NCBI RefSeq assembly: GCF_004341205.1
Contig: NZ_SLUL01000002.1
Coordinates: forward strand, 124,001-188,000
Length of the DNA: 64,000 nucleotides
Reading direction: 5' to 3'
Source of the DNA: Thermolongibacillus altinsuensis
Lineage (GTDB): Bacteria; Bacillota; Bacilli; Bacillales; Anoxybacillaceae
Shown piece by piece: positions 1-64,000 of this stretch (within the stretch, counting starts at the first letter, position 1; every line of letters begins with the position of its first letter). Made by a program: the position numbers and the translations under genes. The notes under the pieces were generated by a model. It saw only the letters and a list, made by a program, of their open reading frames with translations. It did no database searches and was not told where the DNA came from.

Positions 1-259
1 TGACGCTGAGTTAGAACGTTGTAAAAAAATGGGTTTAGACGTCAATAAAGTGTTGCGGATGGAAGATCTCGTTAAGGGAGACGACGCGATTTTTGCGGCA
101 ACAGGAGTGACAGATGGAGAGTTGTTGCGCGGTGTTCAATTTAAAGGAGCATATGGGGAAACACACTCTGTTGTTATGCGTGCGAAGTCAGGAACGGTTC
201 GTTTTATCGAAGGGCGCCATAGCTTAAAGAAAAAACCGAATCTCGTTATTAAATCCTAG
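1..259 (+). CDS. glpX: Fructose-1,6-bisphosphatase class II, C-terminal part
   Basis: Partial gene, open at the left edge; the frame runs from base 2 and reads [13 protein letters not shown] before the first in-window ATG at 29. About 85 residues are visible. The segment with [26 protein letters not shown] and a C-terminal [13 protein letters not shown] matches the end of GlpX, which dephosphorylates fructose-1,6-bisphosphate in gluconeogenesis. The glpX-rho order is that of B. subtilis. A stem-loop with a T-rich tail begins at its stop codon, so it probably ends its own transcript. Confidence 0.88.
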
Positions 260-299
260 CGAGAGGCGTGAATTTTTTCGCGCTCTCGCTCATTTTTAT
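258..299 (+). terminator. Terminator after glpX
   Basis: Stem AGCGAGAG (258-265) pairs with CTCTCGCT (283-290) and is followed by a T-rich run. It separates glpX from rho. Confidence 0.75.
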
Positions 300-328
300 T
301 GATTAAAAATAGAGAAAAAGGGTAAAAT
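299..328 (+). promoter_or_regulatory. Probable sigma-A promoter of rho
   Basis: TTGATT at 299-304 and TAAAAT at 323-328 with an 18-bp spacer. It would give rho a leader of roughly 145 nt, which leaves room for leader-level control. rho is known to be autoregulated in B. subtilis; nothing here proves that. Confidence 0.5.
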
Positions 329-479
329 AGTCATGCTGCGTATATTTGCATACTTCTACTAAGTTTCACGTTTGGCGGCTATACGTTCTACCCGCCTCTT
401 CTGTATTTACCTTCTTAATCTTCTTTGTTTCCATCCGAAGTTTGAATCACGAAATAAATGGAAAAAGAGTGGTGTCGAA

Positions 480-1757
480 ATGGATTTAACAATTGCAACG
501 TTAGAAAATATGAAACTGAAAGAACTGTACGAACTTGCTCGTCAGTATAAAATTTCTTATTACAGCAAACTGACAAAAAAAGAATTGATTTTTGCGATTT
601 TGAAAGCGCAAGCAGAACAAGACGGTTTATTTTTTATGGAAGGCGTTCTTGAAATTATTCAATCGGAAGGCTTCGGTTTTTTACGACCAATCAACTATTC
701 TCCAAGCTCCGAAGACATTTACATTTCCGCTTCACAAATTCGCCGTTTTGACTTGCGCAATGGTGATAAAGTATCTGGAAAGGTTCGTCCTCCAAAAGAA
801 AATGAGCGCTATTTTGGTTTATTGCATGTCGAAGCAGTAAACGGAGAAGACCCTGAAATTGCAAAAGAACGTGTTCACTTTCCTGCGCTCACTCCTTTAT
901 ATCCGAATCGCCACATGAAACTAGAAACAACACCCGATAAACTATCAACGAGAATCATTGATTTAATTGCTCCGGTTGGATTCGGTCAACGCGGATTGAT
1001 TGTGGCACCGCCAAAAGCAGGAAAAACGATGCTTTTGAAAGAGATTGCGAACAGCATTACGACCAACCATCCAGATGTCGAGTTAATCGTATTATTAATT
1101 GATGAGCGTCCGGAAGAAGTGACAGACATCGAACGATCCGTCTCTGGCGATGTCGTCAGCTCGACGTTTGATGAAGTTCCTGAAAACCATATTAAAGTGG
1201 CGGAACTTGTGTTAGAGCGGGCCATGCGTCTTGTGGAACATAAGCGCGATGTCGTCATCTTAATGGATAGCATTACTCGTTTAGCGCGTGCCTACAACTT
1301 AGTCATTCCGCCAAGCGGTCGCACCCTCTCAGGAGGAATTGACCCAGCAGCCTTCCATCGTCCGAAACGATTTTTCGGAGCGGCCCGCAATATCGAAGAA
1401 GGCGGAAGCCTCACCATTTTAGCAACGGCGCTCATCGATACAGGTTCACGTATGGATGATGTCATTTATGAAGAGTTTAAAGGAACGGGCAATATGGAGC
1501 TTCATCTCGATCGTTCCTTAGCGGAAAAACGCATTTTCCCAGCGATTGATATTCGTCGTTCAGGCACGCGGAAAGAAGAATTGCTTATTCCAAAAGAGCA
1601 CCTTGAAAAATTGTGGGCAATCCGTAAATCTATGACCGACTCTCCTGATTTTGTTGAAAAATTTTTAAACCTTTTAAAACAAACAAAATCAAACGAAGAA
1701 TTTTTTGCGATGTTGGATGAAGAATGGAAAGCGACAGGAAGTTTGAAACGGTTATAG
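480..1757 (+). CDS. rho: Transcription termination factor Rho
   Basis: Hexameric RNA-dependent ATPase helicase that ends transcription. The 425-residue product starts [20 protein letters not shown], the usual Rho N-terminal helical domain. It continues with the cold-shock-like RNA-binding fold ([14 protein letters not shown], about 57-69) and the ATPase core with Walker A APPKAGKT (near 176-183) and Walker B VVILMD. The frame is open back to 372, but that extension is unlike any Rho N-terminus; ATG 480 preceded by GGTG gives the family length (about 427 in B. subtilis). It has its own leader and is followed by the rpmE promoter. Confidence 0.97.
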
Positions 1758-1771
1758 CGAAAAATGGGTAG

Positions 1772-1800
1772 TTGCAAAAAAAGGCAACCCTTGTTATAAT
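1772..1800 (+). promoter_or_regulatory. Sigma-A promoter of rpmE
   Basis: TTGCAA (1772-1777), 17-bp spacer, perfect TATAAT (1795-1800). The -35 lies inside a short stem (GTTGC/GCAAC) that could also end rho transcripts, so the two signals overlap. Confidence 0.65.
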
Positions 1801-1894
1801 TTTATCATGTGTGTTTTCAATCCACTGTGATCAACAATTTATTATAATATAACTCTGTTTCGAAAAGATTCAGGGCGGAAGGAGATGAATAAAG

Positions 1895-2095
1895 ATGAAA
1901 GCTGGAATCCATCCAAATTACAAAAAAGTGATGGTTAAATGCGCGTGTGGAAACGAGTTTGAAAGCGGCTCTGTTAAAGATGAATTGCGCGTAGAGATTT
2001 GCTCTGAGTGCCATCCATTTTATACAGGACGTCAAAAATTCGTTTCTGCTGCAGGACGTGTAGATAAATTCAACAAAAAATACGGCCTTAACTAA
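1895..2095 (+). CDS. rpmE: Large ribosomal subunit protein bL31, zinc-binding form
   Basis: 66-residue bL31 of the 50S subunit. The zinc-binding cysteines are present (CACG near 16-19 and CSEC near 36-39), so this is the zinc-containing paralogue and not the cysteine-free YtiA type that replaces it under zinc shortage. The end [15 protein letters not shown] is typical. A strong GGAAGGAGATG ribosome site precedes ATG 1895. The gene is monocistronic, between the promoter at 1772 and the terminator at 2111. Confidence 0.97.
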
Positions 2096-2110
2096 AATCG
2101 TAGGCAATGG

Positions 2111-2148
2111 AAACAGGCAAGCGAAGTCGATTCACTTGCCTGTTTTTT
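2111..2148 (+). terminator. Terminator after rpmE
   Basis: 11-bp perfect stem AAACAGGCAAG (2111-2121) / CTTGCCTGTTT (2135-2145), running into a T tract. Confidence 0.9.
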
Positions 2149-2247
2149 CATGATATTCGCACAAGATCTCCCTACTTCGTGTGCAAGGATTTAACCGAGC
2201 GATCAGTGGGGGATTTGATGAAAGCTTGAAAGAAAGGGGACGCCCCG

Positions 2248-2868
2248 ATGTACGTTATGAAGCAATCAGGATGGCTCGAAGTGATTTGCGGCAGCATGTT
2301 TTCTGGAAAATCAGAAGAACTCATTCGCCGTGTGCGCCGCGCACAATTTGCCAAGCAAGAAGTGAAAGTGTTTAAACCAGCGATTGATAATCGATATAGC
2401 GATGAAGCTGTTGTTTCGCATAACGGAACGTCCGTCATCGCGATTCCGGTCTCATGTGCGACTGAAATGTTGCAACATGTGACAGAGGAAACGGACGTCA
2501 TTGCGATTGATGAAGTTCAGTTTTTTGATGAACAAATTATCGATGTTGTCCAATACTTAGCTGACAAAGGATATCGTGTCATTGTGGCCGGATTGGATCA
2601 AGATTTCCGCGGTGAGCCGTTCGGTCCTGTCCCTGTATTAATGTCGATTGCCGAATCGGTTACCAAATTACAAGCAGTATGTACGGTATGCGGCTCTCCA
2701 GCTAGTAGAACGCAGCGCCTGATTGATGGTCGCCCAGCTTCTTACAACGATCCGATTATTTTAATTGGCGCGAGCGAATCGTATGAACCGCGTTGTCGCC
2801 ATCATCACGAAGTGCCCGACCATCCAGCGAGCAAGCGCTTCCAAGTGAAAGAAAATATAAAATCATAG
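2248..2868 (+). CDS. tdk: Thymidine kinase
   Basis: Type II thymidine kinase, 206 residues; phosphorylates thymidine to dTMP in salvage. P-loop [10 protein letters not shown] (about 15-24), DEVQFFDE carrying the Walker-B-like Asp and catalytic Glu, and zinc-ribbon cysteines (CTVCG near 145 and a late Cys in EPRCRHHH). ATG 2248 follows AAAGGGGA; a second ATG three codons on is possible. The gene sits between rpmE and prfA as in B. subtilis and ends in its own terminator. Confidence 0.97.
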
Positions 2869-2870
2869 CA

Positions 2871-2900
2871 GCTCGTCCCTTCCTATAGGGCGAGTTTTTT
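2871..2900 (+). terminator. Terminator after tdk
   Basis: Stem GCTCGTCCCT / AGGGCGAG with one bulged T, followed by six T residues. Confidence 0.8.
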
Positions 2901-2916
2901 CGTAAGCGTTTTTTTA

Positions 2917-2925
2917 TGATATAAT
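2917..2925 (+). promoter_or_regulatory. Extended -10 promoter of prfA
   Basis: TGATATAAT is a full TGnTATAAT extended -10 element about 20 bp upstream of the prfA start. No good -35 is visible, which is common with extended -10 promoters. Confidence 0.55.
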
Positions 2926-2945
2926 GAAAAATTGAGGTGAGCGAA

Positions 2946-4022
2946 ATGTTTGAGCGTTTGCAAGCGGTAGAAGAACGTTATGAAAAATTGAATCAACTGT
3001 TAATGGACCCAGAGGTTATTAACAATCCAAAAAAATTGCGCGATTATTCAAAAGAACAATCGGATCTTGAAGAAACGGTACAAACGTATCGTGAATATAA
3101 ATCTGTTCGCCAACAACTCGAAGAGGCAAAAGCGATGCTGGAGGAAAAACTCGATCCAGAAATGCGCGAACTGGTCAAAGAAGAAATTAGCGAGCTAGAA
3201 GATCGCGAAGAACAACTCGTTGAAAAGTTAAAAATTTTACTTTTACCGAAAGATCCAAATGATGATAAAAACGTCATTATGGAAATTCGCGGCGCTGCAG
3301 GCGGTGAGGAAGCGGCGTTGTTCGCAGGCGATTTGTATCGCATGTATACGCGCTATGCGGAGTCGCAAGGATGGAAAACAGAAGTGATTGAAGCAAGCCC
3401 AACTGGTTTAGGCGGCTATAAAGAAATTATTTTCATGATCCAAGGAAAAGGGGCATATTCGAAATTAAAATATGAAAACGGTGCCCATCGCGTTCAACGC
3501 GTCCCTGAAACGGAATCAGGCGGACGTATTCATACATCGACAGCGACGGTCGCTTGCTTGCCAGAAATGGAAGAGGTCGAAGTCGAAATTAACGAAAAAG
3601 ATATTCGCGTTGATACATTTGCATCTAGCGGACCAGGTGGACAAAGCGTCAACACGACGATGTCGGCTGTCCGTTTAACACATATTCCAACAGGGATTGT
3701 GGTTTCGTGCCAAGACGAGAAATCGCAAATTAAAAATAAAGAAAAAGCGATGAAAGTATTGCGCGCACGCATTTACGATAAATATCAACAAGAAGCTCGA
3801 GCGGAATATGACCAAACGCGTAAGCAAGCCATTGGAACAGGCGATCGTTCTGAGCGGATTCGCACGTACAATTTCCCGCAAAACCGTGTGACGGATCATC
3901 GCATCGGTCTAACGATTCAAAAGCTTGATCAGGTGCTAGAAGGAAAATTAGATGAGATTATTGATGCGTTGATTTTAGATGATCAGTCAAAAAAATTGGA
4001 GAAAGCAAACAATGAGCAGTAA
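2946..4022 (+). CDS. prfA: Peptide chain release factor 1
   Basis: RF1, 358 residues, releases peptides at UAA and UAG. It shows the stop-codon-reading PxT motif as PET (in [12 protein letters not shown]) and the catalytic GGQ (in [10 protein letters not shown]), plus the conserved [21 protein letters not shown] tract near the C-terminus. A GTG at 2937 opens the frame, but GAGGTG at 2934-2939 overlaps it and places ATG 2946 at the right spacing. The product [15 protein letters not shown] then matches the B. subtilis start. Its 3' end overlaps prmC, whose product methylates the GGQ glutamine of RF1, so the pair is translationally coupled. Confidence 0.97.
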
Positions 4023-4881
4023 AGTGTATGAAGTCCTTCAATGGGCTTCTTCTTTTTTCAAACAGCATGGAAAAGAAGAAGCTGCCGCGGAGTGGTTGTT
4101 GCGCCATCATTTGCAGATGACGCGCGCGCAGTTCTTTTCTTCGTTACGCGAACCGATCGATGAATCCGTGAAAGAACGATTGATGGAAGATGCAAAAAAG
4201 CACGCCTTGATGCATGTTCCGATTCAATATTTAATCGGCTATGAATATTTTTATGGACGGCGGTTTTTTGTAAACGAAGACGTATTAATCCCGCGCCCCG
4301 AAACCGAGGAGTTAGTCGCTGAAGTATTGAAGCAGATCAACAATATGTTCAGCGATCATAAGGATATTGAAGTCGTTGATGTCGGAACGGGAAGCGGAGC
4401 GATTGCTGTGACGCTTGCGCTTGAAAACCGCTCGCTTCGAGTAAGCGCGATTGACATCGCCTCATCGTCACTGGAAGTAGCAAAACAAAACGCCCGGCAG
4501 CTCGGCGCCCATGTTGAGTTTATCGAAGGAGATTTGCTTCAGCCGCTGATCAAAGCAGGGCGGAAAGTCGATGTCGTTGTGTCCAATCCGCCGTATATTC
4601 CTGAAATAGACATCGCTTCTCTTTCCCCGGTTGTGAAGGAGCATGAGCCGCTAAGGGCGCTCGTTGGCGGTAAAGATGGCCTTCATTTTTATCGGCGGTT
4701 TATGGAAGAATTGCCGAAAGTGCTTCGATCGAGAGGGCTTGTCGCGTTTGAAATCGGTGCGGATCAAGGTGAAGCGGTGGCGAGCATGTTGAAAGCGACC
4801 TTTCCTGATGCGAAAGTCGAAGTCGTTCATGATATCAATGGCAAAGAGCGAATGGTGTTTGCCGAGCTGATGAAAAATTAA
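4012..4881 (+). CDS. prmC: Release factor glutamine methyltransferase
   Basis: SAM-dependent N5-glutamine methyltransferase acting on the GGQ glutamine of release factors. 289 residues: helical N-terminal domain, then a Rossmann domain with [13 protein letters not shown] (SAM loop) and the hallmark SNPPYIP. ATG 4012 lies inside the last codons of prfA (11-nt overlap) with GGAG at 3998; the longer frame from 3979 would run through prfA. Same gene order as B. subtilis (ywkE). Confidence 0.95.
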
Positions 4882-4947
4882 AATTTTTTTAGTTTCATAG
4901 TTTAACGTCCCGCCGTTCCGGTTACACTGCATTAGTGAAGGGACGGT

Positions 4948-5652
4948 GTGGAAAAGATGAAAAAATATCTCGTATGTTTATATATGATTTTATGCATGAT
5001 TGGAGCGTTAGTGGCGATCTACGGACAGCAAACGGAAGCGCAAACGGATGTCGTCATTCCGAAAGAAGCGGTTCGATTGCGCATTTTAGCAAACAGCGAT
5101 GCGCCGGCGGATCAGGCATTGAAGCGGGCTGTCCGCGATGCGGTGAACGCCCAAATTACAACATGGGTCAAAGACCTTACGTCATTTGCTGAAGCGCGTG
5201 AAGTCATTCAAAAGCATTTGCCTGAAATTAAACAAACGGTTGAACAAGTGTTACAACAACACAAAAGTGATCAATCTTATCAAGTCAAATTTGACCATGT
5301 GTCGTTCCCAACAAAAATTTATGGAAACTATGTTTATCCTGCGGGAGAGTATGAAGCGGTGCTTATTACGCTCGGAGAAGGAAAAGGAGCCAATTGGTGG
5401 TGCGTGTTATTCCCGCCGCTTTGTTTCCTCGATTTTTCGAATGGAGAAGCGGTTCGTGCGGCAGAGCTTAATGAAGATCCAATGAACGAAGATCTAATGG
5501 ATGAAGGAACGATGAATGAAGAAGATGCAATGGACGAAGATCTGATGGATGAAGGTGCAATGGAAGAAGAGACAATGGAAGTTATCGATGATGAGCCATC
5601 GGTAGAAGTGAAATTTTTTGTTGTGGAAGTTTTGAAAAAGATCATGCAGTAA
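4948..5652 (+). CDS. spoIIR: Stage II sporulation protein R
   Basis: Forespore-secreted signal protein that triggers SpoIIGA to process pro-sigma-E in the mother cell. About 234 residues: N-terminal signal/anchor (KYLVCLYMILCMIGALVAIYG, about 6-26), then the SpoIIR domain with VRLRILANSDAPADQALKRAVRD and NWWCVLFPPLCFLD (about 149-162). Residues about 174-216 form a Met/Asp/Glu-rich repeat (EDLMDEG, EDAMDED, EEETME) before the C-terminal VEVKFFVVEVLKKI. The start is GTG 4948 after GAAGGGA; ATG 4957 is the alternative. It probably has its own promoter and ends in the terminator at 5684. Confidence 0.93.
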   Translation: MEKMKKYLVCLYMILCMIGALVAIYGQQTEAQTDVVIPKEAVRLRILANSDAPADQALKRAVRDAVNAQITTWVKDLTSFAEAREVIQKHLPEIKQTVEQVLQQHKSDQSYQVKFDHVSFPTKIYGNYVYPAGEYEAVLITLGEGKGANWWCVLFPPLCFLDFSNGEAVRAAELNEDPMNEDLMDEGTMNEEDAMDEDLMDEGAMEEETMEVIDDEPSVEVKFFVVEVLKKIMQ

Positions 5653-5654
5653 AC

Positions 5655-5891
5655 ATATCCACAAAATTTATCAACAAAAAAGAAAGCTTTATTCACATTT
5701 TGTGGATAAAGCTTGTTTTATTCAAAGCCATCTTTTATACTTTGTTAAGGACATTTTGCGCCAATAGTTGATATTATTCGATTCTTTTCAACAGGAATGG
5801 ATATAAAATTGCATATTTATGAGGTGAATTCGTTGAAAACACACGTTTTTTCTGTGGATAATTTTGTGGATGAATCGCTTATTTATCCACA
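5655..5891. promoter_or_regulatory. Cluster of DnaA boxes at the spoIIR-ywlC junction
   Basis: Three perfect DnaA boxes (TTATCCACA or complement): 5701-5709 (minus), 5853-5861 (minus) and 5883-5891 (plus). At least four single-mismatch boxes lie among them: 5655-5663, 5668-5676, 5689-5697 and 5865-5873; another single-mismatch box lies at 6715-6723 in ywlC. Seven boxes in 237 bp is far above chance. The cluster straddles the terminator and the first codons of ywlC. From memory, ywlC is one of the B. subtilis loci bound by DnaA outside oriC. Confidence 0.72.
5684..5719 (+). terminator. Terminator after spoIIR
   Basis: Stem AAGCTTTAT (5684-5692) / ATAAAGCTT (5706-5714) followed by GTTTT. The loop and right arm contain a perfect DnaA box. 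Confidence 0.75.
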
Positions 5892-6876
5892 AATTTTCGA
5901 AGCAGCGAATTTCTTGCGTCGTGATGAATTAGTCGCTTTTCCAACGGAAACCGTATATGGACTAGGAGCGAATGCAAAATCAACAGCCGCTGTGGAAAAG
6001 ATTTTTCAGGCCAAAGGACGTCCAAGCGACAATCCGTTAATTGTTCATATTGCCTCGATCGAACAATTACATGAAATCGCTTGTGAGATTCCCGATTTGG
6101 CTTATACGTTAATGAACCACTTTTGGCCTGGACCGTTAACGATCGTGCTCAAAAAGAAAGAAGGCATTTCGGAAAAAGTAACCGCAGGGTTAGATACGGT
6201 TGCCGTTCGTATGCCTGCTCATCCGGTTGCATTGGCTCTCATTCGTGCGAGCGGATTGCCAATTGCGGCTCCAAGCGCGAACCGTTCAGGTCGTCCGAGC
6301 CCGACCATCGCGAAACATGTGCTTGATGATCTAGAAGGAAAAATTGCGGCAATCGTGGATGGAGGAGCGACAGGGATCGGCGTAGAATCAACTGTTGTTG
6401 ATTGCACACAACCTGTCCCTGTTATTTTACGCCCTGGCGGAGTGACGAAAGAGGAAATGGAACAGATTGTTGGTGAAGTGCGGATCGATCCGGGACTTGA
6501 AGAAAAGGAAGCCACGCCGAAGTCACCAGGAATGAAATATACTCATTATGCACCGCAAGCGCCGCTCATCGTTGTGAAAGGGAGTCCTTCTTTTTTGCAA
6601 ACATTAATTGATAAACAAAAAACGGAAGGGAAAAAAGTAGGCGTATTGACAACGGAAGAACAGCGTCATCATTATAACGCTGATGTCGTGCTGACATGTG
6701 GGCGGCGAAGCGATTTATCCACCGTGGCTCATCGATTGTATGATGTGCTGCGTCAGTTTGATGAAACCGATGTCGATCTCATTTATAGCGAAAGTTTCTC
6801 ATCGGAAGGAATCGGCGCTGCGATTATGAATCGTTTAATGAAAGCGGCGGGACAACAACAAATTGTGGAAAAATAA
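5833..6876 (+). CDS. ywlC: Threonylcarbamoyl-AMP synthase (Sua5/YwlC)
   Basis: Makes threonylcarbamoyl-AMP from threonine, bicarbonate and ATP, the first step of t6A formation at tRNA position 37. 347 residues: YrdC domain (ELVAFPTETVYGLGANA, KGRPSDNPLIVHI, FWPGPLT, APSANRSGRPSPT, STVVDC) and a C-terminal Sua5 domain after the linker KSPGMKYTHYAPQAPL. The frame opens at 5797, but GAGGTG at 5821 points to TTG 5833, giving MKTHVF like B. subtilis MKTKRW. The 5' codons carry DnaA boxes. mntP and ywlE follow as in B. subtilis. Confidence 0.95.
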   Translation: MKTHVFSVDNFVDESLIYPQIFEAANFLRRDELVAFPTETVYGLGANAKSTAAVEKIFQAKGRPSDNPLIVHIASIEQLHEIACEIPDLAYTLMNHFWPGPLTIVLKKKEGISEKVTAGLDTVAVRMPAHPVALALIRASGLPIAAPSANRSGRPSPTIAKHVLDDLEGKIAAIVDGGATGIGVESTVVDCTQPVPVILRPGGVTKEEMEQIVGEVRIDPGLEEKEATPKSPGMKYTHYAPQAPLIVVKGSPSFLQTLIDKQKTEGKKVGVLTTEEQRHHYNADVVLTCGRRSDLSTVAHRLYDVLRQFDETDVDLIYSESFSSEGIGAAIMNRLMKAAGQQQIVEK

Positions 6877-6887
6877 GGGTCTAAACT

Positions 6888-6929
6888 TCCTCGGACGCGC
6901 ATATGTTGGCAATAAGGCAAGTCCGAGGA
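6888..6929 (+). promoter_or_regulatory. Hairpin covering the mntP ribosome binding site
   Basis: TCCTCGGAC (6888-6896) pairs perfectly with GTCCGAGGA (6921-6929), whose end is the mntP Shine-Dalgarno (CGAGGAGG, about 6924-6931). A G-U pair extends the stem. In the folded state the ribosome site is buried, suggesting translational control of the exporter. Confidence 0.6.
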
Positions 6930-6939
6930 GGCGTTGAAG

Positions 6940-7485
6940 ATGACTGGCGAGCTGCTTACACTAGCAATGATGGCGTTTGCTTTAGGAATGGATGCATTTT
7001 CGATTAGTCTTGGAATGGGGCTTGTCCGCTTGCGCTTAAAGCAAATTGCGTATATCGGCTTGACCATTGGTTTCTTTCATATTGTGATGCCGCTGATGGG
7101 GATGATGATTGGCCGTTTTTTATCGGATCGATTTGGTACGATCGCCTCTTACATTGGCGGTGGATTGTTGTTTATATTAGGATTGCAAATGATGATTGCT
7201 TCGTTTCGGACCGAACAAACCCGATGGATTGCTCCAGCGGGCTTCGGCCTGTTTCTATTTGCCATTAGCGTGAGCTTAGATAGCTTCTCGGTCGGATTAA
7301 GTTTAGGCATTTACGGGGTTCGAATGATTATTGCGATTGCGATTTTCGGCTTCATTAGCATGATGCTCACATGGTCAGGATTGCTTCTTGGTCGCCGTTT
7401 TCAACAATATCTTGGCACTTACAGCGAAGCATTAGGCGGAAGCATTTTGCTCATTTTTGGTCTCAAGTTGCTTTTTCCTCTATGA
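6940..7485 (+). CDS. mntP: Manganese efflux pump MntP
   Basis: Mn(II) exporter of the inner membrane. 181 residues with six predicted membrane helices in two homologous halves, each with an Asp-containing helix: [14 protein letters not shown] (about 13-26) and [14 protein letters not shown] (about 112-125). These acidic residues are needed for transport in the family. The frame opens with TTG 6934, but AGGAGG spacing favours ATG 6940. The ribosome site lies in the hairpin at 6888-6929. Located between ywlC and ywlE as in B. subtilis (ywlD). Confidence 0.94.
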
Positions 7486-7512
7486 ACTGGGAATTTTCCA
7501 GTTCTTTTTCTT
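7484..7512 (+). terminator. Terminator after mntP
   Basis: GAACTGG (7484-7490) / CCAGTTC (7498-7504) with a T-rich tail; the stem starts inside the stop codon. Confidence 0.75.
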
Positions 7513-7594
7513 TTTTCATCTATGTTTATGTTGTATATTCGATTATAATAGTAAATAAGATATGGAAATGTTTTTCATCGAAAGGATGTGACAT

Positions 7595-8038
7595 ATGTCG
7601 GTGACAAAGACGAATATTTTATTTGTTTGTACAGGAAACACATGTCGTAGTCCAATGGCAGAAGCGTTATTGAGACATAAAAACTTGCCGCACGTGGAAG
7701 TAAAATCGGCGGGAATTTTTGCGATCGATGGTGGCGATGCATCCGCTCATGCGAAAGCAGTGCTTGCGGAAAAAGGAATTGAATTACAGCATCGCTCATC
7801 GTTGTTAACAAAAGAACAAATTGATTGGGCAACGTATGTGTTAACGATGACCAGTGGTCATAAGCAACATATTATTGATCGTTTTCCTGAAGCGGCAGAG
7901 AAAACGTTTACACTTAAAGAATTTATCACAGGGGAAGCGGAGGATGTCCTTGATCCGTTTGGCGGTTCCGTCGATGTTTATCGTCAAACGCGAGACGAGC
8001 TAGAAAATGCCATTATTGAACTAACTAAGAAGCTATAG
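7595..8038 (+). CDS. ywlE: Protein arginine phosphatase YwlE
   Basis: Low-molecular-weight phosphatase fold, 147 residues. The P-loop is CTGNTCRS (about 12-19), with nucleophile Cys12 and Arg18; a Thr in the third loop position is the feature that marks YwlE-type arginine phosphatases over tyrosine phosphatases. The acid DPF loop (VLDPFGGS) is near 118. In B. subtilis YwlE reverses McsB arginine phosphorylation. ATG 7595 follows AAAGGATGTG. The stop is followed 26 nt later by the chemotaxis receptor start, so they may be co-transcribed. Confidence 0.92.
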
Positions 8039-8064
8039 TGATTTTGATGGGTAGGGGGAGAATC

Positions 8065-9360
8065 ATGGGAGAGAGAAAAAAGTATAAATTTAGCTTGCAG
8101 CGTAAATTAGCTGTATTTACAACCGTTTTAGCAATCATTACGTATTCGACAAGCGCATTCTTTATTTATGTTTTATATGATTATATTAATGAATGGTTAC
8201 ATATCAACAAAGAATTATTTATTATTATAACGTTGCTTCTCGGCATTTTTTGGTCAGGAGTACTTGCTTATTTTGCAGCGATTTTGATTACGAAGCCGCT
8301 TCTATCATTAGAACAAGCAGCGATCAAAGCAGCAAATGGACAAATTAACGAGGATGTTCCGATCCCATCTTCAGATGATGAAATTCGTTCGTTAGCGCTT
8401 GCGTTTAACGACATGTTGCGCAGTTTGCGTGAAATGGTGCGCAACATTCATGAAAACTTTGTACATACGAACGAAAAAGTGGTTGAGATGACGAGAGTGT
8501 CTAGCTTAGCGGCAGAGCAAGCGGAAAATATTGCGAAGACGATTGAAGAAATTTCAAAAGGCGCAGATAACTCCGCTGTTTCGATGCAAACGACTGCAGA
8601 AGCGGTCGATGATGTGCTAAACATTGCGAACGAAGTGCAGCAAAAGGCGATCCAATCAGAAAAGTTATCGCAAGAAATGGTGACGATCCTTGATGAAAGT
8701 CGAAAAATTATCGATTCATTAATCGGTGGCATTCAACGGCTAGCGCAAAATAACGAAGCTTCTTTGCGCGTCGTTCGTCACTTAGAAGATCATGCAAAAG
8801 AAGTTGAAAAAATTATTTCTCTTGTCGGCGATATTGCGGGACAAACGAACTTGCTTGCCCTCAATGCATCAATTGAAGCGGCGCGCGCAGGTGAGCACGG
8901 AAAAGGATTTGCGGTGGTCGCTGAAGAAGTGCGCAAACTAGCAGATGAGAGCGCAAAAGCCGTCCAAGGCATTTCGGAGCTCATTCAAAGCATTCAAACC
9001 GAAGTTGGCAATGTTGTCGCTCAAATTACTGAACAAGTAAAAGCGGCGAATGAAGAAGCGCAAAAAGGAAATGAAACAAACGCCGCCATTTCTGAAATGA
9101 GCAAATCGATTCACGAAGTAGCGGAAGCCGTGAAACAAATCGCGCAATTAGTTGAGCAACAAATGAAGCACGTTCAAGAAACATCAATTCAATCGCAAGA
9201 AGTCGCTGCCATTGCGCAAGAAACATCCGCAGGAGCGGAAGAAGTAACCGCTGCGACGCAAGAGCAAACCACAGTCATCGAAAGTATGCGGGAATTAGCG
9301 CTTGAGCTTGGAGAACAAGCAGAAAAACTAAAACGTACGATTGAGCGCTTTACCTTATAA
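8065..9360 (+). CDS. Methyl-accepting chemotaxis-type protein, short sensor
   Basis: 431 residues. Two close membrane segments (about 12-36 and 50-72) are separated by only a dozen residues, so there is almost no extracellular sensor. A HAMP domain follows ([18 protein letters not shown] through [15 protein letters not shown]), then a long coiled coil with the MCP signalling tip [42 protein letters not shown]. It would relay to CheW/CheA, possibly sensing a membrane or cytoplasmic cue. ATG 8065 follows TAGGGGGA; the frame start GTG 8038 overlaps the ywlE stop and is less likely. Confidence 0.9.
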
Positions 9361-9403
9361 ATTATAAAACAAAAGATAAAATAAATAATAAAAGAATGAA
9401 AAG

Positions 9404-9448
9404 ACCGTCTCTTATGATTTAAAATGAAAAAAGAGATGGTTTTTTCTT
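9404..9448 (+). terminator. Terminator after the chemotaxis gene
   Basis: ACCGTCTCTT (9404-9413) pairs with AAGAGATGGT (9431-9440, one G-U), followed by a T run. Confidence 0.8.
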
Positions 9449-9488
9449 ATTTTTGTCCTTAATTTTAAATGCTGAGGAGGAGATTTCG

Positions 9489-9932
9489 ATGAAAGTAGCA
9501 ATTGCTTCCGACCATGGCGGAATTCGCATTCGCGAAGAAATCAAAAAACTAATGGATGAAATGGGAATTGAATATATCGATTTAGGATGCGAGTGTGAAA
9601 CATCGGTCGATTATCCGGACTATGCAATTCCTGTGGCCGAAAAAGTAGCCAAAGGCGAAGTCGATCGCGGTATTTTAATTTGCGGAACAGGAATTGGCAT
9701 GAGCATCGCGGCGAATAAAGTAAAAGGGGTTCGCTGTGCGCTTGTCCATGACGTCTTTAGCGCAAGAGCAACACGTGAGCATAACGACAGCAACGTCTTA
9801 GCGATGGGAGAGCGCGTCATTGGGCCTGGATTAGCTCGCGAAATTGCGAAAGTATGGTTGACAACAGAATATGAAGGCGGCCGCCACGAAAATCGTTTAA
9901 AGAAAATTGCTGAATACGAAAATAAACAATAA
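9489..9932 (+). CDS. rpiB: Ribose-5-phosphate isomerase B
   Basis: Interconverts ribose-5-phosphate and ribulose-5-phosphate. 147 residues with the RpiB signature SDHGG (about 7-11), the catalytic Cys in [16 protein letters not shown] (about 63-78) and [17 protein letters not shown] 9489 has GGAGGAG upstream; the open frame from 9453 is not needed. ywlG follows 14 nt later and glyA comes next, as in B. subtilis (ywlF-ywlG-glyA). Confidence 0.95.
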
Positions 9933-9946
9933 AAGGTGGGAGTTTC

Positions 9947-10525
9947 GTGCCTCACATCGAAGAATGGCGCAAGCAGTGGCAAACGATTTTAACAGAATTT
10001 CGAGCGCAAGTTCCGCTTTCTTCTGAGCATATTGTTGTGATCGGGTGCAGCACAAGCGAGGTCATCGGTGAAAAAATCGGGACAGCGGGGACGATGGAAG
10101 TCGCCGCCATGCTTTTTGATGAGTTGAAAAAATGGCGTGACGAAACAGGGGTGCAATTGGCGTTTCAATGTTGTGAACACTTAAACCGCGCCTTAGTCGT
10201 CGAGAAAAAAACAGCGATCGAAAAACAGCTCGAAATTGTGACCGTTATTCCTGTCCGTTCAGCAGGAGGAGCAATGGCCGCTTATGCGTATTCGCAACTA
10301 GAAGATCCTGTTGTTGTTGAATTTATCCGCGCAGATGCTGGAATCGATATTGGGGACACGCTGATCGGCATGCATTTAAAGCATGTTGCGGTGCCTGTGC
10401 GCACATCGCTCAGACAAATCGGCCACGCTCATGTCACATTGGCGAAAACGCGTCCGAAATTAATCGGTGGCGAGCGAGCTGTCTATTCTCAAGAAAAAGC
10501 GAACGTATCATGCTCGAGCGGTTAA
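9947..10525 (+). CDS. ywlG: UPF0340 / YwlG family protein
   Basis: 192-residue conserved protein of unknown function (family TIGR01440). Recognisable stretches are [34 protein letters not shown] and [20 protein letters not shown]. The start is GTG 9947 after GGTGGGA; no ATG fits. It is co-oriented and 14 nt from rpiB, so probably in the same transcript, and lies just before glyA. No catalytic role can be stated from sequence. Confidence 0.88.
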
Positions 10526-10527
10526 AT

Positions 10528-10556
10528 TTGTTCACTTTTTCATTCGAAAATATGTT
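10528..10556 (+). promoter_or_regulatory. glyA promoter with possible PurR boxes
   Basis: TTGTTC (10528-10533), 17-bp spacer, TATGTT (10551-10556). GTGAACAAAT on the minus strand and TTCGAAAAT on the plus strand overlap it and resemble divergent PurR boxes. B. subtilis glyA is in the PurR regulon; the match here is imperfect. Confidence 0.4.
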
Positions 10557-10596
10557 AAGATAAAAAAGAATATTCAGAATTGGAGGGGGATTTGTG

Positions 10597-11832
10597 ATGG
10601 TTCGCTTGTCACAGCAAGATCCGCAAGTATTTCAAGCCATTCAAGATGAACTGAAAAGACAACAATCCAAAATCGAATTGATCGCTTCTGAAAACTTTGT
10701 CAGCGAAGCGGTCATGGAAGCTCAAGGTTCGGTATTAACGAACAAATACGCAGAAGGATACCCTGGCAGACGTTATTACGGCGGTTGTGAATATGTCGAT
10801 GTTGTTGAAGAGCTCGCCCGTGAGCGCGCCAAACAACTTTTTGGTGCTGAACACGCCAATGTACAGCCGCATTCAGGCGCACAAGCCAACATGGCGGTTT
10901 ATTTTACCGTATTAGAGCATGGTGACACGGTGCTTGGCATGAATTTATCTCACGGTGGTCATTTGACGCACGGAAGCCCAGTCAACTTTAGCGGAATTCA
11001 ATACAACTTTGTTGAGTATGGCGTCGATCCGGAAACGCACCTCATTAACTATGATGACGTGCTTGAAAAAGCGCGTAAACATAAACCGAAGCTTATTGTT
11101 GCTGGTGCAAGCGCATATCCGCGCATTATTGATTTTAAACGTTTTCGTGAAATTGCGGATGAAGTCGGTGCTTATTTAATGGTCGATATGGCGCACATTG
11201 CCGGTCTTGTTGCGGCAGGCCTTCATCCAAATCCTGTACCGTATGCTCATTTCGTCACAACGACGACGCATAAAACGTTGCGCGGTCCGCGCGGTGGCAT
11301 GATTTTATGTAAAGAAGAATTCGCTAAGCAAATCGATAAAGCGATTTTCCCTGGTATTCAGGGCGGTCCGCTGATGCACGTCATTGCCGCAAAAGCGGTT
11401 GCGTTAGGGGAAGCATTGCAAGACAGCTTTAAAACGTATGCCCAAAACGTTGTCAACAATGCCAAACGCCTTGCGGAAGCGCTCATGAACGAAGGGTTTA
11501 CGCTCGTTTCCGGCGGCACGGACAATCACCTTTTACTCGTCGATTTACGCTCGCTTCAGCTAACGGGAAAAGTTGCCGAAAAAGTGTTGGATGATATCGG
11601 AATTACCGTCAACAAAAACACGATTCCATATGATCCGGAAAGCCCGTTTGTCACAAGCGGCATTCGCATCGGGACGGCGGCAGTTACAAGCCGTGGCTTT
11701 GGCTTAGAAGAAATGGACGAAATTGCGAGCATTATTTCCCTTGCGTTAAAAAATATCGACAACGAAGAGAAATTAGAAGAAGCGCGTCGTCGCGTCGCGG
11801 CGTTAACGGAAAAATTCCCGCTTTATGCGTAG
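10597..11832 (+). CDS. glyA: Serine hydroxymethyltransferase
   Basis: PLP enzyme converting serine and tetrahydrofolate to glycine and 5,10-methylene-THF, the main one-carbon source. 411 residues with the substrate region [40 protein letters not shown] and PLP lysine K226 in [14 protein letters not shown]. The SD GGAGGGGGA favours ATG 10597 over GTG 10594. It is monocistronic between the promoter at 10528 and the terminator at 11839. Confidence 0.98.
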
Positions 11833-11838
11833 ACTTTT

Positions 11839-11872
11839 AGAGTTGTCTCGATTGAGAGGCAACTCTTTTTTT
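11839..11872 (+). terminator. Terminator after glyA
   Basis: AGAGTTGTCTC (11839-11849) / GAGGCAACTCT (11855-11865, one G-U) and a T7 tail. Confidence 0.9.
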
Positions 11873-11902
11873 CTGAACATTTTTGAACATATCGGTCGTT
11901 TA

Positions 11903-12599
<697 letters not shown>

Positions 12600-12609
12600 G
12601 GTGAGAAAC

Positions 12610-13752
12610 ATGAAAAAAATTAAAGTGATGACCATTTTCGGAACGCGTCCTGAAGCGATTAAAATGGCGCCGCTCGTGCTGGAATTGAAAAAAGATCCAG
12701 AGCAGTTTCAATCCATTGTGGCAGTGACGGCGCAACACCGGCAAATGCTTGATCAAGTGCTCGACATTTTCAATATTCAGCCCGATTATGATTTAAACAT
12801 TATGAAAGAACGACAAACGCTGGTCGATGTCACGACGCGCGGGCTTGTTGGGCTTGATGAAGTCATGAAAAAAGAACGCCCAGATATCGTTCTCGTTCAT
12901 GGCGACACGACGACGACTTTTGTCGCCAGCCTCGCTGCGTTTTATAACCAAATTGTCGTTGGACATGTCGAAGCAGGGTTGCGGACATGGAATAAGTATT
13001 CACCGTTTCCTGAAGAAATGAATCGACAACTGACGGGCGTATTAGCGGATTTGCATTTTGCCCCAACGACGAAAGCGGCGGAAAACTTGAAGGCGGAAAA
13101 CAAACAGCCAGAATCGATTTTTATTACAGGAAATACGGCGATTGATGCGTTAAAGACGACCGTTCGTGATGAATATACGCACCCGATTCTTGAGAAAATT
13201 GGCGAAGATCGCTTAATTTTACTGACGGCTCATCGCCGTGAAAATCTTGGTGAACCGATGCGCAATATGTTTCGGGCGGTCAAACGGTTAGTCAATGAAC
13301 ACGATGACATTCAAGTCGTTTACCCTGTTCATTTAAATCCCGTTGTTCGTGAACTAGCGTCAGAAATATTAGGAAATGATCCGCGCATTCATTTAATCGA
13401 GCCGCTTGACGTCATCGATTTCCATAACTTTGCGGCACGCGCCTATCTGATTTTAACCGACTCAGGCGGAGTGCAAGAAGAAGCACCATCGCTCGGCGTT
13501 CCTGTCCTCGTGTTGCGCGACACGACGGAGCGTCCAGAGGGAATTGAAGCGGGAACGTTAAAGCTTGCGGGCACAGAGGAAGAAACGATTTACCGTCTAG
13601 CGAACCAGCTGTTGACAGATCAAGAAGAATACGAAAAAATGGCAAAAGCGTCTAACCCTTATGGAGACGGTTTTGCATCGAAACGAATCGTTGAGGCGAT
13701 TCGCTATTACTTCAAGCAAACAGCGACGCCGCCAGCACCGTTTCAGCCATAA
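12610..13752 (+). CDS. mnaA: UDP-N-acetylglucosamine 2-epimerase (non-hydrolysing)
   Basis: Converts UDP-GlcNAc to UDP-ManNAc for teichoic-acid linkage units or other surface glycans. 380 residues with the WecB/MnaA motifs FGTRPEAIKMAPLV, VHGDTTTTF, HVEAGLRTWNKYSPFPEE, TAHRRENLGEPM and LTDSGGVQEEAPSLGVPVLVLRDTTERPE. ATG 12610 has AAGGTGAG overlapping the upp stop. It ends in a terminator before the ATP synthase promoter. Confidence 0.95.
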   Translation: MKKIKVMTIFGTRPEAIKMAPLVLELKKDPEQFQSIVAVTAQHRQMLDQVLDIFNIQPDYDLNIMKERQTLVDVTTRGLVGLDEVMKKERPDIVLVHGDTTTTFVASLAAFYNQIVVGHVEAGLRTWNKYSPFPEEMNRQLTGVLADLHFAPTTKAAENLKAENKQPESIFITGNTAIDALKTTVRDEYTHPILEKIGEDRLILLTAHRRENLGEPMRNMFRAVKRLVNEHDDIQVVYPVHLNPVVRELASEILGNDPRIHLIEPLDVIDFHNFAARAYLILTDSGGVQEEAPSLGVPVLVLRDTTERPEGIEAGTLKLAGTEEETIYRLANQLLTDQEEYEKMAKASNPYGDGFASKRIVEAIRYYFKQTATPPAPFQP

Positions 13753-13754
13753 AT

Positions 13755-13784
13755 CAGGGATGCGTTTGGCGTCCCTGTTTTTCC
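13755..13784 (+). terminator. Terminator after mnaA
   Basis: CAGGGATGC (13755-13763) / GCGTCCCTG (13769-13777, one G-U) then TTTTT. Confidence 0.85.
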
Positions 13785-13829
13785 ATTTAAAATTTTTGTC
13801 AATCCCTTACTTTTTTGTGGGGAAACTCA

Positions 13830-13858
13830 TTGACACGAAGTTTTGACTATTGTATGCT
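13830..13858 (+). promoter_or_regulatory. Promoter of the ATP synthase operon
   Basis: Consensus TTGACA (13830-13835), 17-bp spacer, TATGCT (13853-13858). It lies between the mnaA terminator and the first operon gene, giving a leader of about 75 nt. Confidence 0.65.
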
Positions 13859-13937
13859 TACAAAGGGACAATGATAAGGTTTTTGAAAATACGTAATAGT
13901 TCGCAAATTCTGAATTTTTAAAGTGAGGCTTTTTTAT

Positions 13938-14165
13938 ATGCGATCCAATGAGCGCCATCCGTTCCGAGCCATGGGGTTAATGACGGCCATTTCTTCCCAG
14001 CTAGTCGGCTCTGTGTTAGTGGGCATATTTGGCGGTCGTTTTCTTGACGAAAAATGGGATACCGAACCGCTTTTTTTAATTATCGGTTTGCTTGTCGGAT
14101 TGGCAGCAGGCATTTATGCGATGTTGCGCCTCATTCGTTCATTTTTTTCAGGAGATGAAAAATGA
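13938..14165 (+). CDS. AtpZ/AtpI-type small membrane protein of the ATP synthase operon
   Basis: 75 residues with two hydrophobic segments (about 9-30 and 41-62), of the AtpZ-like family found at the head of many atp operons and thought to help assembly or Mg/Ca handling. AGTGAGG at 13922-13928 places the start at ATG 13938, not GTG 13923. Its TGA overlaps the next ATG (ATGA at 14162), so it is coupled to atpI. Confidence 0.82.
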   Translation: MRSNERHPFRAMGLMTAISSQLVGSVLVGIFGGRFLDEKWDTEPLFLIIGLLVGLAAGIYAMLRLIRSFFSGDEK

Positions 14166-14542
14166 AAGAGCTTCATGAGCATTTTCAACGACAAAGGAAA
14201 TACATATTTTATTTGTTAGCGCTTTATGCTTTAGGATGGGGATTTACACCGTATCCTCAAGCGTTTCTAAGCCTTTTTCTCGGCACAGCAATCAGCTTTT
14301 ATAATTTATGGACGATGGTGCGGAAAGTGGAACGGTTCGGGCAGGCGGTCGCGGAAGGGAAGAAGGTGCGTTCGCTCGGCATGATTTCGCGAATGGCAGC
14401 CGCAGCCTTGGCGGTTTTCGTGGCGATGGAATGGCCTCAACACTTTTCGATTGGTTTGGTTGTTTTGGGATTAATGACATCCTACATTGTCATTATAATA
14501 GATTTTCTTTTGCAAAAAATGCGTCAAGGGGAAGAGAGGTGA
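14162..14542 (+). CDS. atpI: ATP synthase protein I
   Basis: 126 residues with four hydrophobic segments; AtpI assists c-ring assembly in some bacteria but is not part of the finished enzyme. Recognised by operon position, length and the small-residue-rich LFLGTAISFYNLWTMVRKV segment. It overlaps the preceding gene by ATGA and ends 6 nt before atpB. Confidence 0.85.
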   Translation: MKELHEHFQRQRKYIFYLLALYALGWGFTPYPQAFLSLFLGTAISFYNLWTMVRKVERFGQAVAEGKKVRSLGMISRMAAAALAVFVAMEWPQHFSIGLVVLGLMTSYIVIIIDFLLQKMRQGEER

Positions 14543-14548
14543 GTATAG

Positions 14549-15259
<711 letters not shown>

Positions 15260-15286
15260 TTTCATATAACCTTTTCATTTCTATAA

Positions 15287-15526
<240 letters not shown>

Positions 15527-15591
15527 ACCAAAGAGCGAGCGCTCGCTTATCGCGGGTGGCTAACTGCATATTGAAACGAAAATCGTTCAAC

Positions 15592-15627
15592 AATGGCGAA
15601 GATCATTCCATGAGAACCTTCGCCATT
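15592..15627 (+). promoter_or_regulatory. Intercistronic hairpin between atpE and atpF
   Basis: AATGGCGAAG (15592-15601) and CTTCGCCATT (15618-15627) pair perfectly around a 16-nt loop. No T tract follows, so it is not a classical terminator. A GC-rich palindrome (AGCGAGCGCTCGCT) lies just after atpE at about 15534-15547. Confidence 0.6.
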
Positions 15628-15665
15628 CCTTTATGTTCGTGCACAAACGTTCAAGAGGTACATAG

Positions 15666-16753
<1,088 letters not shown>

Positions 16754-16762
16754 GATTTATAG

Positions 16763-18286
<1,524 letters not shown>

Positions 18287-18301
18287 TGGTTCAGGTGGCA
18301 A

Positions 18302-18330
18302 ACGGAACAGGTGAAGCTCATCTGTTCCGT
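18302..18330 (+). promoter_or_regulatory. Intercistronic hairpin between atpA and atpG
   Basis: ACGGAACAG (18302-18310) / CTGTTCCGT (18322-18330), perfect 9-bp stem with an 11-nt loop and no T tract. It may set mRNA stability or a processing point; alpha is needed at three copies per gamma. Confidence 0.55.
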
Positions 18331-18351
18331 GCCTCCTTCCTAAAAGATTGA

Positions 18352-20685
<2,334 letters not shown>

Positions 20686-20688
20686 TAA

Positions 20689-21114
<426 letters not shown>

Positions 21115-21120
21115 CGAATA

Positions 21121-21152
21121 ACCTTAGAGGGGTTATCCCTCTAAGGTTTTTT
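21121..21152 (+). terminator. Terminator of the ATP synthase operon
   Basis: ACCTTAGAGGG (21121-21131) / CCCTCTAAGGT (21137-21147), perfect 11-bp stem, then TTTTTTATTTT. Confidence 0.95.
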
Positions 21153-21234
21153 ATTTTGTGCATCATCGTATGCAGAGACCGCGCTTGTGCGAAGCGTTGC
21201 GTTTATGATTTGCTTAATTTTGGAACGGCTTTTG

Positions 21235-21263
21235 TCGACACGCATTGTAATAAATGTTATAAT
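21235..21263 (+). promoter_or_regulatory. Promoter of the nuo operon
   Basis: TCGACA (21235-21240, one mismatch to TTGACA), 17-bp spacer, perfect TATAAT (21258-21263), about 75 bp before nuoA. Confidence 0.65.
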
Positions 21264-21339
21264 GTTATCGGTTACAAGTCGTAATAATATGACCATTTCG
21301 AAAAATTTGTATAAAGGCACAAAGGGGGCGGATGGAGCT

Positions 21340-21708
21340 TTGCTGAATGTTTATTTGAACAACTATCTCATCGTCTTCGTTTTTCTATGTTTAGGTGTGT
21401 TGCTTCCAGTTGTTGCGTTGACAGCAGGAAGATTTTTGCGCCCGCACGCACCAAATGCGGCAAAACAAACGACATACGAAAGTGGAATTGAACCGTTTCA
21501 TGATTCGCGTGTGCAGTTCAATATCCGCTATTATATTTTCGCATTGCTGTTTGTCATTTTTGATGTGGAAACGGTCTTTTTGTATCCTTGGGCAGTAGCC
21601 TATGACAAACTGGGGGCGTTTGCGCTCATTGAGATGTTGATTTTTGTTGTGATGCTGCTCATCGGGCTTGTGTATGCGTGGAAGAAGAAGGTGTTAAAAT
21701 GGATGTAA
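21340..21708 (+). CDS. nuoA: NADH-quinone oxidoreductase subunit A
   Basis: 122 residues, three membrane helices. Contains the conserved YESGIEPF and the second helix [12 protein letters not shown]. The most likely start is TTG 21340 (MLNVYLNNY) after AAAGGGGGCGG; the frame is open further upstream but that part covers the promoter. It overlaps nuoB by 10 nt. Confidence 0.9.
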
Positions 21709-22211
21709 AACTGCTCAATATCCCAGATCAAGAGATGGAAGAAATGCGCCGCAATGTCTTTTTAACAACGCTTGAACAGCTAAAGGCGTGGGCGCGAAGC
21801 AATTCATTATGGCCGCTTACGTTTGGACTTGCCTGTTGCGCGATTGAAATGATGGGGGTCGGCTCTTCGCACTATGATTTAGACCGATTTGGTTCGTTTT
21901 TCCGTACATCGCCTCGTCAATCCGATGTAATGATTGTTTCGGGAACGGTTACGAAAAAGATGGCGCCGATTGTTCGTCGCTTGTACGATCAAATGCCAGA
22001 GCCAAAATGGGTCATTGCGATGGGGTCATGCGCAACCGCCGGAGGCCCTTATGTGAAATCGTATTGCGTTGTGAAAGGAGTCGATCAAATCGTTCCTGTT
22101 GATGTATATATCCCTGGCTGTCCGCCGAATCCAGCTGCGTTGATTTACGGAATTAATAAGCTGAAAGAAAAAATTCGCTATGAAGCAAAAACAGGAAAGA
22201 AGGTGCTGTAA
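21699..22211 (+). CDS. nuoB: NADH-quinone oxidoreductase subunit B
   Basis: 170 residues. Holds the N2 [4Fe-4S] cluster, the last electron carrier before quinone: paired cysteines in [10 protein letters not shown], with further Cys in MGSCATAGG and [11 protein letters not shown] 21699 lies in the end of nuoA with AGAAGGTG upstream. nuoC begins at the base after its stop. Confidence 0.97.
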
Positions 22212-23246
22212 GTGAGCGACGAAAAAGATTTACAGCAGCTGAAAAAGGAAGCAGCCGAGCGAGCCAAACAGTTGGCCAAGGAACGATTAGCGGCGAAAAA
22301 AGCAGCGGAACAAGCTGAGCAATCGCTCGAGGCCCATAATGATGAGGATGAACTTGCGCTCGCGAAGAAGAAAGCAGCCGCAGCAGCGAAGGCCAAAGCA
22401 GCGGCGTTAGCGAAGCAAAAAGCACAAGAATCAAACGGAGAGTTAAGCGAAGAGGAGCTCGCGAAGAAGAAAGCAGCCGCAGCAGCGAAGGCCAAAGCAG
22501 CGGCGTTAGCGAAGCAAAAAGCGCAAGAATCAAACGGAGAGTTAAGCGAAGAGGAGCTCGCGAAGAAGAAAGCAGCCGCAGCAGCGAAAGCCAAAGCGGC
22601 GGCGTTAGCGAAGCAAAAAGCGCAAGAATCAAACGGAGAATTAAGCGAAGAGGAGCTCGCGAAGAAGAAGGCAGCCGCGGCAGCGAAGGCCAAAGCAGCG
22701 GCATTGGCGAAAGCAAAGACGACAAAAGCAGCGGACGGAGCTGAAGAGGTCAAAGACGAAAAACCATCGCCAAATCAGCCATATCTCGATAAATACGTCA
22801 AAGTAATTGAAGAGCACTTAGGAAAAGATGTGTTAGAAAACGCTTACATCAATAAGTTGTCGAAAGATGTTCCGACGTTGGTTGCCAAAAAAGATACATA
22901 CTACAAAGTTGCTCAATTCCTCAAATATAATGAGCAATTAGGATTTGATTATTTATCGGAATTGCACGGAACCGATTTTCAAACGCATATGGAAGTGTAC
23001 GTTCACTTATATTCGTACAAAAACAATCAATCGGTTGCATTAAAAGTCAAGATTGACCGCGATGATCCGGTCATTGATTCGCTCGTTCCGCTTTGGCCGG
23101 GAGCGAACTGGCCAGAATGCGAAGCGTATGATTTGCTCGGCATTCGCTTCAAAGGGCATCCGAATTTAATTCGCATCTTTTTAGGGGAGAATTGGGTCGG
23201 TTATCCGCTTCGAAAAGATTATGAACCGTATGATATGGGGGTATAG
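22212..23246 (+). CDS. nuoC: NADH-quinone oxidoreductase subunit C with repeat-rich N-terminus
   Basis: 344 residues against roughly 150-220 for plain NuoC. The C-terminal half is ordinary NuoC (about 190-344; HVHLYSY-like strand, LVPLWPGANWPECEAYDLLGIRFKGHPNL, PLRKDYEP). The first about 185 residues are Lys/Ala/Glu-rich and predicted helical; residues 50-148 are three near-perfect 33-residue repeats, with a fourth broken one to about 167. The start is GTG 22212 directly after nuoB. The extension probably forms a long charged helix on the cytoplasmic arm; its role is unknown. Confidence 0.93.
   Translation: MSDEKDLQQLKKEAAERAKQLAKERLAAKKAAEQAEQSLEAHNDEDELALAKKKAAAAAKAKAAALAKQKAQESNGELSEEELAKKKAAAAAKAKAAALAKQKAQESNGELSEEELAKKKAAAAAKAKAAALAKQKAQESNGELSEEELAKKKAAAAAKAKAAALAKAKTTKAADGAEEVKDEKPSPNQPYLDKYVKVIEEHLGKDVLENAYINKLSKDVPTLVAKKDTYYKVAQFLKYNEQLGFDYLSELHGTDFQTHMEVYVHLYSYKNNQSVALKVKIDRDDPVIDSLVPLWPGANWPECEAYDLLGIRFKGHPNLIRIFLGENWVGYPLRKDYEPYDMGV
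22359..22709 (+). repeat. 99-bp tandem repeat inside nuoC, about 3.5 copies
   Basis: Units start at 22359, 22458, 22557 and 22656 with CTCGCGAAGAAG. They are almost identical, with a few silent changes (GCA/GCG, AAA/AAG), and in frame (33 codons). The last unit is partial and diverges after about 54 bp. The near-identity implies recent or continuing expansion by slippage or unequal recombination. Confidence 0.95.
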
Positions 23247-23251
23247 CGCGC

Positions 23252-24352
23252 GTGCTTAGAACAGAAGAAATGCTTTTAAATGTCGGACCACAGCACCCGA
23301 GTACACACGGCGTTTTCCGCCTTGTGTTAAAAATCGATGGGGAAATCATTAAAGAAGCGACACCTGTCATTGGCTATCTTCATCGCGGGACAGAAAAAAT
23401 CGCGGAAAATTTGCAGTATACGCAAATCATTCCGTATACCGACCGCATGGATTATTTATCAGCGATGACGAACAACTATGTCATCTGTCACGCGGTCGAA
23501 ACGATGATGGGCATTGAAGTTCCTGAACGCGCTGAATATTTGCGCGTGTTAGCGATGGAACTTGGGAGAATTGCGAGCCACCTTGTTTGGTGGGGGACCT
23601 ATTTGTTGGACATCGGAGCCGTCAGCCCGTTTTTGTATGCGTTCCGCGAACGAGAAATGATTATTAATCTATTAAATGAGCTATCAGGGGCGCGTTTAAC
23701 GTTTAACTATATGCGCGTTGGCGGCGTTAAATGGGATGCGCCAGACGGCTGGATTGAAAAAGTGAAACAGTTTGTTCCATATATGCGCAAACAGTTAGAA
23801 GGGTACCACGAATTGGTGACAGGAAACGAAATTTTCCGTCAGCGCGTCATCGGCGTCGGGAAGTATACGAAAGAAGAGGCGATCGCTTATTCATTAAGCG
23901 GCGTCAATCTTCGCTGCACAGGTGTTAAATGGGATTTGCGCAAAAACGAACCGTACTCCATTTATGACCGCTTCGATTTTGACATTCCTGTGCGTGAAGA
24001 AGGCGATTGTTTTGCTCGTTATGAATGCCGTCTCGCTGAAATTGAAGAATCGCTAAAAATTATCGAGCAAGCATGTGAGCAATTTCCAAAAGACGGGGAG
24101 ATTATGGCGAAAGTGCCGCGCATTATTAAAGCGCCACCGGGAGAGGCCTACGTCCGCATCGAATCGCCGCGCGGTGAGATCGGCTGTTATATCGCAAGCG
24201 ATGGAAAAAAAGAGCCGTACCGCTTAAAGTTCCGTCGACCGTCTTTCTATAATCTTCAAATTCTTCCAAAGTTGCTTAAAGGAGAAAATATCGCCAATTT
24301 AATTGCCATACTTGGCGCGATTGATATCGTGCTCGGGGAGGTCGATGGATAA
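23252..24352 (+). CDS. nuoD: NADH-quinone oxidoreductase subunit D
   Basis: 366 residues, 49-kDa subunit forming the quinone pocket with NuoB. GPQHPSTHGVFR (about 12-23) carries the conserved quinone-site His; IGYLHRGTEK, QYTQIIPYTDRMDYLS and the end GAIDIVLGEVDG are typical. The start is GTG 23252. It overlaps nuoH (TAATG). Confidence 0.97.
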   Translation: MLRTEEMLLNVGPQHPSTHGVFRLVLKIDGEIIKEATPVIGYLHRGTEKIAENLQYTQIIPYTDRMDYLSAMTNNYVICHAVETMMGIEVPERAEYLRVLAMELGRIASHLVWWGTYLLDIGAVSPFLYAFREREMIINLLNELSGARLTFNYMRVGGVKWDAPDGWIEKVKQFVPYMRKQLEGYHELVTGNEIFRQRVIGVGKYTKEEAIAYSLSGVNLRCTGVKWDLRKNEPYSIYDRFDFDIPVREEGDCFARYECRLAEIEESLKIIEQACEQFPKDGEIMAKVPRIIKAPPGEAYVRIESPRGEIGCYIASDGKKEPYRLKFRRPSFYNLQILPKLLKGENIANLIAILGAIDIVLGEVDG

Positions 24353-25353
24353 TGATCGAACAATTATTGCATTCGCCGCCTAGCTGGACGAATGTTGCCA
24401 TTTTCTTTGCGCTCGGCGTCGGTTTGCTTCTTGTCGTGTTAGGGTTCGTTACCTACGGCATTTTAGCAGAGCGAAAAGTGATGGGCTTTATGCAAGGGCG
24501 CTACGGCCCGAATCAAGTCGGAGGGCGTTGGGGGCTTTTGCAGACGGTTGCAGACGTATTAAAACTGCTGTTAAAAGAAGATACCATTCCAAAAGCTGCG
24601 GATAAACCGCTCTTCATATTAGCGCCTGTCATTGCGTTTGCTCCCGCCTTTATGGTGCTTGCGACATTGCCGTTTACCGATGCGTTGCAGTTTGCGGATA
24701 TCGGCGTCGGCCTGCTTTATTACATTGCTGTATCAGGCTTGACAACGGTCGGGGTTGTGACAGGCGCATGGGCATCCAATAACAAATATGCGCTTTTAGG
24801 CGGAATGCGTGCGGCGGCGCAAATGATTTCGTATGAAATTCCGCTTGTGATGTCGGTGCTTGGGGTGATTTTGCTCACAGGCAGTCTCAATTTAAATGAC
24901 ATCGTTGAAGCGCAAAAAGATGTTTGGTATATTTTTGTGCAACCAATCGGTTTTCTCGTCTTTTTGATCGCGTCTGTTGCGGAATTAAATCGAACGCCGT
25001 TTGACTTGCCAGAGGCGGAATCAGAGCTTGTTGCCGGCTTTCACGTTGAGTATTCAGGGTTTCGCTGGGCGTTTTTTATGCTTGCGGAATACGTATACTT
25101 TTTTGCGATGGCTACATTGACGACCGTGCTCTTTTTAGGCGGTTGGCAGCCGGTTATGTTTCTCGACTTTATTCCGGGCGCGGTTTGGTTTGCGTTAAAA
25201 TTTAGCCTTGTCGTCTTTTTGCTTATTTGGTTTCGAATTACGTTTCCGCGTTTGCGGGCTGATCAATTGATGGAATTTGGCTGGAAAGTGTTATTTCCTG
25301 TCGCTTTAGCGAACATTTTCATTACTGCGCTTGTGAAGCAACTATTTTTCTAG
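24352..25353 (+). CDS. nuoH: NADH-quinone oxidoreductase subunit H
   Basis: 333 residues, about eight membrane helices. Joins the quinone site to the proton channel. ERKVMGFMQGRYGPNQVG and AELNRTPFDLPEAESELVAGFHVEYSG are the two family signatures, the latter with the acidic E-channel residues. ATG 24352 overlaps the nuoD stop. Confidence 0.97.
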   Translation: MIEQLLHSPPSWTNVAIFFALGVGLLLVVLGFVTYGILAERKVMGFMQGRYGPNQVGGRWGLLQTVADVLKLLLKEDTIPKAADKPLFILAPVIAFAPAFMVLATLPFTDALQFADIGVGLLYYIAVSGLTTVGVVTGAWASNNKYALLGGMRAAAQMISYEIPLVMSVLGVILLTGSLNLNDIVEAQKDVWYIFVQPIGFLVFLIASVAELNRTPFDLPEAESELVAGFHVEYSGFRWAFFMLAEYVYFFAMATLTTVLFLGGWQPVMFLDFIPGAVWFALKFSLVVFLLIWFRITFPRLRADQLMEFGWKVLFPVALANIFITALVKQLFF

Positions 25354-25376
25354 AACATTAAAGGTGGTGGGCAGAA

Positions 25377-25796
25377 ATGCTCGGTTTAGTAAAGGGATTA
25401 AAATATACGCTTAAGAACTTGACGAAAGAAAAAGTAACGTATGATTACCCGAATGAACCGCTTCCGCTGCCGGATCGTTTTCGCGGCATTCAAAAGTTTT
25501 ATCCCGAAAAATGCATCGTTTGCAATCAATGCGCCAATATTTGTCCGACGGACTGTATTCAGTTGACCGGGAAAAAGCATCCAGATCCGACGAAAAAAGG
25601 AAAAATTATTGATACGTACGACATTAACTTTGAAATTTGCATTTTATGCGACTTATGCACGGAAGTTTGTCCGACGGAAGCGATCGTCATGACGAATAAC
25701 TTTGAGCTGGCCGCATATAGCCGCGATGAGCTATTTAAAGACTTGGCATGGCTCGATGAAAACGATACGAATGTGCGAAGGGAGAATAAGCCATGA
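25377..25796 (+). CDS. nuoI: NADH-quinone oxidoreductase subunit I
   Basis: 139 residues with two [4Fe-4S] ferredoxin motifs: CIVCNQCANICPTDC and CILCDLCTEVCPTEA. It passes electrons towards NuoB. ATG 25377 follows AAAGGTGGTGG. It overlaps nuoJ by 4 nt. Confidence 0.97.
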   Translation: MLGLVKGLKYTLKNLTKEKVTYDYPNEPLPLPDRFRGIQKFYPEKCIVCNQCANICPTDCIQLTGKKHPDPTKKGKIIDTYDINFEICILCDLCTEVCPTEAIVMTNNFELAAYSRDELFKDLAWLDENDTNVRRENKP

Positions 25797-26305
25797 GTGG
25801 AGAATACATTGCCTTTCTTGCTTTAGCTCTCGTCGCTCTTGCTGGCGGAATTTTTATGCTCAATTTGACGAAAGTCGTGCATATGGTCGTCGCGCTTGTT
25901 TTTACGTTTGTCAGCATTGCGGGGGTGTACGTGTTATTATCTGCCGAATTCATCGCCGCTGTTCAAGTGCTCATTTATTCGGGAGCGATTACGATCATCA
26001 TGCTGTTTGGCATTATGCTCACGCGCCATCAAGACGATGGACAATCGACGGGCAGCCCGCTGCGCAAAGCGCTTGCGCTTCTGGCAACGCTCGCCTTCGG
26101 TGCCGCCGTTTATGTTGGCATTCGCCATCTCGATTTTGGAGAAGAAGCGGCCGCGCTGCATGAGAAAAATACGGAGCAAATCGGTGTCGCCTTGTATACA
26201 AACTACGTCATTCCGTTTGAATTGACATCGGTTTTATTGCTTGTCGCTTTAGTTGGCGCCATCATTTTAGCGAAAAAAGACGATAAGGAGGCGGGAGAAA
26301 AATGA
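25793..26305 (+). CDS. nuoJ: NADH-quinone oxidoreductase subunit J
   Basis: 170 residues, five membrane helices. [32 protein letters not shown] contains the family's third helix with the pi-bulge region. ATGA overlaps on both sides (nuoI stop, nuoK start). Confidence 0.95.
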
Positions 26306-26616
26306 GTTCTGTTCCATTATCCGCCTATCTCGTTTTAGCTCTTATGCTTTTTTGCATCGGTCTATACGGCGCATTAACGAAACGAAATACCGTCATCGTT
26401 TTGATTTGCATTGAATTGATGTTAAATGCGGTGAACATTAATTTAGTCGCTTTTAGCAAATATGGGGTCAATCCGGGGATTACGGGACAAGTGTTTGCAT
26501 TATTTACGATTACGGTTGCTGCGGCAGAAGCGGCTGTCGGATTAGCGATTTTAATGGCGCTCTATCGCAATCGCAAAACGATTCATATCGATGAAGTTGA
26601 TTCCATGAAGCATTAA
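26302..26616 (+). CDS. nuoK: NADH-quinone oxidoreductase subunit K
   Basis: 104 residues, three helices with the conserved Glu in [16 protein letters not shown] and a second Glu in [11 protein letters not shown], both in the proton path. The start overlaps the nuoJ stop. An 84-nt spacer with no terminator follows before nuoL. Confidence 0.95.
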
Positions 26617-26700
26617 AAGAGGGATGAAAAGCACGGTCAAAAAAGGGGTCTACATAGATCGGCAAACTGTCTGTTTAAGATAAAAGGGGATGATGAAACG

Positions 26701-28560
26701 ATGATGGAAAATGCATGGCTCATACCGCTTTTTCCGCTTATTTCGTTTTTGCTTTTGCTCGTTGTTGGGAAGCAGCTGAAAGAACGGAGCGCTTATGTTG
26801 GCATGTTGTTGACGTTTGCCTCTTTTGTCGGCTCTCTTTTCGTTCTAAATGAGCGGTTGACGATGCCGACGTACAAAGCGGAATATGTTTGGCTGACGAT
26901 CGGGACGATGAAGCTCACGGCGGGATTTGAAGTGAGTGCGCTCAATGCGCTCATGCTTCTCATCGTTTCGCTCGTAAGCTTTCTCGTACATATGTATTCA
27001 AAAGGGTATATGCATGGAGATGAGCGTTTTCCAGTTTTTTATGCGTATTTAGGGCTGTTTACGTTTGCGATGCTTGGTCTCGTTTTATCGCCAAACTTGC
27101 TGCAAACGTATATCTTCTGGGAATTGGTCGGTCTCGGTTCGTTTTTACTAATCGGTTTCTATTTCTATAAAGAGGAAGCGAAAGCAGCTGCGAAAAAGGC
27201 GTTTATTATGACGCGCATCGGCGATGTCGGCTTATTGATCGGCATGATTTTGCTGTTTTGGCAAGTCGGCAGTTTCGAATATGATGAAATTTTTACAGCG
27301 GTGGCAAACGGAGATGTTTCTTCTTCTTTGTTAACGCTGAGCGCGATTTTGATTTTCGTTGGTGCGATCGGAAAATCGGGTCAATTTCCTCTTCATACGT
27401 GGCTTCCTGATGCGATGGAAGGTCCGACGCCTGTATCGGCGCTCATTCACGCCGCGACGATGGTTGCAGCGGGCGTATATTTAGTGGCAGCTCTCTTCCC
27501 GCTTTACGAAGCGAGCGAAACAGCGATGATGACGGTGGCCATCGTTGGAGGATTTACGGCCATTTTTGCCGCATCGATCGGTCTTGTTCAAAAAGATATT
27601 AAGCGCATTTTAGCCTATTCTACCGTCAGTCAGCTCGGATATATGATGCTTGCGCTCGGTTCAGCGGGCTATGTTGCAGGTGTTTTTCACTTAATGACGC
27701 ACGCCTTTTTTAAAGCGTTGCTATTCCTTGCGGCTGGAAGCGTCATTCATGCTGTTCATACACAAAATATAGAAGAAATGGGCGGTCTGTGGAGAAAAAT
27801 GCAGCTAACCGCACCGCTGTTTTTAATCGGAACGTTAGCGATCAGCGGTTTTCCGCTCTTCTCTGGATTTTTCAGCAAAGATGAAATTTTAATTGCCGCA
27901 TGGAATCACGGGCATGTCGGCTTGTTCATCCTTGCGGTTATTGCAGCGTTTTTCACCGCCTTTTACATGTTCCGTCTTTTCTTTCTCGTCTTTACAGGAG
28001 AAGCGCGTTTGGATGCGCACCATGTTCACGAATCGCCGAGCGTGATGACCATTCCGATGATGGTCCTTGGCGTGTTGGCGATTGGATCCGGTTATGTGCA
28101 AACACCTTGGTTCGGAGCGTTTTTAGGCGAATGGCTGACAGAAGGAACACATTGGCATGCGCATGAAGAGGGGCCGAGCTGGATTATGATCGTCGCTACG
28201 ATGGTTTCTCTTCTCGGCATTTTCGTCGCATGGCTCATGTACGGAAAAAAAGCGTTGGCACGCGATTGGCTTTCTTCGCGCTTCCCGCTTTTGTACAACG
28301 TGCTGTTCAATAAATATTATGTCGATGAGTTTTACGGCAGCACCGTCGTGTATGCGACAAAAGCGGTCAGCATCCTCTGTCAATACATCGATCGCTTTTT
28401 GGTCGAAGGGATGGCAAACTTGATTGCAGCGACTGCGAGCGGAATCGGTCGCCTCGGCGCTCGTTTACAAAACGGACAAGTGCAAATGTACGGAACGGTT
28501 ACGATTATTGGCTTAGCGTTACTGGTCGTCATTTTTGCGGTCACAGGGGGGTATTTATAA
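26701..28560 (+). CDS. nuoL: NADH-quinone oxidoreductase subunit L
   Basis: 619 residues, antiporter-like subunit with about 14 to 16 helices and a lateral helix. YIFWELVGLGSFLLIGFYF (Glu of helix 5), GKSGQFPLHTWLPDAMEGPTPVSALIHAATMV (Lys of helix 7, His) and KDIKRILAYSTVSQLGYMMLALG (Lys) are intact. ATG 26701, or 26704, after AAAAGGGGATG. It overlaps nuoM by one base. Confidence 0.96.
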   Translation: MMENAWLIPLFPLISFLLLLVVGKQLKERSAYVGMLLTFASFVGSLFVLNERLTMPTYKAEYVWLTIGTMKLTAGFEVSALNALMLLIVSLVSFLVHMYSKGYMHGDERFPVFYAYLGLFTFAMLGLVLSPNLLQTYIFWELVGLGSFLLIGFYFYKEEAKAAAKKAFIMTRIGDVGLLIGMILLFWQVGSFEYDEIFTAVANGDVSSSLLTLSAILIFVGAIGKSGQFPLHTWLPDAMEGPTPVSALIHAATMVAAGVYLVAALFPLYEASETAMMTVAIVGGFTAIFAASIGLVQKDIKRILAYSTVSQLGYMMLALGSAGYVAGVFHLMTHAFFKALLFLAAGSVIHAVHTQNIEEMGGLWRKMQLTAPLFLIGTLAISGFPLFSGFFSKDEILIAAWNHGHVGLFILAVIAAFFTAFYMFRLFFLVFTGEARLDAHHVHESPSVMTIPMMVLGVLAIGSGYVQTPWFGAFLGEWLTEGTHWHAHEEGPSWIMIVATMVSLLGIFVAWLMYGKKALARDWLSSRFPLLYNVLFNKYYVDEFYGSTVVYATKAVSILCQYIDRFLVEGMANLIAATASGIGRLGARLQNGQVQMYGTVTIIGLALLVVIFAVTGGYL

Positions 28561-30083
28561 TGAATGAACCGTACTTTTTATCGCTTTTAATTTTCTCCCC
28601 GCTTCTTGGCATTCTTGCTCTTTCGCTCATTCCGAAAGAACAAGAGAAAACAATTAAGATGATCGGCGTTTTGGCAACGTTGCCATCGCTTCTCTTAGCG
28701 CTTTTCGCTTTCGTCAAGCATCTAAATGGCTATGATCTTAGTCAGTTGACGGAGCGGCGCGAATGGATTCATTTTGGGAAATTTTCGTTCTTAAATGAAA
28801 CCAATTTTACGATTGGCTATGAGCTGCATATTGATGGCTTGGCGCTTGTGATGATTTTGTTGACCACGCTGTTAGCAACATTTGCGGCGCTGGCATCTAC
28901 CTCGATCACAAAAGAATGGAAAGGATATTTTATGCTTTTCCTTCTTTTAGAGATTGGGATGCTTGGGGTTTTTGCCGCTAGCAATCTCGTTTTATTTTTC
29001 ATTTTCTTCGAAATCACCCTTATCCCGATGTTTTTCTTAATCGGGAAATGGGGATATTTCGAAAAAGAAAAGGCCGCTTACAGCTATTTAGTGTATAACG
29101 GCCTTGGTTCGGCGATTTTGCTTATTGTCATTGCGGTGTTATTGGCGCGGACAGGCACATCAAACGTTGCGGAGATTCACCGCATTTTTACGGATCCGGT
29201 TGCGCAAATGCAAATGGTTTCACCGATTTCCGAACAGCTTCGTTACGGCTTGTTTATTGCGCTATTGATCGCCTTTGGCGTTAAATTGCCGATCGTTCCG
29301 CTTCACCGCTGGATGTTGCGCGTTCACGTTCAAGCGCCGCCAGCCGTTGTTATGCTGCATTCAGGCGTTTTGTTAAAAATAGGTGCGTTCGGTTTGATTC
29401 GCTTTGCGCTTGGATTATTTCCCGGGCAATTTCAACAACTTTCGACGCTCATCGTCATTCTCGGTGTCGTTAATTTGTTGTACGGTGCGTTTTTAGCGTT
29501 CGTTCAAAACGATTTTAAAATGGTTCTTGCGTATTCGAGCGTGTCGCATATGGGAATTGTGTTAATCGGGCTCGGTTCGCTCAATGAAGCTGGGGTGCAA
29601 GGAGCGATTTTCCAAGCGGTTTCACACGGGTTTATTTCCGCGTTTCTCTTTTTCCTTGTCGGCGTTCTTTACGAGCGCGTTCAAACGACATCGCTCGATC
29701 GCTTAGGCGGACTTGCCAAAGTGATGCCGCTGACGGCAGGCTTTTTCCTGGCAGGAGCGATGGCCTCGCTCGGGCTTCCAGGCACGTCTGGATTTATTAG
29801 CGAATTTATGGCGTTTCTCGGCTTGTTTAAAGTCAATCCAGTCATCGCTGCTGTCGGTACGCTTGGCATTATTATGACCGCGGTCTACTTATTGCGGGCG
29901 GTGTTAAATATGACGTACGGACCAGCGAAACAAAACGATCGAGTGAGCGATTTGCGCGGAATGGAGTTTATTCCAGCCATTAGCTTATTTGCGCTTATTG
30001 TGCTAATCGGCATTTATCCAAATGTGTTAGCGGCGCCGTTACAAACAACGATTGAAACGATCATGAACGGGTTAGGGGGCTGA
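28560..30083 (+). CDS. nuoM: NADH-quinone oxidoreductase subunit M
   Basis: 507 residues, second antiporter-like subunit. Conserved Glu in FFIFFEITLIPMFFLIG, Lys in FGVKLPIVPLHRWM (the usual histidine-tryptophan-leucine there reads HRWMLR), and NDFKMVLAYSSVSHMG. The TAATG junction couples it to nuoL; ATG of nuoN overlaps its TGA. Confidence 0.96.
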   Translation: MNEPYFLSLLIFSPLLGILALSLIPKEQEKTIKMIGVLATLPSLLLALFAFVKHLNGYDLSQLTERREWIHFGKFSFLNETNFTIGYELHIDGLALVMILLTTLLATFAALASTSITKEWKGYFMLFLLLEIGMLGVFAASNLVLFFIFFEITLIPMFFLIGKWGYFEKEKAAYSYLVYNGLGSAILLIVIAVLLARTGTSNVAEIHRIFTDPVAQMQMVSPISEQLRYGLFIALLIAFGVKLPIVPLHRWMLRVHVQAPPAVVMLHSGVLLKIGAFGLIRFALGLFPGQFQQLSTLIVILGVVNLLYGAFLAFVQNDFKMVLAYSSVSHMGIVLIGLGSLNEAGVQGAIFQAVSHGFISAFLFFLVGVLYERVQTTSLDRLGGLAKVMPLTAGFFLAGAMASLGLPGTSGFISEFMAFLGLFKVNPVIAAVGTLGIIMTAVYLLRAVLNMTYGPAKQNDRVSDLRGMEFIPAISLFALIVLIGIYPNVLAAPLQTTIETIMNGLGG

Positions 30084-31597
30084 TGAGAATGGAGATGGAA
30101 ACATTATTGAAGTATGAATGGGGCGTGATGATGCCAGAGTTTATCATTCTCGGCGTCGCAACCATTCTTTCGCTCATCGACCTGTTTATGCCAAAGGATC
30201 GCAATCGGCGTCCGCTCGCTTTATTTGCGTTAACAGGTGTCGTCGTTGCGCTCGTTTCGTTGCTTAGCTTGCTTTCTGTCGATGTCACATCGATTTTAGG
30301 TGACACGTTCCGCCTCGATTCGTTTGCGAAAGCGTTTAAAGTATTGTTGTTTCTTGGCGGAGCGCTCGTGCTTCTTCTTTCGCTTCATTACGAACCGCAA
30401 GAAGGATTGTTGTATCGCGGCGAATTTTATTACTTGTTTTTAACGGCGCTTCTTGGCGCGATGATGATGGCATCAAGCGGCGATCTCATTACGCTGTTTG
30501 TCGGACTTGAACTATTGTCAATTTCTTCTTATATTCTCGTCGGCTTGCGGAAAAAGTATGCGCTCGCGAATGAATCGGCGCTCAAGTATGTCATTAGCGG
30601 TGGAATTGCGACGGCGATTACGTTGTTTGGGATGAGCTACATTTTTGGTTTTACAGGCACGACGAACATCAAAGAAATTGCCCAATATTTGAATGAGACG
30701 GTCGATCTTGGACATCAGTACGTATTGGCGCTCGCTTTCTTTCTTACGTTGATCGGGTTATCGTTCAAGTTGGCTGCCGCGCCGTTTCATATGTGGGCGC
30801 CAGATGTCTATCAAGGGGCGCCAACTCCGGTCACTGCGTTTTTAAGCGTTGTGTCCAAAACGGCAGGCTTTGTGATCGTTTTGCGCCTTCTTGTTTCGGT
30901 CTTTGCTCAAATTCCGGCAGAAGGATCGAATTCGCCATCGATGTTGCTTTCGCTCCAAGATTACATCGCGTTTTTAGCAGCGGTGACGATGATCCTCGGA
31001 AATACGATCGCGTTAAAACAGCGAAATGTCAAACGGATGCTTGCTTATTCAAGCATCGCTCATGCCGGCTATGTTCTTGTCGCTTTTGCGACGTTATCGA
31101 TGTTTATGTTTGATGCGGTTTGGTTTTACTTGCTGGCGTATTTGCTTATGAACTTTGGCGCATTCGCCATTTTACAAGTTGTTTCAGCGCAAAGCCAATC
31201 TGAAGATATTCAGGTTTTTGCGGGTTTATACAAGCGGTCGCCGATGATGGCGGTAGCGATGGCGATTTTCCTGTTGTCGCTTGCGGGCATTCCGGGGACG
31301 GCAGGGTTTATTGGAAAGGTCAACATTTTTCTTGGCGCTTTTGTAACCGAACCGGCTCATTACGTGTTGGCGGCGATCATGATCGCCACAACCGTCGTTT
31401 CCTACGTGTATTACTTCGGCATTTTCGTGCAAATGTTCTTTCGCCCTGTCGAAGATAAACGAAAAATCGAATGGCCGATTGGCATCATCGTTGTTGTGGC
31501 CGTTTGTGCATTTGGCACGATTTTGTTTGGATTGTTTCCAAGCATCGCTTACGATTTTCTTGGGCAATTTGATCATTTTAGCGATTTTCTGCAATAA
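30083..31597 (+). CDS. nuoN: NADH-quinone oxidoreductase subunit N
   Basis: 504 residues, third antiporter-like subunit. FVGLELLSISSYILVG (Glu), GLSFKLAAAPFHMWAPDVYQGAPTPVTAF (Lys) and QRNVKRMLAYSSIAHAGY (Lys) are present. ATG 30083 after AGGGGG; ATGs at 30089 and 30095 are weaker options. Last gene of the nuo operon; terminator follows. Confidence 0.96.
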   Translation: MRMEMETLLKYEWGVMMPEFIILGVATILSLIDLFMPKDRNRRPLALFALTGVVVALVSLLSLLSVDVTSILGDTFRLDSFAKAFKVLLFLGGALVLLLSLHYEPQEGLLYRGEFYYLFLTALLGAMMMASSGDLITLFVGLELLSISSYILVGLRKKYALANESALKYVISGGIATAITLFGMSYIFGFTGTTNIKEIAQYLNETVDLGHQYVLALAFFLTLIGLSFKLAAAPFHMWAPDVYQGAPTPVTAFLSVVSKTAGFVIVLRLLVSVFAQIPAEGSNSPSMLLSLQDYIAFLAAVTMILGNTIALKQRNVKRMLAYSSIAHAGYVLVAFATLSMFMFDAVWFYLLAYLLMNFGAFAILQVVSAQSQSEDIQVFAGLYKRSPMMAVAMAIFLLSLAGIPGTAGFIGKVNIFLGAFVTEPAHYVLAAIMIATTVVSYVYYFGIFVQMFFRPVEDKRKIEWPIGIIVVVAVCAFGTILFGLFPSIAYDFLGQFDHFSDFLQ

Positions 31598-31607
31598 ACG
31601 CTATAAT

Positions 31608-31636
31608 AGAAGAGGTGTCATACCTCTTCTTTTTTG
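31608..31636 (+). terminator. Terminator of the nuo operon
   Basis: AGAAGAGGT (31608-31616) / ACCTCTTCT (31622-31630) with a T6 tail. Confidence 0.92.
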
Positions 31637-31651
31637 TTAGGAGGTGTTTGG

Positions 31652-31882
31652 ATGGTCGAATTTGGACAAGAAGCGCTCATCAGCATTCTTTCTCATTTAT
31701 TTTTCATTTCGTTAACGTGGTGGACGTTACAAGCGGTGCAGCTCGAGAAAATTTTTAAGCCGAACCGCATTTTTCAAGCGCGCTTGTTTTACATTTTATT
31801 AACGATTGCGCTTGGCTCCATCGTAAGCAACTTCTTTTTAGATTATTTACGCTGGTCGCGCCAATTGCCGTTTTTGTTTTAA
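31652..31882 (+). CDS. ywzB: DUF1146 membrane protein YwzB
   Basis: 76 residues, two membrane segments (about 7-25 and 44-64). Family DUF1146; function unknown. TAGGAGGTG at 31639-31646 points to ATG 31652. Position between the atp/nuo block and ywmB/murA is that of B. subtilis ywzB. Confidence 0.85.
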   Translation: MVEFGQEALISILSHLFFISLTWWTLQAVQLEKIFKPNRIFQARLFYILLTIALGSIVSNFFLDYLRWSRQLPFLF

Positions 31883-31967
31883 AAAAAGACGATTGATGTC
31901 GAGTTTTTTGATGTATGTTCCCTTCTGATCTGGCAACAATAGTAGCTAAGGAGAGGAAGGGAACGGT

Positions 31968-32684
31968 ATGAAGAAAAGATGGATTGGAATCGCTTTCATT
32001 CTTCTTTTCATGTTAAGCGCTTATCGCGCATACGAAAAAGGGGAAGCGAAAGAAGAAATAAAGAAAATGGAACAAATCATAAACGTGTTCAACAAAAACG
32101 ATATTCAGATGCAGCAATGGACCGTTTATGCAAGGGAGAGCATACACACACCAGACCCTCGCACATTCATACAACAAAAAGTGAAGGAATGGTCCTCTTT
32201 TCATTGGACGTTTGAACCGCAAAAGGTGATTGGTAAACATGAAACCTCCGCATATACCGAAACGATTCAATTTATAACGGTCGACCATCGTCCACAACTC
32301 ATCGTTTTGTATGAAGTAAAAGGTTCGGATTGGAATGAAAAAATTGAACGAATGATTGTAAAACAAACATCACAATTGTTTGTGAAAGAACCGACATTTT
32401 TCACTTGTGCAAAAGGGGAATTCAATGGTAAGATGAAAGGTGTTTTGTTTAAACATGTTTTGTTTGAACAAGCGGTGCGTCTTTTAGACGAGTTTGAAGC
32501 AAAACCAGTTGAGTCTTTAAATGAAGAGACATTTGTCTCCCTGTCTGCATATACTGGGCAGTGGAAGACTTCACTTGCTACTGGTAATCAACAAATGAAT
32601 CTTCAACTCGCATTACGACAAGAACGATTGGGCTCACCAATGACCGTGATCGTTGGAACCCCAATCATCACGGCTGAATATTAA
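31968..32684 (+). CDS. ywmB: YwmB family (DUF1779) protein
   Basis: 238 residues. An N-terminal signal or anchor segment ([19 protein letters not shown], about 4-22) is followed by an extracytoplasmic domain of the YwmB/TATA-box-like fold family; no catalytic motif is visible. Directly precedes murA as in B. subtilis; the murA start lies 31 nt beyond its stop with no terminator between, so they are probably co-transcribed. Confidence 0.85.
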
Positions 32685-32715
32685 TATAGAGAAATTGGAC
32701 GCGGAGGGGAATACC

Positions 32716-34017
32716 TTGGAAAAAATCATCGTCCGTGGCGGAAAGCGGTTAAGCGGCACAGTGAAGGTTGAAGGTGCAAAAAATGCCGTGTTGCCCGTCA
32801 TCGCCGCAACATTATTAGCAAGCGAAGGAAAAAGTGTCATTCATGATGTACCTGCGCTCTCCGATGTATATACCATTAGCGAAGTGTTACGGTGCTTAAA
32901 TGCGGAAGTAACGATTGGCGAAAATCAAGTGACAGTCGATGCATCGAGAGAGTTAAACGTAGAAGCGCCTTTTGAATATGTACGTAAAATGCGTGCTTCT
33001 GTTCTTGTAATGGGACCGCTTTTAGCTCGGAAAGGCCGTGCGCGCGTGGCGTTGCCTGGCGGATGTGCGATCGGTTCTCGCCCGATTGACCAACATTTAA
33101 AAGGATTTGAAGCGATGGGCGCCACCGTCAAAATCGGGAACGGGTTTATTGATGCCGAAGTGAAAGGAAAATTGCGCGGTACGAAAATTTATTTAGATTT
33201 CCCAAGTGTCGGCGCAACGGAAAACATTATGATGGCTGCGGTTCTGGCAGAAGGAACGACCATTATTGAAAACTGCGCAAAAGAGCCAGAAATTGTCGAC
33301 CTCGCAAATTTTTTAAATGCGATGGGTGCCAAAGTACGCGGTGCGGGAACGGGTACCATTCGCATTGAAGGAGTTACTAAATTATACGGCGCAGAGCATA
33401 CCGTTATTCCTGATCGCATCGAAGCAGGAACATTTATGGTAGCGGCTGCGATTACAGGCGGAAACGTTCTTGTTCAAGGCGCCGTTCCTGAACATTTAAC
33501 GTCGCTCATTGCGAAATTGGAAGAGATGGGCGTGACGATCATTGAGGAAGAAAATGGACTACGCGTCATCGGACCTGAAAAGTTAAAAGCAGTGGACATC
33601 AAAACAATGCCACATCCAGGATTCCCTACAGATATGCAGTCGCAAATGATGGCGCTTCTTCTCAAAGCGGAAGGAACAAGCATGGTGACCGAAACCGTTT
33701 TTGAAAATCGCTTTATGCACGTCGAAGAATTTCGACGCATGAATGGCGATATTAAAATTGAAGGGCGTTCGGTCATTATTAACGGACCTTGCAAATTGCA
33801 AGGAGCAGAAGTGACGGCGACGGATTTGCGGGCAGCGGCAGCGCTTATTTTGGCAGGATTAGCTGCAGAAGGATATACGCGCGTCACTGAACTAAAACAT
33901 TTAGATCGCGGTTATGTTCGCTTCCACGAAAAATTAGCGGCGCTTGGCGCGGATATTGAGCGCGTCAACGACGAAGCGGAAGTCGTCATGCCGCAAGTGA
34001 CCGATGTCAACTTATAA
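32716..34017 (+). CDS. murA: UDP-N-acetylglucosamine 1-carboxyvinyltransferase
   Basis: First committed step of peptidoglycan synthesis: transfers enolpyruvate from PEP to UDP-GlcNAc. 433 residues with Lys22-Asn23 (AKNAVLPV), the reactive, fosfomycin-binding Cys117 ([11 protein letters not shown]) and [18 protein letters not shown]. The start is TTG 32716 after GGAGGGG, giving MEKIIVRGG as in B. subtilis MurAA; the extension back to 32653 overlaps ywmB. Ends at the terminator 34031. Confidence 0.97.
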
Positions 34018-34030
34018 CATTTAAAATGGC

Positions 34031-34075
34031 AAAAAACGACCGTTTGCTACATAGGTAGTCAATGGTCGTTTTTTA
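34031..34075 (+). terminator. Terminator after murA
   Basis: AAAAAACGACC (34031-34041) / GGTCGTTTTTT (34064-34074); an A/T-flanked stem that could also act on the minus strand. Confidence 0.88.
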
Positions 34076-34138
34076 TTTTGCATAAATGCTTGCCCTCCGT
34101 CATAACGATGTAATAACCGAAAAAAGGAGGGTTTCATC

Positions 34139-35140
34139 ATGAAACGGATCAAACCATGGATTGCTGTTAATTTTTTTCTCTTCACCCTCATCTTGCTGAT
34201 CCCAACCTTGTTAGTTTGGCCATTTCACGACAAAAAGGAAAAAACGCTTCAAGCTGAAACGCATGCCGTGAAGGTGCAAGAGCGCGATGAACCAGCCGTT
34301 GAAGTAGCTGTTTACCGCAGCAAAGAAAAGAAAATTGAACGCATTCCCCTTGAAGAATACGTTGTTGGCGTTGTTGCTGCCGAAATGCCTGCTGAGTTTG
34401 AACTGGAAGCGCTCAAAGCGCAGGCGCTCACCGCGCGCACATACATCGTCAAGCAGCTATTAAACGATCAGCCGATTCAACTGCCGAAAGGAGCGAACGT
34501 CACCGACACCGTCATGCATCAGGTGTACTACAGCAAAGAAGAGTTAAAACAGATGTGGGGAATCAGTTACGATTGGAAAATCAAAAAAATTACCGAAGCG
34601 GTCGAAGCGACGCGCGGACAAATTTTAATGTACAACAACGAACCGATTGAAGCTTCGTTTTTCTCCACAAGCAACGGCTATACGGAAAATTCGGAAGCGT
34701 ATTGGAAAAACGCGTTTCCTTACTTAAAAAGTGTCGCCAGCCCGTGGGATGAAAAATCTCCGAAATTTTATGACCAAACGACGATGTCGGTCGCTGAATT
34801 TGAACGGCGTTTAGGGGTCAAATTGCCAACGGACGGCTCGGTCGGCAAAATTATTGCGCGCACCCCAGGGAAGCGGATCGATACAGTCGAAATTAACGGA
34901 AAGCGGCTAAAGGGGCGTGAAATTCGCGAAAAACTGGAACTCAAATCAACGGATTTTACATGGGCGCGCAAAGGAAACAGGATTGTCATTACGACGAAAG
35001 GGTATGGCCATGGAGTCGGCATGAGTCAATATGGGGCCAACTTTCTTGCCAAGGAAGGAAAAACGTACGAACAAATCGTCAAATATTATTATCAAGGCGT
35101 GGAAATACGTGGACTTTCGCTCGTCGCTTCGAAATTTTGA
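34139..35140 (+). CDS. spoIID: Stage II sporulation protein D
   Basis: Membrane-anchored lytic transglycosylase acting with SpoIIP and SpoIIM during engulfment. 333 residues: membrane anchor (about 8-28), then the SpoIID domain with [33 protein letters not shown] (catalytic Glu in AAEMP), [14 protein letters not shown] and the C-terminal [16 protein letters not shown] 34139 after AAAGGAGGG. In B. subtilis it is sigma-E dependent; no promoter was assigned here. Confidence 0.96.
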
Positions 35141-35214
35141 AGCGGCGAAAATTTTTTAGAAATCGTGTATAAATTTTCCTCTTTCTGTTCACAATGGTTG
35201 CTGAGGTGATGAAC

Positions 35215-36021
35215 ATGAGAGAGGAAGAAAAGAAACTAACTTCTCCAAAAAAAGTAACACGTTTGTTTAGAAAGCGCTGGGTTCTTCCTGCTATTTATCT
35301 TTTTAGCGCCGCGCTCATTTTAACAGGTGTGCTTTGGTTCCAAAGTAAAAATAACGATTTGGCGCAACATCCATCGGTCGATGAAAATGAGCCAAACACG
35401 TCTTACAATCAAGAAGAAGCGGTTCCTGTCAATGAAGCGGTTGAACAATTTGCGATGCCAGTGCTGGATCCGAATGCAGTTGAAATCGTGAAGCCGTTTT
35501 ATGATTTCGAGGCTTCAGAAGAAGAACAAGAAGCAGCTCTCGTCTCTTATAATGATGAATATCATCCGAACAAAGGTATTGACATCGCAATGAAAAATGG
35601 GGAAAGCTTCGATGTGACCGCATCGCTAAGCGGAACGGTCGTCAAGGCGGAGAAAGATCCAATTTTAGGCTATGTCGTACAAATGGAGCACGATCAAGGC
35701 GTTGTGACCGTCTATCAATCTTTAGCGGATGTACAAGTAAAAGCAGGAGATACGGTGAAGCAAGGTCAAGTGATTGCCAAAGCGGGACAAAACGAGTTTA
35801 ATAAAGAAGCAGGCATTCATGTCCACTTTGAAATTCGCAAAGACAGTCAGCCAGTGAACCCTGTCGCTTATTTTGATCAACCGTTAACCGCATTGACCGA
35901 AGAAAAAGCGGATGGCGAAACGGAACAAAAAGCGGAAAATCAAGAATCAGAAGAAAACAACAAAGATGCCAATCCGTCGAGCGCGGTTCCTGATGCTTCC
36001 ATCGGAATGGCAAGAACATAA
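35215..36021 (+). CDS. spoIIQ: Stage II sporulation protein Q
   Basis: Forespore membrane protein that forms the A-Q channel with SpoIIIAH. 268 residues: membrane segment (about 26-44) and a LytM/M23-like domain (residues about 105-220; HPNKGIDIAMKNGESFDVTASLSGTVVKAEKD and HVHFEIRKDSQPVNPVAYF). One HxH is present but the first zinc His/Asp set is changed (GIDIA), consistent with the non-catalytic SpoIIQ type. A Glu/Ala/Asn-rich tail follows. TGAGGTGA puts the start at ATG 35215. Confidence 0.95.
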   Translation: MREEEKKLTSPKKVTRLFRKRWVLPAIYLFSAALILTGVLWFQSKNNDLAQHPSVDENEPNTSYNQEEAVPVNEAVEQFAMPVLDPNAVEIVKPFYDFEASEEEQEAALVSYNDEYHPNKGIDIAMKNGESFDVTASLSGTVVKAEKDPILGYVVQMEHDQGVVTVYQSLADVQVKAGDTVKQGQVIAKAGQNEFNKEAGIHVHFEIRKDSQPVNPVAYFDQPLTALTEEKADGETEQKAENQESEENNKDANPSSAVPDASIGMART

Positions 36022-36387
36022 AGGGAATCCAATCGCTTATTCCTTCACATATGGAAGGGATAAGCGATTTTTCTATGTGTCTATAAATGTAGACAAAATA
36101 GGGTTCAGACGATATTTTGTTGAAGAATATCCCCATCTAGTTGCATAAAATTTGAAAAAATTATGTCAAAATCCTTGTCCCCCTTGATAATTTCTGGCAT
36201 ATATCACCCATTTCTCTAATAAACTATTACAAACTTGAACAACGAGAGTGTTTGAGGTGAGAGATCGTCAACTCCAAAAAAACATGGAATGAATCTTTTT
36301 TGATCAAACAAGTAGAAGCCACTGCGATAAACGCCTAACGAGTCTCATTTCACACTTCTCACATCCAACTCAGGGAGGGCGAGCAGT
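36022..36387. other. Intergenic region spoIIQ-spoIIID
   Basis: 366 bases. Starts with the spoIIQ terminator (36031-36073). A short open frame crosses the first half but has no family features. The middle (36170-36260) is AT-rich, with a CATATATC at 36198 that could be a sigma-E -10, but no matching -35 was found. Nothing else recognised. Confidence 0.5.
36030..36073 (+). terminator. Terminator after spoIIQ
   Basis: AATCGCTTA (36031-36039) / TAAGCGATT (36061-36069), further inner pairing and a T tail. Confidence 0.85.
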
Positions 36388-36657
36388 GTGCACGATTACA
36401 TCAAAGAGCGTACAATCAAGATAGGCAAGTATATCGTGGAGACGAGAAAAACCGTTCGCGTCATTGCGAAAGAATTTGGTGTGTCCAAAAGCACCGTTCA
36501 TAAAGATTTAACGGAGCGTCTGCCAGAAATTAATCCAGAATTAGCGAGCGAGGTAAAAGAAATTTTAGATTACCATAAATCGATTCGCCATTTGCGCGGA
36601 GGAGAGGCAACAAAGAAGAAATATAAAAAAGAAACGGCACAACAAGAAATGATGTAA
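36388..36657 (+). CDS. spoIIID: Sporulation transcription factor SpoIIID
   Basis: 89-residue helix-turn-helix regulator of mother-cell genes. HTH about 23-45 (VRVIAKEFGVSKSTVHKDLTERL) followed by a basic C-terminal helix (HLRGGEATKKKYKKE) that also contacts DNA. The start is GTG 36388 after GGGAGGG; no ATG fits. Directly upstream of mbl as in B. subtilis. Confidence 0.97.
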   Translation: MHDYIKERTIKIGKYIVETRKTVRVIAKEFGVSKSTVHKDLTERLPEINPELASEVKEILDYHKSIRHLRGGEATKKKYKKETAQQEMM

Positions 36658-36714
36658 TAAATCGCAAATCCTTGCCAAAAATTTTCTCTTTTCCCTAATA
36701 AGTATGATACAATA

Positions 36715-36723
36715 ATTAATTAG
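36715..36723 (+). promoter_or_regulatory. Extended -10 promoter of mbl
   Basis: TGATACAAT matches TGnTAnnnT about 25 bp before the mbl start; the -35 is poor. Confidence 0.45.
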
Positions 36724-36747
36724 GAGTAAAGGCAAGGAGGAACAGGA

Positions 36748-37749
36748 ATGTTTGCAAGAGATATTGGAATCGACCTCGGCACGGCGAACTTAGTCATTTA
36801 CGTCAAAGGCAAGGGAATTGTATTAAACGAACCTTCCGTCGTTGCGATTGATAAGCATACCAATCGCGTATTGGCAGTAGGAGAAGAAGCGCGGCGCATG
36901 GTTGGACGTACGCCGGGACATATTGTGGCGATTCGCCCGTTAAAAGATGGAGTCATCGCTGACTTCGATATTACGGAGGCCATGCTGAAACATTTTTTAA
37001 GCAAGCTTAATTTAAAAGGATTTTTCGCAAAACCGCGCATTTTAATTTGTTGTCCGACCAACATCACAGCGATTGAGCGAAAAGCGATTAAAGAAGCAGC
37101 AGAAAAAAGCGGCGGAAAGAAAGTATACTTAGAAGAAGAGCCAAAAGTAGCGGCGATTGGCGCGGGAATGGACATTTTCCAACCAAGCGGAAACATGGTC
37201 GTCGATATTGGCGGTGGCACAACCGATGTTGCTGTTCTTTCGATGGGCGACATCGTCACCTCTTCTTCTATTAAAGTCGCTGGGGATAAGTTCGATCTCG
37301 AAATTTTAAATTATATTAAGCGCGAATATAAGCTGCTGATTGGTGAACGAACAGCTGAGGAAATTAAAATCAACATCGCTACCGTATTTCCAGGAGCGCG
37401 CAACGAAGAAATGGACATTCGCGGTCGTGACCTTGTCACTGGATTGCCGCGTACGATCACGGTTCGTTCCGAAGAAATTGAAAAAGCGCTTCGCGAAACG
37501 GTCTATATGATCGTTCAGACAGCGAAAAGCGTTCTGGAGCGCACACCGCCGGAATTGTCAGCAGACATTATTGATCGCGGCATCATGTTGACAGGCGGCG
37601 GCGCCTTGCTGCACGGGATCGATCAGCTGCTTGCACAAGAGTTAAAAGTACCTGTTTTCATTGCGGAAAATCCGATGGATTGCGTCGCAATCGGTACAGG
37701 CATGATGCTTGATAACATCGATAAAATTCCAAATCGTCGTTTCGTCTAG
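36748..37749 (+). CDS. mbl: Rod-shape actin homologue Mbl
   Basis: 333-residue MreB-family filament protein that guides side-wall synthesis. Actin-fold nucleotide motifs DIGIDLGTANLVIYV (phosphate 1), VVDIGGGTTDVAVLSMG (phosphate 2) and GIMLTGGGALLHGIDQLL (adenosine). Sequence and position after spoIIID identify Mbl in preference to MreB or MreBH. Followed by a hairpin and the flagellar genes. Confidence 0.96.
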   Translation: MFARDIGIDLGTANLVIYVKGKGIVLNEPSVVAIDKHTNRVLAVGEEARRMVGRTPGHIVAIRPLKDGVIADFDITEAMLKHFLSKLNLKGFFAKPRILICCPTNITAIERKAIKEAAEKSGGKKVYLEEEPKVAAIGAGMDIFQPSGNMVVDIGGGTTDVAVLSMGDIVTSSSIKVAGDKFDLEILNYIKREYKLLIGERTAEEIKINIATVFPGARNEEMDIRGRDLVTGLPRTITVRSEEIEKALRETVYMIVQTAKSVLERTPPELSADIIDRGIMLTGGGALLHGIDQLLAQELKVPVFIAENPMDCVAIGTGMMLDNIDKIPNRRFV

Positions 37750-37785
37750 GTGCCATTTGAGAAATGGTGCCTATTCGCTTTTTGA
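37748..37785 (+). terminator. Hairpin/terminator after mbl
   Basis: Perfect 11-bp stem AGGTGCCATTT (37748-37758) / AAATGGTGCCT (37762-37772) starting in the stop codon; T-rich stretch only after 6 nt, so termination may be partial. Confidence 0.65.
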
Positions 37786-37837
37786 GTGTTCTTCCTTTAT
37801 AATAAAAATAAGCGTTTTCACGAAAAGAGGTGTGTGT

Positions 37838-38650
37838 ATGTTCCGGGGATTGTATACGGCCGCATCCGGCATGCTTTCGCAACAAAGCCGCATCGAAATG
37901 TTGACAAACAACATTGCCAATGCGAACACGCCGGGATATAAAGCTGATCAAGCATCATTGCGCGCCTTTCCTGAATTGTTCATGCAACGTCTAGAACAGC
38001 CGACGGTTCCGACGGCTAAACCACTTTCGCGACGCAATCGTACACCGATCGGCACATTACATACAGGTGTATACATGCAAGAACTGCGCCCGAATTTTGC
38101 GCAAGGCGATTTGCGTGAAACAGGCAACCGCACCGATCTTGCACTTGTTGATGGAACACTGCCGACCGATCCGTATGCGCTCTTTTTCACCGTGCAAAAT
38201 GCAGACGGGGCTGTCCGCTATACGCGCAACGGTCATTTTACGCTTGATGCCGACGGCTTTTTGACAACGGATGAAGGTTTTTATGTGTTGGACGAGAACG
38301 GAGACCGCATTCAACTTGGAAGCGATGATTTTACCGTATTGGCCGATGGAACGATTATGCAAAACGATGAAATCGTCGCGCGCTTAGGGGTCGCGTTTGC
38401 GGCGGACAAGCATGCGCTTGTGAAAGAAGGAAACGGTTTATTCCGCAGTGAAAATGGCGAACTTCCGCAAGCGAACGGACAAGCGTATCAAATTCGCCAA
38501 GGCTTTTTAGAACGCTCCAACGTCGACCTCTCGCGGACGATGACCGACATGCTGTCGGCCTATCGCGCCTTTGAAGCGAATCAAAAAATTTTACAAGCGT
38601 ACGACAAAAGCATGGATAAAGCCGTCAATGAAATTGGCCGATTAAAATAA
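37838..38650 (+). CDS. flhO: Flagellar hook/rod protein FlhO (FlgF/FlgG family)
   Basis: 270 residues. N-terminal rod motif GLYTAASGMLSQQSRIEMLTNNIANANTPGYKAD and C-terminal SNVDLSRTMTDMLSAYRAFEANQKILQAYDKSMDKAVNEIG are the paired coiled-coil ends of axial rod/hook proteins. GAGGTG upstream of ATG 37838 fixes the start; the frame from 37709 runs over the mbl hairpin. Pairs with flhP 20 nt downstream as in B. subtilis. Confidence 0.94.
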   Translation: MFRGLYTAASGMLSQQSRIEMLTNNIANANTPGYKADQASLRAFPELFMQRLEQPTVPTAKPLSRRNRTPIGTLHTGVYMQELRPNFAQGDLRETGNRTDLALVDGTLPTDPYALFFTVQNADGAVRYTRNGHFTLDADGFLTTDEGFYVLDENGDRIQLGSDDFTVLADGTIMQNDEIVARLGVAFAADKHALVKEGNGLFRSENGELPQANGQAYQIRQGFLERSNVDLSRTMTDMLSAYRAFEANQKILQAYDKSMDKAVNEIGRLK

Positions 38651-38670
38651 GCAGATGGGGGATTTGATCA

Positions 38671-39507
38671 ATGCTGCGTTCGATGATCACAGCTGCCAAT
38701 ACGATGAATCAGCTGCACCAGCAGCTTGACGTCATTAGCCATAACATCGCCAACATCAACACAACCGGTTATAAAAAGCGAGAGGCGACGTTTGGCGAGC
38801 TGCTCGTGCAACAGTTTGACAACTTGCCAGCGCAAGATGAAGCGCCTCGTCTTACGCCTAACGGTATTCGCCAAGGCGTTGGCGCCAAACTTGCCTCAAC
38901 AAACATTCAACTGAAACAAGGATCGATCATGAAAAGCGATCGCCCGCTCGATCTTGCTTTTACGAAAGAAGGACAATTTTTCCGCGTGCTCGTCGATGAA
39001 AACGGCACGCAGACGATTCGCTATACGCGCGATGGCGCCTTTTATTTCAGCCCATCGGCTGCCGATCCTGATGAATTGATGCTCGTGACCGCTGATGGTC
39101 ATATGGTGCTCGACAGCAACAACGAACCGATTCTCATTCGCGACGGTTTTAAAGAAATTCAAATTACGCCAAACGGAACGATCAATGTCATCGATCCAAA
39201 CGGGAATATCGTGCAAACGGAACAATTGGGCGTAACCACGATCTTGCGTCCGCAACTATTGCAATCGGTCGGCGACAATCTTCTTGCCTTGCCGGACGGC
39301 GTGAACGAAGCGGATGTAGCAGTTGACATGACTGGCAATTTGCGCGGACAAATTCAACTGCAACAATACGCCCTTGAACAATCGAACGTCGAACTCGCAA
39401 CGGAAATGAGCGAGCTCATGATCACACAACGTTCATACCAAATGAATGCGCGCGCCATTACGCTTTCCGATCAAATGATGGGCTTAATTAACGGCATCCG
39501 TTCATAA
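38671..39507 (+). CDS. flhP: Flagellar hook/rod protein FlhP (FlgG family)
   Basis: 278 residues. N-terminal ITAANTMNQLHQQLDVISHNIANINTTGYKKREA and C-terminal LEQSNVELATEMSELMITQRSYQMNARAITLSDQMMGLING. Builds the distal rod or hook base with FlhO. ATG 38671 after GGGGGATTTG. A small membrane-protein gene follows by 12 nt. Confidence 0.94.
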   Translation: MLRSMITAANTMNQLHQQLDVISHNIANINTTGYKKREATFGELLVQQFDNLPAQDEAPRLTPNGIRQGVGAKLASTNIQLKQGSIMKSDRPLDLAFTKEGQFFRVLVDENGTQTIRYTRDGAFYFSPSAADPDELMLVTADGHMVLDSNNEPILIRDGFKEIQITPNGTINVIDPNGNIVQTEQLGVTTILRPQLLQSVGDNLLALPDGVNEADVAVDMTGNLRGQIQLQQYALEQSNVELATEMSELMITQRSYQMNARAITLSDQMMGLINGIRS

Positions 39508-39519
39508 GGGGAATGACGA

Positions 39520-39762
39520 ATGGCAGAAGAAAAACAACCGAAACAAGAAAACGAAGAGAAACGAACGAGCCGCCGCTTTCGCCGCCGCTTAATTCCGATT
39601 TGGCTTCGCCTCATCATCGTTGCCGTTTTAGTCGTCATCAGCACCGCTATCGGAGCGATGGTCGGTTATAGCGTCCTCGGCGACGGCAAGCCGTTGGATG
39701 CACTCAAGCCATCAACATGGCAACATATTATCGATCTTGTCGAAAAAGATACGGAGAAATAG
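39520..39762 (+). CDS. EpuA-like small membrane protein
   Basis: 80 residues: a highly charged N-terminus (KQPKQENEEKRTSRRFRRR) and one membrane helix (about 29-51, LIIVAVLVVISTAIGAMVGYSVLG), then a short outer tail (PLDALKPSTWQHIIDLV). This pattern fits the EpuA family, often mislabelled as RNA polymerase beta subunit. Function unknown. It follows flhP by 12 nt and ends before the terminator at 39805. Confidence 0.75.
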   Translation: MAEEKQPKQENEEKRTSRRFRRRLIPIWLRLIIVAVLVVISTAIGAMVGYSVLGDGKPLDALKPSTWQHIIDLVEKDTEK

Positions 39763-39804
39763 TGGACAGACCACTTCAAAACGTGGTACATTTTTAACAA
39801 ATCG

Positions 39805-39829
39805 CGGAAGGAGCTTCCTTCCGTTTTTT
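39805..39829 (+). terminator. Terminator just before fabZ
   Basis: CGGAAGG (39805-39811) / CCTTCCG (39817-39823) followed by T6. It ends 20 nt before the fabZ ATG. Confidence 0.85.
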
Positions 39830-39848
39830 GCATAAGGAGAGTGATTCG

Positions 39849-40280
39849 ATGCTTGATATTCAACAAATTCAACAAATCATCCCGCACCGTTATCCGTTTT
39901 TATTAGTCGATCGCATTTTGGAAGTCGAAGAAGGCAAGCGTGCGGTCGGGATTAAAAACGTTTCCGCAAACGAAGCGTTTTTCGTCGGACATTTTCCGGA
40001 ATATCCGGTCATGCCAGGCGTCTTGATCGTCGAAGCGCTCGCCCAAGTCGGAGCCGTGGCGATGTTGATGAAAGAAGAAAATCGCGGCCGCCTTGCCTTT
40101 TTCACGGGCATTGACAACTGCCGCTTCAAAAAACAAGTCAAACCGGGTGATCAACTGCGCTTGGAAGTCGAAATGATTCGTTTTAAAGGTGCGATCGGCA
40201 AAGGAAAAGGCGTTGCGACGGTAGACGGCGAATTAGTGTGCGAAACGGAAATCATGTTTGCCCTCGGTGAAAAAAAATAA
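39849..40280 (+). CDS. fabZ: 3-hydroxyacyl-[ACP] dehydratase FabZ
   Basis: 143 residues, hot-dog fold. Dehydrates 3-hydroxyacyl-ACP in fatty-acid elongation. Catalytic His48 ([14 protein letters not shown]) and Glu62 ([10 protein letters not shown]). AAGGAGAG gives ATG 39849; the open frame from 39828 starts in the terminator tail. The terminator immediately upstream means it is expressed by read-through or from a promoter that overlaps or precedes that stem-loop. Confidence 0.96.
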
Positions 40281-40352
40281 ATGCATAGTTTTCTCCTTTC
40301 CGGAAAACATATAAAAGACTACATATTGTCAATAATGGAAAGGAGACAAATA

Positions 40353-40616
40353 ATGATGAAAAAATCGTGGCTATTGAAATTGTTTGGCGCTTTTATGGCG
40401 ATTATGTTGATCACAGGCTGCAACACCGATGACACAGATAATCAAGATCAAGACACGAACAATCAAGGAGAAATGCAGCCGGGTGACAATGATGTCAACG
40501 ACAATGATGTCAATGGCAATGATGTCAACAACAATGATGTCAACAACAATGATAATGAAGAAGATGTCGTGGAAGATCCTCAAGATGCCAACGACGCCGA
40601 CAATAAGGATGAGTAA
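40353..40616 (+). CDS. Small lipoprotein with Asn/Asp/Val repeats
   Basis: 87 residues. Lipobox LITGC with acylated Cys23 after a hydrophobic signal (WLLKLFGAFMAIMLITG). The mature part is nearly all Asn, Asp, Glu, Val and Gln with a repeated NDVN/NNND pattern (about 46-67) built from AATGATGTCAAC-like 12- to 15-bp DNA repeats. Strongly acidic, probably disordered on the outer membrane face. AAAGGAG places the start at ATG 40353. No family recognised. Terminator follows. Confidence 0.8.
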   Translation: MMKKSWLLKLFGAFMAIMLITGCNTDDTDNQDQDTNNQGEMQPGDNDVNDNDVNGNDVNNNDVNNNDNEEDVVEDPQDANDADNKDE

Positions 40617-40620
40617 AAAC

Positions 40621-40648
40621 AGCGCGGGAATCTCCCGCGCTATTTTAT
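40621..40648 (+). terminator. Terminator after the lipoprotein gene
   Basis: AGCGCGGGA (40621-40629) / TCCCGCGCT (40633-40641), then ATTTTATT. Confidence 0.88.
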
Positions 40649-40680
40649 TGTCATCCGGATGCCATCCTAACAAAAAAGCT

Positions 40681-40710
40681 TTGTCATCAAACGTAGATTT
40701 GTGATAACAT
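40681..40710 (+). promoter_or_regulatory. Possible promoter of the 40749-41344 gene pair
   Basis: TTGTCA (40681-40686), 18-bp spacer, TAACAT (40705-40710). About 40 bp before the likely start. Confidence 0.4.
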
Positions 40711-40748
40711 TAACGATTGATGATATAAAGATGGAGGTTTTTTTTCGC

Positions 40749-41150
40749 ATGTTAAAGCAGCTACCACATGGCATCAAGATGAATATTACCCGATCAATCA
40801 AAAAAGTTTTTGAACAATACATGGCGAACATTCAATGGGATGAACAAAAATACGACGCTGTCCAATTTATGAACGAATGGCGCAACTATATTCATAACTA
40901 CGCACCATGGTTTCAGCAATTAGATGACAGCGTAAAAATCAACCCACAATTTCATGAACAGCTCGCACAACGAATCAACGAGATTATCGAACAAATGTTA
41001 AACGAACCCCCAACCGATGAACAAATCGCAGAAATCAATCGCCTTGTTCAAAAGCTCGGGGTTGATGACTTTCCATACTCTTGTAAAGCAGAGGCAAAAT
41101 ACCATATTGATCGCCTCCGCAATCAATTAAAAAAAAACAGCGCAATATGA
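40749..41150 (+). CDS. Hypothetical protein, first of a coupled pair
   Basis: 133 residues from ATG 40749 after GGAGGTT (longer frames begin at 40701 and 40731). Not recognised. Mostly helical by composition, no membrane segment, two lone features: an aromatic stretch (NYIHNYAPWFQQL) and one Cys near the C-terminus (PYSCKAEAKYHIDRL). Its stop overlaps the next start (ATGA). Cytoplasmic by appearance. Confidence 0.7.
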   Translation: MLKQLPHGIKMNITRSIKKVFEQYMANIQWDEQKYDAVQFMNEWRNYIHNYAPWFQQLDDSVKINPQFHEQLAQRINEIIEQMLNEPPTDEQIAEINRLVQKLGVDDFPYSCKAEAKYHIDRLRNQLKKNSAI

Positions 41151-41344
41151 AACCCGCAAGCCTCAAACAACGTAAACTCGCTGAAATCCTCTATTACCAA
41201 GCTTATGAACAACCGCTGCCGAATAAAGACTACACCGTCGTCGAAATCAACGAGATGATTCAAGAAGCAAAAAAAGCACTTCAAACACAACTCGGCAACG
41301 AATTTGAAAACGAGGAAGAAGAATCAGATCTTATCCTTCACTAA
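41147..41344 (+). CDS. Hypothetical small protein, second of the pair
   Basis: 65 residues, not recognised. Basic first third (KPASLKQRKLAEILYYQAYEQPLP) and acidic end (NEFENEEEESDLIL). ATG 41147 overlaps the upstream stop by four bases, so translation is coupled. Terminator follows at once. Confidence 0.65.
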   Translation: MKPASLKQRKLAEILYYQAYEQPLPNKDYTVVEINEMIQEAKKALQTQLGNEFENEEEESDLILH

Positions 41345-41374
41345 CCGACAGGAATCGACTCTGTCGGTTTTTTT
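41343..41374 (+). terminator. Terminator after the hypothetical pair
   Basis: AACCGACAG (41343-41351) / CTGTCGGTT (41361-41369), then T6. Confidence 0.9.
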
Positions 41375-41609
41375 AATCGGTGTTTGATGTCACTTGTCGA
41401 TTAATAGATGATCGTCATTAAAAAATAAGTCATTTGAATCTTTTATGTTTATGCACTATGTTTATGCACTGCTCATTTTGGTTCGATATGGAATGGAAGT
41501 CTTTGAAGGTTTTACGGGATTATCAGTCTTCATGTTCTGAAACATCGGTTGTTACTCATATACTTTTCGGGGGAATTAGCAAAATTTTATCTAATTAGGA
41601 GAGAAACTT

Positions 41610-42581
41610 ATGATTTTAATCGTCGGCGGAGCCGGTTATATCGGCAGTCATTTAGTGAAAGAGTTAGTGGAAAAAGAGCAAGTCATTGTACTTGATCACT
41701 TATCGACTGGTCATCGATATTTAGTTGATAAACAAGCTGTTTTTGTTCAAGGAGATTTGGGGAACCCAACCGATTTGGAACCGATTTTTGAAAAATATCT
41801 GATTAAGGCCGTCATGCATTTTGCGGCAAACAGCTTAGTCGGCGAATCGGTGGTGAAGCCGCTGAAGTATTATCAAAACAACGTTGCCGCTACATTAACG
41901 TTACTAGAGACGATGCTAAAGTATAATGTGAAAAACTTTATCTTCTCGTCAACCGCGGCGACGTATGGAATTCCGAACGTCAAATTGATTACGGAAGATT
42001 GCCCAACAAATCCAATTAATCCATACGGCCGTTCAAAGTTGATGATCGAACAAATTTTAGCGGATTTTGCTTCTGCGTATGATTTGAACTATATCGTCCT
42101 TCGCTATTTCAACGCCGCTGGAGCGCATGAGTCAGCGGAGATTGGCGAAGACCATAACCCAGAAACGCATTTGATTCCGCTTGTCTTGCAGCATTTGTTA
42201 GGCCAGCGCGACAAAATTTCCGTCTTCGGTACGGACTATGATACACCAGACGGAACATGCATTCGTGACTATATCCATGTCACCGACTTAGCGAAGGCGC
42301 ATATTTTAGCGCTGGAAGCATTGTTGTCAGGCAAAAAGAAAACCGCCATTTACAATCTTGGCAACGGCTTAGGCTATTCCGTCAAAGAAGTGATTGAGAC
42401 ATGTGAAAAAGTAACAGGACGTAAAGCGGTGATTGAATATACTGACCGGCGTCCAGGCGATCCAGTCCGTCTTGTTGCCTCATCGCAAAAAATTTACGAA
42501 GAACTTGGCTGGAAAGCGGAATATTCGTTAGAACAAATCATCGAAAGTGCATGGAAGTGGCATAGTCGAAATGCGAACTAA
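41610..42581 (+). CDS. galE: UDP-glucose 4-epimerase
   Basis: 323-residue SDR-family epimerase interconverting UDP-glucose and UDP-galactose. NAD loop GGAGYIGSH (about 6-14), FSSTAATYG (catalytic Ser/Thr), YGRSK (catalytic Tyr-Lys) and RYFNAAGAH. ATG 41610 after TTAGGAGAG. It stands alone, not in a gal operon, so it may serve surface polysaccharide synthesis. A short stretch homologous to its own HNPETH region is found at 42601-42634. Confidence 0.95.
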   Translation: MILIVGGAGYIGSHLVKELVEKEQVIVLDHLSTGHRYLVDKQAVFVQGDLGNPTDLEPIFEKYLIKAVMHFAANSLVGESVVKPLKYYQNNVAATLTLLETMLKYNVKNFIFSSTAATYGIPNVKLITEDCPTNPINPYGRSKLMIEQILADFASAYDLNYIVLRYFNAAGAHESAEIGEDHNPETHLIPLVLQHLLGQRDKISVFGTDYDTPDGTCIRDYIHVTDLAKAHILALEALLSGKKKTAIYNLGNGLGYSVKEVIETCEKVTGRKAVIEYTDRRPGDPVRLVASSQKIYEELGWKAEYSLEQIIESAWKWHSRNAN

Positions 42582-43049
42582 AGATATGAGTAAATGGTAA
42601 TTGATTGACGAAGACCACAACCCAGAAACGCATGGAACATTCTCTCCGAGAAGTTTCCCTCTTCTAAACGGCGTGTAGGGGAGATGGATCGGAGGGTTTT
42701 TTTATTCACAAAAACGAACGTATGTGCTGTGATTGATCCGTAAAACAGATGATGCAAAAAGTGTTGTTCCGAGCATCGTGACGTTCATAATGCGAGAAAA
42801 TCTCTGTTTTCGGCACATGTATTCGCGACCATATTGCATAATGGAAACAACAAACATGATGGCGTGAAGAAACACATACATATATAGGAATGGAGCATGA
42901 ATATTTTATCATCGGTTGGATATCACTTTAATTGTCATTCCGTTGGATGGTTGCTAGAATAATGCATGCCACATATTTTGGCAGAAGGATATACTTTTCC
43001 AAAACAGTTTTTCTATGATTTCATGTTTATGCGTGAGGGGAGTTCGGAT
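42582..43049. other. Intergenic region galE-EamA copy 1
   Basis: Begins with a 34-bp galE-like remnant (42601-42634), then the left end of the duplicated segment (from 42636). That includes a terminator-like structure (42644-42702) and about 340 bp of non-coding sequence also present at 48500-48890. No gene is supported here. Confidence 0.7.
42644..42702 (+). terminator. Branched terminator downstream of galE
   Basis: Outer stem CTCCGA (42644-42649) / TCGGAG (42689-42694) encloses a second stem (TCCCT/AGGGGA) and is followed by T7. The same structure recurs at 48508. Confidence 0.6.
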
Positions 43050-43970
43050 ATGTCGAAATCGTTCGTTTATATCTCCCTCGTCTTGATTATGATGGTTTGG
43101 GGATTGAACGTGATTGCCATCAAGATTTTAGTTGAACATTTTTCGCCGGTGACGTTAACGTCGTTTCGGATTTTTACTGCAGGGGTCGTTGTGATTCTGA
43201 TTTTGCTATTTATGGGGCAGTTGCGGAAGTTAACTTGGAAGGAGGCTATGTATATTGGCATAGCCGCTTTGTTTAGTGTCGTTGCCCATCACCTTTTTCT
43301 TGCGCTCGGATTAACAAAAACGACAGCGTCCAACGCCGGTTTGATTTTAGGGCTTGTTCCGCTGATGACATCAGTGTTAGCGGTCATCTTTTTAGGCAAT
43401 CGGTTTACGGTGTTTCGGTTTGCCGGGATTTTTCTCGGGTTTACCGGCGTGGTATTTGTCGTGTTAAACGGCGAAAGCAGCATTCACCATGTGTCCATTG
43501 GCGATGTTTATGTATTTCTGGCCGTATTATCGCAAGGAATCAGTTTTATCATGATCAAAAAAGCAACGGTTGATGCGCGTGTGATGACAGGTTGGATGTT
43601 GTTGTTTGGGTCTTTGCTTTTATTTTTCATTAGTTTGTGGATGGAACCGAATGGCGTCTCCAGCTTGGTAAACGGTACGCCATTCTTATGGATGATTTTC
43701 CTTGCTTCCGCTGTATTTGCCACTGCGCTCGGCCATATGTTTTACAACAAAGCCATCCAACATATTGGTGCGGTGGAATCGGCGATTTTCATTAATTTGA
43801 ATCCTTTGTTTTCTCTGTTGGGGGCTTATGTATTCCTCGGAGAATCTATTTCCTTTACACAAATGCTGGGATTTATTTTGATCGTGCTCGGCGTCGTTTT
43901 AGGCAGCGGTGTGTTGGATGAAATCGGGGTGCTTACTCATCGCTCGAAAGTGATGGGGAAAAAGTGTTAA
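43050..43970 (+). CDS. EamA/DMT-family transporter, copy 1
   Basis: 306 residues, ten predicted membrane helices in two EamA repeats. SFRIFTAGVVVILILLFMG and GLTKTTASNAGLILGLVPL lie in the first, GAVESAIFINLNPLFSLLGAYVFLGE in the second. Drug/metabolite exporter superfamily, substrate unknown. GAGGGGAG supports ATG 43050. By eye it differs from the second copy at about 25 of 306 residues. Mostly conservative changes and no stops suggest both copies are kept functional. Confidence 0.9.
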   Translation: MSKSFVYISLVLIMMVWGLNVIAIKILVEHFSPVTLTSFRIFTAGVVVILILLFMGQLRKLTWKEAMYIGIAALFSVVAHHLFLALGLTKTTASNAGLILGLVPLMTSVLAVIFLGNRFTVFRFAGIFLGFTGVVFVVLNGESSIHHVSIGDVYVFLAVLSQGISFIMIKKATVDARVMTGWMLLFGSLLLFFISLWMEPNGVSSLVNGTPFLWMIFLASAVFATALGHMFYNKAIQHIGAVESAIFINLNPLFSLLGAYVFLGESISFTQMLGFILIVLGVVLGSGVLDEIGVLTHRSKVMGKKC

Positions 43971-44002
43971 AAAACGGAGCTTGTCGGGGCTCCGTTTTTT
44001 AT
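43971..44002 (+). terminator. Terminator after EamA copy 1
   Basis: AAAACGGAGC (43971-43980) / GCTCCGTTTT (43989-43998) with T tail. Confidence 0.9.
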
Positions 44003-44072
44003 TGTTCTTCTCCCTTTTGGTGTGGGTGCCTGTTGCACTGCGATCCGAAATTACCGTGTGGACTAGTGGTTC

Positions 44073-44084
44073 GGTGCCTGTCAC
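44073..44084. repeat. GGTGCCTGTCAC short repeat
   Basis: Core at 44073-44084 followed by TTGTCGAT. Related sites: 44025-44038 (GGTGCCTGTTGCAC), 48420-48432 (GGTGCCTGTCACC) and 41379-41401 (degenerate, but sharing GTCACTTGTCGAT with this one). All are intergenic in the accessory region; the core is nearly self-complementary at its ends (GGTG/CACC). Confidence 0.55.
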
Positions 44085-44597
44085 TTGTCGATGAAATAAG
44101 GGAATTTCCTCTGTTTACACAGAGGCTAAATATTCAGTCTCCTGTGTGGAGAAAATCAGCCCACTACCCATTCTAAAACCATTTCAGAGACTTACATTAC
44201 ACAAAATTCTTGACGGTACCAATATGAGTTTTTTGCTGAAATAAATCAACCAATATTCACACTTTCCCCCGATTTTCTTCATTTCAGGAATGGTCCTCTC
44301 AATGAGAGGTTCATCTTGCTTCCGGGACATTCTGCGATCCGTTTTTCCGTCCAAAGCGCTTCAGTTTCTTTTCCTTTTATTTGTTCCTTGTCAAATTTTT
44401 TTTTGGAAAATATCCATGTAATATTCAAGAACGAGATGGGTTTCCCGCTGTTTGTTTTTTTACAATAATTAGCGGTGCGGTAGAATATATCCAGCTGAAG
44501 TTGCTTTTTTTACCTTGACAGGCTGCCTCGTCTCGTTTTAAAAACTATTTTTCTATGCCTATATCCTTATGCATAATTTCGAGTTTTTACTCTAGTC

Positions 44598-44625
44598 TTG
44601 CAACATCATCAATATATAGTAAAAT
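44598..44625 (+). promoter_or_regulatory. Promoter of the GGDEF/EAL gene
   Basis: TTGCAA (44598-44603), 16-bp spacer, TAAAAT (44620-44625). The -10 lies in the first unit of the 24-bp tandem repeat. Confidence 0.5.
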
Positions 44626-44660
44626 TGTAATGGTTATATTTAGTAAAGTTGTAATGGTTA
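44613..44660. repeat. 24-bp tandem repeat at the GGDEF/EAL promoter
   Basis: Two units, 44613-44636 and 44637-44660, 22 of 24 positions equal; the core TAGTAAA(A/G)TTGTAATGGTTA repeats at 44617 and 44641. Placed over the -10 and initial transcribed region, a position suited to a regulator binding side by side on the helix. Confidence 0.75.
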
Positions 44661-44688
44661 GATATCAACAAGGGGAGGGGAGATTTCG

Positions 44689-47214
44689 ATGGCGAGCAGT
44701 CGTAGCATTTTAAATGAGCAAGAGAAAAAAGCGATCATGATTGCCGGCATCGCTGTCTTATTTTTTTTGATCACCATTTTGTTTCGCGATGAACTGTATT
44801 TTGTCGCCCAAGCAAAACAATATTTATCCATACATACCATCTTAGAATTCCTCAGCATCACCGTCTCATTGTCCATTGCGATTCAAGGGTGGATGATTTT
44901 TCCGCAACATTTATCTAGATATCGCTTATGGTATTCGGGGATCTTTCTAATCATCGGCATCATCGACTTACTGCACACGCTTTCGTATAAAGGCATGCCC
45001 GGCTTAATCGTTACGGAAAGTTCTACGCAAAAAGCGACATGGTTTTGGGTTGCCGCTAGATTAACGCAAGCGTGCATGCTGTTTCTGATCATGTTTGTTC
45101 CAGATAAACAAGTACAAAGCAGACAAAAAAAGACGGTGTTTATTTTTTCTCTTCTCTATGTATTGGTTATTTCCTACATTATCATTCGCTATGAACAAAC
45201 ACTTCCGCTTCTCGTGATCGATGGGAAAGGCACAACGAATTTAAAAAATTTCTTAGAATACATTGTGATCCTTTTTTATGCTTCCACCGTTTTGATGATG
45301 TTGCTTTCTTACAAAAAACAACCAAAAACATCTTATCTTGATCTCATCTTAGCGTTTGTATTTTTAGTGTTAAGCGAACTTTTATTTACATTGTATAAAA
45401 ACGTGTACGACGTACAAAATTTTTTAGGCCATTTGTACAAAGGAATCAGCTACATTTATTTTATGAAAGGAATATACATTGCGACGATTAAAGAACCATA
45501 CGATGCCCGGAAAAAAGCAGAGGAAGAATTGAAAAAACGAGAAAAACATTTAAAAACGATCACCTCGTCATTAGGTGAGGGAGTCATCGTATTAGACAAA
45601 GACAAAAAAATAACTTTTATGAACCAAGAAGCGGAGCGTTTACTCGGTTATCAAAAAGAGGAATTATTAGAAAAAGCATGGTTCCAAAAAATTCATTGCG
45701 GCAGTGAAAATCAATGCGCTTCTCCTCGTGAATGTCCGATTCATCAGACGTTGGAATTAAAAAAAGCATATCGCGTAGAAGAGGATTTTTATGTTCGAAA
45801 AGATGGGACGCTGCTGCCAATTGCTTATGTCTCTACGCCGATGATTGACGATAACGGAGAAGTAATCGGCTCTGTCGTTGTCTTTCGTGATATTACTGAG
45901 CGAAAAAAATACGATGAAAAAATTAAGTATCAAGCCTACCATGATGCATTAACGGATTTGCCCAATCGCCGCTACTTGATTGAGAAGCTGAAGAACGAAC
46001 TGAAAAGCGCAGAAAAACATAACAGCCAAATTGCTGTACTGTATTTGGATTTAGACAATTTTAAAAATATTAATGATTCATTTGGCCATGTCATGGGGGA
46101 TTTATTATTAAAAAACGTGGCGCAACGCTTGAAAATGATTCATCCTGATTGCTTTATCGCCCGTTTGGGTGGAGATGAGTTTGCCGTTCTTTTATCCGGA
46201 AATTTCAATGTTGAGGAAATCGCTTGCAAAACCATTCAAATATTAAGCCAGCCGATTAAACTGGAAAATAAAGAAGTCTTTGTTACAACAAGCATAGGGA
46301 TCAGCGTGTATCCAAAAGATGGAGATGACGAAATGACCTTAATCCAACATGCCGATATGGCAATGTATGATGCGAAAAAGAAAGGAAAAAACCAATTTTC
46401 ATTCTATACGACCAAACTAGAACAACAGAGAACAAGAGCATCCAAAATTGAACAGTTGCTTCGCACCGCATTAGAAAACGAAGAGATTTCTGTATATTAT
46501 CAGCCGATTGTTGACGCTGTTTCAAAACGGATTATCGGCTTAGAAGCTTTAGCTCGTTGGCACCATCCGGAGATCGGGGATATTCCGGCAAATGAATTTA
46601 TCGCGGTTGCAGAAGAAAACGGTCTCATTGTATCGCTTGGCAAGCATATATTAATAACTGCTCTTCAAGATTTAAAACATTTGCACGAAATCGGATTTGA
46701 TCATTTGTACGTCAGCGTGAACCTTTCCTTACGACAATTGCGGCATCATGACTTTACCGCATTGATCAGTCAATTATTACAAAAAAATAAATTACAAGCA
46801 AACTATTTAGAGCTAGAAATTACGGAAAATATTGCCCTATGCGATGAACAACATGTCATCGATAGCATTCAGGAATTAAAAGATATAGGTGTCCGCATCG
46901 CGATTGATGATTTCGGAATCGGATATTCCTCCATCGGATATTTACGAACCATTTCCGTTGACACATTGAAAATTGATAAATCATTCATTTTCGATGTAAC
47001 AACCAATCCAAATACCGCTCATTTGACGTCTGCGCTGATCACGTTTGCACACAACTTAAACTTGCAAGTGGTTGCGGAAGGAGTAGAAAGAGCAGAACAG
47101 TTATACTTCTTAGAACAACACCATTGCGATAAAATCCAAGGCTATTTATTTAGCCCTCCTGTTTCGTTTGAACAACTCGTTTCGCTTCTTCATAACAGCC
47201 CATCACGATATTGA
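44689..47214 (+). CDS. MASE3-like/PAS/GGDEF/EAL cyclic-di-GMP signalling protein
   Basis: 841 residues. N-terminal membrane sensor with about seven to eight helices (16-265), fitting MASE3; a PAS domain (about 285-405) ending in the VVVFRDITERKK linker; GGDEF domain with intact RLGGDEFAV (GGDEF 494-498), LDLDNFKNINDSFGH and no RxxD inhibitory site at the usual place; EAL domain with EAL at 619-621, EITEN, DDFGIGYSS and VVAEGVE, all key residues present. Both c-di-GMP synthesis and breakdown are therefore possible. It could set motility or biofilm state. ATG 44689 follows AGGGGAGGGGAG. Confidence 0.93.
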   Translation: MASSRSILNEQEKKAIMIAGIAVLFFLITILFRDELYFVAQAKQYLSIHTILEFLSITVSLSIAIQGWMIFPQHLSRYRLWYSGIFLIIGIIDLLHTLSYKGMPGLIVTESSTQKATWFWVAARLTQACMLFLIMFVPDKQVQSRQKKTVFIFSLLYVLVISYIIIRYEQTLPLLVIDGKGTTNLKNFLEYIVILFYASTVLMMLLSYKKQPKTSYLDLILAFVFLVLSELLFTLYKNVYDVQNFLGHLYKGISYIYFMKGIYIATIKEPYDARKKAEEELKKREKHLKTITSSLGEGVIVLDKDKKITFMNQEAERLLGYQKEELLEKAWFQKIHCGSENQCASPRECPIHQTLELKKAYRVEEDFYVRKDGTLLPIAYVSTPMIDDNGEVIGSVVVFRDITERKKYDEKIKYQAYHDALTDLPNRRYLIEKLKNELKSAEKHNSQIAVLYLDLDNFKNINDSFGHVMGDLLLKNVAQRLKMIHPDCFIARLGGDEFAVLLSGNFNVEEIACKTIQILSQPIKLENKEVFVTTSIGISVYPKDGDDEMTLIQHADMAMYDAKKKGKNQFSFYTTKLEQQRTRASKIEQLLRTALENEEISVYYQPIVDAVSKRIIGLEALARWHHPEIGDIPANEFIAVAEENGLIVSLGKHILITALQDLKHLHEIGFDHLYVSVNLSLRQLRHHDFTALISQLLQKNKLQANYLELEITENIALCDEQHVIDSIQELKDIGVRIAIDDFGIGYSSIGYLRTISVDTLKIDKSFIFDVTTNPNTAHLTSALITFAHNLNLQVVAEGVERAEQLYFLEQHHCDKIQGYLFSPPVSFEQLVSLLHNSPSRY

Positions 47215-47227
47215 GCTAAAATGAAGA

Positions 47228-47272
47228 CTGCTTTTAGTTGGGATTTTTCCATCTAAAAGCAGCCTCTTTTTT
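47228..47272 (+). terminator. Terminator after the GGDEF/EAL gene
   Basis: CTGCTTTTAG (47228-47237) / CTAAAAGCAG (47253-47262), then a T6 run. Confidence 0.9.
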
Positions 47273-47487
47273 ATCACTTTGATAACACGCTTCGTTTTTC
47301 CATTTCCTTTCTTGCGTGCCTAATCATATGGCAAAAAGGGGATGCTATTTTATTTAACAAAATGATTGCAAGCGGCAGGATGGAATATACCGGGATGCGA
47401 TCCGGCAAAACAGGGAGATTGCTTCCCTTTTTGTTTTGGAAAAGATGCGCTATGATAATTAGAGGGTTTCAAGAGGGAGTGGGTAGA

Positions 47488-47880
47488 ATGGCCGGAGATT
47501 ATTTTTTAAAAAGAATTTATGAACCGTATGATCCAGCAGATGGAAAACGAATTTTAATCGATCAGATTTGGCCGAGAGGCATCTCTAAAACGGAAGCAAA
47601 AATTGATCTGTGGATGAAAGAGATTGCCCCGAGCCCCGAACTTAGAAAATGGTTTGATCATAAAAGGGAGCGGTTTCAAGAATTTTCAAAGCGTTATGTG
47701 ACGGAACTGGAAACGGAGGAACAAAAACAAAGGCTGGTCAGGGAACTGATGGCGATGGCAAAAAAAGAAAAAGTAACTCTCCTTTACGGGGCTAAGGATA
47801 AAGAATGCAATCATGCCATTGTGTTACGGAACTTTTTAACATATTTATCGAGAAGTCTCCCGCCTCTTAACGGAGTGTAG
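47488..47880 (+). CDS. DUF488 family protein
   Basis: 130 residues, YeaO-like DUF488: LKRIYEPYDPADGKRILIDQIWPRGISKTEAKIDLWMKEIAPSPELRKWF and VTLLYGAKDKECNHAIVLRNFL. Function not established. ATG 47488 after GAGGGAGTGGG; the frame opens at 47362 but without a ribosome site. The last codons (SRSLPPLNGV) and stop lie in a GAGAAGTCTCCC element resembling the sequence at 42648 and 48512, so the C-terminus may have been replaced by repeat-derived sequence. Confidence 0.85.
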   Translation: MAGDYFLKRIYEPYDPADGKRILIDQIWPRGISKTEAKIDLWMKEIAPSPELRKWFDHKRERFQEFSKRYVTELETEEQKQRLVRELMAMAKKEKVTLLYGAKDKECNHAIVLRNFLTYLSRSLPPLNGV

Positions 47881-47951
47881 GTAGGAGAGGTTCATGAGGG
47901 ACAATATTGCCCGAAGTGTGGATTTTCCGTTTATTGGGCGTAAGTGACAGA

Positions 47952-48319
47952 TTATTTGCCCATTTCTTTCGCCAAGTCTGCCACTTCAGCGACGGTTAAT
48001 CTGGTCCGTTTCGCAATCTCATGAATAGGCAGGACATCTAGTAAGTTTTTTGCGATTTCAATTGCCTTCTGTTTTTCCGCTTCTTTCACTGCTTCTTCTT
48101 TTTCCTGTTCGAAAAGCCGAATGACCTTTGTCATTTTGATCCACTCCTTTACTTTTTTGGCATATTCTTCGTCAATAAACTTATCGGTAGCGGTTAAGAT
48201 ACCGGCGATGACGTGTAGTTGCGTTGGTTCGTCACGAATTTCTTTCGCGAGCTCGATCGTTTTTTCAATCACGACTTAAACAAAACGTCTTTCGCATGAT
48301 ACGATATACCACCTGTCAT
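47952..48319 (-). pseudogene. Rpn-type recombination-promoting nuclease, internally deleted
   Basis: Read on the minus strand. ATG at 48319 begins MTGGISYHAKDVLFKS, which looks like the N-terminus of Rpn/PD-(D/E)XK transposase-associated nucleases, and hits TGA at 48271-48269. In another frame from GTG 48272 the C-terminal part continues (IEKTIELAKEIRDEPTQLHVIAGILTATDKFIDEEYAKKVKEW ... LPIHEIAKRTRLTVAEVADLAKE, the usual tail). The central nuclease region is missing. An internal deletion with frame change explains both halves. Confidence 0.75.
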
Positions 48320-48890
48320 TTTTCCATCCTCACTTATTTTTACTATTATTATACTCCCCCGTCTTAGTGCGTGTCATCTCTGTCATTGAATATGAAAATG
48401 ATGTGCAGCCCTTAGGTTTGGTGCCTGTCACCACCCGATGAGAAATTGTTTCTAAAGCTAGGGATTGATCAAACCACTTCTTTATCGAGAACAAGAAGTA
48501 ACATTCTCTCCGAGAAGTCTCCCTCTTCTAAACGGCGTGTAAGGGAGATGGATCGGAGGGTTTTTTATTCACAAAAACGAACGTATGTGCTGTGATTGAT
48601 CCGTAACAAAGGTGATGCAAAAATTGTTCTTCCAAGCCTCGTGACGTTCATAACGCGAGAAAATCTCTGTTTTCGGCACATGCATTCGCGACCATATTAC
48701 ATAATGGAAACAACAAACATGATGCCGTGAAAAAATACATACATATATAGGAATGGATCACGAACATTGAAAATCACTTTGGTTGTCATTTCGTTGAATG
48801 GTTGCTAGAATAGAGCGTGCTGCATCTTTTTGCAGAAGGATGCACTATCTTTTTTATGACTTCATGTTGATGCGTGAGAGGAGTTTAGAC
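48320..48890. other. Intergenic region before EamA copy 2
   Basis: 571 bases. Contains the old promoter area of the Rpn remnant (TATAAT-like on the minus strand near 48340-48356), a GGTGCCTGTCACC repeat (48420-48432) and, from 48500, the left part of the duplicated segment with its branched terminator (48508-48566) and leader. No gene supported. Confidence 0.65.
48508..48566 (+). terminator. Branched terminator, second copy
   Basis: CTCCGA (48508-48513) / TCGGAG (48553-48558) with inner stem and T6. No gene ends directly before it on the + strand, so it may be a relic of the element rather than a working terminator. Confidence 0.5.
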
Positions 48891-49811
48891 ATGTCGAAAT
48901 CGTTCGTTTATATATCCCTCGTTTTGATTATGCTGATCTGGGGATTAAACGTGACTGCCATCAAGATTTTAGTCGAACACTTTTCACCGGTGACGTTAAC
49001 GTCGTTTCGGATTTTTACGGCAGGGATTGTTGTGATTCTGATTTTATTATTCATGGGCGAGTTGCGGAAATTAACGTGGAAGGAAGCTACGTATATTGGC
49101 ATAGCCGCTTTGTTTAGTGTCGTTGCCCATCACCTTTTTCTTGCGCTTGGATTAACAAAAACGACAGCGTCGAATGCTGGGTTGATTTTAGGGCTTATTC
49201 CGCTCGTGACATCGGTGTTAGCGGTCATCTTTTTAGGCAATCGGTTTACGGTGTTTCGGTTTGTCGGGATTTTCCTTGGGTTTATCGGTGTAGTGTTTGT
49301 TGTGTTAAACGGCAAAAGCGGCATTCACCATGTGTCCATTGGCGATGTTTATGTATTTCTGGCCGTATTATCTCAAGCAATCAGTTTCATTATGATTAAA
49401 AAAGCAACGATCGATGCGCGTGTGATGACAGGTTGGATGTTGTTGTTTGGAGCGTTGCTTTTATTTTTTATTAGTTTGTGGATGGAACCGAACGGCTTAT
49501 CCAGCTTGGCACACGGTACGCCATCCTTATGGATGATCTTCCTCGCTTCCGCTGTATTTGCCACAGCGCTGGGTCATATGTTTTACAACAAAGCGATTCA
49601 ACATATTGGTGCCGTGGAATCAGCGATTTTCATTAATTTAAATCCTTTGTTTTCTTTGCTGGGGGCTTATGTATTTCTAGGAGAATCGATTTCCCTTACA
49701 CAAATGATGGGTTTTATTTTGATTGTGATCGGCGTTGTCTTGGGGAGCGGTGTGTTGGATGACATCGGGGCGCTTATGCATCGTTCGAAAGTGATGGGGA
49801 AAAAGTGTTAA
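48891..49811 (+). CDS. EamA/DMT-family transporter, copy 2
   Basis: 306 residues, same architecture as the copy at 43050: ten helices, two EamA repeats, SFRIFTAGIVVILILLFMG and GAVESAIFINLNPLFSLLGAYVFLGE. ATG 48891 after GAGAGGAG. Substrate unknown. Convergent with cvfB; the shared terminator at 49811-49842 serves both. Confidence 0.9.
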   Translation: MSKSFVYISLVLIMLIWGLNVTAIKILVEHFSPVTLTSFRIFTAGIVVILILLFMGELRKLTWKEATYIGIAALFSVVAHHLFLALGLTKTTASNAGLILGLIPLVTSVLAVIFLGNRFTVFRFVGIFLGFIGVVFVVLNGKSGIHHVSIGDVYVFLAVLSQAISFIMIKKATIDARVMTGWMLLFGALLLFFISLWMEPNGLSSLAHGTPSLWMIFLASAVFATALGHMFYNKAIQHIGAVESAIFINLNPLFSLLGAYVFLGESISLTQMMGFILIVIGVVLGSGVLDDIGALMHRSKVMGKKC

Positions 49812-49842
49812 AAAACGGAGCTTGTCGGAGCTCCGTTTTTTA
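49811..49842. terminator. Bidirectional terminator between EamA copy 2 and cvfB
   Basis: AAAAAACGGAGC / GCTCCGTTTTTT around TTGTCGGA: A-rich on one side and T-rich on the other, so it works on both strands. The cvfB stop codon falls at its right edge. Confidence 0.9.
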
Positions 49843-50706
49843 TTGTTCTTCTTTGACGATATACGTCCAGCCGTTTTCTTGATACACTTTCTTTTCTTTC
49901 ATCAATCGGCCTAGTGCTCGTTTGAATGCGGCTTTGCTGATGTGAAAGCGCAATTGAATGTCTTCCGGATCGCTTTTGTCGCTGTAAGGCATTGCTCCGC
50001 CGCGGCTTTCCATGTAGCGATAAATCATTTGTGCATCCTCTTCAATGCTTTCGTGTTTGCGCGGCAATAAGGATACATTGACCGTTCCGTCTTCTTTTAC
50101 CGCAATAATCCGACCCTCGACCTCTTCGCCAAGACGCGGTTCTCTTCGCCGTTCCGATTCATGAATGAAGCCGAGATAGCCGACATCCGAAATGAGAAAA
50201 GAACCGGCTTTAATCAATCGGTAGATGCGACCGCGAATGTTTTGATTAAATGCGGATGTCGGCGCTTTGACCGCAATCTCTTGGATGTCCTCGTCTGTTG
50301 CGAGTTTAGCCAACAGACGACCGCGTTTATCGGTCTTTAGTGAGCAGTATAGTTGATCTCCGCGTTTTGGCCATAGGGATGGAAGCGGCGGCAAATCATC
50401 AGCGGACACTAATATATCTTTGGAAATGCCGATATGGACAAACACGCCAAGCTTCGGCACGACTTCGACCACTTCTACCCAGTCGTATGTGTGGTTTGTA
50501 ATTTTTGGCGTTTTGGTTGTGGCGCATAATCGCCCTTCGTGGTCATGATAGAGAAACACGGTGACAGACTCACCAATCGCCAGAGGGTGATCCGTTTCCT
50601 TCTTATGCAACAGCGCTTCTTCTTTTCCGTTTGTTAAAAGATAGCTAAACGGCTTCTCCGTTTTGACCGTTACGGTCGCCATTTCTCCAGGAACCAATGG
50701 TTTCAT
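49840..50706 (-). CDS. cvfB: S1-domain RNA-binding protein, CvfB/YitL family
   Basis: About 288 residues from ATG 50706 (GGAAG 8 nt upstream; longer frames begin at 50727 and 50712). Tandem S1-like domains (VVPKLGVFVHIGISKDILVSADDLP, ISDVGYLGFIHESE and VEGRIIAVKEDGTVNVSLLPRKHE) and a C-terminal winged helix (LRFHISKAAFKRALGRLMKEKKVYQENGWTYI). CvfB of Staphylococcus affects virulence and RNA turnover. First minus-strand gene of the accessory region; convergent with EamA copy 2. Confidence 0.9.
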   Translation of the reverse strand: MKPLVPGEMATVTVKTEKPFSYLLTNGKEEALLHKKETDHPLAIGESVTVFLYHDHEGRLCATTKTPKITNHTYDWVEVVEVVPKLGVFVHIGISKDILVSADDLPPLPSLWPKRGDQLYCSLKTDKRGRLLAKLATDEDIQEIAVKAPTSAFNQNIRGRIYRLIKAGSFLISDVGYLGFIHESERRREPRLGEEVEGRIIAVKEDGTVNVSLLPRKHESIEEDAQMIYRYMESRGGAMPYSDKSDPEDIQLRFHISKAAFKRALGRLMKEKKVYQENGWTYIVKEEQ

Positions 50707-50868
50707 CTTCATATCTTCCTTTTTCATTCATTTTTCAATATCGTCTATTTTACTATAATGAAGCGAAATCACCAAATGAATGCTTGTGGATGATGGATTT
50801 CTGCCTTCATCAGAGAATGGGTCTGTCAAGCTTTTGATTTCTCTGAATGTCTTTTTCCAATGGAATGA

Positions 50869-50906
50869 AAAAGGAGCTGAATCCCAACTGTTTGGGCCAG
50901 CCCCTC
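50869..50906 (-). terminator. Terminator after the LacI-family gene
   Basis: On the minus strand GGGGCTGG pairs imperfectly with the TCAGCTCC arm and is followed by TTTTTC. It lies 26 nt past the repressor stop. Confidence 0.65.
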
Positions 50907-50931
50907 GAATGTCATTTTTCGCTGCGAACGT

Positions 50932-51951
50932 TCATGATTGCTTTGGTGCTAATGCGGTAGATTCTCTCTTAATCAGTTTCGAGGAGAGAAGGATTTCTTG
51001 GAACGGTTCGTTTTTGTTCTCCATTCTCCAGAAAAGAAGTTCGACTGCTTTTTTCCCATACAGTTCTAAATCAATATCGACAGTTGTTGTTTTTGGTGTA
51101 GACATTCGTGATAGTTGACCATTATCATAGCTGCATACGGACGCTTGTTCTGGAACGTGAATACCTTGTTGCCTTAAGATGGAGTTGACTAAAAATCCTA
51201 ATCCGTCATTGACGCAAAACCATGCGGTTGGCTTCTTTTTTAATTGTTGAATATATTGGAATATAACTTCCTCTTTTTCTTCCGCATTTTTAAAAATAAA
51301 ATCTTCGTTTGGTTCAATTCCGTAGTCTTTCAATGCAAGTAAATATCCTTCATATCGTTCTTCATAGCTCGGCGAATAGTCGATATTGCCGACAAAGGCG
51401 ATATCACGATGATTGAGCTCAATTAAATGCTGAACGGCAAGATAGGCGCCAAAGCGATTATTGGTTAATACGGCATCTGCCTGAATATTAGGATGATGGT
51501 GATCAACGAGGATGGTTGGAATGCCAGTTGAAATCACTTTATTAATGTATTCCGTACTGATGTGGGAAAGAATTAAGATTCCGTCTACCATCTTATTTTC
51601 GATAAATGAAGGCAAAATCAGTTGTTCTTTTTGTTCCTGATTAATCGATTGAATGTGTAAATTCATTCCTCGTTTAAGAACTTCCTTCTCGATGCTCAAG
51701 TATATTTCTCCAAAAAAGTTTTTAAAAGAAAACGTTAGGTCGGAGGCAATTAATCCAATGTTTCCTTTCTTCTTTTCTTTTCGTTGTTTTCGCGATTTTG
51801 GGTATTCATATCCCATTTCTTCCGCAACACGTTTAATCAATTCCCGAGTTTTTTCGCTTACGCCATCTTTTCCTCTTAAGGCTTGAGACACAGAGTTTTT
51901 TGATATATTTAATCGATCAGCGATATCTTGCATTGTTACTTTCTTTTTCAT
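50932..51951 (-). CDS. LacI-family transcriptional repressor of the mannoside locus
   Basis: 339 residues. N-terminal LacI HTH (VTMQDIADRLNISKNSVSQALRGKDGVSEKTRELIKRVAEEMGY, about 5-48) and a periplasmic-binding-like sugar domain (GNIGLIASD, MVDGILILSH, PTILVDHHHP, HRDIAFVGNI, CVNDGLG, TTTVDIDLELYGKKAVELL). Divergent from the GH130 gene; the 417-bp gap holds TGTAACGTTACA-type operators. The effector is probably a manno-oligosaccharide or mannose phosphate, by context only. ATG 51951; an AAGTAGGTGTG ribosome site lies upstream. Confidence 0.92.
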   Translation of the reverse strand: MKKKVTMQDIADRLNISKNSVSQALRGKDGVSEKTRELIKRVAEEMGYEYPKSRKQRKEKKKGNIGLIASDLTFSFKNFFGEIYLSIEKEVLKRGMNLHIQSINQEQKEQLILPSFIENKMVDGILILSHISTEYINKVISTGIPTILVDHHHPNIQADAVLTNNRFGAYLAVQHLIELNHRDIAFVGNIDYSPSYEERYEGYLLALKDYGIEPNEDFIFKNAEEKEEVIFQYIQQLKKKPTAWFCVNDGLGFLVNSILRQQGIHVPEQASVCSYDNGQLSRMSTPKTTTVDIDLELYGKKAVELLFWRMENKNEPFQEILLSSKLIKRESTALAPKQS

Positions 51952-52013
51952 AATTTAACACACCTACTTTAAGCATGATTGAATGAATATGCTTCATCAA
52001 TTAAAACAAGTGA

Positions 52014-52025
52014 TGTAACTTTACA
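52014..52025. promoter_or_regulatory. Operator-like palindrome, variant copy
   Basis: TGTAACTTTACA, one base from the perfect palindrome TGTAACGTTACA, about 63 bp upstream of the repressor start; suited to autoregulation. Confidence 0.5.
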
Positions 52026-52230
52026 AAGTTTAAATAATTAACATTACATTTGTAATATACATATATTTTTACATATATTTTATTGTTAACGCAAGGTTTT
52101 TATATAGCAATTTAGAAAGTTTAAACGTTGTAATGTAATTTATAAAAAATTTATTGACTATAAAAACTAAAAATGGAATAATTTATTTCAAGATTACAAA
52201 TTAAAATTGATTTTTAGTTACATGCTGATA

Positions 52231-52242
52231 TGTAACGTTACA
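52231..52242. promoter_or_regulatory. LacI-type operator upstream of GH130
   Basis: Perfect 12-bp palindrome TGTAACGTTACA with central CG as in LacI/GalR sites. It overlaps a possible -10 (TACAAT 52239-52244). The identical sequence recurs at 57253. Confidence 0.75.
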
Positions 52243-52256
52243 ATAGCAAATTCCTT

Positions 52257-52271
52257 TTTAAAGCGTTTTCA
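52257..52271. promoter_or_regulatory. cre-like site (CcpA)
   Basis: TTTAAAGCGTTTTCA fits WTGNAANCGNWNNCW with one mismatch (third base). Placed just downstream of the operator, where bound CcpA would block transcription. Confidence 0.55.
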
Positions 52272-52368
52272 AAAAAGTGATAAAGTCGTAATTTCTTCTG
52301 GTGATGTAGTTGGCTTGATCCTTGTTTCATTACTCTAGAAGGAACTATAAGTTTGGAGGGGATTTATT

Positions 52369-53439
52369 TTGAAAGTCAATCGTTTTCCGGAAAATCCATT
52401 AATCACCCCGAGCGATGTGAAGCCGTTTCATCATGATCATGAAGTGATTGGGGTTTTTAACGCGGGCGTCGCCCAATACAATGGTGAGATTTTATTATTG
52501 CTTCGTGTTGCTGAACGTCCCATTAGTGAAGATCCGAATATCGTCAAAACGTCTGTGATTGATTTTTCAAGCGGAGAAGGAAAACTGAAAGTGGTTGAAT
52601 TGCGTAAAGATGACTCGAGATTTGATTTTTCCGATCCGCGTGTCATTTTTTACAACGACCCTGATCGCAGAGTCGCTTATCTCACGTCCTTATCTTATAT
52701 TCGTATTGCTCGCAGTAAAGATGGCTGCAACTTTACCATTGATGAGAAACCTTTCATTTATCCGGAAACGGAACGTGAGGCATGGGGTGTTGAGGATCCG
52801 CGCGTTACTCAGATCGATGATACTTATTATATTCAATATAGTGCGGTGTCGCCCGAAGGAATTGGCGTAGGGCTTGCATCGACAAAAGATTTCGTGACTT
52901 ATGAACGCCACGGATTGATTTTTCATCCGGAAAATAAAGACGTGGCTATTTTCCCTGAAAAAATTAATGGAAAATACTATGCGTTGCATCGCCCAGTGCC
53001 AAAAGGAATTGGCAGGCCGGAAATTTGGATTGCAGAGTCGGATAATCTTCTTTATTGGGGAAATCATCGACACTTGTTAGGCCTTCGTGAAGAAGGTTGG
53101 GAAAACGGTCGTATTGGCGGAGGGGCCGTTCCATTTAAGACAGATAAAGGCTGGTTAGAAATTTATCATGCTGCTGATAAAAATGATCGCTATTGTTTAG
53201 GAGCTGTTCTTCTTGATCTCAATGATCCGACTAAAATTCTGGCCAAAACGGAAGAGCCTATTTTAGAACCTGAGGCAGATTATGAAAAAAATGGATTCTT
53301 CGGTCATGTAGTCTTTACTTGTGGTTTAGTTGTAGAAGGGGATATCGTTAGAATCTACTATGGCGCAGCTGATGAATCCATTGCCGGCGCCGAACTGAGT
53401 TTGCAGGAAATCATGTCAAAATTAAAGTATTGCCAATAA
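52369..53439 (+). CDS. GH130-family mannoside phosphorylase or mannosidase
   Basis: 356 residues, five-bladed beta-propeller of family GH130. Signature WGVEDPRVT with the catalytic Asp at 143; NAGVAQYNGEILLLLRVAE near the N-terminus; FPEKINGKYYALHRPVP; GGGAVPFKTDKGWLEIYHA. GH130 enzymes phosphorolyse beta-1,4- or beta-1,2-mannosides to mannose-1-phosphate, or hydrolyse beta-1,2-mannosides; which subfamily cannot be fixed by eye. No signal peptide, so intracellular. The start is TTG 52369 after GGAGGGGA. First gene under the divergent control region. Confidence 0.9.
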   Translation: MKVNRFPENPLITPSDVKPFHHDHEVIGVFNAGVAQYNGEILLLLRVAERPISEDPNIVKTSVIDFSSGEGKLKVVELRKDDSRFDFSDPRVIFYNDPDRRVAYLTSLSYIRIARSKDGCNFTIDEKPFIYPETEREAWGVEDPRVTQIDDTYYIQYSAVSPEGIGVGLASTKDFVTYERHGLIFHPENKDVAIFPEKINGKYYALHRPVPKGIGRPEIWIAESDNLLYWGNHRHLLGLREEGWENGRIGGGAVPFKTDKGWLEIYHAADKNDRYCLGAVLLDLNDPTKILAKTEEPILEPEADYEKNGFFGHVVFTCGLVVEGDIVRIYYGAADESIAGAELSLQEIMSKLKYCQ

Positions 53440-53566
53440 CGTATTCCGATTGTAAATGATTACTTCTGGCTTATCTAAGCGTCGATAAAAAATTTCTTTT
53501 AAGAGACCGTCTATGAAATATAACGACATAAGGTTCTTGTTCTTTACAATGCGGGGGGAGTGAATC

Positions 53567-56074
53567 TTGTTAATCAATAAAAATTGGAAAATACAATATT
53601 TTGATGTAGGGCAGGTAAGTGATTTAACGATCGCAGATCCAAACTATATTGATCATTTTTGGATGTCAGCAAAGGTGCCAGGAGACGTACATTCGATTTT
53701 ACTGGAAAAGAATTTGATTGATGATCCCTTTTTTGGCCATAACGATTTGAAATCGAAATGGGTGGAAGAAAAGGTTTGGTGGTATCGAACGGAATTTAAA
53801 TTTGAAAAAAACAACCTAGATAAAGATGAACGTCTAGAGTTGATTTTTGAGGGATTGGATACCTTTGCGACTGTTTATTTAAATGGAGTGGAGTTAGGGT
53901 CTACTGAAAATATGTTCATTCCTCATACTTTTGATGTGACTAGAGAAATAGTGGACGGAAGAAATGTCTTGGCTGTAAAATTTAATCCGGTTTCCTATCA
54001 GTTGAAGGACAAAGAGAAGAATTATTGGGCTGGATTTGGAAAAGACCGCATATGGGCGCGTAAGGCTCAATATCACTTTGGTTGGGACTGGGGACCGCAA
54101 ATTCTAACTGTAGGCATTTGGAAAGATGTGCGTTTAGAAAAAAGAAAAATTGCCAAGATCGAAAGCGTTTACACAAGAACGCTTGACATTCAAGATTGTC
54201 GGGCTCTTGTTCAAATCGATATTTGCACAAAAAACTTTATTAAGGGAAAAAATTTATATGCAGAAGTTGCGCTAAAAGATCAAGAACAACAATTTTTCGA
54301 AACCGTAAATATTGATCAAGATCGAGCGACGATCACTTTGAACGTCGACAATCCAAACCTTTGGTGGACACATGATTTAGGAGAACCAAATCTTTATCAG
54401 TTATGTGTCGTTTTAAAATGTGAAGGTGAAATTCTTGATACTTATCAAGCAGAAGTTGGAATTCGTACGATTGAACTAATGACAAGAGATTGCGAAGGGA
54501 ATCCGCGGTTCACCTTTGTTTTAAATGGTGTAGAGATGTTTGCAAAAGGGGCGAACTGGATTCCGGTTGACAGCTTTTTAGGATCCGCGCCAGAATCACG
54601 CTACCGTCATCTTATTCAACTTGCGAAAGAAGCGAATATGAATATGCTGCGCGTATGGGGCGGAGGAATTTATGAAAAAGACATTTTCTATCAAGAATGC
54701 AATCGCCAAGGAATTTTAGTTTGGCAGGACTTTATGTTTTCCTGTGCGTTATATCCAGATTACAACCGCAATTATATGGAAAACGTCCGTAAAGAAGTGA
54801 TTTCGGTTATTAAACGGCTGCGGAATCATCCTTCCATCGCGTTATGGTGTGGAAATAATGAAAACGATTGGTTGTATGAAGTGGAGTATGCTGCTGGAAA
54901 CATTCATACTCCTTTTTATGGGGAGAAAATATATCATGAGTTAATTCCTGAATTATTAGAAGAGCTAGATCCTTCAAGGGTTTACTGGCCGAGTTCACCA
55001 TATGGCGGAAATGATCACAACTCGGAAGAGGAAGGTGACCGTCATAATTGGCAAGTTTGGCACGGGAATGTGGAACCTCGAAAATTCGGTCAGAATTTAG
55101 GGCAGAACCTCAGTATTGAAGGGGTTTCGTTTAGAAATTATAAAAAGGATCGCACACGGTTTTGCAGCGAGTTTGGCATCCATGCATCTGCCAATCGTTA
55201 TACGCTGGAAAAAAATCTTCCTGAGGGAACTTTTTATTGGGGCAGCGATGAATTGGCCTATCGCAATAAAGATTATCATCATATAAAAGGAATTTTGTTG
55301 ATGGAAGGATATACCGGCATTCCGAAAAATATTGAGGAATACATGAATTATTCAATGCTCACGCAGGCTGAAGGGTTAAAGTATGGAATGGAACATTATC
55401 GCCGTAATAAACCGGAAACAAGCGGAGCTTTAATCTGGCAATTGAATGATTGCTGGCCTGGTACGAGCTGGTCGATGATTGATTATTACTTATTGCCAAA
55501 AGCTTCATATTATTATAGTAAAAAATTTAATGCTCCTCTTTTATATACGCTTGAACATGACCCTGGTGATGATTTACATCTATGGGTTGTGAATGACCGA
55601 TTAGAAGATCATGAAGATGTACTGGTGTTCGAAGTGTTTCATTTTAATGGTGAGTTAGTGTATTCCAAAGAATTTTTTATCAATGTGAAGGGGAATGCTT
55701 CGATTCATATTGCTTCATTAACAGAAGCTGAGATTTTACGAGGGCAACCTGCTGAACAAGTTGTTGTCCGTTTAAAATCGTTGAATAAAAAAGTAGAAGA
55801 AAACTATTATTATTTGAGAAATCACAAGGATCTTCAGCTGCCGAAAGCCAAGTTGCAAGTAAAAGTGATGCCAGAAAAACAGGAAGTGGAAATTCGTACG
55901 GATTGTTTTGCCCGCTTTGTCAAACTGGAACTTCCTGCGGAAAAAATTATTTTTTCTGATAATTTCTTTGACTTGCTTCCTTCGGAGCGAAAGATCATCA
56001 AAATTAGACATTTAGACGGCAAAGCCATTTCTTTCGACGGTTTAAGCGTATCGGCCATCAATGGCGGCGCTTGA
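53567..56074 (+). CDS. GH2 beta-mannosidase
   Basis: 835 residues, GH2 layout: sugar-binding jelly roll (about 1-190), immunoglobulin-like domain (about 195-305), TIM barrel (about 306-640) and C-terminal beta domains. Acid/base Glu432 in WCGNNEN and nucleophile Glu535 in RFCSEFGIHA; ANWIPVDSF and MLRVWGGGIYE are typical of beta-mannosidases. No signal peptide, so it acts on imported oligosaccharides and releases mannose. The start is TTG 53567 after GGGGGGAG. It lies 127 bp from GH130 with no terminator, so probably co-transcribed. Confidence 0.94.
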   Translation: MLINKNWKIQYFDVGQVSDLTIADPNYIDHFWMSAKVPGDVHSILLEKNLIDDPFFGHNDLKSKWVEEKVWWYRTEFKFEKNNLDKDERLELIFEGLDTFATVYLNGVELGSTENMFIPHTFDVTREIVDGRNVLAVKFNPVSYQLKDKEKNYWAGFGKDRIWARKAQYHFGWDWGPQILTVGIWKDVRLEKRKIAKIESVYTRTLDIQDCRALVQIDICTKNFIKGKNLYAEVALKDQEQQFFETVNIDQDRATITLNVDNPNLWWTHDLGEPNLYQLCVVLKCEGEILDTYQAEVGIRTIELMTRDCEGNPRFTFVLNGVEMFAKGANWIPVDSFLGSAPESRYRHLIQLAKEANMNMLRVWGGGIYEKDIFYQECNRQGILVWQDFMFSCALYPDYNRNYMENVRKEVISVIKRLRNHPSIALWCGNNENDWLYEVEYAAGNIHTPFYGEKIYHELIPELLEELDPSRVYWPSSPYGGNDHNSEEEGDRHNWQVWHGNVEPRKFGQNLGQNLSIEGVSFRNYKKDRTRFCSEFGIHASANRYTLEKNLPEGTFYWGSDELAYRNKDYHHIKGILLMEGYTGIPKNIEEYMNYSMLTQAEGLKYGMEHYRRNKPETSGALIWQLNDCWPGTSWSMIDYYLLPKASYYYSKKFNAPLLYTLEHDPGDDLHLWVVNDRLEDHEDVLVFEVFHFNGELVYSKEFFINVKGNASIHIASLTEAEILRGQPAEQVVVRLKSLNKKVEENYYYLRNHKDLQLPKAKLQVKVMPEKQEVEIRTDCFARFVKLELPAEKIIFSDNFFDLLPSERKIIKIRHLDGKAISFDGLSVSAINGGA

Positions 56075-56119
56075 TCTGATGGCTTTTTCTCCAAGATGAA
56101 AAGCATGAGGTGGAAAGTG

Positions 56120-57130
56120 ATGAAAGCAGCGGTTTTTTTAAGAAAAGGGAAAATGGAAATACAAGAAAGAGAAATCCCAACTCCAGCTTCTGGAGAAGTT
56201 TTAGTGAAAGTGAAAGCGTGCGGCATTTGTGGAACAGACCAACACATTTTTCATGGGCATCCAGGTTCAACAGATGTGGTAACTCCTATTGTATTGGGGC
56301 ATGAATTATCAGGTGAGGTAGTTTCAATTGGAGATGGAGTTCAAACTTTAAAGTTGGGAGACCGTGTGACGATTGATCCTAACATTTATTGCAGAACTTG
56401 TGAGTATTGCCGGCAAGGTCGTCAACACTTATGTGACAATCTTGAGGCAATTGGGGTCACTCGTGATGGCGGAATGGCTGAATATGTTACAGTTCCGGCT
56501 GAAAACTGCTATGTATTGCCTGATTCTTTATCTTATGAAGAAGGCGCAATGGTAGAGCCGTTAGGTTGCGTTATCCATGGGATTGAGCAAATAAAAATAT
56601 GGCCAGGTGCCTCCGTTTGTATTATTGGCGGAGGATTTATTGGTCAAATCATGCTTCAGATGGTTAAGATGTATGGGGCATCTCCGGTTCTAGTAAGTGA
56701 ACCAGATGAAAGCAAACATCAGACATTGCTTGATTTTCAAGCTGACTTCGTGATTAACCCGCTTAAGAAAGATCTGAAACAAACGATTGCAGGCGGCGTT
56801 GATATTGTAATTGAATGTGTTGGCCGTCAAGAGACAATGGAGCAAGCGGTTGCGTTAGCTAAGAAAGGCGGGCAAATTTTGTTCTTTGGTGTGTCTTCTC
56901 CGCATGACAAGATTCAAGTATCACCTTATGAAGTGTTTTCTAAAGAACTGACGATTCGCGGCTCGTTTATCAATCCTAACACCCATCCAATGGCCATTTC
57001 TTTGATTGAAAAAGGAAAAGTGAGAATACAACCTTTGATTAGTCATTACTTTAATTTGCAAGAAATTCCGGATATTATGCCGAAATATAGAGAAATGAAA
57101 GTAACAAAAGGGATATTGAGGTTTGAATAA
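56120..57130 (+). CDS. Zinc-dependent medium-chain dehydrogenase
   Basis: 336 residues. Catalytic zinc ligands Cys37 and His61-Glu62 (ACGICGTD, GHE); structural zinc cysteines 91, 94, 97 and 105 (CRTCEYCRQGRQHLC); Rossmann loop IIGGGFIG. It resembles polyol (sorbitol/xylitol) and threonine dehydrogenases; context suggests a sugar or polyol substrate, unproved. TGAGGTGGA supports ATG 56120. It starts 45 bp after the GH2 gene. Confidence 0.9.
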   Translation: MKAAVFLRKGKMEIQEREIPTPASGEVLVKVKACGICGTDQHIFHGHPGSTDVVTPIVLGHELSGEVVSIGDGVQTLKLGDRVTIDPNIYCRTCEYCRQGRQHLCDNLEAIGVTRDGGMAEYVTVPAENCYVLPDSLSYEEGAMVEPLGCVIHGIEQIKIWPGASVCIIGGGFIGQIMLQMVKMYGASPVLVSEPDESKHQTLLDFQADFVINPLKKDLKQTIAGGVDIVIECVGRQETMEQAVALAKKGGQILFFGVSSPHDKIQVSPYEVFSKELTIRGSFINPNTHPMAISLIEKGKVRIQPLISHYFNLQEIPDIMPKYREMKVTKGILRFE

Positions 57131-57252
57131 AAATATATTTATGACACAAACTCGAGGAGGGGCCATTACTTTTGGGACATCCCTTTTTATTTTGTTTATA
57201 AAAATCAACATAGTCAGATTAATAATATTACTGAAAGATTACTGTGATGATT

Positions 57253-57264
57253 TGTAACGTTACA
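57253..57264. promoter_or_regulatory. LacI-type operator, second perfect copy
   Basis: TGTAACGTTACA, identical to 52231-52242. It implies a second regulated transcription start between the dehydrogenase and DUF1861 genes. Confidence 0.7.
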
Positions 57265-57349
57265 TTAAAACTTTAACCATGGTAACAGTAGTTGATTGAT
57301 CATTTGGAGAATATGATTCTTAAACCTCATATATATGATAAGCTTAATT

Positions 57350-57531
57350 TTCCGACATAAACAAGCTTTTCTGCCACTTCTCCGAACGAAAACGCCATCA
57401 GACAAATGAATTTGTCTGTCATGCGTTTTACGTTCGGAATCGGCATGCTTCTAGCATGCCGGGGCGGCAAGAAAAATCTTGCCGCCTATGGCAGAAAAGC
57501 GGTCTTCTATTCATGATGAGATATGTCGGAA
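57350..57531. repeat. Cloverleaf-like inverted-repeat element, full copy
   Basis: Nested perfect stems: TTCCGACATA (57350-57359) / TATGTCGGAA (57522-57531) and a 12-bp stem 57365-57376 / 57489-57500. Inside are three hairpins: 57382-57395 with 57423-57437 (14 bp, one bulge) capped by CAGACAAA/TTTGTCTG; CGGCATGC/GCATGCCG (57441-57461); GGCGGCAAG/CTTGCCGCC (57463-57486). The 3' part from 57431 to about 57556 recurs at 58751. It could be a MITE-like or REP-like element or a structured RNA. Confidence 0.85.
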
Positions 57532-57657
57532 ACTCAACTTGAATCTATATAGAAGCAAAAAATGACAAAAATTCATAAATACAGTGTAGAATATAGTTGA
57601 CTAAATAATTTTGTAATGTAAAAATTAATTTTGTAATCTAATTTGTAATTTAATTAT

Positions 57658-57735
57658 TACTCTATCGATAAAGATTATGGAACGATGGCTGAATTCGAAG
57701 AGTTTATTAGAGAGGCGCATCGAAGAGATATCTGA
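57658..57735 (+). pseudogene. GH13 glycosidase remnant
   Basis: Reads YSIDKDYGTMAEFEEFIREAHRRDI then TGA. This matches the segment before conserved region I of GH13 enzymes (the DYGT..DF..F..EAH.RGI pattern of oligo-glucosidases and trehalose synthase). No start and no continuation; only about 25 codons survive. Confidence 0.7.
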
Positions 57736-57800
57736 ATATTATAGAACGCATCATATTATCATACGAAGCATTGATGGTAGGAATTTAGGAGGATCATTTT

Positions 57801-58742
57801 ATGCAGCTAAAGAAAACGGATGTTAAAACATGCGCAACGCTGCTAAAAGAATTTCAAAACGCTCCGCAACCTTTTAATCCACAAAAATTGATTTTCAAGG
57901 GAGTAGGAGATCGAGACGTTTATAATATTTCAGCGCCGTTTGAAGATGAGGGAGAACTTGTGATTGCTGGCCGGGTGGAACCTCGAGATAGCGAACATTC
58001 AGAAGTATACTTTTTTGTGAATCGCAATGGAGCATGGATACCAAAGCAAGGGGCGCCGGTATTTCAATTACAAGATCCTTTTTTCACGAAAATCGGCGGC
58101 GAATTAATTTTTGGAGGAGTACAAACGTTTCCTCACCCAACAGTTGAAGGAACTCCGTGGTGGAGAACCGTTTTTTACCGAGGGAAGAATATTGCTGATT
58201 TAAAAGAATTTGCAAAAGGCCCAGAAGGCATGAAAGATTTAAGACTGATTGAGCTTCAAGATGGCTCGATCGGTGTGATTACAAGGCCGCAAGGTGAAAA
58301 AGGGGGACGCGGTAAAATCGGTTTTACACGAATTCCGTCACTCGATCATTTCAATCTTCAGGCCATTCAAGAGGCTCCGCTTTTAGAAGGACAATTTATT
58401 GATGAGGAATGGGGCGGAGCGAACGAACCGCATTTACTTTCTAATGGGCTCATTGGCATTCTCGGACATATTGCTTGTTTTGATGAAGAGGGAAATCGCC
58501 ATTATTATCCGATGGTATTTGTCTTGAACCCTGATACAGGAGAATTTTCAGATATCGAGCTGATTGCGACAAGATCTCATTTCTTAAAAGGTGCTTCTAA
58601 GCGTCCGGATCTTGCCGATGTTGTCTTTAGCGGCGGTTTGATTCGTAAAGGAGACGGAACTGCTGATTTATATGCAGGCGTTAGTGACGCAGAGGCACAA
58701 AAAATTACAATTGTTGACCCATTTATCAAATACGAAAAATAG
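57801..58742 (+). CDS. DUF1861 family protein (beta-propeller, glycoside-related)
   Basis: 313 residues. Fits DUF1861, a five-bladed propeller family related to GH43/GH130-type folds: NISAPFEDEGELVIAGRVEPRDSEHSEVYFF near the start, and GGANEPHLLSNGLIGILGHIACFDEEGNRHYYPMVF. No signal peptide. Acidic residues in EPRDSE and WGGANEPH could be catalytic, by analogy only. ATG 57801 with TAGGAGG. Flanked on both sides by copies of the structured repeat; downstream of the second operator. Probably a mannoside-active enzyme, but this is inference. Confidence 0.82.
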   Translation: MQLKKTDVKTCATLLKEFQNAPQPFNPQKLIFKGVGDRDVYNISAPFEDEGELVIAGRVEPRDSEHSEVYFFVNRNGAWIPKQGAPVFQLQDPFFTKIGGELIFGGVQTFPHPTVEGTPWWRTVFYRGKNIADLKEFAKGPEGMKDLRLIELQDGSIGVITRPQGEKGGRGKIGFTRIPSLDHFNLQAIQEAPLLEGQFIDEEWGGANEPHLLSNGLIGILGHIACFDEEGNRHYYPMVFVLNPDTGEFSDIELIATRSHFLKGASKRPDLADVVFSGGLIRKGDGTADLYAGVSDAEAQKITIVDPFIKYEK

Positions 58743-58750
58743 TGAATTAT

Positions 58751-58876
58751 CGTTCGGGATCGGCATGCTTCTAGCATGCCGAGGCGGCAAGAAAAACCTT
58801 GCCGCCTATGACAGAAAAGCGGTCTTTTATTCATGATGAGATATTTCGGAAACTCAATTTGATTGTATATAGAAGG
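58751..58876. repeat. Structured repeat, truncated copy
   Basis: Aligned at a constant offset of 1320 to 57431-57556, with few differences. It keeps the GCATGC and GGCGGCAAG hairpins, the AGAAAAGC right arm and the TCGGAAACTCAA end, but lacks the left arms. It begins 9 bases after the DUF1861 stop codon; the GGCGGCAAG hairpin could act as a weak terminator there. Confidence 0.85.
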
Positions 58877-59017
58877 TTTTTTGGTAATGTTGTATTTTCT
58901 TGCGGGGCGATTGTGGAAGGCGATATATAATTATAATTGGTATAATATAAGTAATATAGAAAAATAAGTAATAATATAGAAAAATATAATTAGGATCCAC
59001 TGGGGGGGAAGGAAACG

Positions 59018-59965
59018 ATGAAACAGCCAATTTTTTTACGCCCTGTTTTTCAAGAACGAATCTGGGGCGGAACGAAATTGCGGGATTTGTATGGATATGA
59101 CATTCCTTCCGAACAAACCGGTGAGTGTTGGGCGATTTCCGCTCATCCAAACGGGCAAAGTGTTGTTCGTTCTGGAAAATTTGAAGGAATGACGTTAGGA
59201 CAGTTGTGGGATGAGCATCGTGAACTATTCGGTCACTATGACAGCGACCGTTTTCCGTTATTAACGAAGATTTTAGATGCGAATGATGATTTATCGGTTC
59301 AAGTGCATCCAGATGATGAATATGCTCGTACATATGAAAATGGTGAATTAGGAAAGACGGAATGTTGGTATGTGATTGATTGCGAAGAAGGCGCGGAAAT
59401 TATTCTGGGGCATAACGCTCGTACAAAAGAAGAACTGGTTGAAATGATTGAAAAAGGTCAGTGGGACAAGCTGTTGCGTCGCGTGAAAGTGAAACCGGGA
59501 GACTTCTTTTATGTCCCAAGCGGTACGATTCATGCGTTATGTTCCGGATTGTTAATCTTAGAGACACAACAAAGTTCTGACACAACATATCGAGTCTATG
59601 ACTACGATCGTCGCGATAAAAACGGCAATTTACGCGAATTGCATTTAGACAAAGCGATTGACGTTACAACTGTACCGCATGTGCAGACGCAAGTCGAGCC
59701 AACCGTTGTAAAAACAGCGGGGGCGACGATTACGACATTTGTTGAAAGCGAGTATTTCACCGTTTATAAATGGGATGTACATGAGCATCTTGAATTAGAA
59801 CAAGATCAACCGTTTATGCTTGTGAGCGTGATTGACGGAGAAGGAACGATTATAACGGAAGAAGGAGAATGGAAGATTCGTAAGGGAGACCATTTGATTC
59901 TTCCTTATCAACTTGGAACGTTTCAAGTTAAAGGAACTGCGCAAATGATTGTGTCACATCCATAA
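59018..59965 (+). CDS. manA: Mannose-6-phosphate isomerase, class I
   Basis: 315-residue zinc cupin that interconverts mannose-6-phosphate and fructose-6-phosphate. Metal site residues in [11 protein letters not shown] (Gln, His), GKTECWY (Glu) and GTIHAL (His); substrate-side Arg in [16 protein letters not shown] 59018 after GGGGGGAAGGAA. It completes the mannose route into glycolysis for the upstream glycosidases and precedes the phosphohexomutase by 22 nt. The upstream 58920-59010 stretch is very AT-rich with TATAAT words and repeated AAGTAATA; a promoter is likely there. Confidence 0.95.
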
Positions 59966-59987
59966 TAAGCCAACAGGAGGGGATCGA

Positions 59988-61739
59988 ATGATGACATGGA
60001 AAGCAACAGTAGAAAAATGGCTTTCGTATCCACAGTTAGATGCAGAGTTAAAACAACAATTACTCGCGATGCAAAATAATGAAAAAGCGCTTGAAGATAG
60101 CTTTTATAAAAATTTAGAGTTTGGTACAGGCGGAATGCGCGGGGAGATTGGCCCTGGAACGAACCGAATGAACATTTATACAATCCGGAAAGCATCTGAA
60201 GGGCTGGCTCGTTACATTGTCGAACAAGGCGAAGAAGCAAAAGCGCGCGGTGTCGTGATTGCCTACGATTCCCGTCATAAGTCGCCTGAGTTTGCGTTAG
60301 AAGCGGCAAAAACAGTAGGTAAGCATGGCATTAAGGTGTATTTATTTAAAGAACTTCGTCCAACGCCGGAGTTGTCGTTTGCGGTTCGTCATTTAGGAGC
60401 ATTTGCCGGTGTGGTCATTACTGCGAGCCATAATCCGCCAGAGTATAACGGGTTTAAAGTATATGGGCAAGACGGCGGACAAATCCCGCCTGCGATGGCA
60501 GATACGCTGATTCAATATGTCAATGCGGTTGAGGATGAGTTGGCAGTGGAAGTAGCAGAAGAACAAGAGCTGCTTGAAAAAGGGTTATTGACGTATATCG
60601 GCGAAGAGATTGATGAGGCGTATATTGAACAATTAAAAACAATCCAATTAAATCGAGAGCTTGTTGCGAAAATGGCGAAAGAGCTAAAAATCGTTTTTTC
60701 TCCGTTGCACGGAACAGCAAATAAGCTCGTTCGTAAGGGTTTACAAGCATTTGGGTTTGAGAATGTGACTGTCGTAAAAGAACAAGAACAGCCGGATCCA
60801 AACTTTTCAACGGTGGCGTCGCCAAATCCGGAAGAGCACGCCGCATTTGAGTTGGCCATTCGATACGGCAAAGAAATTGATGCCGACATTTTAATGGCAA
60901 CCGATCCTGATGCGGATCGTCTTGGGGTAGCGGTGAAAAATGCAGATGGCGAATATGTCGTGTTGACCGGCAATCAAATGGGCGCATTGATGCTAGAATA
61001 TTTGTTGTCGCAAAAACAAGCAAAAGGCATTTTGCCGAAAAACGGCGTCGTTTTGAAAACGATCGTGACATCCGAAATCGGCCGCGCGATTGCGGAACAT
61101 TACGGTTTGCCGACGATTGATACGTTAACCGGATTTAAGTTTATCGGCGAAAAGATCAATGAATTTGAACAAACGAAACAATACACGTTCCAATTTGGTT
61201 ATGAAGAAAGCTACGGTTATTTAATCGGCGACTTTGTCCGCGATAAAGATGCGGTGCAATCAGCCATTTTTGCGGCAGAAGTTGCGGCATATTATAAGTC
61301 CAAAGGAAAAACGTTGTATGAAGGGTTATTAGAGATTTTTGAGAAATACGGTTACTACAAAGAATCATTGCGTTCGTTGACGTTAAAAGGAAAAGACGGT
61401 GCCGAGCAAATCGCAAACATTCTAGCGACATTCCGCAAAGAGCCGCCTAAAGAGGTTGCCGGCGTGAAAGTTGTCGCGATTGAAGACTATTTGATCGGTA
61501 AACGCACCATTGTCGCGACAGGGGAAGAGTCAACGATTAACTTGCCGCGCTCAAACGTGTTGAAGTATCATCTTGCGAATGGCGCATGGTTCTGCTTGCG
61601 TCCATCAGGAACAGAGCCAAAAGCGAAATTTTACTTTGGCGTGAAAGGAACATCATTAGAAGAAAGCGAAACATTCCTTACACAGTTGGAAAATACGGTA
61701 ATGGAGTTAGTGAACAACATTGTTTATCAATATCATTAA
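59988..61739 (+). CDS. Phosphoglucomutase/phosphomannomutase
   Basis: 583 residues, alpha-D-phosphohexomutase family (PgcA-like). Phosphoserine Ser147 in VVITASHNP; metal loop [10 protein letters not shown] (Asp306, 308, 310); sugar loop GYEESYGYL; phosphate loop [13 protein letters not shown]. It would convert mannose-1-phosphate (from GH130 phosphorolysis) to mannose-6-phosphate, and glucose-1-phosphate likewise. AGGAGGGG sets ATG 59988. In operon with manA; terminator at 61794. Confidence 0.94.
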
Positions 61740-62248
61740 TTGCGCTGTTTCGTTTTCGGACTGTCTATGCTAAAGAAGCGATCGCAAAAAGATTAGCCAC
61801 CTCATTCATTCGTGAGGTGGCTAGTTTTTTGTTTAGATTAATCTCCTTAAGGGGAACTAATCACCAGTGGTATATGTATTCCTCGAAAGTAAAAAAGACA
61901 TTTATTGAGCTTTATTATGCCTGTCATAATACTAGGGAGTTATTGTATTGTGAATATCAATCATCACCCTAATTCGTCGTTGTATCACGGTATGATCGGT
62001 TTATATGCTGACATCATTGCCAAGCAGGGAATAAAGATATACCCCAGAAGCGATTTTTTTGATTTTTAGACATGATTCGACAAATTTTGTTTTGGATATT
62101 ATGTAAAATATCGTTAATAAGAACAATGATTGGAATTTTATATCTCCGGAGCTATGTTGTTTTTTTATTATTTCTGCAGCTGTTTTTTAATTTTCTAATA
62201 GATCAAGAATGTTTTTATCGTTGGGATTGTAGGGGGAGAAGGAGTTCT
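61740..62248. other. Intergenic region before the AAA ATPase gene
   Basis: 509 bases. Contains the mutase terminator (61794-61831) and then about 415 bp of AT-rich sequence. A coding frame is open through the last 180 bases but has no family features and no ribosome site before 62249. AT-rich -10-like words occur near 62095-62125, none assigned. Confidence 0.6.
61794..61831 (+). terminator. Terminator after manA-mutase operon
   Basis: TAGCCACCTCA (61794-61804) / TGAGGTGGCTA (61813-61823), perfect 11 bp, then T6. Confidence 0.93.
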
Positions 62249-63916
62249 ATGGCGACATCCACTATTTCAGAATTCAAAACACTGCTTTCGAATTTATTGA
62301 AGGCTCGTTTTCCTTATTTGTACATATCTACATGGGAAGAGGAACGTGCGCTATCTGTTATTGAATCGGTTGTCAAAGATGAAGCGTTAATTAAGACGCC
62401 AAGAAAACTGTTTACTTGGAGCATTACAAAAGGGATGGCTGAATGGGGGAAAAAAGGAACGGAAGAAACGAAAGTTCCGATGAATGCGCTTCAATTTATT
62501 GAAAACTTTGATGAGCCCGCTGTATTTGTCATGAAAGATTTCCATATCTTTTTTGGTGCTCAGCATAGCCGTCCAGACCATCAAGTCATTCGCAAGATTC
62601 GAGATCTTTTACCTTTGTTAAAACGAAGCAGAAATCCGAAGAATGTCATATTCGTGAGTCCAATTCTTGCTATACCAAACGAGTTGCAAAAAGATGTAAC
62701 GATTATTGATTTTGACCTTCCTACGTTTCAAGAAATCAAAAATGTTTTAAAAGAGATGGTGATTGCCAATCGAAATAGCGGACGGATTATGATTGATCTT
62801 TCTCCAGAGGATGAGGAGCGTTTAGCGAAAGCTGCTTTAGGCTTGACTCTCCATGAAGCGGAAAATGCGTTTGCCCGCGCCATGGTTCAAGATGGACGAT
62901 TAGATCGAAATGATGTTGAAGTGATTCTCGAAGAAAAAAGGCAGATTATTAAGAAATCCGAGATATTGGAATTTATTAAGAGCGATTTGAATATTGAAGA
63001 TGTAGGAGGGCTGGAGAACTTAAAAAGGTGGCTAAAGAAGCGCAATAAATCTTGGTTAGATTCAGCCAAAAGATATGGTCTTCCGGCGCCAAAAGGAGTA
63101 TTGATTACCGGTGTTCCTGGTTGTGGAAAAAGTTTAATTGCAAAAGCGATTAGTGCCATGTGGAAACTCCCGCTTCTTCGTCTAGATTTAGGGAAAATTT
63201 TTAGCGGAATTGTTGGAAGCAGTGAAGAAAATATGCGAAAAGCAATTAAAACGGTTGAAGCTATTTCCCCAGCGATTTTATGGATTGATGAAATTGAAAA
63301 AGGATTTAGCGGTCTTTCTTCGAGCGGAGATAGCGGTACGTCTAGCCGAATTTTCGGTACATTTTTGACGTGGATGCAGGAGAAGACGAAGCCTGTTTTT
63401 GTCGTAGCTACCGCCAACAATATTGATTCTTTGCCAGCGGAACTCATGCGCAAAGGTAGATTTGATGAAATCTTTTTTGTTGATTTGCCAACAAAAAAGG
63501 AGAGAAAAGAAATTTTCCTTTTACATTTGCGAAAACGGCTGAAAGATCCAGAGGTAATAGGGGATTTTCAAATCACAGACGCGGTGCTGGAACATTTAGC
63601 GAATTTGACAGAAGGATATGTCGGGGCAGAGATTGAGCAAATTGTGATTTCTGCTTTATTTGACGCGTTTTCTGAAGAACGCAGTCTTCGTTTGGAAGAT
63701 TTAGAACGAGCGATCAAAAATACCGTTCCATTATCCGTCACACAAGCAGAACAAATTCGGAGAATTCGAGAGTGGGCAAATGTTCGAGCGGTCGCAGCGA
63801 CCCCAAATGAAGATCGAATGGATTACCAAAAACAATCATCTAAATACGAGATATCTCCTTCCAGCGATGAAATGGATATTAAGTTTGCAAGAGGCGGAAG
63901 AGCGGTTGATTTTTAA
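62249..63916 (+). CDS. Ycf46-like AAA+ ATPase
   Basis: 555 residues. An N-terminal domain of about 240 residues (FKTLLSNLLKARFPYLYISTWEEERAL, SPILAIPNELQKDVTIIDFDLPT) is followed by a AAA+ core: Walker A GVPGCGKS (288-295), Walker B AILWIDEIE (342-350), sensor-1 Asn in VVATANNID and arginine finger region MRKGRFDE (400-406). The layout matches Ycf46, a cyanobacterial/plastid AAA protein of poorly known role. GGGGGAGAAGGAG supports ATG 62249. A DUF2997-type gene follows 19 nt on. Confidence 0.87.
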   Translation: MATSTISEFKTLLSNLLKARFPYLYISTWEEERALSVIESVVKDEALIKTPRKLFTWSITKGMAEWGKKGTEETKVPMNALQFIENFDEPAVFVMKDFHIFFGAQHSRPDHQVIRKIRDLLPLLKRSRNPKNVIFVSPILAIPNELQKDVTIIDFDLPTFQEIKNVLKEMVIANRNSGRIMIDLSPEDEERLAKAALGLTLHEAENAFARAMVQDGRLDRNDVEVILEEKRQIIKKSEILEFIKSDLNIEDVGGLENLKRWLKKRNKSWLDSAKRYGLPAPKGVLITGVPGCGKSLIAKAISAMWKLPLLRLDLGKIFSGIVGSSEENMRKAIKTVEAISPAILWIDEIEKGFSGLSSSGDSGTSSRIFGTFLTWMQEKTKPVFVVATANNIDSLPAELMRKGRFDEIFFVDLPTKKERKEIFLLHLRKRLKDPEVIGDFQITDAVLEHLANLTEGYVGAEIEQIVISALFDAFSEERSLRLEDLERAIKNTVPLSVTQAEQIRRIREWANVRAVAATPNEDRMDYQKQSSKYEISPSSDEMDIKFARGGRAVDF

Positions 63917-63935
63917 CGGAATCGGGGGATGAAGC

Positions 63936-64000
63936 ATGTCTTCGAAAAAAATTCGTATTCAAATATTCCCGGATGGTCAAATTAAAGCGGATGTTTTAGG
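63936..64000 (+). CDS. DUF2997-like protein, N-terminal part
   Basis: Open at the right edge. MSSKKIRIQIFPDGQIKADVL resembles the start of DUF2997 proteins (short beta-strand with FPDGxI). ATG 63936 after GGGGGATG, 19 nt from the AAA gene. In cyanobacteria DUF2997 and DUF1257 (Ycf35) genes occur together; a DUF1257 gene just beyond this window is a prediction. Only 21 codons are visible. Confidence 0.6.
   Translation, partial: MSSKKIRIQIFPDGQIKADVL

Follow-up and report, generated by a model that had tools for sequence, protein, structure and literature searches.

A conserved DnaA-box cluster at the spoIIR-ywlC junction of Thermolongibacillus altinsuensis and its possible roles

The purpose of the DnaA-box clusters of Bacillus subtilis is debated, and the spoIIR-ywlC junction of Thermolongibacillus altinsuensis raises the question of what keeps such boxes in place. 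Within a stretch of 64,000 nucleotides (hereafter the window), this junction holds seven DnaA boxes in 237 bp (5655-5891), three of them perfect and four carrying one mismatch, where a box is any match to TTATCCACA with at most one mismatch. Conservation of the boxes at the same gene in many families, together with coding boxes beyond what the protein needs, points to lasting selection; the analysis below addresses what the cluster corresponds to, how deeply it is conserved, how it is built into the junction and which roles would account for it.

The cluster and its genomic setting

The boxes form two groups, four of them running from the spoIIR stop codon to the predicted ywlC promoter and three lying inside ywlC (Table 1). 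A sequence-only reading of the window had reported seven boxes on both strands, and a motif scan recovered all of them in place. The spoIIR stop at 5652 lies immediately 5' of the cluster; the ATG start was chosen for this gene, which the open reading frame list opens at GTG 4948. For ywlC, the GAGGTG ribosome-binding site makes TTG 5833 the likely start (the longest start in the open reading frame list is ATG 5797), and with this start boxes 5853, 5865 and 5883 fall within codons 7-20, in agreement with the earlier statement that the boxes overlap the first ywlC codons. The TTATNCACA consensus quoted in PMC4447404 fits four of the seven boxes; those at 5655, 5668 and 5865 do not fit it and may be weak. 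The C-terminal tail of SpoIIR (window 5484-5580) is made of acidic repeats rich in M-x-x-D/E, with a weak TIGR02953 match under the cut-off of that model.

Table 1. Features of the spoIIR-ywlC junction, in window coordinates
Feature	Position	Strand	Basis
spoIIR	4957-5652	+	NCBIfam TIGR02837 spore_II_R, 210.1 bits (cut-off 151.9)
DnaA box, one mismatch, ATATCCACA	5655-5663	+	motif match
DnaA box, one mismatch, TTATCAACA	5668-5676	+	motif match
Intrinsic-terminator-like hairpin, stem formed by facing boxes 5689+/5701-, then GTTTTATT	5684-5714	+	1 found vs 0.3 expected
DnaA box, one mismatch, TTATTCACA, left hairpin arm	5689-5697	+	motif match
DnaA box, perfect, right hairpin arm	5701-5709	-	motif match
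Predicted ywlC promoter: TTGTTT (5713-5718), 17 bp, TATACT (5736-5741)	5713-5741	+	fixed-offset test
Probable ribosome-binding site GAGGTG	5821-5826	+	read from sequence
ywlC (Sua5/TsaC), likely start	5833-6876	+	NCBIfam TIGR00057, 221.3 bits (cut-off 123.2)
DnaA box, perfect, in ywlC codons	5853-5861	-	motif match and synonymous-codon test
DnaA box, one mismatch, TCATCCACA, in ywlC codons	5865-5873	-	motif match and synonymous-codon test
DnaA box, perfect, in ywlC codons	5883-5891	+	motif match and synonymous-codon test

The ywlC cluster exceeds chance. The whole window contains 26 matches with at most one mismatch against 13.4 expected, a count reached by none of 100 shuffles, and first-order Markov resampling of the window (n = 200) gave a top count of three boxes per 250 bp (in four resamplings) against the seven observed. 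Density in the genome itself was sampled over 455.5 kb, comprising the window and 20 further stretches, at least five of which were picked for holding perfect boxes. Groups of at least three boxes in 250 bp occurred on contig C2 near oriC and mnmE (9, 4 and 3 boxes), at ywlC (7), at C26:14580-14738 (7), at C2:38859-39079 (6) and at C8:129526-129624 (5), the remaining groups holding at most two boxes each. The genome as a whole has 769 one-mismatch matches and 130 matches to the quoted consensus, the survey of imperfect-box clusters covering the 455.5 kb and leaving 2.4 Mb outside it. Perfect boxes number 30 genome-wide, and at least two of them share 250 bp only upstream of dnaA, at ywlC, and before rlmH, yqeG and tsaD. 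A similar density at many unrelated loci would speak against a special role for the cluster, and within the sampled 455.5 kb dense groups are confined to oriC and to loci matching known clusters. With dnaA at C2:8986-10332 and the ywlC cluster at 129.7 kb of the same contig, the two are separated by about 119 kb, placing the cluster near oriC.

Companion groups in the same genome lie before mnmE, before rlmH, at yqeG-sda and at tsaD/ABC-F, the last with seven boxes in the gap between an ABC-F gene and tsaD, whose 3' ends face each other (L056, contig C26, 9580-9738). Between yqeG and the phosphatidylserine decarboxylase gene (L055, contig C8, about 9526-9860) lies an ORF that we take, from its protein, to be Sda-like, which suggests that this genome retains yqeG and sda side by side together with their DnaA boxes; a putative jag lies before mnmE. 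The B. subtilis names yydA, gcp and trmE stand for rlmH, tsaD and mnmE, respectively, and ywlC is reportedly one of the clusters of Okumura 2012. Table 1 of PMC4447404 gives eight high-affinity DnaA regions in B. subtilis (upstream of dnaA, dnaA-dnaN, ywcI/vpr, gcp/ydiF, trmE/jag, ywlC, yqeG/sda and yydA), in line with the statement in the earlier reading that ywlC is among the few sites outside oriC bound by DnaA in vivo in that species; the ywlC region is region 6, with nine sites and a Kd of 0.25 uM for ATP-DnaA. Seven of the eight regions in that table have counterparts in the T. altinsuensis genome, the yqeG-sda, yydA, gcp-ydiF and trmE regions corresponding to the box groups at yqeG-sda, rlmH, tsaD/ABC-F and mnmE, while no ywcI/vpr cluster was seen in the sampled sequence.

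Since these loci match the strong DnaA regions of B. subtilis, the window cluster can be placed as the ywlC member of a known set. It has several boxes in about 250 bp at the start of ywlC, oriC nearby and companion clusters, as the oriC-proximal Bacillus clusters do, and it shares with the B. subtilis ywlC cluster the gene, the presence of several boxes upstream of it and the oriC side of the chromosome. From sequence, the 5655-5891 region looks like the counterpart of the B. subtilis cluster, with the difference that spoIIR directly precedes ywlC here, whereas the B. subtilis cluster is described as downstream of ywlB (PMC4447404).

Conservation of the boxes and selection on ywlC codons

Conservation was scored by counting boxes over the 420 bp that precede the FPTETVYGL codon, a reference from which the boxes of T. 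altinsuensis lie at -283 to -55. All 41 genomes of the family, this one included, have 6-10 boxes in that interval. Among 97 further genomes of the order, from 46 other families, at least three boxes are present in 90, none in five and one in two; the scored 40.7 kb of the order contain 603 boxes in total, against 20 matches to the reversed box, and the 222 kb outside the interval at the same loci contain 326. In the class, the gene was found in 105 of 111 genomes, 97 of them outside the order, and 40 of these 97 were taken to spread over families. At least three boxes were present in 24 of the 39 that could be scored and fewer than three in the other 15, with 132 boxes in 16.4 kb against five for the reversed box and 62 boxes in 82 kb outside. 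Several of the boxless class genomes are G+C-rich and some have 34-40% G+C; one genome with 60% G+C (G176) keeps six boxes. A further search of contigs yielded ten loci, of which seven are from Bacillus (six boxes each), one from Lachnoclostridium and one from Merdimonas (none), the tenth (L003, A. caldiproteolyticus DSM 15730) matching a genome already in the set (G040, L052) and being counted once. The seven of 97 order genomes with at most one box and the 15 of 39 class genomes with fewer than three indicate that the cluster is dispensable at ywlC. No paper found by title or by the start of its abstract treats the conservation of such clusters outside B. subtilis; the conservation of arrA is discussed in PMC12112137, and PMC545597 treats the DnaA boxes at oriC.

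The companion clusters were surveyed in 30 chosen order genomes, namely the seven whose ywlC interval holds no more than one box plus a further 23, as groups in 300 bp within 1.5 kb of the gene. At least four boxes were found at tsaD in 26 genomes, at rlmH in 18, at yqeG in 18 and at mnmE in 11, the corresponding numbers for at least three boxes being 26, 25, 28 and 22; the reversed box never reached three in 300 bp in this survey. These counts are rough, in that some of the best groups are intragenic or distant (e.g., at -1357 of rlmH in G124), one tsaD match is partial and below cut-off (G051) and contig ends truncate some loci. In each of the seven ywlC-poor genomes, one or more of the four companion loci hold at least four boxes; clusters are lost one locus at a time, as a redundant set would predict.

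The three coding boxes offer a means of separating selection on DNA from selection on protein. In each gene, the 34 codons before the FPTETVYGL motif were replaced by random synonymous codons drawn from that gene's own usage. The 41 family genomes hold 120 intragenic boxes against a mean of 44.6 and a maximum of 61 in 500 draws, and the order holds 195 against a mean of 75.4 and a maximum of 98; for perfect boxes, the family has 69 (maximum 20) and the order 117 (maximum 22). With one genome per family (n = 47), which limits shared ancestry, 95 boxes were observed against a mean of 38.5 and a maximum of 51 in 1000 draws, 58 of them perfect (maximum 14), whereas the reversed box occurs twice in the same 47 genomes (mean 0.4, maximum 3). 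Taken alone, the window gives a modest result (P 0.07 for at least three boxes, 0.008 for at least two perfect ones). The boxes recur at fixed codon positions, at -85 from FPTETVYGL in 34 of the 47 families, at -55 in 25 and at -73 in 17; other lineages place them elsewhere, at -66 in three families and at -29 in eight, where different peptides are read. It is the DNA sites, and not the peptide, that seem to be kept, and the excess of intragenic ywlC boxes over what the protein demands supports selection at the DNA level. A loss of boxes in close relatives that keep the codons would argue against such selection; the 40 family relatives all keep their boxes, and it is the N-terminal residues of YwlC that vary. 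The earlier reading had proposed a conserved, selected role in titrating DnaA or timing replication: conservation and selection on DNA stand on the family and order counts and on the synonymous tests, whereas titration and timing are carried over from B. subtilis.

Box number at ywlC also varies with the distance from oriC, for which mnmE served as a proxy in the 48 of 97 order genomes that carry both genes on one contig, the other 49 being left out. Circular lengths were used for 12 contigs taken as closed, some of them from two- or three-contig assemblies. All 37 genomes with ywlC within 286 kb keep at least three boxes, whereas five of the 11 with ywlC beyond 300 kb have at most one, and box number falls with distance over the 48 genomes (Mann-Whitney p 5e-4, Spearman -0.46). 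The YwlC tree yields one independent pair on well-supported branches (five on all branches), too few for a sign test, and most of the distant genomes form one clade; shared ancestry confounds the relation of box loss to oriC distance, which constitutes a lead, not a result. Among the five distant box-poor genomes, two have boxes further upstream of ywlC, G075 (L107) at -610 to -819 and G114 (L146) at -1052 to -1210, and a third (G125) has two at -509 and -498. By eye, an opposing reading frame appears to separate the box groups of G075 and G114 from ywlC.

Predicted terminator and promoter architecture

The boxes had been described in the earlier reading as spanning a terminator, and a terminator-like hairpin is indeed predicted between spoIIR and ywlC, with 14 pairs, a T-rich tail and a folding energy of -17 kcal/mol (z -6.75), none of 200 shuffles folding as well. 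The predicted ywlC -35 element overlaps the end and tail of this hairpin, at a distance of 12 bp from where box 5701 starts, and sequence-based prediction thus superimposes terminator, operator and promoter in about 58 bp. The 138 loci from the family and the order contain 84 modules of facing boxes with a 3-bp gap. A stem extension of at least six pairs is found in 15 of the 84 modules against one of 420 slipped-arm controls, and one of at least four pairs in 27 of the 84 (12 of 26 families) against 42 of 420; the facing pairs of the oriC and tsaD clusters of T. altinsuensis have no such extension.

In 31 of the 138 loci, exactly 12 bp separate the start of a minus-strand box from that of a TTG...TATACT-type pair. 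These loci come from 11 families, the family of T. altinsuensis supplying 12 of them, and any other offset between -20 and +60 is represented by at most three loci. A general promoter scan of the window gave two matches, against 2.0 expected, that lie elsewhere and do not include the predicted ywlC promoter, and a best-score promoter search of 18 loci returned a mixture of hexamers, not all of which had the +12 geometry. Both the hairpin and the promoter geometry are confined to part of the loci.

A terminator stem formed by a facing box pair, with a promoter at a fixed offset, is predicted here and was not met in the portions of the B. subtilis literature consulted, and no paper found by title or by the start of its abstract treats boxes as terminator stems. 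The DnaA-dependent attenuation described for the E. coli his operon (PMC10989985) likewise ties DnaA to transcription attenuation, but it involves an RNA leader, whereas the predicted stem at ywlC is itself composed of two boxes. The predicted overlay of terminator, operator and promoter, like the depth of conservation, was not met in the literature consulted, the cluster itself being of a known kind.

Possible roles of the cluster

The reading that we consider probable is that of a long-standing DnaA cluster close to oriC that both represses ywlC and holds DnaA, terminator, operator and promoter lying on top of one another; we infer binding, repression, termination and titration alike. DnaA would bind the four boxes between spoIIR and the promoter and the three inside the first 20 ywlC codons and, adjoining the -35 element and sitting downstream of the start, would repress the gene, which encodes a tRNA t6A enzyme. 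Such repression would be a more direct local role, absent from the sequence-only reading. The position of the site and its early copying, soon after initiation, lead us to propose that it would also hold several DnaA molecules and that, with the rlmH, yqeG-sda, tsaD/ABC-F and mnmE clusters, it would damp free DnaA. When transcribed, the facing pair 5689/5701 would form the spoIIR terminator stem, its tail carrying the ywlC -35 element.

Work in B. subtilis bears on both halves of this reading. DnaA appears to repress ywlC (PMC4447404), and expression from a PywlC-lacZ fusion (-240 to +73) is reported to fall in a mutant whose DnaA level is roughly doubled (PMC12112137). Removal of six clusters advances initiation, according to two reviews, one of them PMC13220808; a B. 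subtilis review notes that the effect is strong only with six clusters removed, that one cluster at various places gives partial rescue, and doubts a significant role in replication. About tenfold overproduction of DnaA is stated not to cause over-initiation (PMC13220808), and the DnaN clamp has been favoured as the sink for DnaA (PMC5319796). The datA and DARS regions of E. coli, non-coding and DnaA-related, likewise lie outside the origin and influence initiation, but what they change is the ATP/ADP state of DnaA, and datA, DARS and IHF are given as missing from B. subtilis (PMC13220808).

The alternative that survives best, although we consider it unlikely, is that the boxes are a local operator only, kept to repress ywlC and playing no part in the control of replication. 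The boxes do flank a fixed promoter-like pair and lie in ywlC, and both the apparent repression in B. subtilis (PMC4447404, PMC12112137) and the view of the review that finds no significant replication role for the clusters are in its favor. A purely local function fits poorly, however, with clusters kept at four other non-oriC places here and in many of the 30 order genomes, with a tsaD/ABC-F cluster that sits between two gene ends and has no promoter position, and with the early initiation that follows six-cluster deletion according to the reviews. The boxes found about 600-1200 bp from ywlC in G075 and G114 further suggest that repression of ywlC is not the sole reason for keeping them.

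At the other extreme, the cluster could be a titration sink alone, its place at ywlC historical and repression a side effect. Conservation as a set, with loss locus by locus, and the partial rescue by one cluster at various B. subtilis places noted in the review are what a sink would predict, but the positions of the boxes are fixed with respect to the ywlC reading frame and, at some of the loci, to the promoter as well, and a pure sink needs neither, making this account rather improbable. A second or relic replication origin is suggested by the number of boxes and by an A+T content of 71%, against 70% in the dnaA-dnaN box region, but it is rejected as very improbable, since an origin should have a DnaA-trio next to its boxes and lie beside dnaA/dnaN, whereas the trio-like repeat seen beside the dnaA-dnaN boxes has no equivalent at ywlC by the same rule and dnaA is about 119 kb away. 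The notion that conserved protein sequence and A+T-rich intergenic DNA give rise to the cluster incidentally has equally little to commend it: the VDN/VDK and YPQ peptides do favor one-mismatch boxes, as the synonymous mean for the 47 genomes reflects, but the observed 95 lie above every draw, the reversed box occurs only twice and the boxes fall in different frames and peptides among lineages, so that protein constraint alone is rejected by the synonymous-codon draws in the family, order and one-per-family sets.

Beyond the combined repressor-and-reservoir role preferred above, a broader and more tentative proposal is possible, in which the B. subtilis clusters would be an ancestral network extending over much of the class. 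Its ywlC node would be a composite where the facing pair serves both as RNA terminator stem and as DNA operator, with the next -35 element in its tail, and selection for boxes would have shaped the N-terminal peptide of YwlC. If this proposal holds, DnaA could set both read-through from the upstream gene and the firing of ywlC, tying t6A tRNA modification to replication initiation, and the titration part of the cluster's role would show in its disappearance where ywlC has moved far from oriC. The natural losers and the genomes with displaced clusters offer a comparative test, and the fused terminator, operator and promoter provide a concrete construct for mutation. As a separate observation, two t6A genes, tsaD and ywlC, both carry DnaA-box clusters.
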